From: Cryobacterium sp. MP_M3 | GTDB lineage: Bacteria > Actinomycetota > Actinomycetes > Actinomycetales > Microbacteriaceae | NCBI RefSeq assembly: GCF_015752155.1 | Contig: NZ_JADOVI010000011.1 | Span: 1 to 64,000 of the forward strand | DNA length: 64,000 bases | Direction of reading: 5' to 3' | In this document: positions 1-64,000 of the stretch, piece after piece | Numbering within the stretch: the stretch's first letter is position 1 | How the letters are laid out: the number at the start of each line of letters is the position of its first letter | Made by a program: the position numbers and the translations under genes | Notes under the pieces: model-generated | What the model saw: the letters and a program-made list of their open reading frames with translations, nothing else | Told to the model about the DNA's origin: nothing | Databases searched by the model: none

Positions 1-294
1 GACGCCGCCGACCACCAGGCGCCAAATCCAGGCGCGCTAAAACCCATCGTCACTGAGGAAGACGCCCACGTCGTCACCCCGGGAGACGTACAACAGCAGC
101 GAGCGGACCGAAAAAGACTCCAGCGCCTATAGCGATGGCGACGCCAATGACGATTGCGATGTCGATGAGGTTTCCCCCCAGTAGATTGTGTTGATTCCAG
201 CCTGCGGCGCAGGGAATTAGGTCAAGCGTAGCGCTACGTTCGGAGTCCCCAAATGTAGATTGACAGTCCCGATCAGCTACTTCGCTGGCGGAAA
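1..294. other. stretch without a supportable gene
   Basis: No convincing coding sequence is seen here. The minus strand near 74-190 is open and encodes a short hydrophobic tail rich in Ile, Val, Ala and Gly, but it has no ATG/GTG start with a ribosome site. It may be the end of a decayed small membrane protein. The stretch looks less GC-rich than the rest of the window, in keeping with the accessory genes that follow. Confidence 0.4.
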
Positions 295-316
295 AGGCCG
301 CCGTAAGCGGAACCCT
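295..316 (+). repeat. direct repeat copy A (edge of accessory stretch)
   Basis: The 22 bases AGGCCG-CCGTAAGCGGAACCCT recur at 5468-5490 in the same orientation with one inserted base and one A/G change. The right end touches the stop codon of the first acetyltransferase. The two copies bracket about 5.2 kb of accessory genes and relics. They could be attachment sites, transposon ends or two members of a dispersed repeat; the sequence alone does not decide. Confidence 0.55.
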
Positions 317-858
317 CAGCGGGCGGCGAGGCTGACGGACTGCCGCCACTCCGTGGCCAATATTTCGAACTGAACGTAGTGCGAGGTGTGCCCCAAGAAG
401 TCTTCTTTGCTCCCAAGTCCAATCTCTCGCATGCCGAGACGGCGAAGCACTTTGACTGAAGCGGTGTTTGCTTCGACCGCCTCGGCCCAAATTCGGCTGA
501 GCCCAAGGCCATCGAAACCGAATGAAACTCCGGCACGCGCAGCAGCTGTCCCCAGACCACGACCCCACGATGTGGACGGGCCAACCACATAGCCAAGCTC
601 ACGTTCCACTTGACCACTCCCATGCAGGTCTACGTAGCCAACCGGGTACTGGGCATCGAGGGCGAGCAATCGGATGAGGTGCGGGTCAGGATGAGAAATC
701 TGATCACGCCACCATCCCACCGCCTGCTGTTGGGATCCCCTCGCTTGCCAGCCCGCGTGTGCACAGAAGAGCGCGTCGGTTTGCCATCCGGCAAGCGCCT
801 CGGCGTCTGCCTGCGTCAGTTCACGAAGAGTGAGGTCCACTTCGCCATTATCGGCCAT
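316..858 (-). CDS. GNAT family N-acetyltransferase (RimJ/RimL type)
   Basis: The 180-residue protein has the layout of RimJ/RimL-like acetyltransferases, which move an acetyl group from acetyl-CoA to an amine. Visible marks are the acetyl-CoA loop region GRGLGTAAA near residue 98 and the late strand motif around NTASVKVLRRLGM typical of this branch. The acceptor is unknown; small molecules or protein N-termini are both possible. It is the first of three unrelated-looking GNAT genes on the same strand. The stop codon abuts repeat copy A. Start ATG at 858 is accepted; the 97 bp upstream shows no other gene. Confidence 0.8.
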   Translation of the reverse strand: MADNGEVDLTLRELTQADAEALAGWQTDALFCAHAGWQARGSQQQAVGWWRDQISHPDPHLIRLLALDAQYPVGYVDLHGSGQVERELGYVVGPSTSWGRGLGTAAARAGVSFGFDGLGLSRIWAEAVEANTASVKVLRRLGMREIGLGSKEDFLGHTSHYVQFEILATEWRQSVSLAAR

Positions 859-955
859 GCCCGCAAAAGGGGACGTCTCCTGGAACCCGGTTTGCGTGAA
901 TCGGGGGAGTGCCTTGGCGCTCTCGTCTGGTCCCTGTTGGGGAACCTTCAGCGGG

Positions 956-1447
956 TCAAAACCTTAGAAGCATCGTGTCCGAATTGCCGACCCGTCCCGC
1001 GACAACGAAGCCGTTGCTCACGTAAAGAGCACGGGCTCGTTCATTGTCGTCTTCAACGCTCAAGCTCAACCCCTGGAGGCCACGATCGACTGAGGCCCGT
1101 ATGGTCCGCTTCAGTAGGACGCGGCCTATGCCCTGGCCTCGATGAGTGCTCACGACGCCCATGCCTAGTTCGGGGATGCCCTCATCAACGAATCCATATC
1201 CGGGATCCTCGGCGGTCATGAACCTCGCCCAAGCCGCACCGACCGGCTTGTCCTCTGCCTCGTAGGCAACGAAACCGAAATCTGAGCTTCGTTTCCAATC
1301 GGAGACGTAGTGCCAGATGTCGGGGCTATTCATGATCGCTTGCAGAGTCGCAGGTTGCCGGTCTTCGCGCCAGTTGAACGCTTCGAGCAGCATCGCCGCG
1401 AGAAAGTCGATGTCCTCAGTGGCAGCGTCGCGGATACGCAATGTCAT
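956..1447 (-). CDS. GNAT family N-acetyltransferase
   Basis: Acetyltransferase of about 163 residues. The acetyl-CoA binding motif is seen as HRGQGIGRVLL, and the C-terminal segment NERARALYVSNGF is the usual GNAT strand-helix. The ATG at 1447 is preferred over an upstream TTG at 1462 because GAGGAA lies seven bases before it. That ribosome site overlaps the stop of the preceding GNAT gene (1459-1968), so the two are probably translated together. The substrate cannot be told from sequence; distant relatives acetylate antibiotics, polyamines or protein termini. Confidence 0.8.
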   Translation of the reverse strand: MTLRIRDAATEDIDFLAAMLLEAFNWREDRQPATLQAIMNSPDIWHYVSDWKRSSDFGFVAYEAEDKPVGAAWARFMTAEDPGYGFVDEGIPELGMGVVSTHRGQGIGRVLLKRTIRASVDRGLQGLSLSVEDDNERARALYVSNGFVVAGRVGNSDTMLLRF

Positions 1448-1458
1448 CGCGCTGTTCC

Positions 1459-1968
1459 TCAATTCAAAAGAGTGGCTAGGTAGAGCTCGAGCGCGTAGTA
1501 GATGTCCTGACTTGACCGGGAAGTTTCGAGGAACCCTGCTTTGGCGAGTACGCGCTGGGAGGCGATGTTGTCGACCGCGGTGTCTGCTTTGACTCGCAGC
1601 GCGCCGTGCGTCGCGGCAATTGTGATCGCGGCCAGTAATGCTTCCGTCGCCAGGCCTAGTCCTCGCATGGGTTCGACGAGTCCGTAGCCCAGTTTGACCA
1701 CTCCGTCTGCACCCGGCGCACCGAAGAAGCCGATCCCGCCGATTGCGCGCCGGTCCTCGGCCATTTGAATCATGTAGAGGGTGAAGACAGGGTGGGCGTC
1801 GAGTGAATCCGCGAGACTCCGCAACGGATCAAGCTCGTCTTCGAGCGGATAATCCTCGTGCCACAGGTCATCCTCGTTGGGCGCCCGGCTAATAATTCGC
1901 TCAGCCTCACTGGAAGAAAGCGCGTGAAGAACTAAACGTTCAGTAATGACATCCATTTTGCCCAGCAT
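1459..1968 (-). CDS. GNAT family N-acetyltransferase (RimJ/RimL type)
   Basis: A 169-residue acetyltransferase with the N-terminal signature TERLVLHALSSSEAERI and the acetyl-CoA loop RGLGLATEALL near residue 107, both typical of RimJ/RimL proteins. The late motif NIASQRVLAKAGF supports the family. ATG at 1968 or a second in-frame ATG at 1956 could be the start; neither has a strong ribosome site. It lies directly upstream of another GNAT gene and is likely cotranscribed with it. The 220 bp between it and the next gene (1969-2189) hold no gene that I can support. Confidence 0.8.
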   Translation of the reverse strand: MLGKMDVITERLVLHALSSSEAERIISRAPNEDDLWHEDYPLEDELDPLRSLADSLDAHPVFTLYMIQMAEDRRAIGGIGFFGAPGADGVVKLGYGLVEPMRGLGLATEALLAAITIAATHGALRVKADTAVDNIASQRVLAKAGFLETSRSSQDIYYALELYLATLLN

Positions 1969-2189
1969 CCCACATCACGTGGCACCCATAGGGGGCGTTC
2001 CTCGGCTGGTTCCAGCGCCAGCGAATCGGAGCCGAATAGGAACCCTCATGGGCACAGGGCCACGGTCCGTGGTGGCGTGAATGAGCTGTGCATGCGGTGT
2101 GACCGGTCAATGCGCGAAATCTTACATTCCAACCTGACAGATTCTGCCCAGACCGTCTCATCGACGGCGCGAAGAGATCTGGCCCTTCT

Positions 2190-2276
2190 TCAGATGGTCG
2201 ACATTTTCGGGTGCCTGATCTCGGCCTCGTTGGGGTCGTAGACCCGCCCGGCGAGCATCCGTTCGTGGTTGTTCAT
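2190..2276 (-). pseudogene. 5' remnant of a maltose/sugar O-acetyltransferase
   Basis: A good ribosome site (AAGGGAGG) precedes an ATG at 2276. The first ~20 codons (NNHERMLAGRVYDPNEAEI) match the Mac domain that opens maltose O-acetyltransferases, including the diagnostic ERMLAG segment. After this the reading frame drifts and stops after 28 codons, with no hexapeptide-repeat domain following. It is therefore the start of a gene truncated by deletion or recombination. It sits behind the DUF1349 gene, and an intact homologue lies 1.3 kb away at 3537-4118, so duplication followed by loss is possible. Confidence 0.65.
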
Positions 2277-2304
2277 ACTGCGCCCTCCCTTGTGATCTGC
2301 ACGC

Positions 2305-2895
2305 TCAGGCGTCCGGATGGAGGCCGGCGTCGGCCGGGGTGATGCGCCAGAATGTGAAGTTGACGGTGAGCCCGGCGCGGGACGGCGCACAGCAGAACGG
2401 TCCCGCGCTGACCGCGGCGTCCGCATCGAGCGGCGCGACGCGGACGAGCCGCCATGGTTCGTCGGCGACGCGTGCCCGCACAGTGAGCGCATTGCCCGAC
2501 CGGCTGGCACGGATAGTGACCAGTCGTCCGGCCCAACCGGGTACGGGAGAGAGGGACCAGTCCGAGGTTCCCTGCGTCACGACAGCTCCGAGGCTTTCTT
2601 CGCCGTCGCTGAGCTCGACGCCGGCTTTGATCCACAGTTCGTCGTTGACCTTGACGAAGATTCCCGCCTGGTCGAACTGGTCGGTGAAGTCGAGACGGAA
2701 CTGCACCTCGACGGCGGACTCGGGCTCCAGGGTGGCCAGCAGCGCGTGTTCTGAGGCGTGGACGAAGCCGTAGGACGTGGTCCGCCAGGCGTCGCTTCCT
2801 TCGCGGGCGGTGACATGGAGGCCGGCGTCGTCGGTGGTGACGTTGGCGGGTTCGTTCGTCCACGTTCCTCGGGTCCAGGGAATGGAGCGGGTCAT
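2305..2895 (-). CDS. DUF1349 domain-containing protein
   Basis: The 196-residue protein matches the DUF1349 beta-sandwich family (often labelled 'regulation of enolase protein 1-like', concanavalin-like fold). Recognisable segments are the Trp-rich opening (IPWTRGTW), the core DQAGIFVKVNDELWIKAG, and the ending FCCAPSRAGLTVNFTFWRI. There is no signal peptide, so it is cytoplasmic. Start ATG 2895 has GAAAGG upstream. The biochemical role of the family is not established; carbohydrate binding has been suggested from the fold. It is followed by the truncated acetyltransferase at 2190-2276. Confidence 0.85.
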   Translation of the reverse strand: MTRSIPWTRGTWTNEPANVTTDDAGLHVTAREGSDAWRTTSYGFVHASEHALLATLEPESAVEVQFRLDFTDQFDQAGIFVKVNDELWIKAGVELSDGEESLGAVVTQGTSDWSLSPVPGWAGRLVTIRASRSGNALTVRARVADEPWRLVRVAPLDADAAVSAGPFCCAPSRAGLTVNFTFWRITPADAGLHPDA

Positions 2896-2967
2896 GGTTG
2901 CCTTTCGAAGGGGGCGGGTGGGATACGGGAAGTTGTGGGTGGAGGTGCCGGCGATTGGTCCGTTTGG

Positions 2968-3540
2968 CTAGAGGGGAGCGACCCGTTGGACGGCGTCGGC
3001 GGCGAGTTCTTCGCTCATTGGCTTGTCGTCGAGTGCACGGTGGATGCTGAGGCCTTCGACTAGTGCGTCAAGGATGCGGGCGGTGTCCGGGTCGAAATGC
3101 TGCTCCAGTGCTGCCCGGCTGCGGGACATCCAGCTCTCGGTGATGCTGCGGTACTCCGGACGGCGTGCCGCGAGGGTGTAGAGCTCGTGGGTGAGGACGA
3201 GTTCTCGGTCGGTGCCGAGCACATCGTGCATGATCAAGTCGACGACCACCTGCCGTGCGGCCGCGACGTCGGCAGCGGCGCTGAGACGCGTATAGAAAGT
3301 GTCGGCGACAGTGTCAGCGAAGCGGGCGAACGAGAGGCGGAGAAGATCGTCCATCCCCTCGAAGTGGTAGGTCATCGACCCGAGTGAAACGTCCGCGACA
3401 GTGGCGATCCGGCGGTGCGAGGTGCCGGCCACGCCGACCTCGCCGATCACCTGTAAACAGGCGTCGATGATCCGGTCGCGTCGCTGGGGGTCGAGCCGTC
3501 GCGGTGCCCGAGGGGCAGCCCCCTCCGAAAGGAGGCTCAT
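2968..3540 (-). CDS. TetR family transcriptional regulator
   Basis: A 190-residue regulator with an N-terminal TetR helix-turn-helix at about residues 18-62: RRDRIIDACLQVIGEVGVAG, then the recognition part ending SLGSMTYHFEG. The C-terminal half is a helical ligand/dimer domain. The ATG at 3540 overlaps the stop of the upstream acetyltransferase (ATGA), so the pair is one transcript. A palindrome at 4140-4157 lies between this pair and the relic of an MFS pump facing the other way. That is the classic TetR-pump arrangement and suggests the original target has been lost. The ligand is unknown. Confidence 0.88.
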   Translation of the reverse strand: MSLLSEGAAPRAPRRLDPQRRDRIIDACLQVIGEVGVAGTSHRRIATVADVSLGSMTYHFEGMDDLLRLSFARFADTVADTFYTRLSAAADVAAARQVVVDLIMHDVLGTDRELVLTHELYTLAARRPEYRSITESWMSRSRAALEQHFDPDTARILDALVEGLSIHRALDDKPMSEELAADAVQRVAPL

Positions 3541-4118
3541 TCGTCGATCGACCGGATGACGCGGGCGGGATTGCCCACCGCGACCATGCCTGCGGGGATG
3601 TCGCGGGTGACGACGGCGCCGGCGCCGATGACGCTGTTGTCGCCGATGCTCACGCCCGGGCAGACGATCACCCCGCCGCCCAGCCACACATTGTCGCCGA
3701 TCGTGATCGGCTTCGCCGCCTCCAGACGATCCAGGCGCGGCTGTGCGGCGACCGGATGCGTCGGCGTCAGCAGCTGCACGTTGGGGCCGATCTGGCAGTC
3801 CTCACCGATGGTGATCGCCGCGACATCCAGCGCGGTGAGGTTGTAATTGACGAACGTGCGCGCACCGATACGGATGTTCTCGCCGTAGTCGACGAACAAC
3901 GGCGGTTTAACGAACGCGCCATCGCCGAGGTATCCGATCAGCTCCTTCAGCAGCGGGCGTGCCGCGCCCTCATCCTCGACCGCGGCACGGTGGTAAGCAT
4001 CGGCCAGCTGCACGGCACGCTGCGCGATGCGCCCGCTCTCCGGATCATCGGCGATGTAGAGATCTCCGGCGAGCATTCGCTCCCTGTTGGTGCGGTCGTC
4101 GCCAGCGAAGTAATCCAT
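3537..4118 (-). CDS. maa: maltose/sugar O-acetyltransferase
   Basis: The 193-residue protein begins with the Mac domain (RERMLAGDLYIADDPE) and continues into a left-handed beta-helix of hexapeptide repeats (for example IGARTFVNYNLTALDVAAI, IGDNVWLGGGVIVCPGVSIG). The catalytic His is expected in the TPTHPV segment. The family transfers acetyl from acetyl-CoA to maltose, glucose or related sugars. Full length, start ATG 4118. It overlaps tetR by four bases. Its partner on the other side of the shared promoter is a broken MFS gene, so this may once have been part of a sugar or drug efflux and detoxification module. Confidence 0.88.
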   Translation of the reverse strand: MDYFAGDDRTNRERMLAGDLYIADDPESGRIAQRAVQLADAYHRAAVEDEGAARPLLKELIGYLGDGAFVKPPLFVDYGENIRIGARTFVNYNLTALDVAAITIGEDCQIGPNVQLLTPTHPVAAQPRLDRLEAAKPITIGDNVWLGGGVIVCPGVSIGDNSVIGAGAVVTRDIPAGMVAVGNPARVIRSIDE

Positions 4119-4139
4119 GCCATCCAGTTTACTACCCGC

Positions 4140-4157
4140 TATGTACGTATGTACATA
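4140..4157. promoter_or_regulatory. candidate TetR operator between divergent genes
   Basis: The sequence TATGTACGTATGTACATA contains the perfect palindrome TATGTACATA and the overlapping palindrome TACGTA. It lies in the short region between the maa-tetR transcript and the MFS relic. Position and symmetry are seen directly; binding by the neighbouring TetR protein is inferred. Confidence 0.5.
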
Positions 4158-4172
4158 TTTGTGGGTACACTC

Positions 4173-4343
4173 GTGACGCTATGGCAACGACTTCCCTTCC
4201 CCGCACCCCGCACCCCGCTGTACGCCGAGACGCGTCGCGCCCGCATCGGCGTCGCGCAGTTCTTCCTCACCAGCGGCACCCTGTTCGCAAACCTTTTTCC
4301 CCGGTGCACTGACCTTCTCGCGGCGTTGGAAAGCGAGCACTGA
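4173..4343 (+). pseudogene. N-terminal remnant of an MFS transporter
   Basis: From GTG 4173 the frame encodes a polar lead and then RRARIGVAQFFLTSGTLFAN, ending LFPR. This is the characteristic first membrane segment of an actinobacterial MFS pump (usually followed by Tyr-Pro). The frame then runs into unrelated residues and stops after 57 codons. No further MFS sequence follows. An ATG at 4181 is in a different frame. Only the first transmembrane helix survives, which fits a deletion next to the recombinase relic at 4510. It is divergent from the maa-tetR pair and was probably their regulated target. Confidence 0.6.
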
Positions 4344-4458
4344 GCCGGGCGCCTACATGTTGAGCTCCGGATCTGTGTTCCGCAGGTGTGGATCCCGGTG
4401 AGCTGCGTCCGGGGCTTCCATCACGAAACTAAAATTCATGGGTTTTTCGGGTGTGACT

Positions 4459-4504
4459 GATAGCGCTTCGTGGCGGCGTTCTGTGACCGCTATTTGGCGC
4501 TATC
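4459..4504. repeat. 8-bp inverted repeat beside recombinase relic
   Basis: GATAGCGC at 4459-4466 is mirrored by GCGCTATC at 4497-4504. It lies immediately downstream of the recombinase fragment. It may be a recombinase subsite or the end of a mobile element, or chance; no target duplication could be recognised. Confidence 0.35.
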
Positions 4505-4509
4505 GAGCG

Positions 4510-4680
4510 TCAGAGGCTTCCTAATTCCGGCAGGAGGCCCAGGGCGCGCGCCCGGCGATAGAAGGTCGCTCCGGACATTCCGAGATTCCGTGCAACCTCG
4601 GCTGCTGGCTCGCCCACGGACAGCCAAATACGCGACGCTCGCAGCCTCATCGACAGTGCGACCCTGCCGACGTGTGACAG
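4510..4680 (-). pseudogene. C-terminal fragment of a serine recombinase (resolvase HTH)
   Basis: On the minus strand the frame ending at 4510 reads VGEPAAEVARNLGMSGATFY followed by RRARALGLL. This is the helix-turn-helix that closes resolvase/invertase-type serine recombinases. A second frame just upstream carries GRTVDEAASVAYLA, which looks like the linker before this domain, so a frameshift near 4620-4640 is likely. No catalytic serine domain is present. The fragment is a relic of a mobile element and marks the accessory stretch as a recombination site. Confidence 0.65.
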
Positions 4681-4774
4681 CATGAGCCCATGTCCGCCCT
4701 CCCGTCGGTTCTGATTCCATCAACATCGCCGTTGCTCCCCACACTGGGGTTCAGCTACGGACAAATGGCAGCCC

Positions 4775-5353
4775 TTGTCGGCTGAATCTGTCGTCGATGC
4801 GTTGGACCGATGGTCAGCGCTGGCACTGTCACTCGGCGCTGGAAGCATTCAGGGATTCCGCCCCGGGTTGAACCAGGCTGGGCTCGACGAGATCGAACGC
4901 AAGTACCAGCTCCCACTACCAGCCGATGTCCGCGCGCTGTGGGGCTGGCATGACGGCACAGACAGAATAGCCAACTCCGGCTTCGGGGATCTGTTTCCGC
5001 AACTGACAGCAGCGATCGATCGGGCAGCCACTACTCTTCGGATCCGCCGGGACGGAGATGCTGCTGACATTTGGGGCGCGGATCGGGAACCGACCGCAGC
5101 CACTAGATGGGTGACCTTGAAAGGCGGGCAAACGTCGACGGAAATCGATGTCACAGACCCGGGACTCGGGGACTGCCCGGTGCTCATCCAAGATCCGACA
5201 TCGCCATTGGACGCCTTCCCAAAGTTCACCCTCACCGAGTCGATCGAAGGCTGGATACTCGCCGTTGAAATCGGCTATTGGTACGTGGAAAACGGCCGCT
5301 GGCAATACCGTCCCGAGAACTACCCGTCAACGCCCGACCGCTGGCGAATGTGA
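4775..5353 (+). CDS. SMI1/KNR4 (SUKH) family protein
   Basis: About 192 residues with the SUKH signature: helix pair, then LDEIERKYQLPLPADVRALW leading into GWHDGT, and the late GWILAVEIGYWYVENGRW segment. SUKH proteins are commonly immunity proteins of contact-dependent or secreted toxin systems, but many are orphans, and no toxin gene is seen next to it. The start is uncertain: the frame is open from 4715, has no ATG, and TTG 4775 is the best codon. The original 5' end may therefore have been lost to the adjacent recombination. It lies at the right edge of the accessory stretch. Confidence 0.7.
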   Translation: MSAESVVDALDRWSALALSLGAGSIQGFRPGLNQAGLDEIERKYQLPLPADVRALWGWHDGTDRIANSGFGDLFPQLTAAIDRAATTLRIRRDGDAADIWGADREPTAATRWVTLKGGQTSTEIDVTDPGLGDCPVLIQDPTSPLDAFPKFTLTESIEGWILAVEIGYWYVENGRWQYRPENYPSTPDRWRM

Positions 5354-5467
5354 CCGCGTCGGCTTGTAGCTGACGCATTCGCTGCACGGCCCTCCGCGTC
5401 ATCCTCTGATCACCGACGAGCGTGGAGCGTGACGGGATCAAGGTCGACTTGTGCACCCCTCTCCCGT

Positions 5468-5490
5468 AGGCCGTCCGTAAGCGGGACCCT
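5468..5490 (+). repeat. direct repeat copy B (edge of accessory stretch)
   Basis: AGGCCGTCCGTAAGCGGGACCCT, same orientation as the copy at 295-316 with one extra T and one G for A. It lies in a 250-bp stretch (5354-5607) in which I see no gene. Confidence 0.55.
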
Positions 5491-5607
5491 GAACGCACAC
5501 ATCCGCGCCGCGACAGGTCAGTGGCGACTTCACTGCACTGCGTGTCGCGAATACCCCGCCCGTCGAGGATTCGCGTTCAGGTGCGCCAACTGCACCAAGG
5601 TGTGCGG

Positions 5608-6804
5608 CTATCCGGCGCGTTTCGCCGCCGCGAGCCGCAGTGAGGACCAGGCGACGATGACGGCGACAAGGAGCATGGTCACCAGGCCCAGCCCCGAGTA
5701 GCCGGCTGCCGAGAGGATCGGGCCGGCCACGGCGCCGCCAAGCGCTCCGGCCGCGTTCATCGAGAGGTCGGAGAAGCCCTGCAGGGGGGCGCGATCGTGC
5801 ACTCCGACGGCCTCGGCGATCAGCGCAGAGCCGGCGACGACGGATGCCGACCAGCCGAGCCCGAGCAGGATGAGCCCCGCAGTCATCGCAACGGGGGAGT
5901 CGCCGTTCAGCCAGAACAGGGTCAGCGCGGCAAGCAGCAGCGCCTGGCCGGTGAGGATCACCGGCATCCGTCCGAGCCGGTCGGCGAGGGCGCCGAAAAC
6001 GGGGGAGAGGGCGTACATTCCCGCCACGTGCAGGCTGATCGTGAGTCCGACCAGGGTGAGCGTGGCGCCGTGGTCCCGCAGGTGCAGGGGAGCCATCGAC
6101 ATGAGGGCGACCATGGTGGCATGGCTGAGGGCGATCACTCCCACGGCGAAACGAGCCGGCGGGTTCGACCGGATGATGGCCAGCCCGCCGATCCGGCGCT
6201 CGCCGGCGGGGTTGCTCGGGCGTGCGGCCAGGGCCGTGAGCAGCGGGTCTGGCCGGAGGCCCACTGAGTAGACGACTGCGGCGCCGATCGTGGCCAGCAA
6301 GGAGAAGGCGAAGGCCCCGGTCAACGGAGGCAGGCCCAGAGTCGCGCCGACCGTCTCGCCGGGGCCGAAGAGGTTCGGGCCGAGGACCGCCCCGACGGTC
6401 GTGGACCACACGACGAGGGAGAGGTCGCGGGCGCGGAACCGCACGCTGGCCAGGTCGGTGGCGGCGAACCGGGCCTGGAGGTTGGTGGCCGATCCCGCCC
6501 CGAGGAGCATGAGGGCCAGGAGCAGCAGTGGGAATGCGCCGACGGCGACCGAGGTGATGGCCAGAACCGCCCCCGACCCGGCGATGAGCGACCCGGCCGC
6601 CAGGGAGCGGCGACGCCCGCGGGCCTGCGCGAGCCGGGACAGCGGCACGGCGACCAGGGCCGCGCCGAGCGTGCTCATGGTGGCCGCCATGCCGGACCAG
6701 GCGCTGGAGCCGGAAAGCTGGGCGGCCAGCAGAGCGCCCAGCGAGAGCGTGGCACCCATGCCGATGCCGCCGAGGACCTGGCCGACTACGAGCACCCGCA
6801 CCAC
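5608..6804 (-). CDS. MFS transporter
   Basis: About 398 residues, twelve predicted membrane segments. The conserved loop between helices 2 and 3 reads VPLSRLAQARGRR, and the matching second-half loop reads FGALADRLGRMP. This fits a proton-driven exporter of unknown substrate. The start is unclear: GTG 6804 opens straight into the first membrane helix. A CTG at 6888 overlapping the stop of the DUF2892 gene would add 28 residues and is preceded by GGAAG. Either way it follows the DUF2892 gene closely and is probably in the same transcript, controlled by the palindrome at 7141. Confidence 0.85.
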   Translation of the reverse strand: MVRVLVVGQVLGGIGMGATLSLGALLAAQLSGSSAWSGMAATMSTLGAALVAVPLSRLAQARGRRRSLAAGSLIAGSGAVLAITSVAVGAFPLLLLALMLLGAGSATNLQARFAATDLASVRFRARDLSLVVWSTTVGAVLGPNLFGPGETVGATLGLPPLTGAFAFSLLATIGAAVVYSVGLRPDPLLTALAARPSNPAGERRIGGLAIIRSNPPARFAVGVIALSHATMVALMSMAPLHLRDHGATLTLVGLTISLHVAGMYALSPVFGALADRLGRMPVILTGQALLLAALTLFWLNGDSPVAMTAGLILLGLGWSASVVAGSALIAEAVGVHDRAPLQGFSDLSMNAAGALGGAVAGPILSAAGYSGLGLVTMLLVAVIVAWSSLRLAAAKRAG

Positions 6805-6884
6805 CGAGCGCTGCAGCGGGCTGTGGTCCGGCGGCGTGGTCGACAGCTCACCGGGCGTCGATGCGGTCGCGGACTGGTCCGGGA

Positions 6885-7109
6885 TCAGGATGTGAAGGTC
6901 TTCCGGAAGGCGGGTCCCTGCAGCGGCTTGCCAAAGACCGGCGCGAGCAGGCAGAAATCGAATCCGCCGGCGGCGATGAAGACGGCACCGAGCACGGCCA
7001 GAATCCACGCCCAGCCGCCGAGCACGACGGCTACGACCACGAGGATGAGGCCTGCGATGATCCGCGTCCAACGGCCCGCAGTCGACCCGAGGAACTGAAG
7101 AATGGACAT
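6885..7109 (-). CDS. DUF2892 (YgaP-like transmembrane) protein
   Basis: A 74-residue protein made of two hydrophobic hairpin helices (RIIAGLILVVVAVVLGGWAW and ILAVLGAVFIAAGGF). It ends with FCLLAPVFGKPL, the hallmark of the YgaP-like transmembrane domain that elsewhere is fused to a rhodanese sulfurtransferase. Here no rhodanese is attached. ATG 7109 has AAGGGAG six to seven bases upstream; an ATG directly before it (7112) is less well spaced. Genes of this family are often under CsoR/CstR control in sulfur or copper stress, which fits the palindrome 30 bp upstream. Confidence 0.82.
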   Translation of the reverse strand: MSILQFLGSTAGRWTRIIAGLILVVVAVVLGGWAWILAVLGAVFIAAGGFDFCLLAPVFGKPLQGPAFRKTFTS

Positions 7110-7140
7110 CATGTGCTCCCTTGTTCTGTGCTTCTCAATA

Positions 7141-7154
7141 TACCCCATGGGGTA
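7141..7154. promoter_or_regulatory. CsoR/CstR-like operator palindrome
   Basis: TACCCCATGGGGTA is a perfect 14-bp palindrome inside an AT-rich context (preceded by ATA, followed by ATTATT). The pattern of ATACCCC/GGGGTA arms is that of CsoR-family operators (copper or persulfide sensors). It lies just upstream of the DUF2892-MFS pair. No csoR/cstR gene is in the window, so the cognate regulator would be elsewhere. Confidence 0.55.
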
Positions 7155-7168
7155 ATTATTGCGAGGCC

Positions 7169-7789
7169 TCAGGCCGTGGCGACGAGGATGGTGTCGAGGG
7201 CGACTCCGCCCGTGTCCGCCGGTGACTCAGGGTCGGTGGCGAGGTCGCGGCTGACGGTCTCGCACCGCAGGACCCGCTCTGGCCCCACGATCGAGGACAA
7301 CAGCTCGGGCGTGTAGAGAATGTCGGGGTTGCCAGGGCCCGGACCGCCGGCGCCGATGTTGGCCCGGTCATGGCCGAGCACAAGCAGGTGCCCACCGGGC
7401 GAGAGCCAGCCGAGCGCCCTGGCCAGCAGGGTGCGGAACAGCGCCTCCGGCAGGTGCAGGTACATCACCGTGACCAGGTCGAAGCGTTCCTCGGGTTGCC
7501 AGGTCGTGGCATCCGCCACCAGCCACTTCACGTCGACGCCGGCGGCCCCCGCGTGTTCCCCGGCCTGCGCGATTGCCTCGGCGGAGAAGTCGAGCGCGGT
7601 GACGTTCCAGCCCCGGCCGGCCAGCCAGATCGCGTTGCGGCCGTCGCCGGTGGCGAGGTCGAGCGCGCGCCCCGGTCGCCAGGGCGTCACGGTGTCCTGC
7701 ACGAGCTGCGCCGGCAGGGCCGACCAGAGCCTCGCATCCTGGCCCTCGCGTGCCTGCCGGTAGCGGTCGTCCCACTCGTTCGCGTCCAT
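7169..7789 (-). CDS. class I SAM-dependent methyltransferase
   Basis: A 206-residue protein with the Rossmann motif I GRALDLATGDGRNAIWLA at about residues 38-55, followed by motif II (VTALDFS) and motif post-I (WLVADAT, VTVMYLHLP). The opening DANEWDDRYRQA is typical of the small thiopurine/tellurite-type methyltransferase group. ATG 7789 is chosen because AAGGGA precedes it and homology begins there. The acceptor is unknown; members of this group act on tellurite, thiols or small metabolites. It is separated from the downstream DUF2892 gene only by the CsoR-like palindrome. Confidence 0.85.
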   Translation of the reverse strand: MDANEWDDRYRQAREGQDARLWSALPAQLVQDTVTPWRPGRALDLATGDGRNAIWLAGRGWNVTALDFSAEAIAQAGEHAGAAGVDVKWLVADATTWQPEERFDLVTVMYLHLPEALFRTLLARALGWLSPGGHLLVLGHDRANIGAGGPGPGNPDILYTPELLSSIVGPERVLRCETVSRDLATDPESPADTGGVALDTILVATA

Positions 7790-7871
7790 TGCGAGGTCCC
7801 TTCGATCGATCCGGCTTCCGGCGTGGCAATTTTCGCACGGTTCGGTGCCGACGAGGGCAGAGCGGATGCGG

Positions 7872-9194
7872 TCAGCGGGCGAGCGAGGCGAGCTCCGCCC
7901 GCGTGGACGCGCCGACCTTGCGCAACAGGTTGGCCACGTGGAACTTGACGGTGTTCTCACTGATCTGCAGCGCCTCGGCGATCGCACGGTTGCGCGCCCC
8001 GGAGGCGACCAATTCCAAGACGCCCTGCTCGCGGGGGCTGAGGCCCCATTCGGCTGCCGGCGCCAGCGCAGCGACCGGTGCGTCCAGCGGCAGGGTCACC
8101 ACCATCTCGGAACCCCACCCGGCGGTGGCCTCCACCTCGAGGCTGCCGCTGAGCGCGGCGACCCGGCCGGCCAGCCGGCTCACGCTCGGAACGTCGGTGG
8201 TGAGGTCGCCTGGCCCGTCGTCGCGCACCCGGATGAGCAGGTTGCTGCCGTCGCAGTCCCACTGCACCCGCACCCGGCCGACCCCCTCCTGGTCGATCAG
8301 GGCGAGCACGGCGCCGCGCACGATGGCCCGCCCGGCGTGGGCGACCTCGCCGGGGAGCGCCCGGCCGTTGAGCGGAGGCTCGATGAACTGCACGTCCAGG
8401 TCGCCGAAGCGCACGAGCGGCCGCAGGTCGTCACGCAGCCGTTCGAAGGCCTGCGCGACCGGTTCCTCCGACAGGGACCGGTCTCGGTCCGAGACCGCCC
8501 GCAGCCGCACCATGGCCTTCGCGGTCACATCGATCGCATTCTGGCGCGCCGCTTCCGCGTTGGCATCGCGGGCTCGAAGGACCGCGAGGAGCGACTCCAG
8601 GGTGGTCGCGTGCGCATCGGTGAGATCGGCGATCACCCTGGCCCGTTCGGCGGATGCGGCCCGCGAGTCGAAGAGGTAGGCGGGCGGCGCCGCGGTCACC
8701 TGGCGACGGATGCCGGCGGCCACGAGCTCCCACAACTGCCCGATTACGGCGATGGTCCGGGCCGGCCCGTTTCCGGGCCCGCTGTCAGCGGCGGGGCCAG
8801 GTCGGCCGGATGCCTTGGTCGACTCGGACTCCGGCCCCGGCTCGGGGTCGGTGAGCACGAGCAACGCGCCGGTCGCGGCTAGCCAGGCCGCCACCGGGCG
8901 GGTCCCGGAACCGATCGTCGCATCGACCAGCCACAGAGGAGTGGAGGCCTCCGGCATCGAAGCGCGGAGCGCGTCCAGCTCCGCGATCGAGACCCGGTCG
9001 GTGATGTCGTGGTCTCCGGCCTTCTTCTGCGGCCGCCCGGTGCAGTCTTCGGTGAAGATCACCAGTGCGCTGTGGGCGAGGAGCGGGCGCACGAGTTCGG
9101 AGAGGCTCGCCGCCACGCCGAGCAGTGGGCTCGAGAGCACCAGGTCGATGCGCCTGAGCAACTCGATCGAATGGGGTTGCAGAAGTGGATTCAC
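7872..9194 (-). CDS. LuxR-type regulator with histidine-kinase-like ATPase region
   Basis: A 440-residue regulator. The last ~60 residues are a LuxR/GerE helix-turn-helix (GLSPREQGVLELVASGARNR then ISENTVKFHVANLLRKV). The middle part (about residues 185-370) resembles a helical dimer region followed by a degraded GHKL ATPase: IRVRDDGPGD near residue 322 matches the G1-type box. No response-regulator receiver domain is seen. The gene is divergent from hxlB-hxlA with 121 bp between, so it is the likely regulator of formaldehyde fixation. Fusion of kinase-like ATPase and LuxR output in one chain is uncommon. Confidence 0.8.
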   Translation of the reverse strand: MNPLLQPHSIELLRRIDLVLSSPLLGVAASLSELVRPLLAHSALVIFTEDCTGRPQKKAGDHDITDRVSIAELDALRASMPEASTPLWLVDATIGSGTRPVAAWLAATGALLVLTDPEPGPESESTKASGRPGPAADSGPGNGPARTIAVIGQLWELVAAGIRRQVTAAPPAYLFDSRAASAERARVIADLTDAHATTLESLLAVLRARDANAEAARQNAIDVTAKAMVRLRAVSDRDRSLSEEPVAQAFERLRDDLRPLVRFGDLDVQFIEPPLNGRALPGEVAHAGRAIVRGAVLALIDQEGVGRVRVQWDCDGSNLLIRVRDDGPGDLTTDVPSVSRLAGRVAALSGSLEVEATAGWGSEMVVTLPLDAPVAALAPAAEWGLSPREQGVLELVASGARNRAIAEALQISENTVKFHVANLLRKVGASTRAELASLAR

Positions 9195-9315
9195 GAAACC
9201 AGCCTATCCATTCCCGCGTTCGAGCCGCCGGATCCACGGCAAACCTATCCGAACGGGTAGGGCTGCCGTCCGTTCGGTGGGCCGCGCGCCCGACCGGGAC
9301 GGCGCACGATGAAGT

Positions 9316-9918
9316 ATGCCTTCCCGCAGCACAGCCCCGCCTCTCAAACCCGCCGTCTCGGTCCTGCCGGCCCTCGAACTCATCGCCGCCGAGAACGCCG
9401 CCGTCAGTCGGCGGCTGCAGGAGGACGCCGCGACATCCCTCGACTCGGCCGGCGCGCGGCTGCTGGCCGCCCGCAGCGTCTTCGTCTTCGGGGTCGGCCG
9501 GTCGGGCCTCGCCCTGAAGATGACCGGGATGCGCCTCATGCACCTGGGACTCCGGGTGCACGTGGTGGGGGAGACGACGTCGCCGGCGATCGGTCCCGGC
9601 GATGTTCTGCTGGCGGCGAGCGGCTCGGGCAGCACGGGCGCGATCGTGCGTGCGGCGGAGACCGCCGTCGCAGCCGGAGCCGGGATCGTGGCGATCACCA
9701 CCGATCCCGGCTCGGCGCTCGCCGGCCTGGCCGAGGTGACGGTCGTGGTGCCTGCCGCCCGTAAGCAGGACCACGACGGGCGTTTCTCGGCCCAGTACTC
9801 CGGCGGGCTGTTCGAGCAGAGCGTCGTGGTCATCGGCGACGCCATCTTCCACAGCCTGTGGAAGGCATCCGGCGCCACGGCCGAGGAATTGTGGCCGCGC
9901 CACGCCAACCTCGAATAG
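9316..9918 (+). CDS. hxlB: 6-phospho-3-hexuloisomerase
   Basis: A 200-residue SIS-domain isomerase that turns D-arabino-3-hexulose 6-phosphate into fructose 6-phosphate, the second step of the ribulose-monophosphate (RuMP) route for formaldehyde. The sugar-phosphate site appears as FGVGRSGLALK at about residues 57-67 and ASGSGSTGAIV near 100. The ending FEQSVVVIGDAIFHSLWKAS matches this enzyme rather than other SIS proteins. ATG 9316 is the only sensible start. It precedes hxlA by 89 bp and runs away from the LuxR regulator. Confidence 0.92.
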   Translation: MPSRSTAPPLKPAVSVLPALELIAAENAAVSRRLQEDAATSLDSAGARLLAARSVFVFGVGRSGLALKMTGMRLMHLGLRVHVVGETTSPAIGPGDVLLAASGSGSTGAIVRAAETAVAAGAGIVAITTDPGSALAGLAEVTVVVPAARKQDHDGRFSAQYSGGLFEQSVVVIGDAIFHSLWKASGATAEELWPRHANLE

Positions 9919-10007
9919 CCCTGCCCTGTCGCGACAACCGAGACCACCGCGACTTCCCGACTACCCGACGAATCCAGTTATCCATTCGAACCAGAAAGAA
10001 GAACAAC

Positions 10008-10631
10008 ATGAAGCTTCAAGTAGCCATGGACGTACTCACCACGGATGCCGCCCTCGCGCTGGCCGCGCAGGTCGCGCCCCATGTGGACATCATCGAACTC
10101 GGCACCCCGCTGATCAAGGCTGAAGGCCTGCACGCAGTGACCGCCATCAAGGCGGCCCACCCGGACAAGACGGTCTTCGCCGACCTCAAGACCATGGACG
10201 CCGGAGACCTCGAAGCAGGCCTGGCGTTCACGGCCGGCGCCGACCTCGTGACCGTGCTCGGCGCAGCCGGCGACAGCACCATCGCCGGGGCCGTTGCCGC
10301 GGCGCGCAAGCACGGCAAGGGAGTGGTCGTCGACCTGATCGGGGTGGCCGACAAGGTGACCCGAGCCCGTGAGGTCACGGAGCTCGGCGCCGCGTTCGTC
10401 GAGATGCACGCCGGCCTCGATGAGCAGGCCGAGCCCGGGTTCTCCCTGGCGACCCTGCTCAACCAGGGGGAGACGGCCCGAGTGCCGTTCTCGCTGGCCG
10501 GCGGAGTGAGCGTCGCCACGATCGCCTCCGTGCAGCGGGCCGGCGCATCCGTCGTCGTCGCCGGCGGTGCGATCTACGGGGCTGAGGACCCGGCGGCCGC
10601 TGCCCAGGCGCTGCGCGCGGCGATCATCTAA
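10008..10631 (+). CDS. hxlA: 3-hexulose-6-phosphate synthase
   Basis: A 207-residue TIM-barrel aldolase of the orotidine-phosphate decarboxylase superfamily. It joins formaldehyde to ribulose 5-phosphate to give 3-hexulose 6-phosphate. The family's metal/phosphate signature is clear: IIELGTPLIKAEG, then FADLKTMDAGD (Asp-x-Lys-x-x-Asp), and the phosphate loop ending VVVAGGAIYG. Start ATG 10008 is preceded by GAAAGAAG. With hxlB it gives detoxification or assimilation of formaldehyde, for example from demethylation of aromatics or oxidation of methanol. A strong terminator follows. Confidence 0.94.
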   Translation: MKLQVAMDVLTTDAALALAAQVAPHVDIIELGTPLIKAEGLHAVTAIKAAHPDKTVFADLKTMDAGDLEAGLAFTAGADLVTVLGAAGDSTIAGAVAAARKHGKGVVVDLIGVADKVTRAREVTELGAAFVEMHAGLDEQAEPGFSLATLLNQGETARVPFSLAGGVSVATIASVQRAGASVVVAGGAIYGAEDPAAAAQALRAAII

Positions 10632-10676
10632 GCCCGGGGGGAGCGGATCGGTGGTCTGAAGCCGCCGAAGCGAAAT

Positions 10677-10716
10677 GTGCTGATGGGCCCCGACCTTGGT
10701 CGGGGCCCATCAGCAC
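10677..10716. terminator. bidirectional hairpin terminator
   Basis: Arms GTGCTGATGGGCCCCGACC and its exact complement enclose two bases (19-bp stem). It lies between convergent hxlA and the LAATG surface protein, so it could end both transcripts. No long T-run follows. Confidence 0.75.
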
Positions 10717-10736
10717 CTATGGTTGCTCCGGGGCTC

Positions 10737-12062
10737 CTAGACGCGCCTGCGGCGGGCCTGGATCATGACCACGGCGGCGCCGACGACACTGGCCAGGGCG
10801 GCGAGGCCGCCCAGGAGGCCGCCGTCGAAGCCGGTCGCTGCGAGCAGTGGCGTGGCCGTGGCGGCCGCGGGGGTGATGACGGCCGGAACCGGAATGGCCG
10901 CGATCGACAGCGAGACGGTGGAATAGACCGGGCGCGAGCCGGGCTGTGATGTCGGCGCCAGACGGTCTGTGGGGTTGCCCGCCGGCGTCGGAATGAAGAA
11001 GACGGCCGTCGGCGTGAAGGTGCCGCTCGCGGTCGGCGTGCCCGTCAGGGTGATCACGATGGAACCGTCATCCTGTCGCACCGAGGTGTAGCTGAGGCCC
11101 GTCGGCAGGTCCGTTAACTCTGCGGTCACCACGTTGTCACTGAAGTAGAGGTCGTCGGTGAGGAGCTGGTCGACGGTGTAGGAGAGCACCTGGTTGACGG
11201 GGACCCCCTGCTGGAGGGAGACGGGGGCGAAGACGATGCACGAGCCGCTGGTCTGGTACGACTCCCCGAAGTTGCCGGGCAGGTCGGCCACGATCGACTC
11301 GACGAAGGCCTTCGCCTCGTCGAAGCCGCAGGCGTTCCAGTCCGTGGCGACCAGGGTCACGGCGAACACGCTTGCGCCGGTCGCCTGCGCGCTCGGCTGG
11401 TCGTCTCCCTCGACGGTCGTCCAGCCGTCGAACGTGCCGTCCGTGGCCACGCTGTAGCCGAGGACCGGGTCGCCGGAGCCGGTGTCGTCCGACACGACGG
11501 TCGTGTCGCTCGTCAGGAAGGTCGAGGCATCGTCTGAGCCGAGATTGCCGTCGAATTCCGACACCAGCGTCGCCACTTGGGGGCCGGAGATCGCATAAGA
11601 CCAGCGGGCGTAGTTGCCTTCAAGGGTGAGCGTCAGCACGACGTCGTAGTTGTCGACGGCCCAGTCGGTGGTGCCGTGCATGGTGAGGGTGGACGTGCCA
11701 CCGGCGACGATGTCACTGGTGCTCTCGCCCGGGTTGGCCACGAAGTTCCAGGACTCCTCGTTCACGGGGTCGCTCAGCGTGAAGTTGCCGTAGCCGTCGA
11801 AGGCATCATCGGTCCAGCCGTCGACATTGCTCGCGAAGTCGTGCTGGTAGGCATCACGGATGCTGCCTGTCGTGTCATCGACGCCAGTCCAGGTGACCGA
11901 AGAGGTCGGGATGTCCGTGCTGTCCGCGGACGCCGGGCCGGCCCCGAGGCCGAGGCTCACCAGGGTCAGGGCGCTCACGCCGAGGCCGGCGGCAACGACC
12001 CGAGCGCGGTGGGTATTGCTCAACTTTGGAGGCAGGTGGGTATTGCTCACTTGTGGTTCCAT
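10737..12062 (-). CDS. secreted surface protein with LAATG sortase signal
   Basis: A 441-residue exported protein. The N-terminus has basic residues, a hydrophobic core (VVAAGLGVSALTLVSLGLGAG) and a likely cleavage after PASA near residue 47. The C-terminus has LAATG at about residues 407-411, a membrane helix and the tail RRRR, the layout recognised by class E sortases of high-GC Gram-positives. Ig-like features occur around residues 270-370 (LQQGVPVNQVLSYTVDQL, GTPTASGTFTPTAVF). The function of the ectodomain is not recognised. Codons 5-17 are encoded by a 27-bp tandem repeat (12008-12049), so the mature start codon could be later than ATG 12062. Confidence 0.78.
   Translation of the reverse strand: MEPQVSNTHLPPKLSNTHRARVVAAGLGVSALTLVSLGLGAGPASADSTDIPTSSVTWTGVDDTTGSIRDAYQHDFASNVDGWTDDAFDGYGNFTLSDPVNEESWNFVANPGESTSDIVAGGTSTLTMHGTTDWAVDNYDVVLTLTLEGNYARWSYAISGPQVATLVSEFDGNLGSDDASTFLTSDTTVVSDDTGSGDPVLGYSVATDGTFDGWTTVEGDDQPSAQATGASVFAVTLVATDWNACGFDEAKAFVESIVADLPGNFGESYQTSGSCIVFAPVSLQQGVPVNQVLSYTVDQLLTDDLYFSDNVVTAELTDLPTGLSYTSVRQDDGSIVITLTGTPTASGTFTPTAVFFIPTPAGNPTDRLAPTSQPGSRPVYSTVSLSIAAIPVPAVITPAAATATPLLAATGFDGGLLGGLAALASVVGAAVVMIQARRRRV
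12008..12049 (-). repeat. 27-bp tandem repeat within coding start
   Basis: GGTGGGTATTGCTCA occurs at 12008 and again at 12035 (period 27 bp, about 1.5 copies). Being a multiple of three, it encodes a repeated nonapeptide (SNTHLPPKL, then SNTH) just before the signal peptide of the LAATG protein. Confidence 0.75.
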
Positions 12063-12155
12063 TCCTGTGGGGCGCGGTGCGGGTGCGGGAGTTTCCGTCG
12101 AGGGGCGCGCTGTCGATCAGGTGAGACCCATGACGCAGGGGCCGACGGGAGAAGG

Positions 12156-12227
12156 TCCCCCTTTTGGAGGACTGGACCGAGCCTATCGGCGCAGACGGGC
12201 AGGGCGACACCCCCCGAAAGGGGCTGG
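12156..12227. promoter_or_regulatory. paired CCCCC-A/T-GGGG motifs upstream of surface protein
   Basis: Two similar elements, TCCCCCTTTTGGAGGACTGG (12156-12175) and CACCCCCCGAAAGGGGCTGG (12208-12227), stand in the same orientation, starts 52 bp apart. Each is a short inverted repeat followed by CTGG. They lie upstream of the LAATG surface gene in a 277-bp stretch (12063-12339) that otherwise contains only the HAD-gene terminator. A regulator site is inferred; the protein is unknown. Confidence 0.35.
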
Positions 12228-12285
12228 AGGCGCGGCCCACCGCCTCACGCTCCATCCGGAGAGGGTGTGGCGGATCACGAAAAAG

Positions 12286-12317
12286 CGCGAGGCGCCTCCG
12301 GGTGGGAAGGCGCCTCG
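12286..12317 (-). terminator. rho-independent terminator of the HAD phosphatase gene
   Basis: On the minus strand the stem CGAGGCGCCT / AGGCGCCTCG (10 bp, ten-base loop) is followed by CGC and TTTTT. It lies 23 bp after the stop of the HAD gene. Confidence 0.8.
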
Positions 12318-12339
12318 TGCGTGGTGGATGCGGGGTGGG

Positions 12340-13008
12340 TCAGCCGAGCAGGAGCTTGGCGAGCTGGTCGACCGAGTAGACCGTCGCGGTCGCGGCCGCG
12401 GCCTCGGCCGGGGAGCCGTAGCCCCACTCGACGAGGATGGTGGGAACGCCGTGGGCGGCGGCACCCTCGGCGTCGTAGCTGCGGTCGCCGACCATGACCG
12501 GCGCCGCGAGGTTTGCACCGGCGGCGCCGAGGCGGGTCAGCGCCTCTTCGACGATGTCGGCCTTGGAGCTCCGGGTCTCCGTGTCGGACGCGCCGACCAT
12601 GACCGTGAAGTACTTGGCCAGGTCGAAGTGCTCGAGGATCGTGATGGCGCTGTGCTCCGGCTTGCTCGTGGCCAGGGCCATCGGGATCCTGGCCTCGTGG
12701 ATGCGCTCGAGAAGGCCGCCGACGCCAGGGTACACGGCGGTGTCGAGCATGTGCTCGCCCTGGTAGTCGGCCCGGTAGACAGCGAGGGCCTCGACGGCCT
12801 CATCCGGCGTCATCCCGGCGTATTCGCGGAAGGCCGCGAGCAGGGGCGGACCGACGTAGGCGAGGAGTTCGGAGGCCGGCGGAACCGGGCGGCCGAGGAG
12901 GGCGAAAGTGCGGGCGAGGGAGTTGGTGATGGCCGGGGCGGAGTCGGTGATCGTTCCGTCGAGGTCAAAGAGGATGGCGCTCCAGGTGCGCGTCAGTGTC
13001 GGATTCAC
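12340..13008 (-). CDS. HAD family hydrolase (phosphoglycolate phosphatase-like)
   Basis: A 222-residue haloacid dehalogenase-type phosphatase. Motif I is LFDLDGTITDSA (nucleophile Asp near residue 16), motif II is MALATSKPE, motif III the Lys at SSKADIVEEAL, and motif IV VMVGDRSYD. The helical cap between residues 20 and 85 places it in subfamily I with phosphoglycolate phosphatase and pyrophosphatase PpaX. The ending VEWGYGSPAEA fits the Gph group. The exact substrate is not certain. Start ATG 13008; it forms its own transcript ended by the hairpin at 12286. Confidence 0.88.
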   Translation of the reverse strand: MNPTLTRTWSAILFDLDGTITDSAPAITNSLARTFALLGRPVPPASELLAYVGPPLLAAFREYAGMTPDEAVEALAVYRADYQGEHMLDTAVYPGVGGLLERIHEARIPMALATSKPEHSAITILEHFDLAKYFTVMVGASDTETRSSKADIVEEALTRLGAAGANLAAPVMVGDRSYDAEGAAAHGVPTILVEWGYGSPAEAAAATATVYSVDQLAKLLLG

Positions 13009-13140
13009 TCGCCCATCCTAGGCGGCATGGCCGCGAAATCCTGCACGGGAAAACGAAAACGAGAGTTTATTCCTGTTTCGCCGTTGCCGCCAGCCTCTTG
13101 CGCAGTGTGTCGGACGCGACGGTCGGCGCCTCGCCGCGGC

Positions 13141-13836
13141 CTAGAAAAGCTTGGACTGGGTGTCGTCGAGGCCGCGCATGGCGTCATAGTCGAGCACCAG
13201 GCAGCGGATGCCGCGGTCCTCGGCGAGCATGCGCGCCTGCGGCTTGATGATCTGAGCCGCGAACACCCCGACCACGGGCGCCAGGTGCGGATCCCGGTTC
13301 ATCAGTTCGAGGTACCGGGTGAGCTGCTCGACCCCGTCGATGTCCCCGCGGCGCTTGAGCTCGACCGCGACCGAGCCGCCCGCGGCATCCCTGGCCAGGA
13401 TGTCGACCGGGCCGATGGCCGTCATGTATTCGCGGCGCACGAGCGTGTGCCCGTCGCCGAGCAGGTGGATGTGCTCGGCCAGCAGCTTCTGCAGGTGAGC
13501 CTCGACGCCGTCCTTGATCAGACCGGGGTCGATTCCCAGCTCGTGGGCGGAGTCGTGCAGCACCTCGTAGATGCTGACGATGAGCTGGTCGGCGGTCTTG
13601 GCGTGGGTGACCGTCCAGAGTGCGGTGACGCCGGCATCCGCCTGATCGGCGTCGGGCTCGGATTCGGCCAGGCTGCACGGCGGGCTCATCCAGTTCAACG
13701 GCTTGTAGGAGCCGCCGTCGGAGTGCACGAGCACGCTTCCGTCGGACTTGATCATCAGGAGCCGGGTGGCCAGCGGCAGGTGCGCGTTGAGCCTTCCGGC
13801 GTAGTCGACGGAGCATTGGGCTATTACGAGGCGCAC
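13141..13836 (-). CDS. nucS: endonuclease NucS (EndoMS) for mismatch repair
   Basis: A 231-residue protein matching actinobacterial NucS, which cuts both strands at G-T, G-G and T-T mismatches and replaces MutS/MutL in this phylum. The N-terminal domain opens [20 protein letters not shown]. The C-terminal nuclease core has the PD-(D/E)xK arrangement, with Asp near residue 145 (GPVDILARD) and Glu-x-Lys near 159-161 (VAVELKRRG). The final residues QSKLF are a sliding-clamp binding motif, as expected for NucS action with the beta clamp. ATG 13836. It is separated by nine bases from the following MFS gene. Confidence 0.96.
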
Positions 13837-13845
13837 CGTTCGAGC

Positions 13846-15096
13846 TTAACCGGAGACGTGGCGGGTTTCGCGCGCGGCCGGCGCCGCAAGGCCGGCGAGC
13901 ACCATGAGCGCGAGGATCAGGAAGAGGGCGTTGAGGATGCCCCAGGCCTGGCCGAGCAGGCCGAGTACCGGGGGGCCGACCAGGAACGCGAAGTAGCCGA
14001 TCATGGCGACCGCGCTGACCCGCGCGGCGGCGTTCCTGGTGTCGTCGGCGGCCGCCGACATGCCCACCGGGAAGCCCAGCGAGGCACCCAGGCCCCAGAG
14101 CACGGTGCCGCAGTAGAGCAGAATGTGGATCGGCGCCAGGATGAACAGCAGCAGGCCGAGCACACCGAGCACCGCGCAGGCGCGGAGCACCGGCACGCGC
14201 CCGAAACGGTCGATCACGGGTCCGCCGATCACGCGGCCCACGGTCATCGCGGCGACGAACACCCCGAAGACGATCGCGCCCTCGGTGTTGGTGAGACCGT
14301 GGCCGTCGACGGAGGCCAGGGCCAGCCAGTCGTTCGCCGAACCCTCGGCGAAGGTCATCCCGAGCACGATCGTGCCGATCAGCAGGATCTTCGGGTCTGC
14401 CCAGACGGTGAGGCTTGCCCGCAGCCGCTCTCGACGGCTCGTCGGCCCGTCGGCCGTGCCGGCGGCAGACGCGACGGGCAGGTCGACCAGGGGGATGTAG
14501 CGCACGGCGATGAGCATCGTGGCCAGCACCAGGATCGCCATCCCGAGGAGGTGCCAGTGCACGGGCAGTGCGATCAGGGAGGCGCCGGCGCCGATGAGGG
14601 CGCCCACCACGGTGCCGAGGCTGAAGCAGGCGTGCATCAGCGGCATCAGGGTCTTGCCGATTTCACGCTCCGCCGCGGCACCCTCGACGTTCATCATGAC
14701 GTCGAGCGAACCGATCCCGAACCCGACGAGGGCCAGGCCGAAGAACACGAAGGGGGCCGATGTGAGCAGGCTGGCGCCGCCACCGACGAGGATCAGCCCG
14801 ACGACGGAGAGCGAGACGCTGAGCAGCATGGCCCGTCGCGCGCCGAACCGGCCGAAAAGCCAGACGGCGGCGACCAGGCCGAGCACCGATCCGGCGGAGA
14901 GGCCGAAGATGAGGATGCCGACCTCGGCCGTGCTCAGCCGCAGTCCGTCGCGCACGGCCGGGATCCGCGACATCCAGGTGGCCAGGGTGAGCCCGCTGGT
15001 GAAGAAGATGACGAACACGGCGTTGCGCCAGGCGAGAAGGCCGCGCCTGGCCGTGCTGGGGGTGTTCGTTCCGGTCGGCTGGGCGGGCTGGGTCAC
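13846..15096 (-). CDS. MFS transporter (YbjJ-like)
   Basis: A 416-residue, twelve-helix MFS protein. The opening FFTSGLTLATWMSRIPAVRD and the helix 4 segment GFGIGSLDVMMNVEGAAAER are typical of the YbjJ-like group, often annotated as exporters of sugars or unknown compounds. The loop FGRFGARRAM supports MFS. The start is GTG 15096 with GAGGA upstream. It lies just upstream of nucS on the same strand with a nine-base gap, so nucS may be read through from its promoter. It is divergent from the PLP decarboxylase gene. Confidence 0.86.
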   Translation of the reverse strand: MTQPAQPTGTNTPSTARRGLLAWRNAVFVIFFTSGLTLATWMSRIPAVRDGLRLSTAEVGILIFGLSAGSVLGLVAAVWLFGRFGARRAMLLSVSLSVVGLILVGGGASLLTSAPFVFFGLALVGFGIGSLDVMMNVEGAAAEREIGKTLMPLMHACFSLGTVVGALIGAGASLIALPVHWHLLGMAILVLATMLIAVRYIPLVDLPVASAAGTADGPTSRRERLRASLTVWADPKILLIGTIVLGMTFAEGSANDWLALASVDGHGLTNTEGAIVFGVFVAAMTVGRVIGGPVIDRFGRVPVLRACAVLGVLGLLLFILAPIHILLYCGTVLWGLGASLGFPVGMSAAADDTRNAAARVSAVAMIGYFAFLVGPPVLGLLGQAWGILNALFLILALMVLAGLAAPAARETRHVSG

Positions 15097-15188
15097 GGGG
15101 GAATCCTCGGTCGGGGTCGTCGGCCCGTCGAGGCCGTCCTGTCAAAACTACCCGACCCGGTCGATCCGAGGCGGGCTACACTGGCGCC

Positions 15189-16598
15189 ATGTCGGCCCAG
15201 CCGGACGCCTTCGATGAGGCACTGCAACGGGCGCGAGCGCACACCATGGAGTGGCTCGCGTCCGTTCCGTCCCGCCCGGTGGGCCCGTCCATGAATGCCG
15301 ACGACTTGCGTGCCGGATTCGCCGCGCCGCTGCCGGAGCAGCCCACCGATCCGGCCGAGGTGATCGATGAACTCGCGCGCCTGGCCGAACCCGGCCTGAT
15401 GGCGATGCCCTCCGGCCGCTTCTTCGGTTGGGTGATCGGGGGAACGCTCCCGGCGGCCCTCGCGGCCGACTGGCTGGTCAGCGCCTGGGACCAGAACGCG
15501 GGCATGCGGTTCGCCAGCCCCGCCGTCGCCGCGGCGGAGGAGGCCGCCGCCGGGTGGCTGCTCGACCTGCTGCACCTGCCGCCGGGTGCCGACGTGGGCT
15601 TCACCACGGGCGGGACCACCGCCAACTTCGTCGGCGTCGCCGCGGGCCGGCAGGCCGTGCTCGACCGGGCCGGCTGGGACCTCGCCGGGCTCGGTCTCTT
15701 CGGGGCGCCGCGCATCCGGGTGTTCGCTGGCGCGGAGCGGCACGACGTCATCGACCTGGTGCTGCGCTACCTCGGCCTCGGCGCGCCCATCCTCGTCGAC
15801 GCCGACGGCCAGGGCCGCATCCGGCCGGACGCCCTGGCCGCCGCCATGGACGCCGGCGCAGACCCGGCCGGCCCGGCCATCGTCTGCCTGCAGGCCGGCA
15901 ACCTGCACTCCGGCGCCTTCGACCCGATGCAGGAGGCGATCGCCGTGGCACACGAGCGCGGGGCCTGGGTGCACGTCGACGGCGCCTTCGGCCTCTGGGC
16001 GGCGGCCAGCCCGCGCTACCGGGAGGCCCTGGCCGGCCTCGACCTGGCCGACTCCTGGGCGACCGATGGGCACAAGACGCTGAACGTGCCCTATGACTGC
16101 GGGATGGCGATCGTGGCCAGGCCCGACGTCGTGCGGGCGGCCTTCGGCGTGCACACCAGCTATCTCATCACCGACAGCTCCGGCCCGGGCGACCCGTTCG
16201 ACAAGGTGCCCGAACTCTCGCGTCGCGCCCGCGGCGTCACCGTGTGGGCCGCGCTCCGGTCGCTCGGCCGGGCCGGCACCGTCGCCCTCGTGGAGCGGCT
16301 GGTCGACCGGGCGGCCGAGCTCGCCACGGGGATCGCCCGCATCCCGGGCGCCGAGGTGCTGAACGACGTGGTGTTCACGCAGGTCAGCGTCAGCTTCGGC
16401 GACGACGAACGCACCCGCCGGGTCACCGCGGCGCTGCTCGCCGGCGGGGTCGCCTGGATGTCCGGGTCGCGCTGGCACGGCCGGGTCGTGCTGCGCATCT
16501 CGGTGAGCAACTGGTCAACGGATGCCGGCGACGTCGCTCTCTCCCTCGCCGCCCTGGAACAGGCGGTCGCCTCGGTTGACGAGATAGAATTGTCCTGA
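15189..16598 (+). CDS. pyridoxal-phosphate group II amino acid decarboxylase
   Basis: A 469-residue PLP enzyme of the aromatic-amino-acid/glutamate decarboxylase group. The cofactor Lys is in DSWATDGHKTLNVPYDCG at about residue 297. Other family marks are GGTLPAALAADWLVSAWDQN, GFTTGGTTANF (phosphate site) and WVHVDGAFGLWAA (Asp that pairs with the pyridine nitrogen). Related actinobacterial proteins are called aspartate, tyrosine or aromatic decarboxylases without proof, so the substrate is left open. ATG 15189 follows a divergent promoter shared with the MFS gene. It is the last gene before the cresol-type catabolic block. Confidence 0.85.
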   Translation: MSAQPDAFDEALQRARAHTMEWLASVPSRPVGPSMNADDLRAGFAAPLPEQPTDPAEVIDELARLAEPGLMAMPSGRFFGWVIGGTLPAALAADWLVSAWDQNAGMRFASPAVAAAEEAAAGWLLDLLHLPPGADVGFTTGGTTANFVGVAAGRQAVLDRAGWDLAGLGLFGAPRIRVFAGAERHDVIDLVLRYLGLGAPILVDADGQGRIRPDALAAAMDAGADPAGPAIVCLQAGNLHSGAFDPMQEAIAVAHERGAWVHVDGAFGLWAAASPRYREALAGLDLADSWATDGHKTLNVPYDCGMAIVARPDVVRAAFGVHTSYLITDSSGPGDPFDKVPELSRRARGVTVWAALRSLGRAGTVALVERLVDRAAELATGIARIPGAEVLNDVVFTQVSVSFGDDERTRRVTAALLAGGVAWMSGSRWHGRVVLRISVSNWSTDAGDVALSLAALEQAVASVDEIELS

Positions 16599-16619
16599 TC
16601 AGCGCCGATGTGAACCCGC

Positions 16620-16655
16620 GTGGTTCCATCGACGCTCCGATGTGTGGGGAACCAC
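16620..16655. promoter_or_regulatory. inverted repeat upstream of iclR
   Basis: GTGGTTCC (16620-16627) is mirrored by GGAACCAC (16648-16655). It is 22 bp before the GTG start of the IclR gene and shares the GTTCCA half-site with the element at 17548. An autoregulatory site is inferred. Confidence 0.45.
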
Positions 16656-16677
16656 CGAGGGCAGTCAAAGGGGCATC

Positions 16678-17484
16678 GTGGCAGGTCGGACATCGGCTCC
16701 GGGGCAGTCGGTCACCGGGCGCGTGCTGAGCATCCTCGCCGTCTTCGAGCTCAGCCCCTCGGCAAGGTCGCTCTCGGAGATCGCAGCCGAGAGCGGGCTG
16801 CCGCAGAGCACGGCTCACCGGCTGCTCGGCGAGCTCGAGGCGTGGGGTGCGGTGCAGCGGGATGCCCGGGGCCGCTACCAGATCGGCCTCCGGCTCTGGG
16901 AGCTGGGCCAGCACGCCGGGAGGCAGCTGCGCGACGTGGTGCGGCCGTTCCTGCAGGACCTCTTCGGCCTCACCCAGGAGACCGCCCACTTCGCCATCCG
17001 GGACGGCGCCGACGTGCTCTACATCGACCGGGTCTACGGCACCCGGAGGGTGCCGCAGGCGTCCAGGGTGGGCGGGCGGCTCCCCATGCACGCCACCGCC
17101 GTCGGTCGGGCCATCCTCGCCTTCGAGGACGGCTGGGTGCGCGACGCCGTTCTCGCCGGCACGCTGGTCAAGCGCACGGCCTTCACCAAGACCGACCCCG
17201 ACCAGCTCCGCCGCGAACTCGAGAAGATCCGCGGCCAGGGGTTCGCGCTGGCCTCCGAGGAGGTGCGGCTGGGCTCGTGCTCCCTGGCGGTCCCCGTGTT
17301 CCAGGCCGACGGCCACATCTTCGGCGGCCTGGGGATCGTGCTGCCGATCACCCGGGCTCACCAGCTCGAGCGCAACCTGCCGATACTGCTCGGCACCGCG
17401 CAGCGGATCCAGGACGGGATCGCCCACCTCCCTCCGTCGGCGCTCCGACCGGCCGCGCGGGCGCGCACGCAACCGCAACCCTGA
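16678..17484 (+). CDS. IclR family transcriptional regulator of the cresol-type operon
   Basis: A 268-residue regulator with an N-terminal winged helix (residues ~12-70; VLSILAVFELSPSARSLSEI then GLPQSTAHRLLGELEAW) and a C-terminal IclR effector domain (DVLYIDRVYG, then LPMHATAVGRAILAF). GTG 16678 is chosen because AAAGGGG stands just before it; an ATG 12 codons upstream lacks such a site. The gene lies 100 bp upstream of the P450 operon on the same strand. In aromatic degradation, IclR proteins usually respond to a pathway substrate. It is the likely counterpart of CreR in the Corynebacterium glutamicum pathway by position, not by proven homology. Confidence 0.9.
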   Translation: MAGRTSAPGQSVTGRVLSILAVFELSPSARSLSEIAAESGLPQSTAHRLLGELEAWGAVQRDARGRYQIGLRLWELGQHAGRQLRDVVRPFLQDLFGLTQETAHFAIRDGADVLYIDRVYGTRRVPQASRVGGRLPMHATAVGRAILAFEDGWVRDAVLAGTLVKRTAFTKTDPDQLRRELEKIRGQGFALASEEVRLGSCSLAVPVFQADGHIFGGLGIVLPITRAHQLERNLPILLGTAQRIQDGIAHLPPSALRPAARARTQPQP

Positions 17485-17547
17485 TTCAATTCCATCCAGT
17501 GGGACGGTCCGAGGGCTTCTCAGGATCGGCGGCATTAGATGGACGCA

Positions 17548-17567
17548 GTTCCACGATGTTGTGGACC
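17548..17567. promoter_or_regulatory. candidate IclR operator before the P450 operon
   Basis: GTTCCAC (17548-17554) and GTGGACC (17561-17567) form a near-perfect inverted repeat 18 bp before the P450 start codon, directly after a possible -10 element TTAGAT at 17535. The placement would allow the regulator to block transcription. The ribosome site AAGGAG follows. Confidence 0.5.
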
Positions 17568-17584
17568 AGACCAAGGAGCATCAC

Positions 17585-18928
17585 GTGAACGCTCAGACAG
17601 ATTCGTCAACGGCCCCCGCCGAAGCGGCATCCGCCACGGTCGTGCCGGCTGCATCGGCAGGCCAGTGCCCGGTCGACCACCGCTCGATGTCCAGCGTGGC
17701 CCCGGCCGACCACCACGGCTACGAACCGTTCAACATGAACGACCCGTTCCCGGCCTACGCCGAACTCCGTGCCGACCAGCCGGTTATGTTCGACGAGCGG
17801 ATCGGCTACTACGTCGTCAGCCGTTACGACGACGTCAAGGCCGTCTTCGACGACTGGCAGACCTTCAGCAGTGAGAACGCGCAGGCCCCGGTGCGGAAGA
17901 GGAGCGCCGCGGCCGTCACGATCATGAACGACGGCGGTTTCACCGCCTACTCCGGGCTGTCCGCGCGCATCCCGCCGGAGCACACCCGCATGCGCACGAT
18001 CGTGCAGAAGGAGTTCACCCCGCGTCGGTACAAGGCGCTGGAGCCGACGATCCGCGAGAACACCACCCGGCTGCTGCGGCAGATGCTGGCCCACCCGGAT
18101 GCGACCGGCGACTTCCTCACCGACGTCGCGGTCGACATCCCCACCATCACCATCCTCGGCCTGCTCGGCGTCGGCCCGGAGATGGTGCCCACCTACAAGA
18201 AGTGGTCGGACTCCCGTGCCGCGATGACCTGGGGCGACCTCAGCGACGAGGAGCAGATCCCGCACGCGCACAACCTGGTCGATTACTGGAACGAATGCCT
18301 GCGCCTGGTCTCCGAAGCCCACGCCAACGGCGGCGACAACCTCGTCGCCGACCTGGTCAAGGCGCAGGATGCCGGCGCCGAGATCTCCGACCATGAGATC
18401 GCGTCGGTCTGCTACAGCTTGCTCTTCGCCGGCCACGAGACCACCACCACGCTGATCTCCAACACCATCCGGGTGCTGCTCAGCCACCCCGACCAGTGGC
18501 AGGCGCTCGTCGCCGACCCCAGCCGCATCCCGGCCGCGATCGACGAGACCCTGCGGTACAGCCCGTCGATCGTCGGCTGGCGCCGCAAGGCGCTGAAGGA
18601 CACCGAGATCGCCGGCACACCGATTCCGAAGGGCGCGGACATCCTGCTCTTGATGGGCGCGGCCAACCGCGACCCCGGTGTCTTCGAGGAGCCGGAGGTG
18701 TTCGACCTGAGCCGGGAGAACGCCCGCACCCACCTGTCATTCGGCTTCGGCATCCACTACTGCCTCGGCAACATGCTCGCCAAGATGCAGGACAAGATCG
18801 TGCTCGAGGAAACCCTCAAGGCGGTCCCGAACCTGCGCATCGTCAACCCGGAGGCAATCACCTTCGGCGAAAACCTGTCGTTCAGGGCGCCGACGTCGGT
18901 GCCCGTCACCTGGGAGGTCCCGTCATGA
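17585..18928 (+). CDS. creJ: cytochrome P450 (CreJ-like aryl-phosphate oxidase)
   Basis: A 447-residue bacterial class I P450. Visible marks: oxygen-activation helix I LLFAGHETTTTLI, the ExxR pair in DETLRYSP, and the heme loop FGFGIHYCLG with Cys near residue 393. GTG 17585 is set by AAGGAG upstream. In the C. glutamicum cre pathway, P450 CreJ with its ferredoxin and reductase oxidises the methyl group of 4-methylphenyl phosphate through alcohol and aldehyde to acid. The neighbours here are the same set of functions, which is the ground for the name. The N-terminus is Ala-rich and probably disordered. It overlaps the next gene by four bases (ATGA). Confidence 0.85.
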   Translation: MNAQTDSSTAPAEAASATVVPAASAGQCPVDHRSMSSVAPADHHGYEPFNMNDPFPAYAELRADQPVMFDERIGYYVVSRYDDVKAVFDDWQTFSSENAQAPVRKRSAAAVTIMNDGGFTAYSGLSARIPPEHTRMRTIVQKEFTPRRYKALEPTIRENTTRLLRQMLAHPDATGDFLTDVAVDIPTITILGLLGVGPEMVPTYKKWSDSRAAMTWGDLSDEEQIPHAHNLVDYWNECLRLVSEAHANGGDNLVADLVKAQDAGAEISDHEIASVCYSLLFAGHETTTTLISNTIRVLLSHPDQWQALVADPSRIPAAIDETLRYSPSIVGWRRKALKDTEIAGTPIPKGADILLLMGAANRDPGVFEEPEVFDLSRENARTHLSFGFGIHYCLGNMLAKMQDKIVLEETLKAVPNLRIVNPEAITFGENLSFRAPTSVPVTWEVPS

Positions 18929-20004
18929 CCCACGCACCCTTCATCCAATTCTTCGACGACGACGCCGCCCCCCGGCACGAGCTCCTCGGCGGCAAGTGCG
19001 CGTCCCTCGTCGCCCTGACGGCCGCGGGAATGCCGGTGCCTCCCGGGTTCGCCATCACCACCGCCGCCTACGACGCCTTCATCCGCGAGGCCGGCATCGA
19101 GGCCGACATCCACGCGCTGCTGGCCGGCCTCGACCCGAACGACATCGCCGAGGTCGACCGCGTCTCGGCCCAGCTCCGGTCGGAGATCACCTCCCGCCCG
19201 GTGCCCGCCGAACTGCACGCCATCACGATCGACGCCTACAACGCGCTCCAGGCCAGGTTCGCCTCCCCGGTCCCGGTGGCAGTGCGCTCCTCCGCCACGG
19301 CCGAGGACCTGCCGGATGCCAGCTTCGCCGGCCAGCAGGACACCTACCTGTGGCTGACCGGCGTCAAGGACGTCACCGAGCACATCCGGGCCTGCTGGGC
19401 GTCGCTCTACACCTCCCGCGCCATCATCTACCGGCTGAAGAACAACATCCCCAATGAGGGACTCTCGATGGCTGTCGCGGTGCAGAAGATGGTGAACGCC
19501 CGGGTCGCCGGGGTCGCGATCACGATGGACCCCCACAACGGCGACCGGTCGAAGATCGTGATGGAGGCGGCGTACGGCCTCGGCGAACTCGTGGTCTCCG
19601 GCCAGGTCACCCCCGACAACATCACGGTCGACAAGGTCATGCTGATGGTCGTCAAGCACACGATCGGCGACAAGCACGCCGAGCTGGTGCCCGACCTCGA
19701 GAGCAAGTCGCTCGTCGAACTCGAGGTCTCCGAGGAGCGGCGCAGCCGGCTCTGCATCAGTGACACCGAGATCACCGCCATCGCCACGATCGCCAAGAAG
19801 GCCGAGAAGCACTTCAAGTGCCCGCAGGACATCGAGTGGGCGCTGGACCGCGACCTGCCGGACGGGGAGAACCTGCTGCTGCTGCAGTCCCGCCCCGAGA
19901 CCGTGTTCTCGTCGACGGCAACGGGCTCCATCCCGGTCACCTCTGCCGGGTTCGGCATCGAGAGCATCACCAAGTCCCTGATGAGCCAGGCCGGCAAGGC
20001 CTGA
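18925..20004 (+). CDS. phenol/cresol phosphotransferase, ATP-binding subunit (PEP-synthase N-domain)
   Basis: The 359-residue protein is the PEP/pyruvate-binding ATP-grasp half of a PEP synthase standing alone. Family marks are LLGGKCASLVALTAAGMPVP then PGFAITTAAY at the start, VAVRSSATAEDLPDASFAGQ with QDTYL near residue 110-135, and the late ALDRDLPDGENLLLLQSRPE. In phenylphosphate synthase (Thauera) and the CreHI enzyme of C. glutamicum, such a ~40 kDa subunit uses ATP to phosphorylate the catalytic His of a second ~70 kDa subunit, giving AMP and phosphate. That second subunit is the next gene. Which of the letters creH/creI applies I cannot say. ATG 18925 overlaps the P450 stop. Confidence 0.85.
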   Translation: MTHAPFIQFFDDDAAPRHELLGGKCASLVALTAAGMPVPPGFAITTAAYDAFIREAGIEADIHALLAGLDPNDIAEVDRVSAQLRSEITSRPVPAELHAITIDAYNALQARFASPVPVAVRSSATAEDLPDASFAGQQDTYLWLTGVKDVTEHIRACWASLYTSRAIIYRLKNNIPNEGLSMAVAVQKMVNARVAGVAITMDPHNGDRSKIVMEAAYGLGELVVSGQVTPDNITVDKVMLMVVKHTIGDKHAELVPDLESKSLVELEVSEERRSRLCISDTEITAIATIAKKAEKHFKCPQDIEWALDRDLPDGENLLLLQSRPETVFSSTATGSIPVTSAGFGIESITKSLMSQAGKA

Positions 20005-20044
20005 CCCGGCGGGCAGCCGGCCCGTTCGGAACCGGCCGGCATCC

Positions 20045-20076
20045 ACTTCACTTCACTTCACTTCACTTCACTTCAC
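20045..20076 (+). repeat. (ACTTC)6 pentanucleotide array
   Basis: Six full copies of ACTTC plus two bases, in the 105-bp gap between the two phosphotransferase subunit genes. It is the only sizeable gap in the operon apart from the region before the HD gene. Copy-number change by slippage would alter the spacing but not a reading frame. Confidence 0.9.
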
Positions 20077-20109
20077 CCGCACCTTCCCCCACCACAGAAC
20101 GGTTGACCC

Positions 20110-21996
20110 ATGACAGAGAAGTCATTTCCCAGCCCCTACGACCAGACGCCCTCCGCCGCCGCCGAGGGGTGGAAGGATCTCTACGCCTACAACCTGGTCT
20201 TCCAGGACAACCGGCGTGAGGTCGAGGAAGCCAAGTTCTGGTTCTGCGACAGCCAGCACTGGCCCACGGTGACGAAGCCGTTCGAGACCATCGGCTTCGA
20301 ATTCGCGGTCTCCTGCCTCGGCCAGTACAACTCCCGCCACCTGCTGATCCCGCCGGCCAACGGCATCGAGTTCCGCATCCACAACGGCTACGTGTTCATG
20401 TCCCCGGTCGGCGTGCCGGAGGCGGAGATCGCCGCCCGCGTCCCGCAGTTCATGGAACGGGCCGGCCACTACTTCCAGAACTGGGACACCCTGCTCGAAC
20501 AGTGGCAGGGCAAGATCCGCGGCACCATCGACGAACTGGGCGAGCTCTCCTTCGAGGCGTTGCCCGACGCGGTCCCGGTCGAGGACGTGCTCAGCGGCAA
20601 GGGCACCGGCCCCAACAACGAGCTGCTCGGCAACTTCGACAAGCTGATCGCGCTCACCTACCGGGCGTGGCAGTACCACTTCGAGTTCCTCAACCTCGGC
20701 TATGTCGCCTACCTCGACTTCTTCACCTTCTGCAAGGAGGTCTTCCCCGGCATCCCCGACCAGGCTGTCGCGAAGATGGTGCAGGGCGTGGACATGGAAC
20801 TCTTCCGTCCGGACGACGAGCTCAAGAAGCTCGCCAAGCTCGCCGTCGAACTCGGCCTCGCCGACCACTTCGGCGACACCGAGAACCCCGACGCGACGCT
20901 CGCCGGTATCGCGGCTGCGACCGGCGGCGACACCTGGCTGGCAGCCTGGGACGAAGCCAAGGACCCGTGGTTCAACTTCACGGTCGGCAACGGCTTCTAC
21001 GCGCACGACAAGTACTGGATGGACCACCTCGAGCTGCCGCTCGGGTACATCAAGGACTACATCGTGCGGGTGCGGACCGGCCACAACATCGACCGCCCGG
21101 TCGAGGAGCTCGTCGCCGAGCGCGACCGGATCACCGAAGAGTACTCGGAGCTGCTCAGCCCCGAGCAGCTTGCCGCCTTCCAGGGCAAGCTCGGACTGGC
21201 CCGCCAGGTCTACCCTTACGTCGAGAACCACAACTTCTACATCGAGCACTGGACCATGGGCGTGTTCTGGCGCAAGGCCAGGCAGCTCTCGAAGATGCTG
21301 CAGGGCCAGGGCTTCTGGCCGGAGGAGAACGGCATGTTCTACCTGCGCCGTGACGAGGTGCGCGAGGCGCTGTTCGACTACGTCACCGGCTGGGGCGTCG
21401 GCGCCCCCGCCATCGGCCCCGACTACTGGCCGGCCGAGGTCGCCCGCCGCACGGTCATCGTCGACGCGCTGTCGAAGGAGCGCCCGCAGCCGGCCCTCAA
21501 CACGCCGCCCGCCGTGATCACCGAGCCCTTCACCCTCATGCTCTGGGGCATCACGAGCGACCAGATCCGGAACTGGCTGGGCGACTCGGATGCTCCGGAA
21601 GGCGAATTCCGCGGAATGGCCGCCTCCAGCGGCGTCGCCGAGGGACCCGCCCGGGTGATCAGCAGCTCCGACCAGCTCTCCGAGGTGCAGGACGGCGACA
21701 TCCTCGTCGCACCGGTCACCGCGCCGTCCTGGGGGCCGATCTTCGGCAAGATCCGTGCCACCGTCACGGACATCGGCGGCATGATGAGCCACGCGGCCAT
21801 CGTCTGCCGGGAATACGGGATGCCCGCCGTCACCGGTACCGGCACCGCCTCCTCCCAGATCACGACCGGGCAGTGGCTGCGGGTCGACGGCAACAACGGC
21901 ACGGTCACGATCGTGGAAGACCACGATCACGACCTCAGCCTGGCGCCGGCCGCCGCCATCCAGCTCGACACCGCACTGGAAAGCAGCCATGCCTGA
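20110..21996 (+). CDS. phenol/cresol phosphotransferase, phosphohistidine subunit
   Basis: The 628-residue protein has a long substrate-binding region (about residues 1-500) and a C-terminal PEP-utilising swivelling domain. The catalytic His is in IGGMMSHAAIVCREYGMPAV, near residue 561, in the same pattern as PEP synthase, rifampin phosphotransferase and phenylphosphate synthase subunit 1. Size and split match the ~70 kDa partner of the phenylphosphate synthase and CreHI systems. The expected reaction is transfer of phosphate from His to the phenolic hydroxyl of 4-cresol or a related alkylphenol. ATG 20110 has only a weak ribosome site, and the array at 20045 lies just upstream. Its stop overlaps the SDR start by eight bases. 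Confidence 0.86.
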   Translation: MTEKSFPSPYDQTPSAAAEGWKDLYAYNLVFQDNRREVEEAKFWFCDSQHWPTVTKPFETIGFEFAVSCLGQYNSRHLLIPPANGIEFRIHNGYVFMSPVGVPEAEIAARVPQFMERAGHYFQNWDTLLEQWQGKIRGTIDELGELSFEALPDAVPVEDVLSGKGTGPNNELLGNFDKLIALTYRAWQYHFEFLNLGYVAYLDFFTFCKEVFPGIPDQAVAKMVQGVDMELFRPDDELKKLAKLAVELGLADHFGDTENPDATLAGIAAATGGDTWLAAWDEAKDPWFNFTVGNGFYAHDKYWMDHLELPLGYIKDYIVRVRTGHNIDRPVEELVAERDRITEEYSELLSPEQLAAFQGKLGLARQVYPYVENHNFYIEHWTMGVFWRKARQLSKMLQGQGFWPEENGMFYLRRDEVREALFDYVTGWGVGAPAIGPDYWPAEVARRTVIVDALSKERPQPALNTPPAVITEPFTLMLWGITSDQIRNWLGDSDAPEGEFRGMAASSGVAEGPARVISSSDQLSEVQDGDILVAPVTAPSWGPIFGKIRATVTDIGGMMSHAAIVCREYGMPAVTGTGTASSQITTGQWLRVDGNNGTVTIVEDHDHDLSLAPAAAIQLDTALESSHA

Positions 21997-22789
21997 GCCG
22001 CGCACGGCCCCGACCTCCCCCAGAACGGTGCTGATCACCGGCGCCGCCGGCGGTCTGGGCCGTGCCTTCGCCCTGGGCTTCGCGGCCCAGGGCGACCGGG
22101 TGGTCGTCGCTGACGTCAACCTCGACGGCTGCCGGGAGACGGTGTCGCTGATCGAGGCCGTCGGCGGCACGGCCCTGGCCGTCGGCGTCGACGTCACCGC
22201 CCTCGACTCGGCAACCGCGATGGCCGAGGAAGCCGCACGGTGGTCGAGCCTGTCGAAACCCGGCGGCGAACACTGCGGCGACGGGAAGATCGACGTGGTC
22301 ATCAACAACGCCGCGATCTACGCCACCGTCACGCGGGCCCCGTTCACCGAGCTCGACCCCGACGAATGGGACCGGGTGATGGCCGTCAACCTGAAGGGTC
22401 CGTGGCTGGTCACCCGCGCCTGCTCGCCCTACCTGCCCGACGGCGGCAAGGTGATCAACCTCTCCTCGGCCACCGTGATGAGCGGCTCGGCCCAGTGGGC
22501 GCACTACGTGGCGTCGAAGGGCGGGGTGATCGCACTCACCCGGGTGCTCGCCAAAGAGCTCGGCGACCGGAACATCACGGTCAACGCGATCGCACCGGGC
22601 TTCACCCTCACCGAGGCCAGCTATGGGCTGATCGACGGGGCCGAGCAGTACGGAGTGGACCGCGGCGCCCTCAAACGAGCCAGCGAGCCCGAAGACATCG
22701 TCGGAGCGGCGCTCTTCCTGGCCGGCCCCGGCAGTAACTACATCACCGGCCAGACCCTCGTGGTCGACGGCGGCCGGCAGTTCATCTAA
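21989..22789 (+). CDS. SDR family dehydrogenase (probable benzylic alcohol dehydrogenase)
   Basis: A 266-residue short-chain dehydrogenase. NAD(P) motif ITGAAGGLGRAFA at residues ~16-28, DVNLD after beta-2, NNAA near 106, and the catalytic Ser with Tyr-x-x-x-Lys in HYVASKGG. It ends with GQTLVVDGGRQFI as usual for the family. In the pathway it would oxidise the 4-hydroxybenzyl alcohol (or its phosphate) to aldehyde, the role of CreC in C. glutamicum. An oddity is a run of about 14 extra residues before KIDVVINNAA, encoded in part by the dispersed repeat at 22239-22260. It sits on a surface loop, so activity may be kept. Confidence 0.83.
   Translation: MPEPRTAPTSPRTVLITGAAGGLGRAFALGFAAQGDRVVVADVNLDGCRETVSLIEAVGGTALAVGVDVTALDSATAMAEEAARWSSLSKPGGEHCGDGKIDVVINNAAIYATVTRAPFTELDPDEWDRVMAVNLKGPWLVTRACSPYLPDGGKVINLSSATVMSGSAQWAHYVASKGGVIALTRVLAKELGDRNITVNAIAPGFTLTEASYGLIDGAEQYGVDRGALKRASEPEDIVGAALFLAGPGSNYITGQTLVVDGGRQFI
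22239..22260. repeat. dispersed REP-like element inside the SDR gene
   Basis: GGTGGTCGAGCCTGTCGAAACC is the family of short repeats that is common between genes in Microbacteriaceae and relatives (read as GGTTTCGACAGGCTCGACC on the other strand). Here it lies in frame within coding sequence. No second copy was found in this window. Confidence 0.65.
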
Positions 22790-22815
22790 CGAGAACGAAC
22801 AAGGAGACCCGAGCA

Positions 22816-23136
22816 ATGCCAACCGTAACCTACGTCGCCTACGACGGCAGCGAGACCATCGTCAACGGATTCGCGGGCGACTCCGTCATGGAGACCGCGG
22901 TGCGCAACGGCGTCCCCGGCATCGTCGCCGAGTGCGGCGGCAGCCTGTCCTGCGCCACCTGCCACGTCTTCGTCTGCTCCGACAGTGCGGGAGTGTTCCC
23001 GCCGCGGGCCGACCTCGAGGACGACATGCTCGACGGCACGGCCGTCGACCGGGAAGAGAACTCCCGGCTGTCCTGCCAGCTGAAACTGACGGATGACGTG
23101 GCCGTGCACGTGCAGACCCCCGAGACCCAGGTCTGA
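22816..23136 (+). CDS. [2Fe-2S] ferredoxin (P450 redox partner)
   Basis: A 106-residue adrenodoxin/putidaredoxin-type ferredoxin. Three cluster cysteines are in CGGSLSCATC (spacing C-x5-C-x2-C, residues ~40-49) and the fourth in RLSCQL near 85. This subclass passes single electrons from an NAD(P)H ferredoxin reductase to class I P450s. Its position six bases before the reductase gene and downstream of the P450 fits the three-part CreJEF system. A GGAG ribosome site stands before ATG 22816. Base use is like its neighbours. Confidence 0.92.
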   Translation: MPTVTYVAYDGSETIVNGFAGDSVMETAVRNGVPGIVAECGGSLSCATCHVFVCSDSAGVFPPRADLEDDMLDGTAVDREENSRLSCQLKLTDDVAVHVQTPETQV

Positions 23137-23141
23137 GCGAC

Positions 23142-24431
23142 ATGTCCACTCCAGCGCAGCCCCGCACGGGCACCCTCATCGTCGGCAACTGCCAGGCGGG
23201 CGTGCAGATCGCCTCCACCCTGCGTGAGCTCGGCGACACCGGACCCATCACGCTGGTCGGCGAGGAACCGCACGCTCCCTACCAGCGGCCCCCGCTGTCG
23301 AAGGCCTTCCTCAAGGGCGAGGCCACCGCCGACTCCCTGGCCTTCCGCACGCACGACTTCTACCGGGAGCACGACATCGAGCTCGTCACCCGGGAGCGGA
23401 TCGTCACGATCACCCGGGACGAGAGGGGCGGCGTGGCTGTGGCCGAGTCAGGGCGCATCTTCCCGTTCGCCCGACTCGCCCTGGCCACGGGCGCCGTGCC
23501 GCGCACGATCCCCTTCGAGGGTTCAGAGCTGGAGGGCGTCACCTACCTCCGCACCGCCACCGAGGCGACGGTGCTCGAGCAGCAGCTGCACCAGGCGACG
23601 AACGTCGTCGTGGTCGGTGGCGGGTTCATCGGGCTGGAGGTCGCCGCCGGCGCCCGCGCGGCAGGCAAGAACGTGACCGTGCTCGAGGCCGCCCCACGGC
23701 TGATCGGCCGGGCCGTCTGCGAGCAGACCAGCGAGTTCTACCTCCAGGCGCACCGGCGGCGCGGCACCCGGGTGGTGCTGAACGCGAAGGTCGTGCGCTT
23801 CACCGGGGAGCACGACCGGGTCACCGGGGTCGAACTCGGCGACGGAACCGTCGTGCCGGCCGAGGTCGTGCTGATCGGCGTCGGCGTGATCCCGCGCACC
23901 GAACTCGCCGGGCAGCTCGGCCTCGAGGTCGACAACGGCATCGTCGTCGACACCCACGCGCTCGCCTCCGACGGGCTCACCGTGGCGGCCGGCGACTGTG
24001 CGAACATGCCGAACCCGTCGATCGCGGACTTCGGCCAGGGCCGGCTGCGGCTGGAGAGCGTGCAGAACGCCGTCGAGCAGGCCAAGGTGGCCGCGGCCAC
24101 CCTGCTCGGCCAGGTTGCCGAGCACAAGACGGTGCCCTGGTTCTGGTCGGACCAGGCCGACCTGAAACTGCAGATCGCCGGCCTCTCCGGCGGGCACGAC
24201 CAGGTCGTGCTCCGCGGTGACCCGGACTCGGAGAAGTTCTCCCTTCTCTACTATCGGGACGGCATCTTGATCGCCGCCGACTGCGTCAACAGCCCGCTCG
24301 ACTTCATGGCTGTGCGCAACGCCCTGCACAAGGGCCAGTCGATCCCCGCCGCGCTGGCGACCGACACCGCGGTGCCGCTCAAGAAGTCCGTCACCGACGT
24401 TCTCCTTCCCGTTCCTTCCCCGGCCGCGTAG
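23142..24431 (+). CDS. FAD-dependent ferredoxin reductase (P450 redox partner)
   Basis: A 429-residue protein of the putidaredoxin-reductase family. The second nucleotide-binding motif is normal (VVVVGGGFIGLEVAAGARAA, residues ~152-171), as is the FAD segment DGLTVAAGDCANMPN and the opening PYQRPPLSKAFLKGE. The first FAD motif reads IVGNCQAG where most relatives have VGAGQAG, so one Rossmann glycine is replaced by Cys. It would take electrons from NADH to the adjacent ferredoxin and so to the P450. ATG 23142. The C-terminal domain (from ~residue 325) is of full length. Confidence 0.9.
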   Translation: MSTPAQPRTGTLIVGNCQAGVQIASTLRELGDTGPITLVGEEPHAPYQRPPLSKAFLKGEATADSLAFRTHDFYREHDIELVTRERIVTITRDERGGVAVAESGRIFPFARLALATGAVPRTIPFEGSELEGVTYLRTATEATVLEQQLHQATNVVVVGGGFIGLEVAAGARAAGKNVTVLEAAPRLIGRAVCEQTSEFYLQAHRRRGTRVVLNAKVVRFTGEHDRVTGVELGDGTVVPAEVVLIGVGVIPRTELAGQLGLEVDNGIVVDTHALASDGLTVAAGDCANMPNPSIADFGQGRLRLESVQNAVEQAKVAAATLLGQVAEHKTVPWFWSDQADLKLQIAGLSGGHDQVVLRGDPDSEKFSLLYYRDGILIAADCVNSPLDFMAVRNALHKGQSIPAALATDTAVPLKKSVTDVLLPVPSPAA

Positions 24432-24483
24432 GCCCCTTCCCGTGTGCGCCCCGGCGCCGGCCACCCCAGAAAGCGAGATCGCC

Positions 24484-25128
24484 ATGACCCTGCAGACCGA
24501 ACACCCCGTCGACACCTCACCCATCGACGTCGCCGGCGACGCCCCGACCGACCTCGACCCGCTCTGGCGGGCCGTCGAACCGGAGATGCGCACGCGCGGC
24601 AACGACATCCACATCCCGATCTCGTTCGCCTTCGCGGAGCGGCTCTGCGAGGCCTACCCGGAGGCGGACTCCCTCGTCGTGCGGGTGGCCATCCTGCTGC
24701 ACGACACCGGCTGGGCCCGCGTCGACGAGACCAAGATCATTTCCGAAGGGTTCGGCGCGAACTGGCGTCAGGCGCAGATCCGGTTCGAACACGAGATCAA
24801 GGGCTGTGAGATCGCCAGGGAGGTGCTGCCGGGCCTCGGCTACGACGACGCGTTCATCACCCGGGTGACGGACATCATCGACGGCCACGACACCCGCGCG
24901 GAGTCGCACTCGATCGAGGATTCCCTCGTGCGGGACGCCGACCGGCTGTGGCGCTTCAACCCGGCCGGCATCGCCCTCGCCTCCAGCTGGTTCGGCCAGA
25001 CCCCGTCCTTCTACTGCCGGCGCCTCCGCACCGAGATCCTGCCCGAGCTGATCACGGCCGCCGGGCTCGAGATGGCCACGGTCGAACTGGACCGGGCCGA
25101 GGCGCTGCTCAAGGTGGCGGTGCTCTGA
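24484..25128 (+). CDS. creD: HD domain phosphohydrolase (CreD-like)
   Basis: A 214-residue protein with an HD-superfamily metal site: His in RGNDIHIPISFAFAERL, His-Asp in VAILLHDTGWARVD near residue 79, further His in RFEHEIKGCEIA, and a closing Asp in IIDGHDTRAE. HD proteins hydrolyse phosphate esters. In the cre pathway CreD removes the phosphate from the oxidised aryl phosphate, releasing 4-hydroxybenzyl alcohol, aldehyde or acid. Finding it with the phosphotransferase and P450 is the strongest single argument for the pathway. ATG 24484 is preferred to an open frame from 24442, where no good start exists. It overlaps the aldehyde dehydrogenase start by one base (TGATG). Confidence 0.8.
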   Translation: MTLQTEHPVDTSPIDVAGDAPTDLDPLWRAVEPEMRTRGNDIHIPISFAFAERLCEAYPEADSLVVRVAILLHDTGWARVDETKIISEGFGANWRQAQIRFEHEIKGCEIAREVLPGLGYDDAFITRVTDIIDGHDTRAESHSIEDSLVRDADRLWRFNPAGIALASSWFGQTPSFYCRRLRTEILPELITAAGLEMATVELDRAEALLKVAVL

Positions 25129-26600
25129 TGGAGACGGCAGTGGTGACCGTGCCGTACACCCACACCGCCGACCTGTTCATCGACGGCGCCTGGACGCCGG
25201 CCGAGGGCACGGGGAGCACCCCGGTGACCAACCCGGCCACCGAGGAGGTCTGGGGGAGCGTGCCCATCGCATCCGCCGGCGACCTGGACCGGGCGGTCGG
25301 CGCAGCCCGGCGCGCGTTCACCGGCCACGGCTGGCGCGACCTGGCACCCACCGAGCGGGCCGGCCACCTGCTGCGACTGGCTGACGAGGTCGAGAAGCGG
25401 GCCGAGGCGATCTCGCACACCAACACCTGGGAGAACGGATCCCCGGTCGCCGAGACCGCCAGGGCAGCGTCGAACGCGGCCGCCATCTTCCGCTACTTCG
25501 CGTCGCTCGCGTCGCACCTGGAGGCCACCGACATCCGCCCCTTCCCCGACGGCTCCGCCGAGACCGTCGTGCGGCAGGACCCGGTGGGCGTCTGCGCGCT
25601 GATCGCCCCGTGGAACTTCCCGATCAACCTCGTCGTGGCCAAGCTGGCGCCGGCCCTGATGGCCGGCTGCACCGTCGTGATCAAGCCGGCCTCACCGACG
25701 CCGCTCTCCATCCGCCAGATCGCGGATGCCGCCACGGCCGCCGGGATCCCGGCCGGCGTGATCAACGTGGTCACCGGCAACAGTTCCGTGGGCGACGCCC
25801 TCGTACGGCACCCCGGCATCGACAAGGTGGCGTTCACCGGCTCCACCCCGGTGGGGCGCTCGATCGGCGCGGCCTGCGGCGAACTGCTGCGGCCGGTGAC
25901 CCTGGAGCTCGGCGGCAAGTCCTCCGCCCTCGTGCTGCCCGACGTCGACCTGGCCGAGATGCAGAAGGTGCTCATCCGCAGCTGCATGCGCAACACCGGG
26001 CAGACCTGCTACATCTCCACCCGCGTGCTCGCCCCGCGGGAGCGCTATGACGAACTCGTCGACATGGTCACCGCCACGATCAGTGCGGCGCAGCAGGGCG
26101 ACCCGATGGACCCGGCGACCGTGTTCGGGCCCAGCGCCACCGCCGCGCAGCGCGACACCGTGCGCGGCTACATCAGATCGGGGATCGCCGAGGGCGCCCG
26201 GGCCACGACCGGCGGTGACGTTGCCTCCGGGTTCGACCGGGGCTTCTACGTGAAGCCGACGGTCTTCGCCGACGTCACCCCCGGGATGCGGATCGCCAGG
26301 GAGGAGATCTTCGGGCCCGTGCTGTCGATCCTGCGCTACGACACCCTCGACGAGGCGGTGGGGATCGCCAACAACACCGGCTTCGGCCTCGGCGGCACCG
26401 TGTTCGGGGCGGATGTCGACGCGGCGTTCGCGGTGGCCGCGCGCGTGGACACCGGCTCGATCGGGCTCAACTTCTTCGCGTCGAACCATGCCGCGCCGTT
26501 CGCGGGCCGCCACGACTCCGGCCTCGGCGTCGAGTTCGGGTTGGAGGGACTGCACGTCTACCTCAAGCCGCAGTCGGTGCACCGCCGCATCCGTTCGTAG
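25128..26600 (+). CDS. creG: NAD-dependent aldehyde dehydrogenase (CreG-like)
   Basis: A 490-residue aldehyde dehydrogenase of full length. Marks: APWNFPINLVVAKLAPALMAG, the NAD site VAFTGSTPVGRSIG, the catalytic Glu in LELGGKSSALVLPD, and the catalytic Cys in RNTGQTCYISTRVLAP. In this operon it would oxidise 4-hydroxybenzaldehyde (or its phosphate) to 4-hydroxybenzoate, which would then enter the protocatechuate route elsewhere in the genome. It is the last gene of the operon and meets the APC permease gene tail to tail across 35 bp. Confidence 0.88.
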   Translation: METAVVTVPYTHTADLFIDGAWTPAEGTGSTPVTNPATEEVWGSVPIASAGDLDRAVGAARRAFTGHGWRDLAPTERAGHLLRLADEVEKRAEAISHTNTWENGSPVAETARAASNAAAIFRYFASLASHLEATDIRPFPDGSAETVVRQDPVGVCALIAPWNFPINLVVAKLAPALMAGCTVVIKPASPTPLSIRQIADAATAAGIPAGVINVVTGNSSVGDALVRHPGIDKVAFTGSTPVGRSIGAACGELLRPVTLELGGKSSALVLPDVDLAEMQKVLIRSCMRNTGQTCYISTRVLAPRERYDELVDMVTATISAAQQGDPMDPATVFGPSATAAQRDTVRGYIRSGIAEGARATTGGDVASGFDRGFYVKPTVFADVTPGMRIAREEIFGPVLSILRYDTLDEAVGIANNTGFGLGGTVFGADVDAAFAVAARVDTGSIGLNFFASNHAAPFAGRHDSGLGVEFGLEGLHVYLKPQSVHRRIRS

Positions 26601-26635
26601 CCGGCGCAGGCACGTGCAGCCCCGGCCCTTCCGGC

Positions 26636-28621
26636 TCAGCCACCGCCGACGTGGATGCCGGGCCGGCGGGCCGGGTCTGACTCGCTCGTGCGCAGGATCT
26701 CGCGCACCACGGGCGCCGTGTCGCCCTGCCCGAGCAGGAGGTAGCGGACGAGGTGGGTGACCGGGTTGCCCTCCGACCACTCGAAGTAGGCGTGCGGCCG
26801 CACGCCGGCGGCGTCGCGGAGCGCCAGCAGGATGGCAGCGATGGCGTTCGGGGCTGCGGGGCTCTTCGCCCGGAGCACCCGGTAGCCGTCGGCCTCGACC
26901 CCGCGCACCTGCAGCCGCTCGCTGAAGCCGGACGGGTCGACGACCTCGATCTCCAGGAACAGGAGGTCGGCCGCACCCGGCACCGGGTTCATCCCGCGCT
27001 GCTCGCGCTCCTTTTCTGCATAGTCGCCGCGGGTGCCGGGCGCCCGCTTGTGCGCGATCAGGTTGAGGGCGCCGTCGTGGTCGAGCGAGTCCCGGATGTA
27101 CCGCCGGGCCGTCTCGTCGAACTCGACCTGCTCCACCCGGAGTTCGGTCGTGCGGGACACCCGCGAGATCAGGGACACGGTGACGATCCCGAGGATGAAG
27201 AAGGCGGAGATGGTGATGCCGTCCGGCTTCTCGATGATGTTCGCGCCGAGCGCGTAGAGCAGCACGAAGGTGAGCACGCCGAACGCGACGCTCGCGCCCC
27301 GTTGCCGCCGCCGCACAGCGGAGATGGTCACCGCGACCGCGCCGGACACCATCATCACCAGGATCCCGGTGGCGTACGCCCCGGCCTGCGCGTTGACGTC
27401 CGCCTTGAAACCGATCGTGATCAGGATGCTGACGCCGGTGTAGACGAGAACGACCGGCCGCACCGCGCGGCTCCATTCGGGGGCCATGCCGTAGGAGGGC
27501 AGGTAGCGCGGGACGATGTTGATCAATCCCGCCATCGCCGACGCCCCGGCGAACCACAGGATCAGGATGCTGCTCACGTCGTAGACCGTGCCGAACACGT
27601 TGCCGACCCGCTCGTGCGCGAGATAGGCGAGGGCACGCCCGCTGGCCGCCCCGCCGTCCTGGAACGCCGCGGCCGGGATCAGCACGGTGGTGACCAGGCT
27701 GCTGGCCAGCAGGTAGACGCTCATGATGACGGCCGCGGCGGTGAGCAGCTTGCGGGTGTTGCGGATGCGGGACGCCAGCCGTTCCTCGGGCGTGCTTCCC
27801 GCGGCCGCGACGAGCGGCATCATGCTGACCCCGGTCTCGAAGCCGGACAGGCCGAGCACGAGCAGGGGGAACGCGATGATCGCCGGGCCGAGGATGTCGC
27901 CGAAACCCGTGCCGCGGGCGGACAGGGCGCCGATCCAGTCGGACAGGACGCGGGGTTCGGTGAAGACGTCGTAGAGGCCGACGCCGATCACGATCCCGTT
28001 GAGAAGCAGGAACAGGGCGACCAGGGGGATCGCGACCGAGACCGCCTCGCTGAAGCCGAGCAGGAAGACCCCGCCGAGGATGAGCAGCAGCACGACCGTG
28101 ATGGTCACGGCATGCCCCTGCAGGAAAGCCGGCGCGAACGGGTTCTCGAGAAGGTGCACCGTGGCATCCGCCGACGAGAGCGTGATCGTGATGATCCAGC
28201 TTGTGGCGACGAAGCCGAGCAGCACGAGCACGAAGACCTTGCCGCGCCAGAACGGCAGGAGTCGCTCCAGCATCGCCACCGAGCCCTGGCCGCGCGGGCT
28301 CTCCTTGGCCACCCGCCGGTACATGGGCAGCATGCCGAGCAGGGTCAGCGCCACGATCAGCAGCGTCGCCAGCGGCGAGAGGGCGCCGGCCGCCAGGGCC
28401 GCGATGCCGGGAAGGTAGGACAGGGTCGAGAAATAGTCGACGCCGGTCAGACACATCACCTTCCACCAGGAGTGGGTGGCCGTGGTCTCCTCGCTGCTCT
28501 CCGGTCCCACCGGCTGAACCCGGTTCTGCAGCAGCCAGCGCGTGAAAGCGCTGGTCGGGGCCGTGGCGCGCGGCGGCCGTGGCACGCTCGCGGGAATCAG
28601 CGGTCCGGCAGGTGGTGTCAT
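26636..28621 (-). CDS. APC superfamily permease
   Basis: A 661-residue membrane protein. About twelve helices fill residues ~60-455 ([20 protein letters not shown] opens the first), and the remaining 200 residues are a soluble C-terminal domain. The overall plan resembles large APC transporters that carry amino acids or potassium (KimA-like), including a conserved [11 protein letters not shown] segment. The substrate is not decided. ATG 28621 with GGGAGAGA upstream is preferred to an earlier start. It is convergent with the catabolic operon and divergent from the hypothetical gene at 28873 across a 250-bp promoter region that shows no gene. Confidence 0.8.
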
Positions 28622-28872
28622 GGTTTCTCTCCCGGTGGCATTTCGGCCTGCGTCGGGCCCGGTGGAACCACGTTGGCAGATCACCATTGTCGACCCGTTC
28701 GCGCCGTTTCGTGGCCATTCGCGGCGCGGTGATCAGCAAACGTCGCCGGGGCGCGCTCGCCGAGCCCCCGGACACGACCATAATCGACGTGTACCCCCTG
28801 GGCAGCCGGCCCACCGGGAGGAGAGGTCCCGAGCCGAGCATCCGCCCGCGCTCGCCGCCGGAAAGTGAATCC

Positions 28873-29430
28873 ATGCCAGGCATCCCCACCACCCGGGTCG
28901 CCGTTCGCGGCGTCTGGGAGGGTGACACCCCGGACTACGGCACCGTCGTCGACGCCGAGAACGCGGGCAGGCTGCTCACCGACCTCGTGCGCTCCGCCCT
29001 CGAACTGCTCGAATACCGTCGGCTCGCCTGGGAGCCCGATGCGATCCAGCTCGTGTCGAGCGACCGGGCGGCCTACCTGAGATTTCCGGCGGCCGACGAG
29101 CGCGCGGCGGATGTCGCGGTGCAGCTGTCGCAGGCCCTCTCCGCGCATGCCGCCGACGGGCTCAACCTCGCCCGCATCATGGGGGCCAACCCGCCCTGGC
29201 GGTCCGTGCGCATCCTCGTGCTCGCCGACGAGGACGGCGCCGCGACCACGCGCCTCGACCTCGATCCGGAGGGGGAGTGCCGGGTGTCCTGGTACGGCCC
29301 CTTCGACAACGCCCGGTTCTCCGAGATCGCGATCGGGTTCGCGGTCTTCCTCACCCATATCGTCGCGAACGTGTTCGACGACGACGACGGCAGCGAGACG
29401 TTCGAGGAATCGTTCGACTGGGTCGTCTGA
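28873..29430 (+). CDS. conserved hypothetical protein
   Basis: A 185-residue soluble protein I do not recognise. It has no signal peptide or membrane segment. The sequence is acidic, ends in a strongly acidic tail (FDDDDGSETFEE) and contains a patch WYGPFDNARFSEIAIGFAVF. ATG 28873 is the first ATG after the divergent promoter and starts a clean protein; the frame upstream is open but Arg-rich and overlaps the APC promoter. It is convergent with the MATE gene. Confidence 0.65.
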   Translation: MPGIPTTRVAVRGVWEGDTPDYGTVVDAENAGRLLTDLVRSALELLEYRRLAWEPDAIQLVSSDRAAYLRFPAADERAADVAVQLSQALSAHAADGLNLARIMGANPPWRSVRILVLADEDGAATTRLDLDPEGECRVSWYGPFDNARFSEIAIGFAVFLTHIVANVFDDDDGSETFEESFDWVV

Positions 29431-29452
29431 GACCGATCATCGCCGGGCCGGT

Positions 29453-30778
29453 TCAGCGCGCCCCGACCACCATCCAGGCCCCGGTGCGGGCGCGCAGGCC
29501 CAGGGTGACCGCGCGGGCGCCGAGGTAACCGAGGGCGAAGGCGGCCATCAGCCACGCCAACCCGGCAGCCCCGGATGGCGCCCAGACCAGCACGCCGACG
29601 GCCAGCGGAACGAACGCGGCCAGATTCACGACGCCCGTGACGGCCAGGTAGCGCGCGTCGCCCGCCCCGATCAGCACCCCGTCGAGCACGAAGACCACGC
29701 CGCCCAGCGGAACGGACAGCCCGAGCACGACCAGCGTGGCCGGCAACAAGGTGTTCACCTCCGCTGCGTTCGTGAAGAGGCTGCCGAGCACGCCGCTGCC
29801 GGCGATCACGAGCAGCCCGAGCACCGCGCCGCTCAGCACGCCCCACTCCAGGCAGCGTCGCAGCACGGCCCGCACGCCGGCCAGGTCGCCGGCGCCGAGT
29901 CCGCGGCCGACGAGTGCCTGGGCGGCGATGGCCAGGGCGTCCAGCGCGAAAGCGAGGGTGGCGAACAACGTCATCGCGATCTGGAAGGCGGCCAGTTCGG
30001 GCGAGCCGAGGCTGGTCGCCACGAACACGGCGAGCAGCATGGCCGCGCGCAGGCTGACCGTGCGCAGGAAGAGCCAGCCGCCGCTCGACGCCCCGCGTAG
30101 CACGCCCGCGCGGTGCGGCCGCAGCCGCGCCCCCTCGCGGCGGGCGTGGCGCCCCACGACGATGAGGTAGACGGCGACCATTGCCCACTGGGCGACGACG
30201 GTGCCGAGCGCCGAGCCGACGATGCCGAGACCGAGCCCGTAGATGAACCACAGGTTGAGCAGGATGTTGGCGGAGAAGCCGAGCCCGGCCACCAGGAGCG
30301 GGGTGCGGGTGTCCTGCAGCCCGCGGAGCAGACCTGTGGCCGCGAAGACGAGCAGCATGGCCGGGAGTCCGAGCATCGAGAGACCCAGGTAGCCGGCGGC
30401 GGCCTCCGTCACGGCCGGCTCGGCCCCGAAGGCGCCGACCAGCGCGGGGGCGGCGAAGGCGCCGGCCGTCGCCAGCAGCACGCCCAGGCCGAGGGCGAGC
30501 CAGAGGCCGTCGATGCCGACCGAGACCGCCCGCCCGCGGTCGCCCGCTCCGAGCCAGCGGGCCACCGCGGGAGTCGTGCTGTAGGCGAGGAAGACCATCA
30601 GGCCGATGATCGTCTGCAACACCGCGCCGGCCAGTCCGAGCCCGGCCAGGGGCACCGCGCCGAGGTGCCCGACCATGGCCGAATCGGCGAGCAGGAACAG
30701 GGGTTCGGCGATGAGAGCGCCGACGGCGGGAATGGCGAGGCGCAGGATCTCGCGGTCGATGGGCTGCGGGCGGAGGAT
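29453..30778 (-). CDS. MATE family efflux transporter (DinF type)
   Basis: About 441 residues with twelve membrane helices. The opening DREILRLAIPAVGALIAEPL followed by FLLADSAMVGHLG and the repeat in the second half are characteristic of the DinF branch, which exports drugs or organic compounds against Na+ or H+. The start cannot be fixed: no ATG, GTG or TTG lies between the divergent peptidase gene and the first conserved residues. An ATC at 30778 has GGAG seven bases upstream and is used here as the limit. The upstream 69-bp inverted repeat (30831-30899) may have displaced the original start region. Confidence 0.8.
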   Translation of the reverse strand: MLRPQPIDREILRLAIPAVGALIAEPLFLLADSAMVGHLGAVPLAGLGLAGAVLQTIIGLMVFLAYSTTPAVARWLGAGDRGRAVSVGIDGLWLALGLGVLLATAGAFAAPALVGAFGAEPAVTEAAAGYLGLSMLGLPAMLLVFAATGLLRGLQDTRTPLLVAGLGFSANILLNLWFIYGLGLGIVGSALGTVVAQWAMVAVYLIVVGRHARREGARLRPHRAGVLRGASSGGWLFLRTVSLRAAMLLAVFVATSLGSPELAAFQIAMTLFATLAFALDALAIAAQALVGRGLGAGDLAGVRAVLRRCLEWGVLSGAVLGLLVIAGSGVLGSLFTNAAEVNTLLPATLVVLGLSVPLGGVVFVLDGVLIGAGDARYLAVTGVVNLAAFVPLAVGVLVWAPSGAAGLAWLMAAFALGYLGARAVTLGLRARTGAWMVVGAR

Positions 30779-30830
30779 GGCGATGCTCCAGAGTAGCCGC
30801 CGGGCCGCGGCGCGGTCCCCCTCGCCGTCC

Positions 30831-30899
30831 CCTCGCCGAACTGAGAGTTCAGCACGTTTTCGGCGGCTGGGAGGGTGCCCAACTCTCAGTTCGGCGAGG
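30831..30899. repeat. 69-bp dispersed inverted repeat, copy 1
   Basis: CCTCGCCGAACTGAGAGTT (30831-30849) and its perfect complement AACTCTCAGTTCGGCGAGG (30881-30899) enclose 31 bp. A second element of exactly the same length and related sequence is at 51434-51502. It lies between the divergent MATE and peptidase genes. Confidence 0.85.
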
Positions 30900-30933
30900 T
30901 GGATCGTGCCGACGCAGCGAATAGGCTGGGAGC

Positions 30934-32898
30934 ATGACTGATCAGGGGACCGCATCCGGAATCGACCGCGACGAACTCGACCCGGGCGTGCGTCCACAGG
31001 ATGACCTGTTCCGCCACGTGAACGGCAAGTGGATCGATCGCACCGAAATCCCCTCCGACAAGGCCCGCTGGGGGTCGTTCTACCTCCTGGCCGAGGAGTC
31101 CGAGAAGGCGGTGCGCGAGATCATCCTCGAGGCCCAGACGGCCGAGCCCGGCACAGAGGAGCGCAAGTTCGGCGACCTCTACGCCAGCTTCCTCGACGAG
31201 CAGAAGGTCGAGGCGCTCGGCGCCACCCCGCTCGCCGACGATCTCGCCACCGTCGACGGCATCTCCTCCATCCCCGTGCTGCTCGGCACCCTCGGCCGCC
31301 TGGAACGCGCCGGAGTGGCCGGCGCATTCCAGCTCTACGTGGACAACGACCCGGGAAACCCCGAACGTTACCTCGTCTTCGTCGAGCAGGCCGGACTCGG
31401 CCTTCCCGACGAGTCCTACTACCGGGACGAGACCTCCGGTGCGATCCGGCAGGCCTACCAGGCCTTCGTCGAGCGGATGTTCGGCCTCGCCGGCCTCACG
31501 GACGCCGCCGCCCGGGCCGGCCGGGTCTTCGAACTCGAGACCGAACTCGCCACCCACCACTGGGACAAGGTGCGCTCCCGCGACAGCGAGAAGACCTACA
31601 ACCTCAAGACCTGGGGCCAGGTGACCGCGCTCGCCGCCGGCGCCGACCTGCAGCTCTGGCTCGAGGGGCTCGACGCCCCGGCCGCGGCGTTCGACGAGGT
31701 CGTCGTGCGCCAGCCCAGCTTCGTCACCGGCCTGGCCGAGATGCTCACCGAGGACCGGCTCGCCGCCTGGCAGGACTGGCTGCGCTGGCAGATCATCCGT
31801 TCGAGCGCCGCCTACCTCTCGGCCGACTTCGTCGATGCCAGCTTCGACTTCTACGGCCGCACCCTCACCGGCACCCCCCAGCTGCGCGACCGCTGGAAGC
31901 GCGGGGTGTCGCTGGTCGAGGGCGCCCTGGGCGAGGCCGTCGGCCGCATCTATGTGGAGCGCCATTTCAAGCCGAGCGCCAAGGCCAGCATGGACGTGCT
32001 CGTCGCCAACCTCGTCGAGGCCTACCGCCGGAGCATCGCCGACCTCGACTGGATGACCGAGGAGACCCGCGCCCGGGCGCTCGAGAAGCTCGAGAAGTTC
32101 ACCCCGAAGATCGGCTACCCGGTGAAGTGGCGGGACTACTCGACGCTGGCCATCGACGCGGGCGACCTCATCGCCAACGTGCGGGCAACCAACGAGTTCG
32201 AGTTCCAGCGGGAGCTCGGCAAGATCGGCAACCCGCTCGACCGCGACGAGTGGTTCATGACCCCGCAGACCATCAATGCCTACTACAACCCGGGCTTCAA
32301 CGAGATCGTCTTCCCCGCGGCCATCCTGCAGGTGCCGTTCTTCGACGCCGATCGGGATGCGGCAGCCAACTACGGCGCGATCGGCGCGGTGATCGGCCAC
32401 GAGATCGGGCACGGCTTCGACGACCAGGGCTCCAAGTACGACGGCGACGGGCTGCTCACCGACTGGTGGACCGAGGAGGACCGCGCCGCGTTCGAGGAAC
32501 GCACCAGCTCCCTGATCGAACAATTCAACGCCCTGGCCCCCCGGCAGGTTCCGGGCCACTTCGTCAACGGCGCCCTGACCATCGGCGAGAACATCGGCGA
32601 CCTCGGTGGCCTCTCGATCGCGTGGAAGGCCTACCTGATCTCCCTGGCCGGCGCCGAGCCGCCCGTCATCGACGCTCTCACCGGCGCGCAGCGCTTCTTC
32701 CTCTCCTGGGCGCAGGCCTGGCAGCTCAAGATGCGCGACGAGGAGGCCATCCGGCTGCTCGCGATCGACCCGCACTCGCCCAACGAGTTCCGCTGCAACC
32801 AGATCGTCAGCAACATCGACGATTTCTACGACGCCTTCGGCGTGGCCGAGGGCGACGCCCTCTGGCTCGCCCCGGACAAGCGCGTCACCATCTGGTAG
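30934..32898 (+). CDS. pepO: M13 family zinc metallopeptidase
   Basis: A 654-residue neprilysin-type endopeptidase. Zinc ligands are in VIGHEIGHGFDDQGSKYDG (HExxH near residue 489) and the third ligand Glu in TIGENIGDLGGL near 552. The substrate-binding motif appears as NAYYNPGFNEIVFPAAIL, and the ending with NEFRCNQIVSN fits the family. There is no signal peptide or membrane anchor, so it probably acts on oligopeptides inside the cell, as in bacterial PepO. ATG 30934 follows the inverted repeat. It is followed by the beta-lactamase-like gene after 87 bp. Confidence 0.93.
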   Translation: MTDQGTASGIDRDELDPGVRPQDDLFRHVNGKWIDRTEIPSDKARWGSFYLLAEESEKAVREIILEAQTAEPGTEERKFGDLYASFLDEQKVEALGATPLADDLATVDGISSIPVLLGTLGRLERAGVAGAFQLYVDNDPGNPERYLVFVEQAGLGLPDESYYRDETSGAIRQAYQAFVERMFGLAGLTDAAARAGRVFELETELATHHWDKVRSRDSEKTYNLKTWGQVTALAAGADLQLWLEGLDAPAAAFDEVVVRQPSFVTGLAEMLTEDRLAAWQDWLRWQIIRSSAAYLSADFVDASFDFYGRTLTGTPQLRDRWKRGVSLVEGALGEAVGRIYVERHFKPSAKASMDVLVANLVEAYRRSIADLDWMTEETRARALEKLEKFTPKIGYPVKWRDYSTLAIDAGDLIANVRATNEFEFQRELGKIGNPLDRDEWFMTPQTINAYYNPGFNEIVFPAAILQVPFFDADRDAAANYGAIGAVIGHEIGHGFDDQGSKYDGDGLLTDWWTEEDRAAFEERTSSLIEQFNALAPRQVPGHFVNGALTIGENIGDLGGLSIAWKAYLISLAGAEPPVIDALTGAQRFFLSWAQAWQLKMRDEEAIRLLAIDPHSPNEFRCNQIVSNIDDFYDAFGVAEGDALWLAPDKRVTIW

Positions 32899-32944
32899 GG
32901 GTCTTCTTCGCAAGAATCCTCCAACCTCGTTGGGTTATTGTGGT

Positions 32945-32964
32945 GCCGGGCCAGCAGGCCCGGC
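32945..32964. terminator. GC-rich hairpin between peptidase and beta-lactamase-like gene
   Basis: GCCGGGCC, loop AGCA, GGCCCGGC: an 8-bp perfect stem 47 bases after the peptidase stop and 21 bases before the next start. No T-run follows, so it may be a weak terminator or an mRNA element. Confidence 0.4.
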
Positions 32965-32985
32965 GCACGGAAGGACCCGCATCCG

Positions 32986-33894
32986 GTGGTCAAGCCATCC
33001 CAGGACTCAGAGCGACGGTCCCGCCACGCCTCTGCGCCACAGGGGAAGCACGGCGGGGCGGGGGCGAACGCCAACTTCGGCCGCGGCTTCCAGGCCCTGG
33101 GTGACCTCGCCGCGCACGGGGTGCAGGTGTCGGCGCGCGCCACCGACCTGACCACCGGCCGGGTGCTGTTCTCCGTCGACGACCATGTCGTGATGCCCAC
33201 CGCCGGGATCGGCACCGTGCTCCTCCTGATCGAGGTCGCGGCCCGGCTGCGCGAGGCTGACTTCGGCGCCTACACGATCCTCGACCGCACTCCGCTCGAC
33301 TCGGTCGGCGGCTCGGGCATCTGGCAGCACCTGCAGGCTCCGTCGCTGCCGGTGGCCGACCTCGCCGCCCTGATCGGTGCCACCGGCGACAACCTGGCCG
33401 CCAACGTGCTCATCCGGGCGGTCGGCCTGGATGCCGTGCGCGCCCGCACCGAACAGCTCGGCCTCTCCCGCACGGCCCTGCTCGACCTCGTGCGCGACGA
33501 ACGCGGGCCCGACCACGCGCCGCAGCTCTCGGTCGGCAGCGCCAAGGACCTCACCTGGCTGTTCACGGCGCTCGCCCGCGGCGAGATCGTCGACGCCGCT
33601 GCCAGCGAACGGGTGATCGGCTGGCTCTCCCTGGGCAGCGACCTGTCCATGGTGGCCAGCGCCTTCGGCTTCGACCCGCTCGCCCACCGCCAGGGCGACC
33701 ACGGCATGCTGCTGGTCAACAAGACGGGCGCGAGTGCCGGCGTGCGCAGCGAGGTCGGCATCCTCCGGGGTCCGCGGGCCGGCGTCACCTACGCGGTGTC
33801 GATGTCGTTCGCCGACACGGCACTCTCGGCCAGGCTCGCCGTGCTCGACGGGATGCGCGCGGTCGGCATGGACCTGCTCGAATACGTGCACTGA
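32986..33894 (+). CDS. class A beta-lactamase-fold protein, probably without serine hydrolase activity
   Basis: A 302-residue protein with the class A beta-lactamase fold and no signal peptide. The position of the Ser-x-x-Lys motif (VVMPTAGIGTVLLL, residues ~74-77) reads Gly-Ile-Gly-Thr, so both the nucleophile and the general base are absent. The second motif is present as TGDNLAANVLI (GDN in place of SDN) and the third as LVNKTGASAG (KTG, ~residue 246). Active actinobacterial relatives usually have a Ser and Lys here. It is likely a binding or regulatory protein rather than an antibiotic-degrading enzyme. GTG 32986 has AAGGA ten bases upstream. Confidence 0.78.
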   Translation: MVKPSQDSERRSRHASAPQGKHGGAGANANFGRGFQALGDLAAHGVQVSARATDLTTGRVLFSVDDHVVMPTAGIGTVLLLIEVAARLREADFGAYTILDRTPLDSVGGSGIWQHLQAPSLPVADLAALIGATGDNLAANVLIRAVGLDAVRARTEQLGLSRTALLDLVRDERGPDHAPQLSVGSAKDLTWLFTALARGEIVDAAASERVIGWLSLGSDLSMVASAFGFDPLAHRQGDHGMLLVNKTGASAGVRSEVGILRGPRAGVTYAVSMSFADTALSARLAVLDGMRAVGMDLLEYVH

Positions 33895-34019
33895 CCGGCT
33901 GAAGTCCACGGGCGCCCCTGCCCGGTCGCGGCGCGTCCCGCCCGGCCTTGACAGGCATCCGCGCCCCGCCCTAGTCTCCGCAGTACAGGCTTTGGCAGGT
34001 TCGACGAGAGGACCTTCGC

Positions 34020-35534
34020 ATGTCCATCCCACCCCTGATCGACGCGGAAGGCCGGGCCGCGGGCTCGGCCCTGGAGATCGAGCTGAACGGCATCAACGCG
34101 ATCCATTCGAGCGAGCACAAGGGGCACCCCCGGGACCTCTTCTGGCCGTGGTTCGCCGCCAACGTCTCGGTGCTCGGCATCAGCTACGGCTCGTTCCTGC
34201 TGGGCTTCGGCATCTCCCTGTGGCAGGCGAGCATCGTGGGGCTCGTCGGCATCATCGTCTCGTTCCTGTTCTGCGGTTTCATCGCACTCTCCGGCAAGCG
34301 TGGCCACGCCCCGACGATGACGCTCAGCCGGGCCGCCTTCGGCATCAACGGCAACCGGGTGCCGTCGGCGCTGTCCTGGCTGCTCACCGTGGGCTGGGAG
34401 ACCGTGCTCGCCTCCCTCGCCGTGCTCGCCACGGCGACCGTGTTCACCGAGCTCGGTTGGGAGGGCGGCAGCCTGACCAAGGTCGTCGCGCTCGTGGTCG
34501 TGGCGGCGCTGATCGTCGTCGGCGGGGTGCTCGGCTTCGACTTCATCATGAAGCTGCAGAAGTGGATCACGATCATCACCGGAATCCTCACGGTGGTGTA
34601 CGTCATCCTCGTCGCCGACCAGATCAACTTCGACACGCTCGCAGCGATCCCCGGTGGCGGCACCCCGCAGGTGATCGGCGCCCTCGTGTTCATGATGACG
34701 GGCTTCGGACTCGGCTGGGTCAACGCGGCGGCCGACTACTCCCGCTACCTGCCCCGGTCGGCTTCGAGCACCGGGGTCGTCGCCTGGACCACTTTCGGCG
34801 CGTCGCTGGCGCCGATCATCCTGCTGCTGTTCGGGCTGCTCCTGGCCGGTTCCTCCGCCGAGCTCAGCAGCGCGATCGCGGTCGACCCGATCGGCGCCCT
34901 CACCACGATCCTCCCGATCTGGTTCCTCATCCCCTTCGCCCTGGTGGCTGTGCTCGGCCTGGTCGGCGGCGCCGTGCTCGACATCTACTCCTCCGGCCTG
35001 GCCCTGCTCACCGCCGGCGTCAGGGTGCCCCGGTTCGTGGCCGCGGGCATCGACGGCGTGCTGATGGTGCTCGGTGCGGTCTACGTGGTCTTTTTCGCGG
35101 GCAGCTTCCTCGGCCCGTTCCAGGGCTTCCTGATCACCCTCGGCGTGCCCGTCGCGGCGTGGTGCGGCATCTTCATGGCCGACATCCTCCTTCGCAAGAA
35201 GAGCTACGCGGTGAAGGAACTGTTCGACCCGGCCGGGCGCTACGGCAGCGTGCGGGTGCTCTCGATCGTGCTGATCGCGGTCGGGTCCATCGTCGGCTGG
35301 GGCATGGTCACCAACGGCTCCGCCGACTGGCTCGCCTGGCAGGGCTACCTGCTCGACCCGTTCGGGCTCGGCGGCCGTGCCGGGGAGTGGGCCTATGCCA
35401 ACCTCGGCGTGCTGGCCGCGCTGGTGATCGGCTTCGGCGGCACCCTGCTCCTCGGGCGCGGAACCGTCAGGGCGCAGGAAGCCCTGCCGGTCCCCGGCGA
35501 GGACCAGGCGGCCGAGGAGCTCCTGCCGGCATGA
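34020..35534 (+). CDS. NCS1 family permease (cytosine/purine/hydantoin type)
   Basis: A 504-residue, twelve-helix transporter of the nucleobase:cation symporter-1 family. Family marks are FWPWFAANVSVLGISYGSFL near the start, TLSRAAFGINGNRVPSALSW, and GWVNAAADYSRYLPR in helix 6. Substrates of the family are cytosine, purines, allantoin, hydantoin and pyridoxine. The next gene, an isochorismatase-type hydrolase overlapping by four bases, suggests import of a ureide or nicotinamide-like compound that is then hydrolysed. ATG 34020 has GAGAGGA upstream. Confidence 0.88.
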   Translation: MSIPPLIDAEGRAAGSALEIELNGINAIHSSEHKGHPRDLFWPWFAANVSVLGISYGSFLLGFGISLWQASIVGLVGIIVSFLFCGFIALSGKRGHAPTMTLSRAAFGINGNRVPSALSWLLTVGWETVLASLAVLATATVFTELGWEGGSLTKVVALVVVAALIVVGGVLGFDFIMKLQKWITIITGILTVVYVILVADQINFDTLAAIPGGGTPQVIGALVFMMTGFGLGWVNAAADYSRYLPRSASSTGVVAWTTFGASLAPIILLLFGLLLAGSSAELSSAIAVDPIGALTTILPIWFLIPFALVAVLGLVGGAVLDIYSSGLALLTAGVRVPRFVAAGIDGVLMVLGAVYVVFFAGSFLGPFQGFLITLGVPVAAWCGIFMADILLRKKSYAVKELFDPAGRYGSVRVLSIVLIAVGSIVGWGMVTNGSADWLAWQGYLLDPFGLGGRAGEWAYANLGVLAALVIGFGGTLLLGRGTVRAQEALPVPGEDQAAEELLPA

Positions 35535-36136
35535 GCTCCGCACCGGAGGGTTCCCCGGGCAGACCCGCCGCCGGAGTGGACGGCGGTTCGTGGCTCGTCC
35601 TGGTCGACCTGCAGCGCATCTTCGGCGAACCGGGCAGCGACTGGTTCACGCCACGCTTCGCCGAGGCCGTGGCGGGCGCCGCCCGGCTCCGGCCCGCGTT
35701 CGGCCAGCGGGTCGCCCTGACCAGGTTCCTCGCGCCCGAGAAGCCCGCGGGAGCCTGGATCCCCTACTACCAGGACTGGCCGTTCGCGCTCGACCCCGCG
35801 AACCGTGCGCTCTACGACCTCGTGCCCGATATCCCGCCGCTGGACGCCCGGCTCATCGACCGGCCCACCTTCGGCAAGTGGAGCGCCGAGACCCGTGCGG
35901 CCCTCGACGACCCCCGCGAGATCGTGCTCGCGGGCGTCTCCACCGATTGCTGCGTGATCTCCACGGCGTTGGCCGCGGCCGACGACGGCGTGCGGGTGCG
36001 GGTGGTGGCGGATGCCTGTGCCGGCCTCAGCGACGTCGACCACCAGCGCGCGCTCGACGTGATGGCCCTCTACGCCCCGCTGATCAGCATCACTTCCGTC
36101 GACGAGATCCTCGCCGAACGCGCCACCATCGGCTGA
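35531..36136 (+). CDS. isochorismatase-like cysteine hydrolase
   Basis: A 201-residue member of the isochorismatase/nicotinamidase family. The catalytic triad is visible as Asp in LVLVDLQRIFG (residue ~26), Lys in RPTFGKWSAET and Cys in LAGVSTDCCVISTALAA. The cis-peptide GVSTDCC segment is intact. Substrates of the family include nicotinamide, N-carbamoyl compounds and isochorismate. Coupling to the NCS1 permease (ATGA overlap) favours an imported amide or ureide. The stop codon TGA is the first part of the (GCTGA)8 array. Confidence 0.85.
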   Translation: MSSAPEGSPGRPAAGVDGGSWLVLVDLQRIFGEPGSDWFTPRFAEAVAGAARLRPAFGQRVALTRFLAPEKPAGAWIPYYQDWPFALDPANRALYDLVPDIPPLDARLIDRPTFGKWSAETRAALDDPREIVLAGVSTDCCVISTALAAADDGVRVRVVADACAGLSDVDHQRALDVMALYAPLISITSVDEILAERATIG

Positions 36137-36173
36137 GCTGAGCTGAGCTGAGCTGAGCTGAGCTGAGCTGAGC
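36132..36173 (+). repeat. (GCTGA)8 pentanucleotide array at a stop codon
   Basis: Eight copies of GCTGA plus two bases, beginning inside the last codons of the hydrolase gene so that its TGA stop is the first repeat. Read forward, the array carries TGA in all three frames every 15 bases. Confidence 0.9.
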
Positions 36174-36188
36174 CGGGGCCGGGCGCAC

Positions 36189-36219
36189 GGATGCCTCCCC
36201 GGCCGGCGGGGAGGCATCC
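36189..36219. terminator. hairpin terminator between convergent genes
   Basis: GGATGCCTCCCC and GGGGAGGCATCC form a perfect 12-bp stem with a seven-base loop, between the hydrolase gene (+) and the small CstA partner gene (-). No T-run is present, as is common in this phylum. Confidence 0.7.
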
Positions 36220-36260
36220 GTTCGAGGCCCGTTTCCGGGCCAGGGGTCAGGCGTGCCGGT

Positions 36261-36475
36261 TCAGCAGCACCGTCCCTGCGGGTTGGTGTCCTGGCGGTCG
36301 GTCTGGTCGCGCCAGAACTCGCGCTCGGTCATCACCGGGGGAGCCTCGCCCTCGCCGGACCGGTGCCGGGACTCGTGGTGGGCCTTGTACTTGTCGTAGG
36401 CGTCTTCCCCCATGACACCCTTGACGAACCAGGCCAGGTCCCGCGCACCCTTCTTCAGGAGCTCGACGGTGTTCA

Positions 36476-36476
<1 letters not shown>
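36261..36476 (-). CDS. YbdD/YjiX family small protein (CstA partner)
   Basis: A 71-residue protein of the YbdD/YjiX (DUF466) family. Its body LAWFVKGVMGEDAYDKYKAH and the later MTEREFWRDQTDRQDTNPQGRCC are typical, including the C-terminal Cys pair. Genes of this family almost always follow cstA or btsT, and this one does, with its ATG overlapping the cstA stop by one base (TGATG). In enterobacteria the homologues are needed for pyruvate uptake by the partner carrier; a small subunit or assembly role is inferred. Confidence 0.9.
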
Positions 36477-38758
<2,282 letters not shown>

Positions 38759-38915
38759 GATCTCTCCTTTGAGGTACCGCAAAGAATGCGGGATTCCTTA
38801 GCAAGGCTAACAGCGTGGCGGCGGAACGGAGGCAAACGCCTAAAATAGGCTCAGCGCCCGTTGGGTTCCCGCCCGCTCGCGACACACTTTCCCACCCTCG
38901 ACCATTGGAGCCACC

Positions 38916-40301
38916 GTGGCCGCCCCCACCCGCCTCGATTCCGTCATCGCCCTCGCCCGCCACCGCGGGTTCGTCTTTCAGGCCGGTGAAATCTACGGCG
39001 GATCCCGCTCCGCGTGGGACTACGGGCCGCTCGGGGTGGAGCTCAAGGAGAACATCAAGAAGCAGTGGTGGCGGTTCATGGTCAACAGCCGCGAGGATGT
39101 GGTGGGCCTGGACTCCTCGGTGATCCTGCCCCGCAAGGTCTGGGAGGCATCCGGCCACGTCGAGGTCTTCAGCGACCCGCTGGTCGAGTGCACGAGCTGC
39201 CACAAGCGCTTCCGGGCCGACCACCTCGAGGAGGAATTCGAAGAGAAGAAGGGCCGCCCGCCCGAGGGCGGCATCGACGGCATCCCGTGCCCGAACTGCG
39301 GCAACCGGCACATCTGGACCGAACCGCGGGCCTTCTCCGGCCTGCTCAAGACCTACCTCGGCCCGGTCGACGACGAGGCCGGCATGAACTACCTGCGGCC
39401 GGAGACCGCGCAGGGCATCTTCGTGAACTTCGCCAACGTGCTGCAGGCCGCCAGGATGAAGCCGCCGTTCGGCATCGGCCAGATCGGCAAGAGCTTCCGC
39501 AACGAGATCACCCCGGGCAATTTCATCTTCCGCACCCGCGAGTTCGAGCAGATGGAGATGGAGTTCTTCGTCGAGCCCGGCATGGACGAGGAATGGCATC
39601 AGTACTGGATCGACCAGCGGATGGCGTGGTACACCGGCCTCGGCATCGACGCCGACAACCTGCGTTTGTTCGAGCACCCCGCCGAGAAGCTCTCCCACTA
39701 CTCCAAGCGCACCGTGGACATCGAGTACCGCTTCGGTTTCAGCGGCAGTGAATTCGGCGAGCTCGAAGGCGTGGCCAACCGCACCGACTTCGACCTGAAG
39801 ACGCACGCCGCGGCATCCGGCAAGGACCTGTCCTACTTCGACCAGACCAAGAACGAACGCTGGGTTCCCTACGTGATCGAGCCGGCCGCCGGCCTGACCC
39901 GTTCGCTGATGGCGTTCCTGGTCGACGCGTACCACGAGGAAGAGGTGCCGAACGCGAAGGGCGGGGTCGACAAGCGCACCGTGCTGAAGCTCGACCGGCG
40001 CCTGGCGCCGATCAAGGTCGCCGTGCTGCCGTTGTCCCGCAACGAGGCGCTCTCGCCGATGGCCAAGGCGCTCGCCGCGCGCCTCCGCGAGTCGTGGAAC
40101 GTGGACTTCGACGACGCCGGCGCGATCGGCCGCCGCTACCGTCGCCAGGATGAGATCGGCACGCCGTACTGCGTCACGGTCGACTTCGACTCGCTCGAGG
40201 ACCAGGCCGTCACCGTGCGCGACCGCGACACCATGGCGCAGGAGCGCGTGCCGCTGGACAAGCTCGACGCCTACCTCGCCGAGCGCCTCCGCGGCGCGTA
40301 G
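38916..40301 (+). CDS. glyQS: glycyl-tRNA synthetase (alpha2 type)
   Basis: A 461-residue class II synthetase that charges tRNA-Gly. Marks: opening [20 protein letters not shown] with DYGPLGVEL, motif 2 [20 protein letters not shown], and motif 3 near [10 protein letters not shown]. Two Cys pairs (CTSCHKRF at ~92 and CPNCGNRH at ~124) form the zinc-knuckle-like insertion usual in this type. GTG 38916 is the start, with TTGGAG upstream. No T-box leader was seen. It is followed by a 12-bp tandem array and an inverted repeat rather than a clear terminator. Confidence 0.97.
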
Positions 40302-40314
40302 CCCGGGCCGGGGC

Positions 40315-40367
40315 CCGCGGCTCAGCCGCGGGCTCAGCCGCGGGCTCAGCCGCGGGCTCAGTCGCGG
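40315..40367 (+). repeat. 12-bp tandem array after glyQS
   Basis: CCGCGGGCTCAG repeated three full times with degenerate copies at each end. Neighbouring units can pair (GCCGCGGGC with GCCCGCGGC), so the array may fold into alternative hairpins and serve as the glyQS terminator. Confidence 0.8.
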
Positions 40368-40404
40368 AGAAAGCACCGTCCGCGGAGAAAGCACCTTCGC
40401 CAGG

Positions 40405-40501
40405 TGTCGAATTCAGGAGAATCCGGCCTCAGGGCACCCGGCGCCCCCGGAACTACGGGGCAGATCGGGCCGGCCCGGCCGGTTTTCCTGAATTGGGGAC
40501 A
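40405..40501. repeat. 97-bp imperfect inverted repeat overlapping ADH 3' end
   Basis: Left arm TGTCGAATTCAGGAGAATCC-GGCC and right arm GGCCGGTTTTCCTGAATTGG-GGACA pair over about 22 of 25 positions around a 48-bp GC-rich centre. The right half supplies the last codons and stop of the alcohol dehydrogenase gene. Confidence 0.75.
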
Positions 40502-41592
40502 CGGCCTGAAGCGAACGCGCGGGGCACGGTGCGGGGCGGGGCGGGGCGCGGGGCGACCTCGATCAGGGTGACGCCGGCCGTGGGCACCGGGTCCGACATC
40601 GCCGCGACGGCGGCCGGCGCCTCGGCGAGGGTGATCCTCCGGCTGATCAGGGTCTCGGGGCGCAACCGGCCCGATTCGACCAGGGCGAGCAGCGCCGGGT
40701 AGTCGGCGGCGGGCATCCCGTGGCTGCCGAGCACCGTCAGCTCCCGGGCGATGACGTCGCCGAGGGGCATCCGCGGGTCCTCCGCCAGCAGGCCGATCTG
40801 CACGTGGCGACCGCGGGCGGCCAGAGAGCGGATGGCGATGGAGACCGTGTTCTCCCGGCCGAGCGCCTCGACGCTGACCTGCACGCCCGCGCTCCCGGCG
40901 GCGGCGCGGATACGGGCGAGAACCACCTCGTCGTCCAGGCCGGAGGAGTCGACCGTGTGCGCGGCTCCGCACCGGACGGCCGCGCCGAGGGCCACCTCGC
41001 TGACGTCCACCGCGATCACCGTCGCGCCCAGGGCGGCGCCGATCATCACCGCGGAGAGCCCCACGCCGCCGCAGCCGATGACGACGAGCGTCTCACCGGC
41101 AGCCAGGCGGGCCTGATGAGCCAGACCGCGATAGGCGGTGGCGAACCGGCAGCCGAGCAGGGCGGCCGCGCCCGCGTCGAGACCGTCCGGCACGGCGATG
41201 AGATTGACGTCGGCGTGGTGCAGCGCGACCAGTTCGGCGTAGGAACCCCAGTGGGTGAAGCCCGGCTGGGTCTGGTTGCGGCAGACCTGGGCGTTTCCCG
41301 CCGCGCAATCCGGGCAGTCCCCACAGGCGCAGACGAACGGAACCGTGACGCGCTGGCCGACCCGGAACCGGCGCACCAGGGGTCCGACCGAGTCGATCAC
41401 CCCGACGAGTTCGTGGCCCGGAACGTGGGGCAGCGCGATTCCGGGGTCGTGCCCCAGCCAGCCGTGCCAGTCGCTGCGGCAGAGGCCGGTCGCCTCCACC
41501 CGCACGACGACGCCCGTCGAGGAGGCGACCGGGTCGGGCACTTCCCGCAGTTCGGGCAACTCGCCGAAGCGGCCGAACCAGACCGCCTTCAT
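40453..41592 (-). CDS. zinc-dependent alcohol dehydrogenase
   Basis: A 379-residue medium-chain dehydrogenase. Catalytic zinc ligands: Cys in EATGLCRSDWHGW (~residue 38) and His-Glu in HVPGHELVGVI. Structural zinc: four Cys in CACGDCPDCAAGNAQVC (~90-105). NAD motif: VVIGCGGVGLSAVMIGAALG. The substrate is unknown; the group includes broad alcohol and (S,S)-butanediol-type enzymes. ATG 41592 overlaps the stop of the GNAT gene (ATGA). The C-terminal tail after TLIEVAPRP is Pro/Arg-rich, and its last ~16 residues lie within the inverted repeat at 40405-40501, so the gene's natural end seems to have been changed. Confidence 0.9.
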   Translation of the reverse strand: MKAVWFGRFGELPELREVPDPVASSTGVVVRVEATGLCRSDWHGWLGHDPGIALPHVPGHELVGVIDSVGPLVRRFRVGQRVTVPFVCACGDCPDCAAGNAQVCRNQTQPGFTHWGSYAELVALHHADVNLIAVPDGLDAGAAALLGCRFATAYRGLAHQARLAAGETLVVIGCGGVGLSAVMIGAALGATVIAVDVSEVALGAAVRCGAAHTVDSSGLDDEVVLARIRAAAGSAGVQVSVEALGRENTVSIAIRSLAARGRHVQIGLLAEDPRMPLGDVIARELTVLGSHGMPAADYPALLALVESGRLRPETLISRRITLAEAPAAVAAMSDPVPTAGVTLIEVAPRPAPPRTVPRAFASGRVPNSGKPAGPARSAP

Positions 41593-42188
41593 CGCGATGC
41601 CGGCCGGTCGCGGGCAAGGATCGCGAACACCTGCAGGTCGGACCACTCGCCCGTGAAGAACTCGTTCTCAACGAAGTGCGCCTCGAGGCGCATCCCCAGC
41701 CGCAGGCACAGGGCGGCGGATGCCTCGTTCCGTGGATCGAGTTCGGCGAACACCCGGTGCGCGCCCAACTCCCCGAACGCGAGGTCGAGCAGGGCGCCGG
41801 CGGCTTCGGTGGCGAGGCCCTGGCCGTGCCAGTCGGGGTGGAAGACCCAGCCGACCGCGACCTGGGCGTGCTCCCGGCTCGTGAGGAACACGCTGAGGTC
41901 GCCGATCACGGGCCCGGGCGCTCCGTCCGCGCCGAGGAGTTCCGCGGCGAGGATGAGAGCGTCGCCGTCCTCGGCCAGCCGGGTGAACCCGGCCCGTGTG
42001 ATGGTGTGCTCCCGCGACTCCTCGGGGCTCCGGACCGGCCACGGCAGGTACCGCACCACGTCGGGCAGGCCCTGGTAGGCGGCGACGTCCTCGGCGTCGG
42101 ACGCGGTCAGCGGGCGGAGCAGCAGGCGCCGGGTTCGGACCGGGTGGGCGTCGAACGGGAACGCGCCGAGCAGCCCCGGTTCACTCAT
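41589..42188 (-). CDS. GNAT family N-acetyltransferase (RimJ/RimL type)
   Basis: A 199-residue acetyltransferase with the opening VRTRRLLLRPLTASDAEDVA, the acetyl-CoA loop WHGQGLATEAAGALLDLAF near residue 120 and the late NEASAALCLRLGMR. The acceptor is not known. It overlaps the alcohol dehydrogenase by four bases and follows hemA by 46 bp on the same strand. Start ATG 42188. Confidence 0.85.
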   Translation of the reverse strand: MSEPGLLGAFPFDAHPVRTRRLLLRPLTASDAEDVAAYQGLPDVVRYLPWPVRSPEESREHTITRAGFTRLAEDGDALILAAELLGADGAPGPVIGDLSVFLTSREHAQVAVGWVFHPDWHGQGLATEAAGALLDLAFGELGAHRVFAELDPRNEASAALCLRLGMRLEAHFVENEFFTGEWSDLQVFAILARDRPASR

Positions 42189-42234
42189 GACGGCCGGCGC
42201 ACGAGGGCGGCCGCCGCGTCACGAGGACGGCCTG

Positions 42235-43629
42235 TCATGAGGCGGTGGGGGCGATCCCGACGTCGTCCGGGGTGGCGGAGACGGCGGGCAGGTCGACCTG
42301 GATGCCGAACATCGCGTCGAGGCCCGTCAGGAACGCGGCTTGCTCGCCGGCTCGCGCGAGTTCCCTGGAGCGCACCATCGGAGTGTGCAGGAGCACGCTG
42401 GCCAGGTGCCGCAGCGCCGCCTCGGTCTGCTCGCTGGAGTCGCTGCGGCGGCGGGCCCGCTCGATCTCCGCGTCCAGGATGCCGAAGATGTGGCTGCGGA
42501 GGGCGACGACGGCCGGGGCGAGGCTCTGCTCCTCGGCGACGGCGGAGAACTTGCGGGCGGCCCGTCCGACGAGGAGGCGCGCGTCGCTGGTGGCATTGAG
42601 CTCTTCGAGCGGGGCGTGGATGCGGATGGTCTCGAGGTCGAGCAGCTCCACCCCGGCCAGCTCGGTCACATCGGGGTCGACGTTGCGCGGCAGGCCGAGG
42701 TCGATGATCAGCCGCTGCGGAGCCTCCGGTGACACGGGGGCCTCTGGAGCGAGCGAAGACCCGGGCGCCTCGCCGACGGGGCAGGGGGTCGCCGGCGGTG
42801 CGGCATCCGCCTGGGCCCCACCCTGGGCGCGCCCGGCCCGGAGCAGTGCGGCAGTGATCACGTGGTGCTCGACGGTCGTGCAGGTGAGGATGAGGTCGGC
42901 GCTCGCGGCCGCCACGGCGAAGTCCGACTCGGCGACCGCGGTGATCTGGTGCGAGGATGCGAACTTGCGGGCGCGGCCCGAGGGGGAGTAAACCCGCACG
43001 TTCTCGGCGCCGAGGTCGCGCAGCGCCGCCAGGGAGGCCCCGGCGTAACGACCGGTTCCGACCAGCAGCACCTGGGTCTCGGTCCAGTCGGGGATGCGGC
43101 TTTCGGCCAGTTCGAGGGCGAGCCGCACGAGCGAGCGGCCGGCGGCTCCGATGCCGGTGCGGTTCTTGATCCCGCGCGAGGTCTGCGACGCGCGCTGGAA
43201 GAGGCGCTCCAGTTCGGGGCTCGTGGTGCCCACCTGCCGGGCCTGTTCGAGTGAGCGCCGCACCTGGCCGGCGATCTCGCCCTCGCCGACGACGACGGAT
43301 TCGAGGCCGCTGGTGACGGCGAAGAGATGTTCGGCCACGGTGTTGCCGTGCACGAGTTCGAGGGTGTCCCGCAGCACCTCGGCGGCCACGCCGGTGCTCG
43401 CGCTGACGCCGTCGATCGCGGCACGCACCGCCGAGAGGGGAGAGGTTCCGGTGGGTTCGTCCAGGTCGAGGTAGGCCTCGAAGCGGTTGCAGGTGGCCAC
43501 GACGACGGCCCCGACCAGGGCCGGGTGGCGCTCCAGGATGCCGGTCGCCGCGTCGTCCGCACCGACAGACAACCGCTCCAGCACGTCGAAGCTGGAGTTC
43601 TTGTGGCTGGCGGACAGGCAGATCAACAC
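42235..43629 (-). CDS. hemA: glutamyl-tRNA reductase
   Basis: A 464-residue enzyme that reduces Glu-tRNA to glutamate-1-semialdehyde, the first committed step of heme synthesis in this organism. The catalytic Cys is in VVVATCNRFEAYL (~residue 47), the helix SLGEGEIAGQV-type segment appears as VVVGEGEIAGQVRRSLEQAR, and the NADPH domain has LLVGTGRYAGASLAAL. The C-terminal dimer domain is shorter than in E. coli and contains a Pro/Ala-rich insertion near residue 285. Start is GTG 43629. It is divergent from hemE and the main heme operon across 71 bp. Confidence 0.95.
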   Translation of the reverse strand: MLICLSASHKNSSFDVLERLSVGADDAATGILERHPALVGAVVVATCNRFEAYLDLDEPTGTSPLSAVRAAIDGVSASTGVAAEVLRDTLELVHGNTVAEHLFAVTSGLESVVVGEGEIAGQVRRSLEQARQVGTTSPELERLFQRASQTSRGIKNRTGIGAAGRSLVRLALELAESRIPDWTETQVLLVGTGRYAGASLAALRDLGAENVRVYSPSGRARKFASSHQITAVAESDFAVAAASADLILTCTTVEHHVITAALLRAGRAQGGAQADAAPPATPCPVGEAPGSSLAPEAPVSPEAPQRLIIDLGLPRNVDPDVTELAGVELLDLETIRIHAPLEELNATSDARLLVGRAARKFSAVAEEQSLAPAVVALRSHIFGILDAEIERARRRSDSSEQTEAALRHLASVLLHTPMVRSRELARAGEQAAFLTGLDAMFGIQVDLPAVSATPDDVGIAPTAS

Positions 43630-43700
43630 CGTTGGAGTCTACTTTGCGATTCTGGGGGTCGAATCGCCCGGGTGTGTGAAGTTTGACAGAATTGAGACAA

Positions 43701-44858
43701 ATGAACCTTGACGCGCAACACCCCCTCGCATCCGGACTCACCGCCGACGCCCGTCTCATCCGGGCCTACCAGGGCACCCGCCCGGAGGTGACCCCCGTCT
43801 GGTTCATGCGCCAGGCCGGCCGCTCCCTGCCCGAATACCGTTCCCTCCGGGTGGGCACCCGGATGCTCGACGCCTGCCTCGACCCCGAGATGGCCAGCGA
43901 GATCACCCTGCAGCCGGTGCGCCGGCACAACGTCGACGCGGGCATCCTGTTCAGCGACATCGTGATCCCGCTCAAGCTGGTCGGCGTCGACGTCGAGATC
44001 GTCGCCGGGATGGGCCCGGTGCTCGGCAAGGCCGTGCGCACGGCCAAGGACGTCGCCGAGCTGACCGCCCTCGACCCGGCCGTGCTCGACACGAGCCTCG
44101 CCCCGATCCGCCAGGCGGTCGCGCGCACGGTCGCCGAGCTCGGCGAGACCCCGCTGATCGGCTTCGCGGGAGCCCCGTTCACCCTGGCCGCCTACCTGGT
44201 CGAGGGCGGACCGTCGAAGGACCACATCAACGCCCGCACCCTGATGCACGCCGACCCCGACGCCTGGGCCGCCCTGATGGCCTGGACCGCCGAGGTGACC
44301 GGCCGGTTCCTGCGCGCGCAGGTGCTGGCCGGGGCCAGCGCCGCCCAGCTCTTCGACTCCTGGGCCGGCGCCCTGTCGCTGGACGACTACACCCGGTACG
44401 TCGCGCCGGCATCCGCTGCGGCTATCGCGCACGTGCGCGACCTCACCTACACCGAGAACGGCGTCCCCACGGATGCCGACCAGACCGGCGAGGAGACGGC
44501 CACGCGCCGCAACGTGCCGGTGGTGCACTTCGGGGTCGGCACGGGGGAGCTCCTCAAGGAGATGCACGGGGTGGGCGCCGACGTCGTCGGAGTCGACTAC
44601 CGGGTGCCGCTGGATGAGGCCAATCGCCGCCTCGGCGGAGTGGTTCCCGTTCAGGGCAACATCGACCCGGCCCTGCTCGCCGCGCCGTGGCCCGTGCTCG
44701 AGGCGCACGTGCTCGACGTGCTCGAGCGCGGCCGCACCGCGCCGGCCCATGTGCTCAACCTCGGCCACGGCGTCCCGCCGCTGACCGACCCGAACGTGCT
44801 CACCCGGCTGGTCTCGTTCGTGCACGAGCTCGGTGCCTCCGCCCCGGTCGCGTCCTGA
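43701..44858 (+). CDS. hemE: uroporphyrinogen decarboxylase
   Basis: A 385-residue enzyme that removes four carboxyl groups from uroporphyrinogen III to give coproporphyrinogen III. Signatures: [16 protein letters not shown] (residues ~31-46) and the second [17 protein letters not shown] (~154-170), with Asp in FSDIVIP. It ends [14 protein letters not shown] as usual. ATG 43701 is preferred to TTG 43683. It opens the forward heme operon, 30 bp before hemY. Confidence 0.97.
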
Positions 44859-44888
44859 CCGTTCGCCGACCCGGGAGCTGAGAAGCAC

Positions 44889-46442
44889 ATGCAGGACGTC
44901 ATCGTCATCGGCGGGGGTGTGGCCGGCCTCGTAGCGGCCAGGGCGTGCGCCCGGGTCGGCCTCACGGTGACCGTGCTCGAGGCCACGCCCGCGGTGGGCG
45001 GGGCGGTCGCACGCCACGAGGTCGCCGGGCTGACCCTGGACAGCGGGGCCGAGAGCTTCGCGGTGCGCCGCAACGCGGTCGCGGAGTTCGTCGACTCGCT
45101 CGGCCTGACCGGCGACGTCGTCGCGCCGAACCCCGCGGGCGCCTGGCTGCACCTGCCTGACGAGGGCCCGGGCGGCGGGTCGATCAGCGTCCCCCTGCCC
45201 CAGGCCGGGGTGCTCGGGATACCGGGTTCCCCGCTGGCCGACGACGTGCGCCGTGTGATCGGCTGGAGCGGCGCCTGGCGCGCGTACCTCGACCGGCTGA
45301 TGCCGGTGCTCACGATCGGCCGCGAGCACAGCCTGGGCGACCTCGTGCGCAAACGGATGGGCCGCCGCGTGCTCGAACGGCTCGTCGAGCCCGTCACCGC
45401 GGGGGTCTATTCCTCCGCGGCGGATGACCTCGAGATCGACGTCGTCGCCCCTGGACTGAACGCCGCCCTGACCACGGCCGGCTCGTTGTCGGGCGCGGTG
45501 CTGTCCCTGCGCTCCGCGGCCCCGGCCGGCTCCGCCGTGGCGGGCCTGCGCGGCGGCATGTCCCGGCTGGTGGCCGCGCTCGTGGCCGACCTCGACCATT
45601 TCGGGGTCGAGATCGTGACGGATGCCCCGGTCACGACCCTGCAGCGCGCCGGTGTGCCCGATGAAGCCGGTGTGCCCGATGGCGCCGGTGTGACCGACGA
45701 CGGAGCGCAGACCTGGGTCGTGCGGCAGGGGGTGCCGGCCGAGGTCCCGGCCGCGGATCAGCCGGACGGTTCCGCTGCCGAACCCGCCGAACCCGCCGCA
45801 CCGCCCGCGACCCGCGACCGGGAGGCCCGCTTCGTGATCCTCGCGACCCCGGGCGCCCCGGCGCTTCGCCTGGTCTCCGGCCTCAGCCCCGAACTGGCAG
45901 CACTCGCCGGGCTCGACTGGCCGCAGACCACCGCGGTCGAACTGGCCACCATCGTCCTCGACGCGCCCCAGCTGGACGCGCACCCCCGGGGAACGGGAGC
46001 CCTCGTCGCGGCCGGCACCCCCGGCGTGACCGCCAAGGCGCTCACCCACGCGACCGCGAAGTGGGACTGGCTCGCCGAGGCGGCCGGACCGGGGCGCCAC
46101 GTCATCCGTCTCTCCTATGGCCGGGCCGGTGCGGCCGGCCCGACGGTCGACCTGTCCGACCCTGAGCTGCTCGCCCTCGCCCTGCGGGATGCGTCGGCCA
46201 TCTTCGGAGTCGACCTCGACGCCGGCTTGGTGCGCGGTTTCGCCCGCACGGTGTGGGGCGACGCCCTGTCGCCGGCGACCATCGGGGCGCCCGGCCGGGT
46301 GCGTCAGGTGCGCGCGGCAGTCGAGGCGACGCCCGGGCTGGAGCTGAGCGGCGCCTGGCTGGCCGGCACCGGGCTCGCATCGGTGATCCCCGATGCCCTC
46401 GCGGCCGCCGGCCGGGTCAGGCACGCGGCGCTCGGCATCTGA
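44889..46442 (+). CDS. hemY: coproporphyrinogen/protoporphyrinogen oxidase (HemY/CgoX)
   Basis: A 517-residue FAD enzyme. The dinucleotide motif is VIVIGGGVAGLVAARACARV at the N-terminus, and the C-terminal FAD contact is in GLELSGAWLAGTGLASVIPD. In actinobacteria this enzyme oxidises coproporphyrinogen III to coproporphyrin III, ahead of HemH and HemQ. Around residues 255-300 there is a lineage insertion with a short repeat (GVPDEAGVPDGAGVTDDG) and an Ala/Pro/Glu-rich linker not needed for the fold. ATG 44889. Confidence 0.93.
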   Translation: MQDVIVIGGGVAGLVAARACARVGLTVTVLEATPAVGGAVARHEVAGLTLDSGAESFAVRRNAVAEFVDSLGLTGDVVAPNPAGAWLHLPDEGPGGGSISVPLPQAGVLGIPGSPLADDVRRVIGWSGAWRAYLDRLMPVLTIGREHSLGDLVRKRMGRRVLERLVEPVTAGVYSSAADDLEIDVVAPGLNAALTTAGSLSGAVLSLRSAAPAGSAVAGLRGGMSRLVAALVADLDHFGVEIVTDAPVTTLQRAGVPDEAGVPDGAGVTDDGAQTWVVRQGVPAEVPAADQPDGSAAEPAEPAAPPATRDREARFVILATPGAPALRLVSGLSPELAALAGLDWPQTTAVELATIVLDAPQLDAHPRGTGALVAAGTPGVTAKALTHATAKWDWLAEAAGPGRHVIRLSYGRAGAAGPTVDLSDPELLALALRDASAIFGVDLDAGLVRGFARTVWGDALSPATIGAPGRVRQVRAAVEATPGLELSGAWLAGTGLASVIPDALAAAGRVRHAALGI

Positions 46443-46563
46443 GCGGCCGGCCCGGAGTCTGGGAATCGCCCGGACAACCAGGGCCGCTCCGGCTTCACCC
46501 TGCGCGTGAACCCGTGGAGGGATACGCTGGTGAGATACATGAACCTCGAGGAATGGAGTGACA

Positions 46564-46938
46564 ATGCGGGGAAAGCTTCTCTTCATCACAGGTGGGCTCG
46601 TGGGCTATGTCCTGGGCGCCCGCGCCGGACGCAAGCGCTACGACCAGATCGTGGCTGCCGCTGAGAACCTGTGGAGTGCCCCGCCCGTGCAACGCCGTGT
46701 GACCGAGGTGCGCGACTTCGCCCTCGAACGGGTCGGCGACGTGCCATCCGCTTTGTTCGATGCCGGCAAGAAGATCGTCACGGCCGTGCAGGCCAGGACC
46801 ACCGGGCCCAGGGATGCCGGCGGCACCGCGTACAGCCCTGCCACCCCCGCGGCAACCAAACCCGCCGCGGCGACGCCCGCGACCACGTCCCCGGCGAAGG
46901 CCGCCGGGACGCCCGCGTCCGACGACGCCACCAGGTAA
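46564..46938 (+). CDS. YtxH-like small membrane-associated protein
   Basis: A 124-residue protein. The start RGKLLFITGGLVGYVLGARA then GRKRYDQI is the glycine-zipper helix seen in YtxH-type proteins, followed by an amphipathic helix and an Ala/Pro/Thr-rich tail that is probably disordered. ATG 46564 (GGAG upstream) is favoured over GTG 46558. Its role is unknown. It is the first of three small membrane genes set between hemY and hemQ, and is probably on the heme transcript or on its own promoter in the 120 bp before it. Confidence 0.75.
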   Translation: MRGKLLFITGGLVGYVLGARAGRKRYDQIVAAAENLWSAPPVQRRVTEVRDFALERVGDVPSALFDAGKKIVTAVQARTTGPRDAGGTAYSPATPAATKPAAATPATTSPAKAAGTPASDDATR

Positions 46939-46975
46939 CAGTCGCGCACTCCAAGGGAACGAAGGAAGGGCAGCT

Positions 46976-47407
46976 GTGAGCAACAGCGGATTCAACCCGA
47001 ATGGTTTCAACCCCAGGACGAAGCGATCGCTCGTCGTGCTGCTCGGTGAGCTGCCCGGCCAGATCATCGCCCTCGTCAAGGCGGAACTCGATGCCTTCAA
47101 GGCCGAGGTGGCCGGCAAGGCGAAGAACATCGGACTCGGCATCGGCCTGTTCGCCGTGGCCGGCGTCTTCGCCTTCCTCGCCGTGATCGTGCTGATTGCG
47201 CTCGCCGTGATCGCCCTCGCGCTCGTGCTGCCGCTCTGGCTCGCCACGCTGATCGTGGCGGTGGCGCTGCTGCTGATCGCGGCGCTCCTCGTCCTCGTCG
47301 GGGTGAACCGGGTGAAGGCCGGCACGGCCCCCGATCCAGAGGGAATCGCGGCAAGCATCCGGCACGACGTTGACGCGTTCAAGGGAGTTGGCGAGTATGA
47401 GCACTGA
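46976..47407 (+). CDS. phage holin family / Actinobacterial Holin-X protein
   Basis: A 143-residue protein with a basic N-terminus (RSLVVLLGELPGQIIALVKA), an amphipathic helix and two strongly hydrophobic helices (GVFAFLAVIVLIALAVIALA and LWLATLIVAVALLLIAALLV). This is the layout of the holin superfamily III (DUF1469) proteins carried by most actinobacteria outside prophages. No lysis genes are nearby, so a phage function is unlikely. GTG 46976 follows GGAAGGG. It overlaps the DUF3618 gene by 11 bases. Confidence 0.85.
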   Translation: MSNSGFNPNGFNPRTKRSLVVLLGELPGQIIALVKAELDAFKAEVAGKAKNIGLGIGLFAVAGVFAFLAVIVLIALAVIALALVLPLWLATLIVAVALLLIAALLVLVGVNRVKAGTAPDPEGIAASIRHDVDAFKGVGEYEH

Positions 47408-47717
47408 AGACAAGACCACGACCGGGAGCCAGGCGAAGACGGTCGCCGTCACGGGTGAAGCCACCGTTCATCGCTCGAAGGCAGAACTGCGCGCCGACGC
47501 GATGACGGCCAGGGCGGAACTCGCGCGCACGCTCGATGCGATCGAGTACAAGCTCAACCTGCCCAAGCAGCTCCGCTACCGGGCGCGGTTGCTCAAGCTC
47601 CGGCTGTACCGCCTCGGCGAGGACAACCCGGCCGCTCTGGTCGGGATCGCGGTCGCCGCCGCCCTCGTCGCCGGCGCGGCGGTCTGGCTCGGCGTGAAGG
47701 CCGCGCAGGACCGCTGA
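47397..47717 (+). CDS. DUF3618 domain-containing protein
   Basis: A 106-residue protein with the DUF3618 core (KAELRADAMTARAELARTLD, then AIEYKLNLPKQLRYRAR), followed by a single membrane helix (ALVGIAVAAALVAGAAVWLG). It is usually found beside the holin-X gene, as here, suggesting a small envelope complex. The ATG at 47397 lies inside the end of the holin-X gene with AAGGGAG upstream. A GC-rich imperfect hairpin follows before hemQ. Confidence 0.88.
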   Translation: MSTEDKTTTGSQAKTVAVTGEATVHRSKAELRADAMTARAELARTLDAIEYKLNLPKQLRYRARLLKLRLYRLGEDNPAALVGIAVAAALVAGAAVWLGVKAAQDR

Positions 47718-47800
47718 ACCACCGCCGGGAACACCGGCGCGCCGGCGGGTTCGGGGCGCGTCTTTTGGCTCTGGTCGCAAAGAAGTAGAGACTAGTACTC

Positions 47801-48565
47801 ATGACTCACCCGGCTGCCGGAGAGGCAGTAAACCCACTCCACCCGACCAGTCCCGCCGAGACCCCGTCAGCGGCCGACGCCTCTGCGGGATCCCCCCAGG
47901 GGTTCACGCTGTTCACGGTCCTGCGCAAGGACCCGAGCAACCCGGATGACCTCGACGGCCGGGACGTGCCGCACGCCGTTCTCGAGCTCGATGACGTGGT
48001 TGCGCTCGTCGAGGCGGAGGGCGTCACCGTGCGTGGCTTCTATGATGTCTCCGGGCTGCGCGCGGACGCCGACGTGATGATCTGGACCCACGCGCCCGAG
48101 GCCGAGACCCTGCAGTGGGCCAACCGGGAGCTGCGCCGCAGCCGCCTGCTCAAGAGCCTGCTCCCCACCTGGAACGCGATGGGCGTGCACCGGGACGCCG
48201 AGTTCAACAAGAGCCATGTGCCCGGCTTCCTCCGCGGGGTGGAACCGAAGGGCTGGCTGACGGTCTACCCGTTCGTGCGCAGCTACGAGTGGTACCTGCT
48301 CCCCGAGGCCGAGCGGAGCGCCATGCTCGCCGACCACGGCCGCAAGGGCGCCGCCTACCGCGGCGCGATCGCCAACACGGTCTCCGCGTTCGCCCTCGGC
48401 GACTACGAATGGCTCCTGCCGATCGAAAGCGACGAACTCACCGAACTCGTCGACCTCATGCGGGGCCTGCGCGAGACCGAAGCCCGCCGGCACGTCCGCG
48501 AGGAGATCCCGTTCTACACCGGACGCCGCATCGGCACGGCCGAACTCGTCGAGGTGCTGCAGTAG
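47801..48565 (+). CDS. hemQ: coproheme decarboxylase
   Basis: A 254-residue chlorite-dismutase-fold enzyme (also ChdC) that decarboxylates coproheme twice to give heme b, using peroxide. The catalytic Tyr region is visible as WLTVYPFVRSYEWYLLP (~residue 156), and the conserved MLADHGRKGAAYRG follows. The first ~35 residues are Pro/Ala-rich and dispensable-looking. The stop codon overlaps the hemH start by one base (TAGTG), which fixes the GTG start there. It is the diagnostic gene of the coproporphyrin-dependent pathway. Confidence 0.95.
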   Translation: MTHPAAGEAVNPLHPTSPAETPSAADASAGSPQGFTLFTVLRKDPSNPDDLDGRDVPHAVLELDDVVALVEAEGVTVRGFYDVSGLRADADVMIWTHAPEAETLQWANRELRRSRLLKSLLPTWNAMGVHRDAEFNKSHVPGFLRGVEPKGWLTVYPFVRSYEWYLLPEAERSAMLADHGRKGAAYRGAIANTVSAFALGDYEWLLPIESDELTELVDLMRGLRETEARRHVREEIPFYTGRRIGTAELVEVLQ

Positions 48566-49677
48566 TGGCGCGCTACGACGCCGTCCTGCTCGCCGGATTC
48601 GGCGGGCCGGAGGGCCAGGACGACGTGATCCCGTTCCTGCGCAACGTCACGCGCGGCCGCGGCATCCCGGAAGAGCGCCTCGAAGAGGTGGCCCACCACT
48701 ACCGCCACTTCGGCGGGATCAGCCCGATCAACAACCAGAATCGCGTACTCAAGGCGGCCCTCGAGGTCGAGCTGGCCGGCCGTGGAATCGACCTGCCCGT
48801 GCTCTGGGGCAACCGCAACTGGGGCCCGTACCTGCGCGATGTCGTCGCCGAGGCGCACTCCAACGGCCAGGACCGGCTGCTCGCCATCGCCACCAGCGCG
48901 TACAGCTCCTACTCCGGCTGCCGCCAGTACCGCGAGGACTTCGCCGAGGCGCTGTCCGTGAACGGCCTCGAGGGCATCGTGCAGATCGACAAGGTGCGCC
49001 AGTTCTTCGACCACCCCGGCTTCGTGATGCCGTTCATCACCGGCGTCCGAAAGGGCCTGGCGGAGGTCGCCGCCCATATCCCCGGCATCGACCTGGCCAC
49101 CGAGGTGGAGATCCTGTTCTCCACCCACTCCATCCCCATGACGGATGCCGCCAAGAGCGGGCCGACCGCCCTCGGCTTCGGTGAAGGCGGCGCCTACAAG
49201 GCCCAGCACCTGGCCGTCGCGCAGGTCGTCATCGACGGCGACTCCGTCGCGGAGCCGATCCAGAGCCCGTGGCAGTTGGTCTTCCAGTCCCGCAGCGGGC
49301 CGCCGAGCATGCCGTGGCTCGAGCCCGACATCAACGACGCCATCGCGCTGCTGCCGGCCCGGGGCATCCGTGCCGTCGTGATCGTGCCGCTCGGCTTCGT
49401 GAGCGACCACATGGAGGTCATGTGGGACCTCGACAACGAGGCAACGGAAACCGCCAGGGAACACGGCCTGTTCTCGGTGCGTGTGCCCACCCCCGGCGTC
49501 GACCCGGCCTACGTCAGCGGACTCGTCGACCTTGTCCTCGAGCGCCTGACCGACGTGCCCGTCGACGAGCGCCCCGCGATGACGGACCTCGGCCCCTGGT
49601 ATGACGTGTGCCGCCCCGGCTGCTGCGAGAACGTGCGCCTCGGATTCAAGCCTGCCGTCGCGGGGATGGCACCGTGA
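48565..49677 (+). CDS. hemH: coproporphyrin ferrochelatase
   Basis: A 370-residue chelatase (also CpfC) that puts Fe2+ into coproporphyrin III. The active-site His is in LFSTHSIPMTDA (~residue 193) and the conserved Glu in VPLGFVSDHMEVMWDLDNEA. The C-terminus DVCRPGCCENVRLG plus an internal Cys in YSSYSGCRQYRED give four cysteines, the set that holds a [2Fe-2S] cluster in actinobacterial ferrochelatases. GTG start overlapping hemQ; it overlaps hemC by four bases (GTGA). Confidence 0.95.
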   Translation: MARYDAVLLAGFGGPEGQDDVIPFLRNVTRGRGIPEERLEEVAHHYRHFGGISPINNQNRVLKAALEVELAGRGIDLPVLWGNRNWGPYLRDVVAEAHSNGQDRLLAIATSAYSSYSGCRQYREDFAEALSVNGLEGIVQIDKVRQFFDHPGFVMPFITGVRKGLAEVAAHIPGIDLATEVEILFSTHSIPMTDAAKSGPTALGFGEGGAYKAQHLAVAQVVIDGDSVAEPIQSPWQLVFQSRSGPPSMPWLEPDINDAIALLPARGIRAVVIVPLGFVSDHMEVMWDLDNEATETAREHGLFSVRVPTPGVDPAYVSGLVDLVLERLTDVPVDERPAMTDLGPWYDVCRPGCCENVRLGFKPAVAGMAP

Positions 49678-50630
49678 GTGCTGCCATTCGCGTCGGCACC
49701 CGCGGGAGCGCCCTCGCCCTCGCGCAGACGACGCAGATCGCCAACCGGATCGCCGCGGCGGCGGGCGCCGAGGTCGAGATCGTCCAGGTCACCACCCACG
49801 GGGACACGTCCACCGAACCGTTGTCGAGCCTCGGCGGAACCGGCGTGTTCGCCAGCGCCCTCCGCGAGTCCCTCCTCGCCGGGGAGTGCGATCTCGTCGT
49901 GCACTCCTTCAAGGACCTGCCCACCGCCGCCTACGAGGGCCTGGCCATCGGGGCCACCCCTAAGCGAGCGGATGCCCGCGACGTGCTCTGCGCCCGTGAC
50001 GGCTTCACCCTCTCCACCCTGCCCCAGGGCGCGCGGGTCGGCACCGGGTCGCCGCGACGGGTGGCGCAGCTGCGCTCGGTGCGCCCCGACCTCGAGGTCG
50101 TCGACCTCCGCGGGAACGTCGACACCAGGCTGGGTCGCGTGGTGGAGGGCGACCTCGACGCCGTCGTGCTCGCGGCCGCCGGTCTCGGCCGGCTCGGACT
50201 GCTGACCACCTTCGAGCCGGAGTTCCTCGAGCTGTCCGCCTGGCCGACCGCGCCGGGCCAGGGTGCCCTGGCGATCGAGGTGCGCTCCGGCCGGCTGGAC
50301 CGCACGCTGGTCCGGGCGCTGGACGCGATCAACCACGCCACGACCCAGGCCACGACGACGGCCGAACGGCTTGTGCTCGCGCACCTCGAGGCAGGGTGCG
50401 CCGCGCCGATCGGCGCGATGGCCGCCATCGACGACGGTCTCCTCTTCCTCACCGCGACGGTGTACAGTCCAGATGGTGCCAAAAGCGTCGTGAGCTCGCA
50501 TGCCGCGACGCCTGAATCCTTTTCCATTGCACACCTGGTCGACGCCGCCCAGGACGTCTCAGAACGTGTGGCCCGAGACCTGCTGTCCGGCGGTGCTGCC
50601 GACTTCGCCCCGATGAAGGTGACTTCGTAA
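49674..50630 (+). CDS. hemC: porphobilinogen deaminase (hydroxymethylbilane synthase)
   Basis: A 318-residue enzyme joining four porphobilinogens to hydroxymethylbilane. Marks: IRVGTRGSALALAQTTQIAN, catalytic Asp in VVHSFKDLPTAAYEGL, RVGTGSPRRVAQLRSVRPDL, and the dipyrromethane-cofactor Cys in LAHLEAGCAAPIGA (~residue 242). The GTG at 49674 overlaps the hemH stop; the hemD start overlaps its own stop (TAATG). Confidence 0.96.
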   Translation: MSAAIRVGTRGSALALAQTTQIANRIAAAAGAEVEIVQVTTHGDTSTEPLSSLGGTGVFASALRESLLAGECDLVVHSFKDLPTAAYEGLAIGATPKRADARDVLCARDGFTLSTLPQGARVGTGSPRRVAQLRSVRPDLEVVDLRGNVDTRLGRVVEGDLDAVVLAAAGLGRLGLLTTFEPEFLELSAWPTAPGQGALAIEVRSGRLDRTLVRALDAINHATTQATTTAERLVLAHLEAGCAAPIGAMAAIDDGLLFLTATVYSPDGAKSVVSSHAATPESFSIAHLVDAAQDVSERVARDLLSGGAADFAPMKVTS

Positions 50631-51421
50631 TGACCTGGCGTTACAAGACCAAACCGAACCTGACCAAGCCGTTGACCGGCTGGCGCGTCCTGGTGCCCCG
50701 CGGCGGGCCGTGGGGCGACCACGTCGCGGCCGACCTGCGCGCCAAGGGGGCGCAGCCGATCGTCGCGCCGATGATCAACTTCGCGGCGACCGATGACGCA
50801 CCCGCACTCGAAGAGGCGCTGGCCAGGCTCGCCGACGGCGACTTCGACTGGATGACCGTCACCAGCGCCACCACCGTCGACGTGCTGTCCTCGCACCGGG
50901 CTGTCGTCGCCCCCGGAACCCGGATCGCGGCCGTCGGCGAGACCACCGCCGCTGCCCTGATCGCGGCCGGGTATCGCGTCGACATCGTGCCCTCGGAGGA
51001 CAATTCGGCCCGCGGCCTCCTGTCCGAGTGGGAGGCGGCGACCCAGGGAGTCGTGCCGCTGCGCATCCTCACCCTCCGGTCGGAGATCGCCAAGCCGCTC
51101 CTCACCGAGGGGCTGCGCCGGATCGGCCACGAGGTGGAATCGGTCGTCGCCTACCGCACCATCGGCGTGCCGGTCGACGAGCGGGTCGTGGCCGACGTCG
51201 CGGCCGGCCGGGTGCAGGCGCTGCTCGTTACCTCGGGGAGCGTCGCCCAGCAGGTGCAGGACCAGCTCGGACCGGTCCCTGAGACCACCATCGTCGCCTG
51301 CATCGGACCGCGCACGGCGAAGGATGCCGCGGCGATCGGGCTGCGGGTCGACGTCGTCGCCGACGCGCCGAGCGCCGAATCCTTGATCGAGGCCCTGGTT
51401 CAGGTCGCGCTCTCCCGCTGA
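50630..51421 (+). CDS. hemD: uroporphyrinogen-III synthase
   Basis: A 263-residue enzyme that closes hydroxymethylbilane to uroporphyrinogen III with ring D inversion. Sequence conservation in the family is low; recognisable parts are GWRVLVPRGGPWGDHVAADL at the start, FDWMTVTSATTVDVL, and VVACIGPRTAKDAAAIGLRV near the C-terminus. Position between hemC and hemB settles the call. ATG 50630 overlaps hemC by one base. The 69-bp inverted repeat at 51434 follows its stop. Confidence 0.9.
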   Translation: MTWRYKTKPNLTKPLTGWRVLVPRGGPWGDHVAADLRAKGAQPIVAPMINFAATDDAPALEEALARLADGDFDWMTVTSATTVDVLSSHRAVVAPGTRIAAVGETTAAALIAAGYRVDIVPSEDNSARGLLSEWEAATQGVVPLRILTLRSEIAKPLLTEGLRRIGHEVESVVAYRTIGVPVDERVVADVAAGRVQALLVTSGSVAQQVQDQLGPVPETTIVACIGPRTAKDAAAIGLRVDVVADAPSAESLIEALVQVALSR

Positions 51422-51433
51422 GCCGGTCACCTC

Positions 51434-51502
51434 CCTCGCCGAACTGAGACTTGGGCTCGGTTCCGGGCCCCGCAAGGGTGCACAGGTCACAGTTCGCCGA
51501 GG
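51434..51502. repeat. 69-bp dispersed inverted repeat, copy 2
   Basis: CCTCGCCGAACTGAGACTT (51434-51452) and AGGTCACAGTTCGCCGAGG at 51484-51502 are imperfectly complementary around 31 bp, the same size as the element at 30831-30899. The inner part is also related (both contain AGGGTGC at the same offset). It separates hemD from hemB. Confidence 0.8.
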
Positions 51503-51529
51503 CTCGGCCGGGCGACGTAGGGTTGACGA

Positions 51530-52519
51530 GTGATAAACCCCGTCATCCGCCCGCGACGGTTGCGCACCACACCCGCGCTCCGTCGCCTGGCCAGCGAAAC
51601 CCGCCTGAACCCCTCCGAGCTCGTCCTGCCGATGTTCGTGCGGGAAGGCACCGGCGCAGCCGTGCCGATCCAGTCGATGCCGGGGGTCGTGCAGCACACC
51701 GTCGACAGTGCCCGGCGTGCCGTCGCCGAGGCGGCGGAGGCCGGCATCGGCGGGATCATGCTCTTCGGTGTGCCTGATGTGCGCGATGCCATCGGCACGG
51801 GTGCGACCGACCCTGACGGCATCCTCAACGCGGCCACCCGGGCGCTCGTCGCCGAGGTCGGCGACGCCCTCGTCGTTCAGACCGACCTCTGCCTGGACGA
51901 GTTCACCGACCACGGGCACTGCGGGGTGCTCTCCGTCGACGGCACCGTCGACAATGACACCACTCTCGAGCGCTACCGCGAGATGGCGCTGGTGCAGGCT
52001 GCCTCCGGCTCGCAGCTGCTGGGCCTCAGCGGCATGATGGACGGCCAGGTGGCCGCCGTGCGCGAGGCGCTCGACCAGTCCGGTTACGTGGACACCGCCG
52101 TGCTCGCCTACTCGGCCAAGTACGCGTCGGCCTTTTACGGGCCTTTCCGCGACGCGGTGGAGTCCACCCTGGTCGGTGACCGCCGCAGCTACCAGCTTGA
52201 CCCGGCCAACCGCCGGGAGGGCGTGCGCGAGGCCCTCCTCGACATCAGCGAGGGTGCCGACATCGTCATGGTCAAGCCGGCCGGCAGCTACCTCGACGTA
52301 CTGGCCGACGTCTCCGCCGTCAGTGACATTCCCGTCTGGGCATATCAGGTCTCCGGCGAATACGCGATGATCGAGGCCGCCGCCGCCCACGGCTGGATCG
52401 ACCGGCGCCGCGCGATCGAAGAGTCCGTCCTCAGCATCCGTCGTGCCGGGGCGGATGCCGTGCTCACCTACTGGGCCGTCGAACTGGCCGACTGGCTCAA
52501 CGAGAGGCCCGCCCGCTGA
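51530..52519 (+). CDS. hemB: delta-aminolevulinic acid dehydratase (porphobilinogen synthase)
   Basis: A 329-residue enzyme condensing two 5-aminolevulinates to porphobilinogen. The Schiff-base Lys residues are in [16 protein letters not shown] (~191) and [12 protein letters not shown] (~246). The metal site reads [14 protein letters not shown]: two of the three zinc Cys of the E. coli type are kept and the middle one is Asp, as is usual in actinobacteria. GTG 51530. It begins after the 69-bp repeat and overlaps hemL by one base (TGATG). Confidence 0.96.
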
Positions 52520-53844
52520 TGACCCACAACGACGATCTGTTCGCGCGCGCCCAGCGCGCCATCCCCGGCGGGGTCAACTCTCCGGTGCGCGCCTTCCGCT
52601 CGGTCGGCGGCACCCCCCTGTTCCTGGTCAAGGCCAAGGGCGCCTACGTCACCGACTCCGACGGGCGCGACTACGTCGACCTGGTCAGCTCCTGGGGTCC
52701 GGCCATCCTCGGCCACGCCCACCCCGGCGTCGTGCAGGCGGTGCAGGATGCCGCCGCCCTCGGGCTGTCCTTCGGCGCCTCGACCCCCGGCGAGACGGTG
52801 CTGGCCGAACTGATCGAGGCCCGGGTCGGCGCGGTCGAGAAGCTCCGCCTGGTCTCGACCGGCACGGAGGCCACCATGACGGCCATCCGCCTGGCCCGCG
52901 GCTTCACCGGACGTGACCTCCTGATCAAGTTCGCCGGGCACTACCACGGCCACTCCGACGGGCTGCTCGCCCAGGCGGGCTCCGGCCTGGCCACCCTGGC
53001 CCTGCCCGGCTCGGCCGGCGTGACGGCGGCGACGGCCGCGCAGACCCTCGTGCTGCCCTACAACGACCTCGCCGCCGTCCGGCTGGCCTTCGAAGCCCAC
53101 CCCGGCCGGATCGCCGCCGTGATCACGGAGGCCGCCGCCGCGAACATGGGCGTCGTGGCCCCGGATCCCGGCTTCAACGCCGCCCTCACCGAGCTCGCCC
53201 ACGAGCACGGCGCGCTGCTCATCATCGACGAGGTGCTGACCGGCTTCCGAGTCGGACCGGCCGGCTTCTGGGGACTCGAGAACGCGGGCGACCAGCCGCG
53301 CTACAGCCCCGACCTGTTCACCTTCGGCAAGGTCATCGGCGGCGGACTTCCGGTGGCGGCGCTCGGCGGCCGGGCCGAGGTCATGGACCACCTCGCCCCG
53401 AACGGCCCGGTCTACCAGGCCGGCACCCTGTCGGGGAACCCGGTGGCTGTGGCCGCGGGAATCGCCACGCTGCAGGCGCTCGACGCGGACGTCTACGCCA
53501 AGCTCGACGCCACGGCCCTGCGTCTCTCCGGTGCGGTGTCGACCGCGCTGAGCGCCGAAGGCGTCGCGCACAGCGTGCAACGCGCCGGCAGCCTGTTCAG
53601 CTTCGTGTTCGGCGAGGAGGCAGCGACCTCGGCCCCGCGCGACTACGCCCAGGTGCAGCGCCAGGAGGCCTTCCGGTACGGGCCGTTCTTCCACTCCATG
53701 CTCGACCAGGGTGTTTCCCTGCCCCCGTCGGTGTTCGAGGCGTGGTTCGTGTCGGCCGCCCACGACGAGGCCGCGATCGAGTGGATCGTCGACGCGCTGC
53801 CCGCCGCAGCGAAGGCGGCCGCCGCCGCCACGGCGATGGTGTGA
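52519..53844 (+). CDS. hemL: glutamate-1-semialdehyde 2,1-aminomutase
   Basis: A 441-residue PLP enzyme making 5-aminolevulinate from glutamate-1-semialdehyde. The opening [20 protein letters not shown], the gabaculine-site region [33 protein letters not shown] and the PLP Lys in [19 protein letters not shown] (~residue 274) identify it. Together with hemA it gives the C5 route. It closes the heme operon; no clear terminator was found in the 78 bp that follow. Confidence 0.96.
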
Positions 53845-53922
53845 GCATCCGACCGCGGGGACGTTATTCCTTTGTGAGGAACCGACAAACCGATTTCCAC
53901 CCGGAACAGGCAGACTAGGAGC

Positions 53923-54267
53923 ATGGCTTCCCTGCGCGTTCACCCTGACCGGCTTGAGATCCACCTCACGAAGGCAGAGAAGACCCTCTCGCTTCGGCGA
54001 GAGGACATCGTCGTGCAGCGGGAGAACATCCGTTCGGTGGCCATCACCGACGACCCGTGGATCTGGATCCGCGGCATCCGGGCACCCGGGCTCGAGGTGC
54101 CGTTGGTGCTCGCGGTCGGCACCTGGAAGTTCCATGGCGGCAAGGACTTCCTCGCCATCAAGCGCAAGCGCCAGGCCGTCGTGATCGACCTGGTCGAAGA
54201 GGATTTCGCGCGGGTCATCCTGACCACCAACCACGCACCCGACCTGATCGCCTCGCTCAAGCTCTGA
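53923..54267 (+). CDS. conserved hypothetical protein (PH-like fold possible)
   Basis: A 114-residue soluble protein rich in beta strands. It begins SLRVHPDRLEIHLTKAEKTL and has a central WIWIRGIRAPGLEVPLVLAV and GGKDFLAIKRKRQAVVIDL. The pattern resembles small bacterial PH-like proteins, but I do not recognise a named family with confidence. ATG 53923 has AGGAG upstream. It may be read through from hemL, 78 bp before. It is convergent with the secreted-protein gene across four bases. Confidence 0.7.
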   Translation: MASLRVHPDRLEIHLTKAEKTLSLRREDIVVQRENIRSVAITDDPWIWIRGIRAPGLEVPLVLAVGTWKFHGGKDFLAIKRKRQAVVIDLVEEDFARVILTTNHAPDLIASLKL

Positions 54268-54271
54268 CTCG

Positions 54272-55090
54272 TCAGCGCACCCCGCTGGTGGTGACGATCG
54301 TCGTCCACGGCCCGGGCGGCACATCGGAGAATTCGACGAACTGCCAGTCCACGGTGTCGTCCTCGCCGTTGATGTCGGTGAAGCGCAGGCACCCGTTCAG
54401 CGCGGGGGAGACGTCCATTCCGGCGCCGTTGAACTTCTTGTTGGCGGGGCGCCGGTCGTCGTGCCCGAAGACGTACGCGGCGTCGTGGTACTGGCCGGGG
54501 CCGGCATCCTGGATCTGCCCGTAACAGGTGTGACCGTTCGCACGGATCCGCACCCAGCGGTTCTTCATCAGGCTCATCCTGTCGTTGCCCGCCGAGCCCG
54601 CATAGGCGGGATCCCCGGCCCAGGGGATGACCTTCTCACGTGAGGCGAAGGCCTTCGGGTCGTTGAGATCGTCGAACGGCAGGTCGAGGTAGAACGGGTT
54701 CTCCAGCGGGGTCATCGTCGTCGGGAAGAACCCGTTGGCCGCGGACCTCGCCTCGGTCTGGCAGTCGTTCTCGGTGAGGATGCCGTCGCAGCCGCCGTAG
54801 CTCTCCATCCAGCCCGAGTCGTAGGTGGAGTAGACCTGGCTGCCGTCGGAGGCGTTCGGGTCGAACACCTCGCCGACCCAGAACGTCGTCGACACGATGC
54901 CCGTGTGCCAGGGGTAGGTTCCGCCGCTCGGCGTGGAAGCGGCGGGGCTCGGCGAGCCCGGCTCGCCGGTCCCGCCGAGCCGGACGATGATGTTCGGCGC
55001 GGCCAGGAGCAATCCGAGGCCAGCGACGATGGCAGCTGCGACGACGATGATCCGGCGGCCCCGGTGCGACTCGCTGTGTGGTGAGGTCAT
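54272..55090 (-). CDS. exported protein, possible double-psi beta-barrel domain
   Basis: A 272-residue protein with an N-terminal membrane anchor or signal (RRIIVVAAAIVAGLGLLLAA, residues ~12-31), a Pro/Ser/Thr linker and an extracellular domain from ~residue 57. The domain starts WHTGIVSTTFWVGEVFDP, has two or more Cys pairs (GGCDGILTENDCQT; GHTCYGQIQDAGPGQ) and the segment GQIQDAGPGQYHDAAYVFG that recalls RlpA-like double-psi barrels. Wall or glycan binding is inferred from this resemblance and from the envelope genes beside it. ATG 55090. Confidence 0.7.
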   Translation of the reverse strand: MTSPHSESHRGRRIIVVAAAIVAGLGLLLAAPNIIVRLGGTGEPGSPSPAASTPSGGTYPWHTGIVSTTFWVGEVFDPNASDGSQVYSTYDSGWMESYGGCDGILTENDCQTEARSAANGFFPTTMTPLENPFYLDLPFDDLNDPKAFASREKVIPWAGDPAYAGSAGNDRMSLMKNRWVRIRANGHTCYGQIQDAGPGQYHDAAYVFGHDDRRPANKKFNGAGMDVSPALNGCLRFTDINGEDDTVDWQFVEFSDVPPGPWTTIVTTSGVR

Positions 55091-55182
55091 GCCTGGAACT
55101 TCCCTTCCGCGCAGTGGTCGGCGCCGCCGAATCCTCGACGGCGCCGACCACTAGTGATGTGCAGGACTTCCGAGCAACGGCG

Positions 55183-57741
55183 TTATGGGCAGGACGTCAT
55201 GCTCAGCACATTTGGCCCGAGTGCAGGGGGCCCGCCAAACAGCACCACCTTCGTGGCACCCAACCGCTGGATCTCGGCGAGTGCGGTCTTGTCGAAGCAC
55301 TCGGTCGGGCTCAGGTAGAGCGGTGAGTCCTTCCCGCCTGCGACGGCTCCGCCGACCAGGGCGTCCGGGAAGTTCTGCCCCGTAGCCACGTAGGCCGTGT
55401 CGCTGGTGAGGAACGCGTCCTGATTGATGGCTGCGGCCGTGCCGTAGCGGTTGGACCCGGCATTGCGCTTGACCGTGGTCACGCCGGTAACCGCCTTCGC
55501 CGCTGTCTCGATACCTGTGCTCACGGCCGTCGGGGCGCCGGCGATTCTCACCGTCGTGGCGCCCAGGGTTGTCAGCAGCGAGCCGGTGGCCGCGTCGAGT
55601 GTGGTTGCTGCCCCCGGAACCAGGATGATCGGCCCGCCGAAGTGCGCTGCGGCCGGCCCGGCCGCCACGGCGTCAGGGTAGTTCTCACCGGTCGCGAGGT
55701 AGGCTGATTTCGCTCCGCCCGCCCCGAATGCGTCCAAGGCGATCGCCTGTGAGGTCGCGTACCGGTTTGCCCCGGCGACACGCACGACGGGCGCGATTGC
55801 AGCCAACTGGGCGACCACGGCATCCGACACGACGACCGTGCTTCCGACGACCACGATCTTGCCTGGCTTGAGCCGCCCGATCTCCGTCAGCACGGCCGCG
55901 GGCACGGCGGCCTGCGGCGTGAGCAGCACGGGTGACTGGAAGTGCGCGGCAGCCGGTGCGGCGCTCAGGGCGTCGGGGAAGTTCTCCCCGTTCGCCACGT
56001 ACACCCTCGCGACACCAGGGAGGAAGTTCGCCACGGAGACTGCCACCGCAGTGGAGTAACGGTTAGGTCCGGACACCTGAGTCGCCGTGACCGTACCGTT
56101 GGCGATCGGCGCCGTCGCGGCCGAGACGACTGGCAATGGAGTGAAGCCGGTGGCCGAGCCGGTCACCCGGACGGAAATCGCCTTGCCCAGGTCTGCCGCG
56201 ACCAGCGTGTAGGTGGCCGCCGTCGCACCGACGATATCCGTGCCGGCCCTCAGCCACTGGTAAGTGAAAGTCGTCGTGGTCGGGGTCCATGCTCCGGGAA
56301 CGGCCGTCAGGATCTGGCCCACCGTCGCGGTCCCGGTGATCGTCGGGGTGGCCGGAACGAGAATGCCGGGCGCGGTTGCGGCGTCGTAGAGGGCGTAGTC
56401 GTCGCTGACCAGGGTGCCGTTCGTGATCAGGTTCAATCCGAAACTGATCCCGGTTGTACCCGGGGGGATGACCGCTGTGGTCGCCACCGCCTGCGCGAAC
56501 GTGGCACTGGCCAGGAACTGCGTGCTCGAGGTCCAATAGGCCCAGACACCGACACCGTTGCGCAGGTAGACGTCGAACTGGGTGGGTACGGTCGAGGTGT
56601 ACCACGCCCTCAGGGAGTATGTCTTGCCGGGTGTCACGGTGGGCGCACAGTCTCCGAGGTCCTGGGTGACGATGGCCTTGGCATCGCCGCTGGTCAAGCC
56701 GGAGACGACCAGTTGTTCAGCTGCCAGGCCCGTGTGGGCGGTGGTCACCGTGGAGAACGTCGCGGTATTGGTGCCGAAGCCTCCCTTCTGCCAGCACCTC
56801 GGCATCCCCGCCGTGCCCGCGTCCTCGAACCCGGGGTTCTGGACCCCGTTCACGCCCGGACCGGCCTCGGGCACCACTGTGGTGCCCGCGAGGGGCTGTA
56901 CGACGCCGCCGATGACGTCGCCGACCGTCTTGACCGTCGTGTTGTTGGTCGCGCTTCGCGCCGCCAGCCAGGTGGCGAAATCAGAGAAGATGGTCGGGGT
57001 CGTCGTCAGGGTGGGGTCACAGCCGCTGGCGCAGATGTGGTGGAAGGTCAGCTGCAGCCATCCGCCGGTCGTCTCCGCATTCGTGACGGATTTTTGCAGA
57101 TCGGCGAGGCTCCAGCTGGAGTCCACCTCGTCGGGCGCCCGGGTCGCATACGGGTCGGCCGGCGTGAACGATTCCGAGAAGCCGCAGCCCACGCAGCTCG
57201 GCAACCCGAGGCTCTTACCCTCGATGTCGCCGAGGCCGCGGGCGCTGTTGAAACCGCAGCCCTTCACCGCCGTCTCCAGCGCCGGGGTCACCGTCGCGAA
57301 CGGGTAGGCGAAGCTCCTCGTCGGGATTGACCATTCGGCCAGGGTCGCCCGGCCCTGACAGATCTGTCGAATCGCCTCCGTTGGCGTGAGGGTGGCGAGG
57401 TCGGGGTGGTTGACGGTGTGGCCTCCGATTTCGTGCCCTCCCGCAACCATGCTGGCCAAATCGGCCTGTGTGAGGTAGCCGGGAAGGCCGACCCACCCGG
57501 TCGGCACATAGAACGTCCCCTTGAGTCCGAGCTGGTTCATCGTGGTGACGGCGGTGGTCTGGTCGGCATTTGCGTCATCGAAGGTGAGGCTGACGACCGT
57601 GGTGGGGCCGACCGGTGCCGCCTTGATGATGGGTCCGACCGCTTGCGCGGGCGTGCTGCCCAGCGCGACGGCGAGCCCCACCCCGGTCAGGACGGCGGTC
57701 CACCGCAGCAGTGCGCCGCGACTTCTGGAAGTGATATTCAT
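55183..57741 (-). CDS. secreted polysaccharide deacetylase with CWB2 wall-binding repeats
   Basis: An 852-residue exported protein. Signal peptide at residues ~1-34 ending TPAQA. The NodB deacetylase domain (~45-240) has VVSLTFDDANADQTTAV (metal Asp pair), GGHEIGGHTVNHPDLATL (His-x3-His) and FAYPFATVTP, so the catalytic set is present. It is followed by a carbohydrate-binding-like beta domain (~265-430), an Ig-like module (~440-525) and three cell-wall-binding type 2 repeats (~530-852), each with a variant of GxNRYxTA and GENFPDALSAAPAAA. It should act on an N-acetylated glycan at the cell surface. ATG 57741, with AAGGAG upstream. Confidence 0.9.
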   Translation of the reverse strand: MNITSRSRGALLRWTAVLTGVGLAVALGSTPAQAVGPIIKAAPVGPTTVVSLTFDDANADQTTAVTTMNQLGLKGTFYVPTGWVGLPGYLTQADLASMVAGGHEIGGHTVNHPDLATLTPTEAIRQICQGRATLAEWSIPTRSFAYPFATVTPALETAVKGCGFNSARGLGDIEGKSLGLPSCVGCGFSESFTPADPYATRAPDEVDSSWSLADLQKSVTNAETTGGWLQLTFHHICASGCDPTLTTTPTIFSDFATWLAARSATNNTTVKTVGDVIGGVVQPLAGTTVVPEAGPGVNGVQNPGFEDAGTAGMPRCWQKGGFGTNTATFSTVTTAHTGLAAEQLVVSGLTSGDAKAIVTQDLGDCAPTVTPGKTYSLRAWYTSTVPTQFDVYLRNGVGVWAYWTSSTQFLASATFAQAVATTAVIPPGTTGISFGLNLITNGTLVSDDYALYDAATAPGILVPATPTITGTATVGQILTAVPGAWTPTTTTFTYQWLRAGTDIVGATAATYTLVAADLGKAISVRVTGSATGFTPLPVVSAATAPIANGTVTATQVSGPNRYSTAVAVSVANFLPGVARVYVANGENFPDALSAAPAAAHFQSPVLLTPQAAVPAAVLTEIGRLKPGKIVVVGSTVVVSDAVVAQLAAIAPVVRVAGANRYATSQAIALDAFGAGGAKSAYLATGENYPDAVAAGPAAAHFGGPIILVPGAATTLDAATGSLLTTLGATTVRIAGAPTAVSTGIETAAKAVTGVTTVKRNAGSNRYGTAAAINQDAFLTSDTAYVATGQNFPDALVGGAVAGGKDSPLYLSPTECFDKTALAEIQRLGATKVVLFGGPPALGPNVLSMTSCP

Positions 57742-57824
57742 GGTGGAATCGCTCCTTCTTCGGTGGTGCAATCGGGTGCATTCGGGTGTTGCCATGTGGT
57801 GCAGGTGCAGGTGCGGGGGCAGTT

Positions 57825-59606
57825 TCAGTCGACGGTGACCGATTTGGCCAGGTTCCGGGGTTTGTCCGCGTCGAAGCCGAGATCGACGGCGAGGCGGAGC
57901 GCGAGCAGTTGGAGCGGCACGACGGCCTCGAGCGGACCGCACGGTGCCAGTGCGGACAAGGGCGTCTCGATCCGGCTGCCCGGCCGGCCCACGGACAGGA
58001 TCAGCCCGCCGCGAGCACGGACCTCGGAGATGTTCCCGGCCAGCCGGGGGTCACCGTCGTCGACGATCACCACGGGGGTGCCGGTCTCGACCAGGGCGAG
58101 CGGCCCGTGCTTGAGCTCACCGGCCGGGTAGGCCTCTGCCCACCGGTAGGTCAGCTCCTTCAGCTTGAGCGCCCCCTCCGCGGCGTACGGCACGGCCGCG
58201 CCGCGGCCGAGAAAGAGGAATCCGCTGGCGTGCCTGACCTCCTCGACAAGTCCCGGAAGCTCCCGGTGGGCGGCGAGGGCCGCCGCGGCAAAACGCTCCG
58301 GGATGCCGTAGAGGTCGTCGACGAGGCTCCGCGCGTCGTGCCTGGTGATCCGGCCCGACGCCACGAGGGAGGCGATCACGAGGCCCGTGCCGACCAGTAC
58401 CTGGCAGACGAACGTCTTTGTGGCGGCGACCCCGATCTCCGGGCCGGCCGAGCAACTCAGCACCGCGTCGACCTTCCGGGCGAGGGTGGAATGCACGTTG
58501 TTGACCAGGGCGAGGACGGGAGCGTCCTCCGGGCCCTCGTCGATCGCCCGGAGGACGTCCGCGGTCTCCCCGGACTGGCTGATCGCCAGGGTCAGGGTGC
58601 CCGGTTCGATCACGGTGCCCGCGGCCTCGCTGGCCACGACCATGCTGTGCGCCTGCCCGCCCAGCCGGCTCAGGCCGGCGCCGATGATGGCCCCGGCATT
58701 CAGCGACGTCCCGCAGCCGATCACCCGAAGGCGTTGGAACGGCGGCAGGCCCAGGCCGGTCCAGAGGGTGCCGTCCGCGACACTCCGGCCGATCCCCTCG
58801 ATCACCCTGGCCGCGGCCTCAGGCTGCTCGTCGATTTCCGAATTCATGTGATCGTCCTGGTCGAGCAGGCTGAAACTCGCCCGCGGAGGGCGCATGATCG
58901 GCGGTGGCGCAAGGGAGGGGATGCCCGCCCGGGTCCAGGCCAGATCCTCCGAGACTTCGACGACGTCGCCGTCGCCGAGGATCCGGTATTCCTCGACCCA
59001 GTCGGAGATGGCCGAGATGTCGCTGGCGAGGAAGGTTCCCTCCGCCGAGCGCGCCACCAGCAAGGGCGACCTGTGGGCCGCGGCGACCATTCGGCCGGTC
59101 AGGCCGTCGAGCACGACCACCGCCCAGGACCCGGTCAGCTGTTCGGCACTCTGGCTGACCGCGGTGAGGAGGTCGCGGGTCACCTTCAGCCGGTCCTCGA
59201 CGAGGTGGCAGATGACTTCGCTGTCCACCTCTGAGGCGAAACTGTGCCCCGCCCCCTCGAGTTCGGCGCGCAAGGGTCCGGCATTGTCCAGGATGCCGTT
59301 GTGAACGACGCTGAGACGCCGGTCGCAGTCCTGGTGCGGGTGGGCGTTGGTGACGCAGACGCCGCCGTGGGTGGCCCAGCGAGTGTGGCCGATGCCGATT
59401 CCGCCGAGCGCCGGACCGTCCCACGCCCGGACGAGGCCATTCAGCGCATCCACCCGCTCGGTAGTCCTGAACAGGGCTGTGCTGCCGTCGGCGGCCGACA
59501 CGGCGATCCCCGCGGAGTCGTAGCCGCGATACTCGAGCAGTTTCAGGCCCGTGATCAGATAGCCGGGAGCCGCTGTCGTGGTCCGGCAGCCGATGATGCC
59601 GCACAT
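57825..59606 (-). CDS. glmS: glutamine-fructose-6-phosphate aminotransferase (isomerizing)
   Basis: A 593-residue GlmS that makes glucosamine 6-phosphate from fructose 6-phosphate and glutamine. N-terminal glutaminase: catalytic Cys2 in MCGIIGC, then LLEYRGYDSAGIAV and GHTRWATHGG. C-terminal SIS isomerase domains: IGCGTSLNAGAI, AISQSGETADVL and ELKHGPLALVE; the ending AKSVTVD is standard. Because it overlaps the epimerase stop (TGATG) and sits in a polysaccharide operon, it may be a pathway-dedicated copy in addition to a housekeeping glmS. No glmS ribozyme leader is possible here. Confidence 0.95.
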   Translation of the reverse strand: MCGIIGCRTTTAAPGYLITGLKLLEYRGYDSAGIAVSAADGSTALFRTTERVDALNGLVRAWDGPALGGIGIGHTRWATHGGVCVTNAHPHQDCDRRLSVVHNGILDNAGPLRAELEGAGHSFASEVDSEVICHLVEDRLKVTRDLLTAVSQSAEQLTGSWAVVVLDGLTGRMVAAAHRSPLLVARSAEGTFLASDISAISDWVEEYRILGDGDVVEVSEDLAWTRAGIPSLAPPPIMRPPRASFSLLDQDDHMNSEIDEQPEAAARVIEGIGRSVADGTLWTGLGLPPFQRLRVIGCGTSLNAGAIIGAGLSRLGGQAHSMVVASEAAGTVIEPGTLTLAISQSGETADVLRAIDEGPEDAPVLALVNNVHSTLARKVDAVLSCSAGPEIGVAATKTFVCQVLVGTGLVIASLVASGRITRHDARSLVDDLYGIPERFAAAALAAHRELPGLVEEVRHASGFLFLGRGAAVPYAAEGALKLKELTYRWAEAYPAGELKHGPLALVETGTPVVIVDDGDPRLAGNISEVRARGGLILSVGRPGSRIETPLSALAPCGPLEAVVPLQLLALRLAVDLGFDADKPRNLAKSVTVD

Positions 59607-60667
59607 CAGCGGGCATCCGTCCGAGGCGCGCCACCGGCAAAGGCCAGTGCGTCGCCGGAGGCATCGTGGGAGGAACCTCCGAGGGTCATGGCCTCGTTCC
59701 CGGCGCCTCCCGGCGTCGCCGCGCCGGCCACGTTCCGGATGACCTCGTCGAGCGGGGTCAAAGGTTCGAAGGCCACAAGCTCGCGGGCGAGGCCGTTGTT
59801 GGGCACGCGTCGCCTCATGTCCTCGTAACCGGGGGCGTAGGCCTCGTCGTAGGGGATCAGGGTGATGCTGCTCTCGCTGTCGAGGACGTCGATGACCCGC
59901 TCGGCCAGGCCGAGGATGGAGATCTCCTGGGATCCGCCCATGTTCACCGCCCGACCGTAGGCGGCAGGAGTCTCCGCGAGTCGGACCAGAGCCGGCACGA
60001 TGTCGCCGACGTAGGAGAAGCAGCGGGTCTGCCGCCCGTCGCCGAACACGGTCAGCGGCTCGCCCCGCTGGGCCTGGCCGACGAGGTTCGGGAAGACCAT
60101 CCCGTAGCGCCCGGTCTGGCGGGGGCCGACGGTGTTGAACAGCCGCACGATGGCGACCCTCAGCCCGTATTCGGTCCAGTACGCGTGCGCGAAGGCCTCG
60201 TCGATCCCCTTGGCTCCGGCATAGGTCCAGCGTGACTTCAGGGCGGAGCCGAGGATGCGATCGGCCTCCTCGTCCAGGCTGTCGGCGGTGTTCTTGCCGT
60301 AGACCTCGCTGGTCGACGCGAGGAGCAGGATGGCACCGGCGGCCAGGGCCGCGTCGAGCACGTTCTCGGTGCCGTGGATGTTCGTGCGCAGGCTGGTCAG
60401 CGGCTCCTCGACGATCAGCTTGACGCCGACGGCCGCGGCCAGGTGGAACACCCGATCGCTGCCGGCCACGACCTGGCCGACCAGGGCACGGTCGAGGATC
60501 GATCCCTGAACGAACCGGAATCGGGGGTTGTCGCTGACCGAGGCCAGGTTGCGCAGGGACCCGGTGGACAGGTCGTCGAGCACGACGACCTCATCCCCCT
60601 GGCCGAGCAGGTATTCCGTGAGGTGACTGCCGATGAACCCGGCGCCGCCGGTGATGATTGACTTCAA
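59606..60667 (-). CDS. NAD-dependent sugar-nucleotide epimerase/dehydratase
   Basis: A 353-residue extended SDR. NAD motif IITGGAGFIGSHLTEYLLGQ, the catalytic Ser/Thr in LLASTSEVYGKNT and Tyr-x-x-x-Lys in RWTYAGAKGIDEAF, plus VRLFNTVGPRQTG typical of UDP-sugar epimerases and UDP-glucuronate decarboxylases. The product is not decided: a C4-epimerised or decarboxylated UDP-sugar. ATG 60667. It is 54 bp downstream of the nucleotide-sugar dehydrogenase and overlaps glmS by one base; the C-terminal ~35 residues are Gly/Ala-rich and variable. Confidence 0.88.
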   Translation of the reverse strand: MKSIITGGAGFIGSHLTEYLLGQGDEVVVLDDLSTGSLRNLASVSDNPRFRFVQGSILDRALVGQVVAGSDRVFHLAAAVGVKLIVEEPLTSLRTNIHGTENVLDAALAAGAILLLASTSEVYGKNTADSLDEEADRILGSALKSRWTYAGAKGIDEAFAHAYWTEYGLRVAIVRLFNTVGPRQTGRYGMVFPNLVGQAQRGEPLTVFGDGRQTRCFSYVGDIVPALVRLAETPAAYGRAVNMGGSQEISILGLAERVIDVLDSESSITLIPYDEAYAPGYEDMRRRVPNNGLARELVAFEPLTPLDEVIRNVAGAATPGGAGNEAMTLGGSSHDASGDALAFAGGAPRTDAR

Positions 60668-60721
60668 GAGGTGCTCCGATCGTGGGGTGTGACTGTCCTG
60701 GTGTGGCGGGGCGCGCGGGGG

Positions 60722-62083
60722 TTAGAGCAGCACGCGCTGGGGGAAATCGGAGCGGCGGTACGTGGTGTCGAGGAGGACCTGGTCAGGCGTGAGCCAGGAC
60801 CATTCGACTGCGGCGTGGTCGGTGTGCAAGAGCACGAGATCGGCCCGGAATGCGGCGGGGTTCACGACGCCGGTGAGCTCGGAGCCGTCCCTCAACGTCA
60901 GCGACTCGAAGTAGGGGTCGTGGTACGCGACCTGGCTGCCGAGGCTCTTCAGGAGGCTGAGGATCTCGAGCGCCGGGGACTCCCGGAGGTCCGCGACGTC
61001 GGGCTTGTAGGACACCCCGACGACCAGGATTCGCGCGCCGAAGAGCGCCTTGCCCTGGTCGGCGAGCGTCTGGCGCACACGCTCAACCACTCGGCGCGGT
61101 CGGCCGGCGATCTCGGCCATGGCGTGTTCGATCACCGGCGAGTCGATGTGCTCCTTGCGCAGCTGCCAGAGCAGGTAGTGCGGGTCACAGGGGATGCAGT
61201 GCCCGCCGACGCCGGGGCCCGGGTAGAACGGCATGAAGCCGTACGGCTTCGTCTTGGCGGCCTCGATCACCTCCATCACCGGGAGCCCCAGGGTCAGGCA
61301 CGCCTCGGCGAATTCGTTCGCGAGCGCGATGTTCACGGCACGGAAGGTGTTCTCGAGCAGCTTGCTCATCTCCGCAACCTCGAGTGAGCTGACATCGTGC
61401 ACATTGCGGGCATAGCGGCCGAGCAGGAGGGCGCCAGCGCGCTGGCAGGCCTCGGTTGCCCCGCCCACCACGCGCGGAACATCCTCATGGGCGAACCGGT
61501 CATTGCCCGGGTCGATCCGCTCAGGGCTGAACGAGACGAAGATGTCACGGCCAGCGACGAGACCCCGCTGGAGGAGGGGCTTCACCAGCAGGTCCCGGGT
61601 GCAGCCGGCATAGGTAGTGGACGTGAGCATGACCAGCTGGCCGGGAATCGCCGCCTCCACGACCATTGAGCAGGCGCCGCGGAGGATCGCGAGGTCCGGG
61701 GTCAGATGCTCGTCCACCGGGGTCGGCACGCAGATGACGACTGCGGCGGCATCGGCCAGCAGGAACGTGTCGCCCGAGATGACGAAATCGTCTCCGGCCA
61801 TGGCAGTCGCCAGGCGCTCCCGGTCCGAATCCAGAAGGTCGGCTTCGCCGTTTCGGATGATGTTCAGCCGGCGTTCGCTGACATCGATGCCGAGAACCCG
61901 TGCTCCGGCGGCGTGCAGCGACAGCGCCGTGGGCAATCCCACATAGCCGAGGCCGACGATCGCGACGTCGTAATCGAATTGGGTCCGGGGGATGACCGGG
62001 AGGAACTGCGTGTCGGGAAGGGTGCGCTGCCGGTCGCGGTGCACGAGGGAGACGGGACGTTCGGCGACGAAATCGATGGACAT
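60722..62083 (-). CDS. nucleotide sugar 6-dehydrogenase (WecC/WbpA type)
   Basis: A 453-residue UDP-sugar dehydrogenase that oxidises C6 of a UDP-hexose to the uronic acid in two steps. NAD motif VAIVGLGYVGLPTALSLHAA, the hinge KLLENTFRAVNIALANEFAE and the catalytic Cys in GPGVGGHCIPCDPHYLL (~residue 294) are clear. The sequence pattern is closest to UDP-GlcNAc or UDP-ManNAc 6-dehydrogenases. It opens the minus-strand operon ahead of the epimerase and glmS. A ~37-residue N-terminal extension precedes the Rossmann fold. ATG 62083. Confidence 0.92.
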   Translation of the reverse strand: MSIDFVAERPVSLVHRDRQRTLPDTQFLPVIPRTQFDYDVAIVGLGYVGLPTALSLHAAGARVLGIDVSERRLNIIRNGEADLLDSDRERLATAMAGDDFVISGDTFLLADAAAVVICVPTPVDEHLTPDLAILRGACSMVVEAAIPGQLVMLTSTTYAGCTRDLLVKPLLQRGLVAGRDIFVSFSPERIDPGNDRFAHEDVPRVVGGATEACQRAGALLLGRYARNVHDVSSLEVAEMSKLLENTFRAVNIALANEFAEACLTLGLPVMEVIEAAKTKPYGFMPFYPGPGVGGHCIPCDPHYLLWQLRKEHIDSPVIEHAMAEIAGRPRRVVERVRQTLADQGKALFGARILVVGVSYKPDVADLRESPALEILSLLKSLGSQVAYHDPYFESLTLRDGSELTGVVNPAAFRADLVLLHTDHAAVEWSWLTPDQVLLDTTYRRSDFPQRVLL

Positions 62084-62419
62084 TCCAGATCCTTTGTTCG
62101 GGTTAAGGAGAATGCTCGAGGTGGATCACGCAGGAGGGGCCAGGCCGGGTTTCGGGAGGTCAGGCGCCCACACGCGTCCGGGTTGGGTATGCCCGGAAGT
62201 TCAGTCTCGGCATCCCCTCGGCGGGCAGGCAACCGTTCGGACGGACTGTGCGGGTTCGCGCGGGCATCCCGCAGCCGGGTGTGGTTAACCGCAGCACCCG
62301 CTCGTAGCAGCCGATCCACGCGGCGTGTACGGTCGGACCACCGGTGCCGTCGAAACGGCGCGATCCGGCTGCCGCGCCGACCCACGGCGCCCGCTATCAC
62401 GGAAGTCACGGAGGAACGG
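62084..62419. promoter_or_regulatory. divergent promoter region of the polysaccharide locus
   Basis: A 336-bp gap between the dehydrogenase operon (minus) and the glycosyltransferase (plus). It holds no gene that I can support. It ends with the strong ribosome site GGAGG before ATG 62420. Specific promoter boxes could not be assigned with confidence. Confidence 0.45.
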
Positions 62420-63751
62420 ATGCTCAGCTTCCTCGTTGTGCTGATCCTGGTTATGGGCGTCAATACCGCCCTGTGGGGCTCGGTCGGAGCGGCCCGTGTC
62501 GTCGCACACTGGGCGCGCCGGCTCTCGGCGCACGGAAGCCATTCCCAGCTCGCGCCCGGGGCGCACGCGGGCTCTCGGCGCCTCACCCCCGACGACGTCG
62601 CCGTGCTCGTCGCCGCGCACAATGAGGAACTGGTCATCGCCAACACCATCAGGTCGGCAGCGGGCATCGTTCCAGTGCGCAACATCTTCATTTCCTCCGA
62701 CGCCTCGAGCGACGCGACCGCGGATATCGCCAGGGAGTGCGGGGCGAACGTCGTCGAGCTGCTCCCGAACCGCGGCAAGGCCGGGGCGCTCGTGGCCGCG
62801 ATCGATCATTTCCACCTCGCCGACAGGTTCGCGGTCGTCATGCTGCTGGACGCGGACACCCAGCTGGCCCCGGACTACATGGCCACCGGCCTCCCCTTCT
62901 TTGACGACCCCGAGGTGGTCGCCGTGGCCGGCCGGGCGGCGACCGTCACCTCACCACCGTCGCCGACCCGGCTCGGCCGGTTTCTGGTTGCCTACCGGGA
63001 GCGGTTCTACGTCGTGGTCCAGTACCTGCTCAAGTTCGGCCAGGCGGCCCGGCCTGCGAACGTGGTGTCCATCGTTCCCGGTTTCGCGAGCATGTACCGC
63101 AGCCGGATTCTCGCCGACATCGACATCTGCGCCCCGGGCCTGGCCATCGAGGACTTCAACATGACCTTCGAGGTGCACGCCAAGAAGCTCGGGCGGATCG
63201 CATTCCACCCGCGTGCCGCCATCGCGTACACCCAGGACCCGGACACGCTCAGGGACTACACCAAGCAGCTCCGGCGCTGGACCCTGGGTTTCTGGCAGAC
63301 CGTGCGCCGGCACGGCTTCAGGTACGGCCGGTTCTGGGGTGCCCTGGCCTTGTACGTATTCGAACTGATCACCAGCAGCATCATGATGCTGCTCTTCATC
63401 CCGCTGCTCATGCTCTCGATCGGCGCAACGGTCTGGGAGGAGGTGGCAGCCGACCACACCGGGGTGGTGGCGTCGATCGCCACGGCGATTCCCCCGACGG
63501 CGGTGTTCGTCGGTGTGCTTCTGCCCGACTATCTCCTCACCGTCCTGGTTGTCATCGTCACCCGCCGGCCGCGTTACCTCGTGCTCGGATTCGCGTTCCC
63601 TCTCGTCCGCGTCGTCGACGCGGCCATCTGCCTGTGGACTCTGCCGCAGGCCTTCTTCGGGCGTTCCACCGGCACCTGGAAGAGCCCGGCCCGCCGGAGC
63701 ACACTCGTCACCGTGCCGGATCATGCGCCCGGCCGCCCGGTGACCGGTTAG
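62420..63751 (+). CDS. membrane glycosyltransferase family 2 (polysaccharide synthase)
   Basis: A 443-residue processive-type GT2. One N-terminal helix (FLVVLILVMGVNTALWGSVG), a cytoplasmic GT-A domain with VAVLVAAHNEE, FISSDASSDATADIA, MLLDADTQLAPDY (DxD), and the product-binding TKQLRRWTLGFW (QxxRW), then about four C-terminal helices. This is the layout of hyaluronan synthase, PgaC and cellulose synthase-like enzymes that make and extrude a glycan. ATG 62420 with GGAGG upstream. It faces the operon supplying glucosamine and uronic acid precursors, which suggests an amino-sugar/uronate polymer. Confidence 0.9.
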   Translation: MLSFLVVLILVMGVNTALWGSVGAARVVAHWARRLSAHGSHSQLAPGAHAGSRRLTPDDVAVLVAAHNEELVIANTIRSAAGIVPVRNIFISSDASSDATADIARECGANVVELLPNRGKAGALVAAIDHFHLADRFAVVMLLDADTQLAPDYMATGLPFFDDPEVVAVAGRAATVTSPPSPTRLGRFLVAYRERFYVVVQYLLKFGQAARPANVVSIVPGFASMYRSRILADIDICAPGLAIEDFNMTFEVHAKKLGRIAFHPRAAIAYTQDPDTLRDYTKQLRRWTLGFWQTVRRHGFRYGRFWGALALYVFELITSSIMMLLFIPLLMLSIGATVWEEVAADHTGVVASIATAIPPTAVFVGVLLPDYLLTVLVVIVTRRPRYLVLGFAFPLVRVVDAAICLWTLPQAFFGRSTGTWKSPARRSTLVTVPDHAPGRPVTG

Positions 63752-63847
63752 GTCGACCGCCCGGGCAGCATCCGCTTCGCCCCCAGAGGCCGCCCCCTCT
63801 CGCGGATCCGGCGGGGGACCGACGGGGTGGTTTGGCGGGTGGCCAGG

Positions 63848-64000
63848 TCAGTTCATGCCGCTGGCGGCGCGGCCGGCGCTCGCCACACCGGTGACGGAGA
63901 GCATCGCTATCAGATGGGACCTGGACCTGGCCCCGAGCTTGTTGTAGGTGCGGGTCAGGCGCACCTCGACGGTTCGCAGGGAGACGAAGAGCTCGGTCGC
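63848..64000 (-). CDS. LuxR-type regulator, C-terminal part (runs off the window)
   Basis: The minus-strand frame from the window edge encodes 50 residues ending in a stop at 63848. LFVSLRTVEVRLTRTYNKLG is the recognition helix of a LuxR/GerE domain. The rest of the gene lies beyond 64000, so the sensor part is unknown. It is convergent with the GT2 gene and may control the polysaccharide locus. Confidence 0.8.
   Translation of the reverse strand, partial: ATELFVSLRTVEVRLTRTYNKLGARSRSHLIAMLSVTGVASAGRAASGMN

Follow-up and report, generated by a model that had tools for sequence, protein, structure and literature searches.

A probable orthologue of the Corynebacterium glutamicum cre operon in a Cryobacterium genome

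The genes creCDEFGHIJ of Corynebacterium glutamicum reportedly serve 4-cresol catabolism, in work attributed to Li (2014) and Du (2016). The cre route is characterized by its reaction order, in which the phenol is phosphorylated first, the methyl group is oxidized on the aryl phosphate, and the phosphate is then removed. This order is supported by the available portions of PMC12167813, PMC9618137, PMC9549646 and PMC7764795, and the gene table in the accessible part of the last of these lists the C. glutamicum genes (cg0637-cg0645) in the order J-I-H-G-F-E-D-C. A homologous two-part aryl dikinase catalyses the first step encoded by the hpe cluster (hpeHICBAD) of Rhodococcus rhodochrous GD02, according to sections of PMC9618137 and PMC12167813, and the accessible text of PMC12167813 also describes the phenylphosphate synthase PpsAB of Thauera, which operates with phenylphosphate carboxylase. 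The idea that cre had already been described in Rhodococcus opacus 1CP was set aside: the main text of PMC13101518 names neither creH nor creJ.

The window analysed here, a stretch of 64,000 nucleotides from Cryobacterium, contains at 16642-26600 an iclR gene and eight enzyme genes, all on the plus strand, whose Pfam domains in gene order are IclR_C, p450, PPDK_N, PEP-utilizers, adh_short, Fer2, Pyr_redox_2/Reductase_C, HD and Aldedh. The initial annotation had described this run as iclR, a P450, a two-part kinase, a short-chain dehydrogenase (SDR), a ferredoxin, its reductase, an HD protein and an aldehyde dehydrogenase, and all nine genes were recovered with the expected domains. It had further proposed a phosphorylation-first operon of the cre type outside Corynebacterium, and this proposal holds: the locus matches that of C. 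glutamicum gene by gene, and its kinase falls in the cre clade. We put the probability that the locus is orthologous to the cre operon of C. glutamicum, with a 4-cresol route that we infer from sequence, at roughly 90%, and the analysis found no evidence contradicting this reading. The Cryobacterium locus is not a new operon but a good representative of a known one.

The frame of the IclR-family regulator (16642..17484; IclR_C 1.9e-35, HTH_IclR 9.7e-14) opens with the GTG at 16642; position 16678, formerly given as the start, is a later GTG that we keep as an alternative. For the enzymes, the comparison was made with locus L158, which we take to be C. glutamicum, and with PDB entry 5xjn, presumably CreJ; the P450 of L158 matches 5xjn at 100% over residues 15-414. 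All eight proteins match L158 at 54-71%. The P450 gene creJ (17585..18928) begins with a GTG at 17585 preceded by AAGGAG and encodes the heme cysteine in FGFGIHYCLG. Its product scores 667 bits to 5xjn/7ccf, with the next family at 230, and is 70% identical to 5xjn and 71% to L158. The rest of a CreJ-type system is also present, namely the [2Fe-2S] ferredoxin gene creF (22816..23136; Fer2 2.9e-8; 58% to L158) and the ferredoxin reductase gene creE (23142..24431; Pyr_redox_2 1.1e-57, Reductase_C 2.5e-31; 54%). Both dehydrogenases lie within the operon: creG for the SDR alcohol dehydrogenase (21989..22789; adh_short_C2 1.7e-55; 71%) and creC for the aldehyde dehydrogenase (25128..26600; Aldedh 9.1e-151; 63%). 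The HD-domain aryl-phosphate phosphohydrolase is assigned to creD (24442..25128; HD 1.6e-8; 61%), whose frame opens with a GTG at 24442 and whose likely start is the ATG at 24484; among solved structures CreD has no close homologue, the best match reaching 22 bits. The start-stop overlaps reported earlier are present at the creJ/creI (18925-18928), creH/creG (21989-21996) and creD/creC (25128) junctions.

The aryl kinase consists of an ATP-grasp (PPDK_N) subunit of 359 residues encoded by creI (18925..20004; PPDK_N 1.1e-108; 63% to L158) and a phenol-binding and swivel subunit of 628 residues encoded by creH (20110..21996; PEP-utilizers 2.3e-23; 65%). These sizes agree with those first noted, and the motif TDIGGMMSH places the phospho-histidine at residue 561, as had been estimated. 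CreH also matches NCBIfam NF006150 (1084.6 bits), a model titled hypothetical protein. Could it instead be a kinase of the Pps (phenylphosphate synthase) or Hpe (hydroxyphenylethanone) type, its product being carboxylated rather than oxidized? The subunit sizes are similar, and CreH, HpeH and PpsA have about 45% identity in common according to the accessible part of PMC12167813. The kinase trees, built from 26 of the 80 relatives described below together with L158, L159, L160 and L162, and with long branches among the outgroups, separate all cre rows from the other rows by a 100/100 branch for CreH (30 rows with the window; L094 was dropped for too short a match) and by a 99/99 branch for CreI (31 rows with the window). 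The window kinase thus sits in a clade of cre rows only, apart from both the Pps-type row of Azoarcus KH32C (45.7% to CreH) and the biotin-carboxylase-linked, Hpe/Xcc-like row of Rhodococcus JS3073. The neighbouring genes point the same way. The Azoarcus locus combines its homologous kinase with a carboxylation route, ppcBDAG adjoining the kinase genes and a P450 being absent, and the hpe pathway continues with a biotin-dependent carboxylase (PMC9618137 and PMC12167813, in the parts available), whereas the window continues with a P450 and dehydrogenases and has no carboxylase among the proteins scanned. On the tree and the neighbouring genes we rejected a Pps or Hpe pathway, which is now barely credible. 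A sister clade of CreHI was also seen, accompanied by a Rieske oxygenase, a histidine phosphatase and two catechol 2,3-dioxygenases in 8/8 loci examined; a similar kinase occurs in three more genomes (G164, G295 and G423), which lie outside the eight loci read for order.

The proposed orthology with the C. glutamicum operon extends to gene order. The arrangement had been thought more compact than is usual for cre, a view that had to be abandoned because C. glutamicum (cg0637-cg0645; L158) shows the identical order J-I-H-G-F-E-D-C; the likeness thus covers all eight enzymes, their order and their strand, and the difference is that Cryobacterium belongs to another genus and family. Relatives of the P450 are encoded in 111 stretches, the best 80 of which were kept as loci, C. 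glutamicum being outside these 80. Of these 80 actinobacterial loci (best 80 of 111), 77 have the full set in this order and the other three are cut by contig ends. The order also recurs in 6/6 congeneric loci examined, and both findings argue against a chance run of genes. Catalytic residues are conserved to the same extent: His561 of CreH is kept in 77/77 rows covering that position, and the CreD metal-site residues H87, D88 and D167 are intact in 77/77 CreD rows, both sets drawn from the best 80 of 111 relatives and the second leaving out a 78th row (L094), an upstream paralogue. Given the 111 stretches with a relative of the P450, cre-type operons are not rare. Apart from the window's own genome, 6 of 24 congeneric genomes carry one.

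Each reaction of the pathway, its substrate and its regulation can be proposed on the strength of these similarities. With ATP, CreHI would phosphorylate 4-cresol, or a close 4-alkylphenol, on its hydroxyl group through phospho-His561. The P450 CreJ, receiving electrons from CreE and CreF, would oxidize the methyl group while the phosphate stays on, and the HD enzyme CreD would then remove the phosphate. CreG followed by CreC would convert 4-hydroxybenzyl alcohol through the aldehyde to 4-hydroxybenzoate. A dead-end product was rejected because the genome encodes pobA- and pcaHG-like genes elsewhere: the former scores 473 bits on TIGR02360, below the model's curated cut-off of 538.7 bits, and is adjoined by two PF00775 (pcaHG-like) genes, and the domains of the PobA-like and PcaH-like proteins were confirmed. 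From this other contig, PobA and PcaHG would take 4-hydroxybenzoate through protocatechuate to ring cleavage.

What could be the natural substrate? Our best guess from sequence is p-cresol. The same enzymes and logic might serve another 4-substituted phenol, such as 4-ethylphenol or a lignin-derived alkylphenol, given that the window P450 differs by 30% from 5xjn and that the homologous kinase HpeHI takes several phenols, as stated in the available part of PMC12167813. We consider this unlikely in view of the gene-by-gene match to the 4-cresol operon and of the alcohol and aldehyde dehydrogenase pair, which suits oxidation of a methyl to a carboxyl group. Toluene-4-monooxygenase converts toluene to p-cresol. 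Its operon adjoins a cre operon on the Rhodococcus ruber plasmid NZ_CP129900, which also favours 4-cresol, at one locus only.

The regulator gene accompanies the operon widely: in 73/80 cre loci (best 80 of 111 relatives), an iclR homologue with the same orientation as creJ lies no more than 6 kb 5' of it. Since the region upstream of the C. glutamicum genes reads N in L158, other Corynebacterium genomes served for the comparison of regulator and operator, and relatives of C. glutamicum likewise have iclR upstream of cre. Between iclR and creJ the window holds a 15-bp imperfect palindrome, TTCCATCCAGTGGGA (17490..17504, no strand), which is predicted to be the IclR operator, new here. The form TTCCN7GGAA with at most one mismatch occurs in 66 of the 72 iclR-creJ gaps in which it was also discovered, against a mean of 4.99 and a maximum of 10 in mononucleotide shuffles, and in 0/71 control stretches; its presence in 10/10 held-out loci is an independent test. 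A more specific form, TTCCN3CAGTGGAA with at most two mismatches, is found in 59/72 gaps but also in 7/71 control stretches. In the window alone, one site against 0.46 expected is no better than chance, and the Cryobacterium genome contains two further exact matches. The IclR protein encoded just upstream would probably control the operon through this palindrome. It may not be the sole regulator, because deletion of cg3388, another IclR-family gene elsewhere in the C. glutamicum genome, raises creF RNA according to the accessible part of PMC7764795, where the inducer of that operon is described as unknown.

Two flanking genes were considered and rejected as parts of the pathway. The pyridoxal-dependent decarboxylase gene just upstream (15189-16598) has no match in the 80 loci (best 80 of 111), in 20 regions or, at E 1e-3, in 13 Cryobacterium loci. 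The minus-strand gene at 26636-28687, a candidate transporter, has no Pfam-A or NCBIfam match and does not recur in those same three sets.

We tentatively suggest, at slightly less than even odds, that the window operon is the P450 branch of wider aerobic 'phosphate-handle' pathways in Actinomycetota, with a sister branch that would lead from phenol or methoxyphenol through an aryl phosphate to catechol and meta-cleavage. The gene set of the sister clade is perhaps an undescribed pathway; a limited literature search and the available part of PMC9618137 gave no description of a Rieske/phosphatase/dioxygenase branch.

The 4-cresol route of Corynebacterium is thus an operon common to many actinobacterial genera, with one fixed gene order, and the predicted operator makes its regulation testable. 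Enzymes of the cre type have already been employed for the selective oxidation of alkylphenols, as reported in the accessible part of PMC9549646, and the Cryobacterium versions may provide cold-active forms of them.

The window carries a complete, ordinary version of an already known operon common to many actinobacteria. On contig 11 of a 3.94-Mb Cryobacterium genome, nine genes follow one another on the plus strand: iclR (16642-17484), encoding an IclR-family regulator; after it the P450 gene creJ (17585-18928); creI, encoding a PPDK_N protein of 359 aa; creH (20110-21996), encoding a protein of 628 aa with a PEP-utilizer swivel domain; then genes for an SDR (creG), a [2Fe-2S] ferredoxin (creF), a ferredoxin reductase (creE) and an HD protein (creD); and finally the ALDH gene creC, which ends at 26600. 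The subunit sizes, gene overlaps and His561 given in the initial annotation all proved correct. The best NCBIfam model for CreH is NF006150 (1084.6 bits against a cut-off of 650), a family that still carries the name 'hypothetical protein'. A CTTCA tandem repeat (20040-20080) lies in the 105 bp that separate creI from creH.

The best solved relatives of the window P450 are 5xjn/7ccf (667 bits) and 5gwe (661 bits), which we take to be Corynebacterium glutamicum CreJ, while the third scores 230 bits; identity to the presumed CreJ structure is 70%. A search with the sequence of this structure matched 13 of 242 Corynebacterium genomes at E 1e-100, and the 100% match (residues 15-414) came from genome G499, presumably C. 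glutamicum ATCC 13032, at locus L158. All eight window proteins match this locus in the same order, with identities from CreJ through I, H, G, F, E and D to CreC of 71, 63, 65, 71, 58, 54, 61 and 63%. The identification as a cre-type operon is sound. The gene table in the excerpts of PMC7764795 lists the same run as cg0637 creC to cg0645 creJ; because the order is identical, the suggestion that the window's arrangement is more compact than that of known cre does not hold.

Scanning GTDB genomes with the P450 alignment yielded 111 relatives, and the best 80 loci come from Cryobacterium, Microbacterium, Arthrobacter, Rhodococcus, Nocardia, Streptomyces, Nocardioides, Georgenia, Corynebacterium and other genera. 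All eight genes stand in order in 77 of these best 80, the other three (L077, L094, L131) stopping at contig ends; 73 of the 80 have iclR upstream in the same orientation. Among the 77, L135 carries an additional HD gene between creH and creG, and in L063 (Cryobacterium breve) creH and creE each give two separate matches, as though frameshifts or sequencing errors had interrupted them. A second HD-domain protein, 32-43% identical to CreD, is encoded within 3 kb upstream of creJ in 36 of the 80 loci (for example L081:8378-8899), in 31 of the 36 on the creJ strand; it has no match in 13 named Cryobacterium loci, and no HD domain was found among the scanned open reading frames flanking the window operon.

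Within the genus, the locus is present in 6 of 24 genomes other than the window's own, with identical order in all six. Of the 13 named Cryobacterium loci, all operon-bearing, nine have a match to the MFS gene that lies upstream in the window, eight to nucS and eleven to the downstream stretch 29453-30787. Because these flanks recur, the operon appears to share a single, old position across much of the genus. The operon's immediate neighbours in the window, a pyridoxal-dependent decarboxylase gene (15189-16598) and a minus-strand gene (26636-28687) for which no Pfam match was found, are matched in none of the 13.

Passages of PMC12167813 describe a two-part dikinase mechanism acting via a swivel-domain histidine in the motif T/SXXGGXXXH. 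The window CreH has TDIGGMMSH, its serine preceding the histidine as the same passages report for CreH and PpsA, and His561 is kept in all 77 rows that cover it (three of the 80 loci do not). The CreD residues H87, D88 and D167 are likewise kept in 77 of 77 CreD rows, and also in the CreD paralogue of L094. According to the excerpts of PMC9549646, CreHI, CreJ and CreD oxidise alkylphenols in Escherichia coli, where foreign redox partners substitute for CreE and CreF. The window genome also encodes a protein resembling PobA (TIGR02360: 473 bits, under the cut-off of 538.7), adjoined by two PF00775 dioxygenase genes, one with a PcaH-type N-terminal domain; given these genes, 4-hydroxybenzoate would likely have an outlet in the host.

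The gap between iclR and creJ contains the palindrome TTCC-N7-GGAA, with at most one mismatch, in 66 of 72 loci (shuffles: mean 4.99, maximum 10), and in 0 of 71 control stretches inside the P450 gene. When up to two mismatches are allowed, the more specific TTCCN3CAGTGGAA is found in 59 of 72 loci, but 7 of 71 controls contain it as well. All ten held-out loci, from nine Corynebacterium genomes and the Rhodococcus ruber plasmid, have the palindrome (shuffles: mean 1.21, maximum 5), eight of them as TTCCACTSAGTGGAA. The window's own copy, TTCCATCCAGTGGGA at 17490-17504, is taken alone no better than chance, and two further exact matches lie elsewhere in its genome. We predict that the palindrome is the IclR operator, which would be a small new element; no cre operator is named in the excerpts of PMC7764795, PMC13413800 or PMC13101518. 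The excerpts of PMC7764795 report that deleting another IclR-family gene, cg3388, raises creF RNA, which may point to a second or different regulator.

One plasmid locus bears on the substrate. In R. ruber Y14 (L162, NZ_CP129900.1 85080-104885), the complete cre operon sits on a plasmid typed as conjugative and adjoins a toluene-4-monooxygenase operon, a neighbour that in this single case fits p-cresol as the substrate. The locus is possibly a cassette leading from toluene through p-cresol to 4-hydroxybenzoate. Genes for an IS1380 transposase and for a recombinase are found near this operon.

In midpoint-rooted trees of CreH (50 rows) and CreI (48 rows), the cre rows fall on one side of a single branch (support 100/100 and 99/99), and the closest CreH to that of the window is from C. 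cryoconiti (95%). Among the outgroups are an Azoarcus locus where phenylphosphate carboxylase genes are annotated and a plasmid locus of Rhodococcus JS3073 that has a biotin carboxylase downstream. The sister group of cre in these trees (joint branch 100/99 for CreH, 92/89 for CreI) comprises eight loci (L048, L049, L050, L051, L055, L056, L057, L058) from the window's phylum and another class, whose creI and creH homologues are 45-57% identical; their fetched stretches contain no match to the window P450 or HD gene. All eight share the order of two catechol 2,3-dioxygenase genes, histidine phosphatase, creI, creH and Rieske oxygenase. The Rieske protein has a LigXa_C match in L049 and L051, the two that were typed, and matches at E <=1e-80 in 14 of 396 genomes. 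In L049, the one locus whose neighbours were typed, nearby genes resemble those for a meta-pathway hydratase, aldolase, acetaldehyde dehydrogenase and semialdehyde dehydrogenase; of these, the first and the last score under their models' cut-offs. The conserved gene order and these meta-pathway genes suggest that, outside the window, the sister clade may convert phenol or a methoxyphenol through an aryl phosphate to catechol, followed by meta cleavage. The cluster may encode an as yet undescribed aerobic pathway to catechol that begins with phosphorylation.
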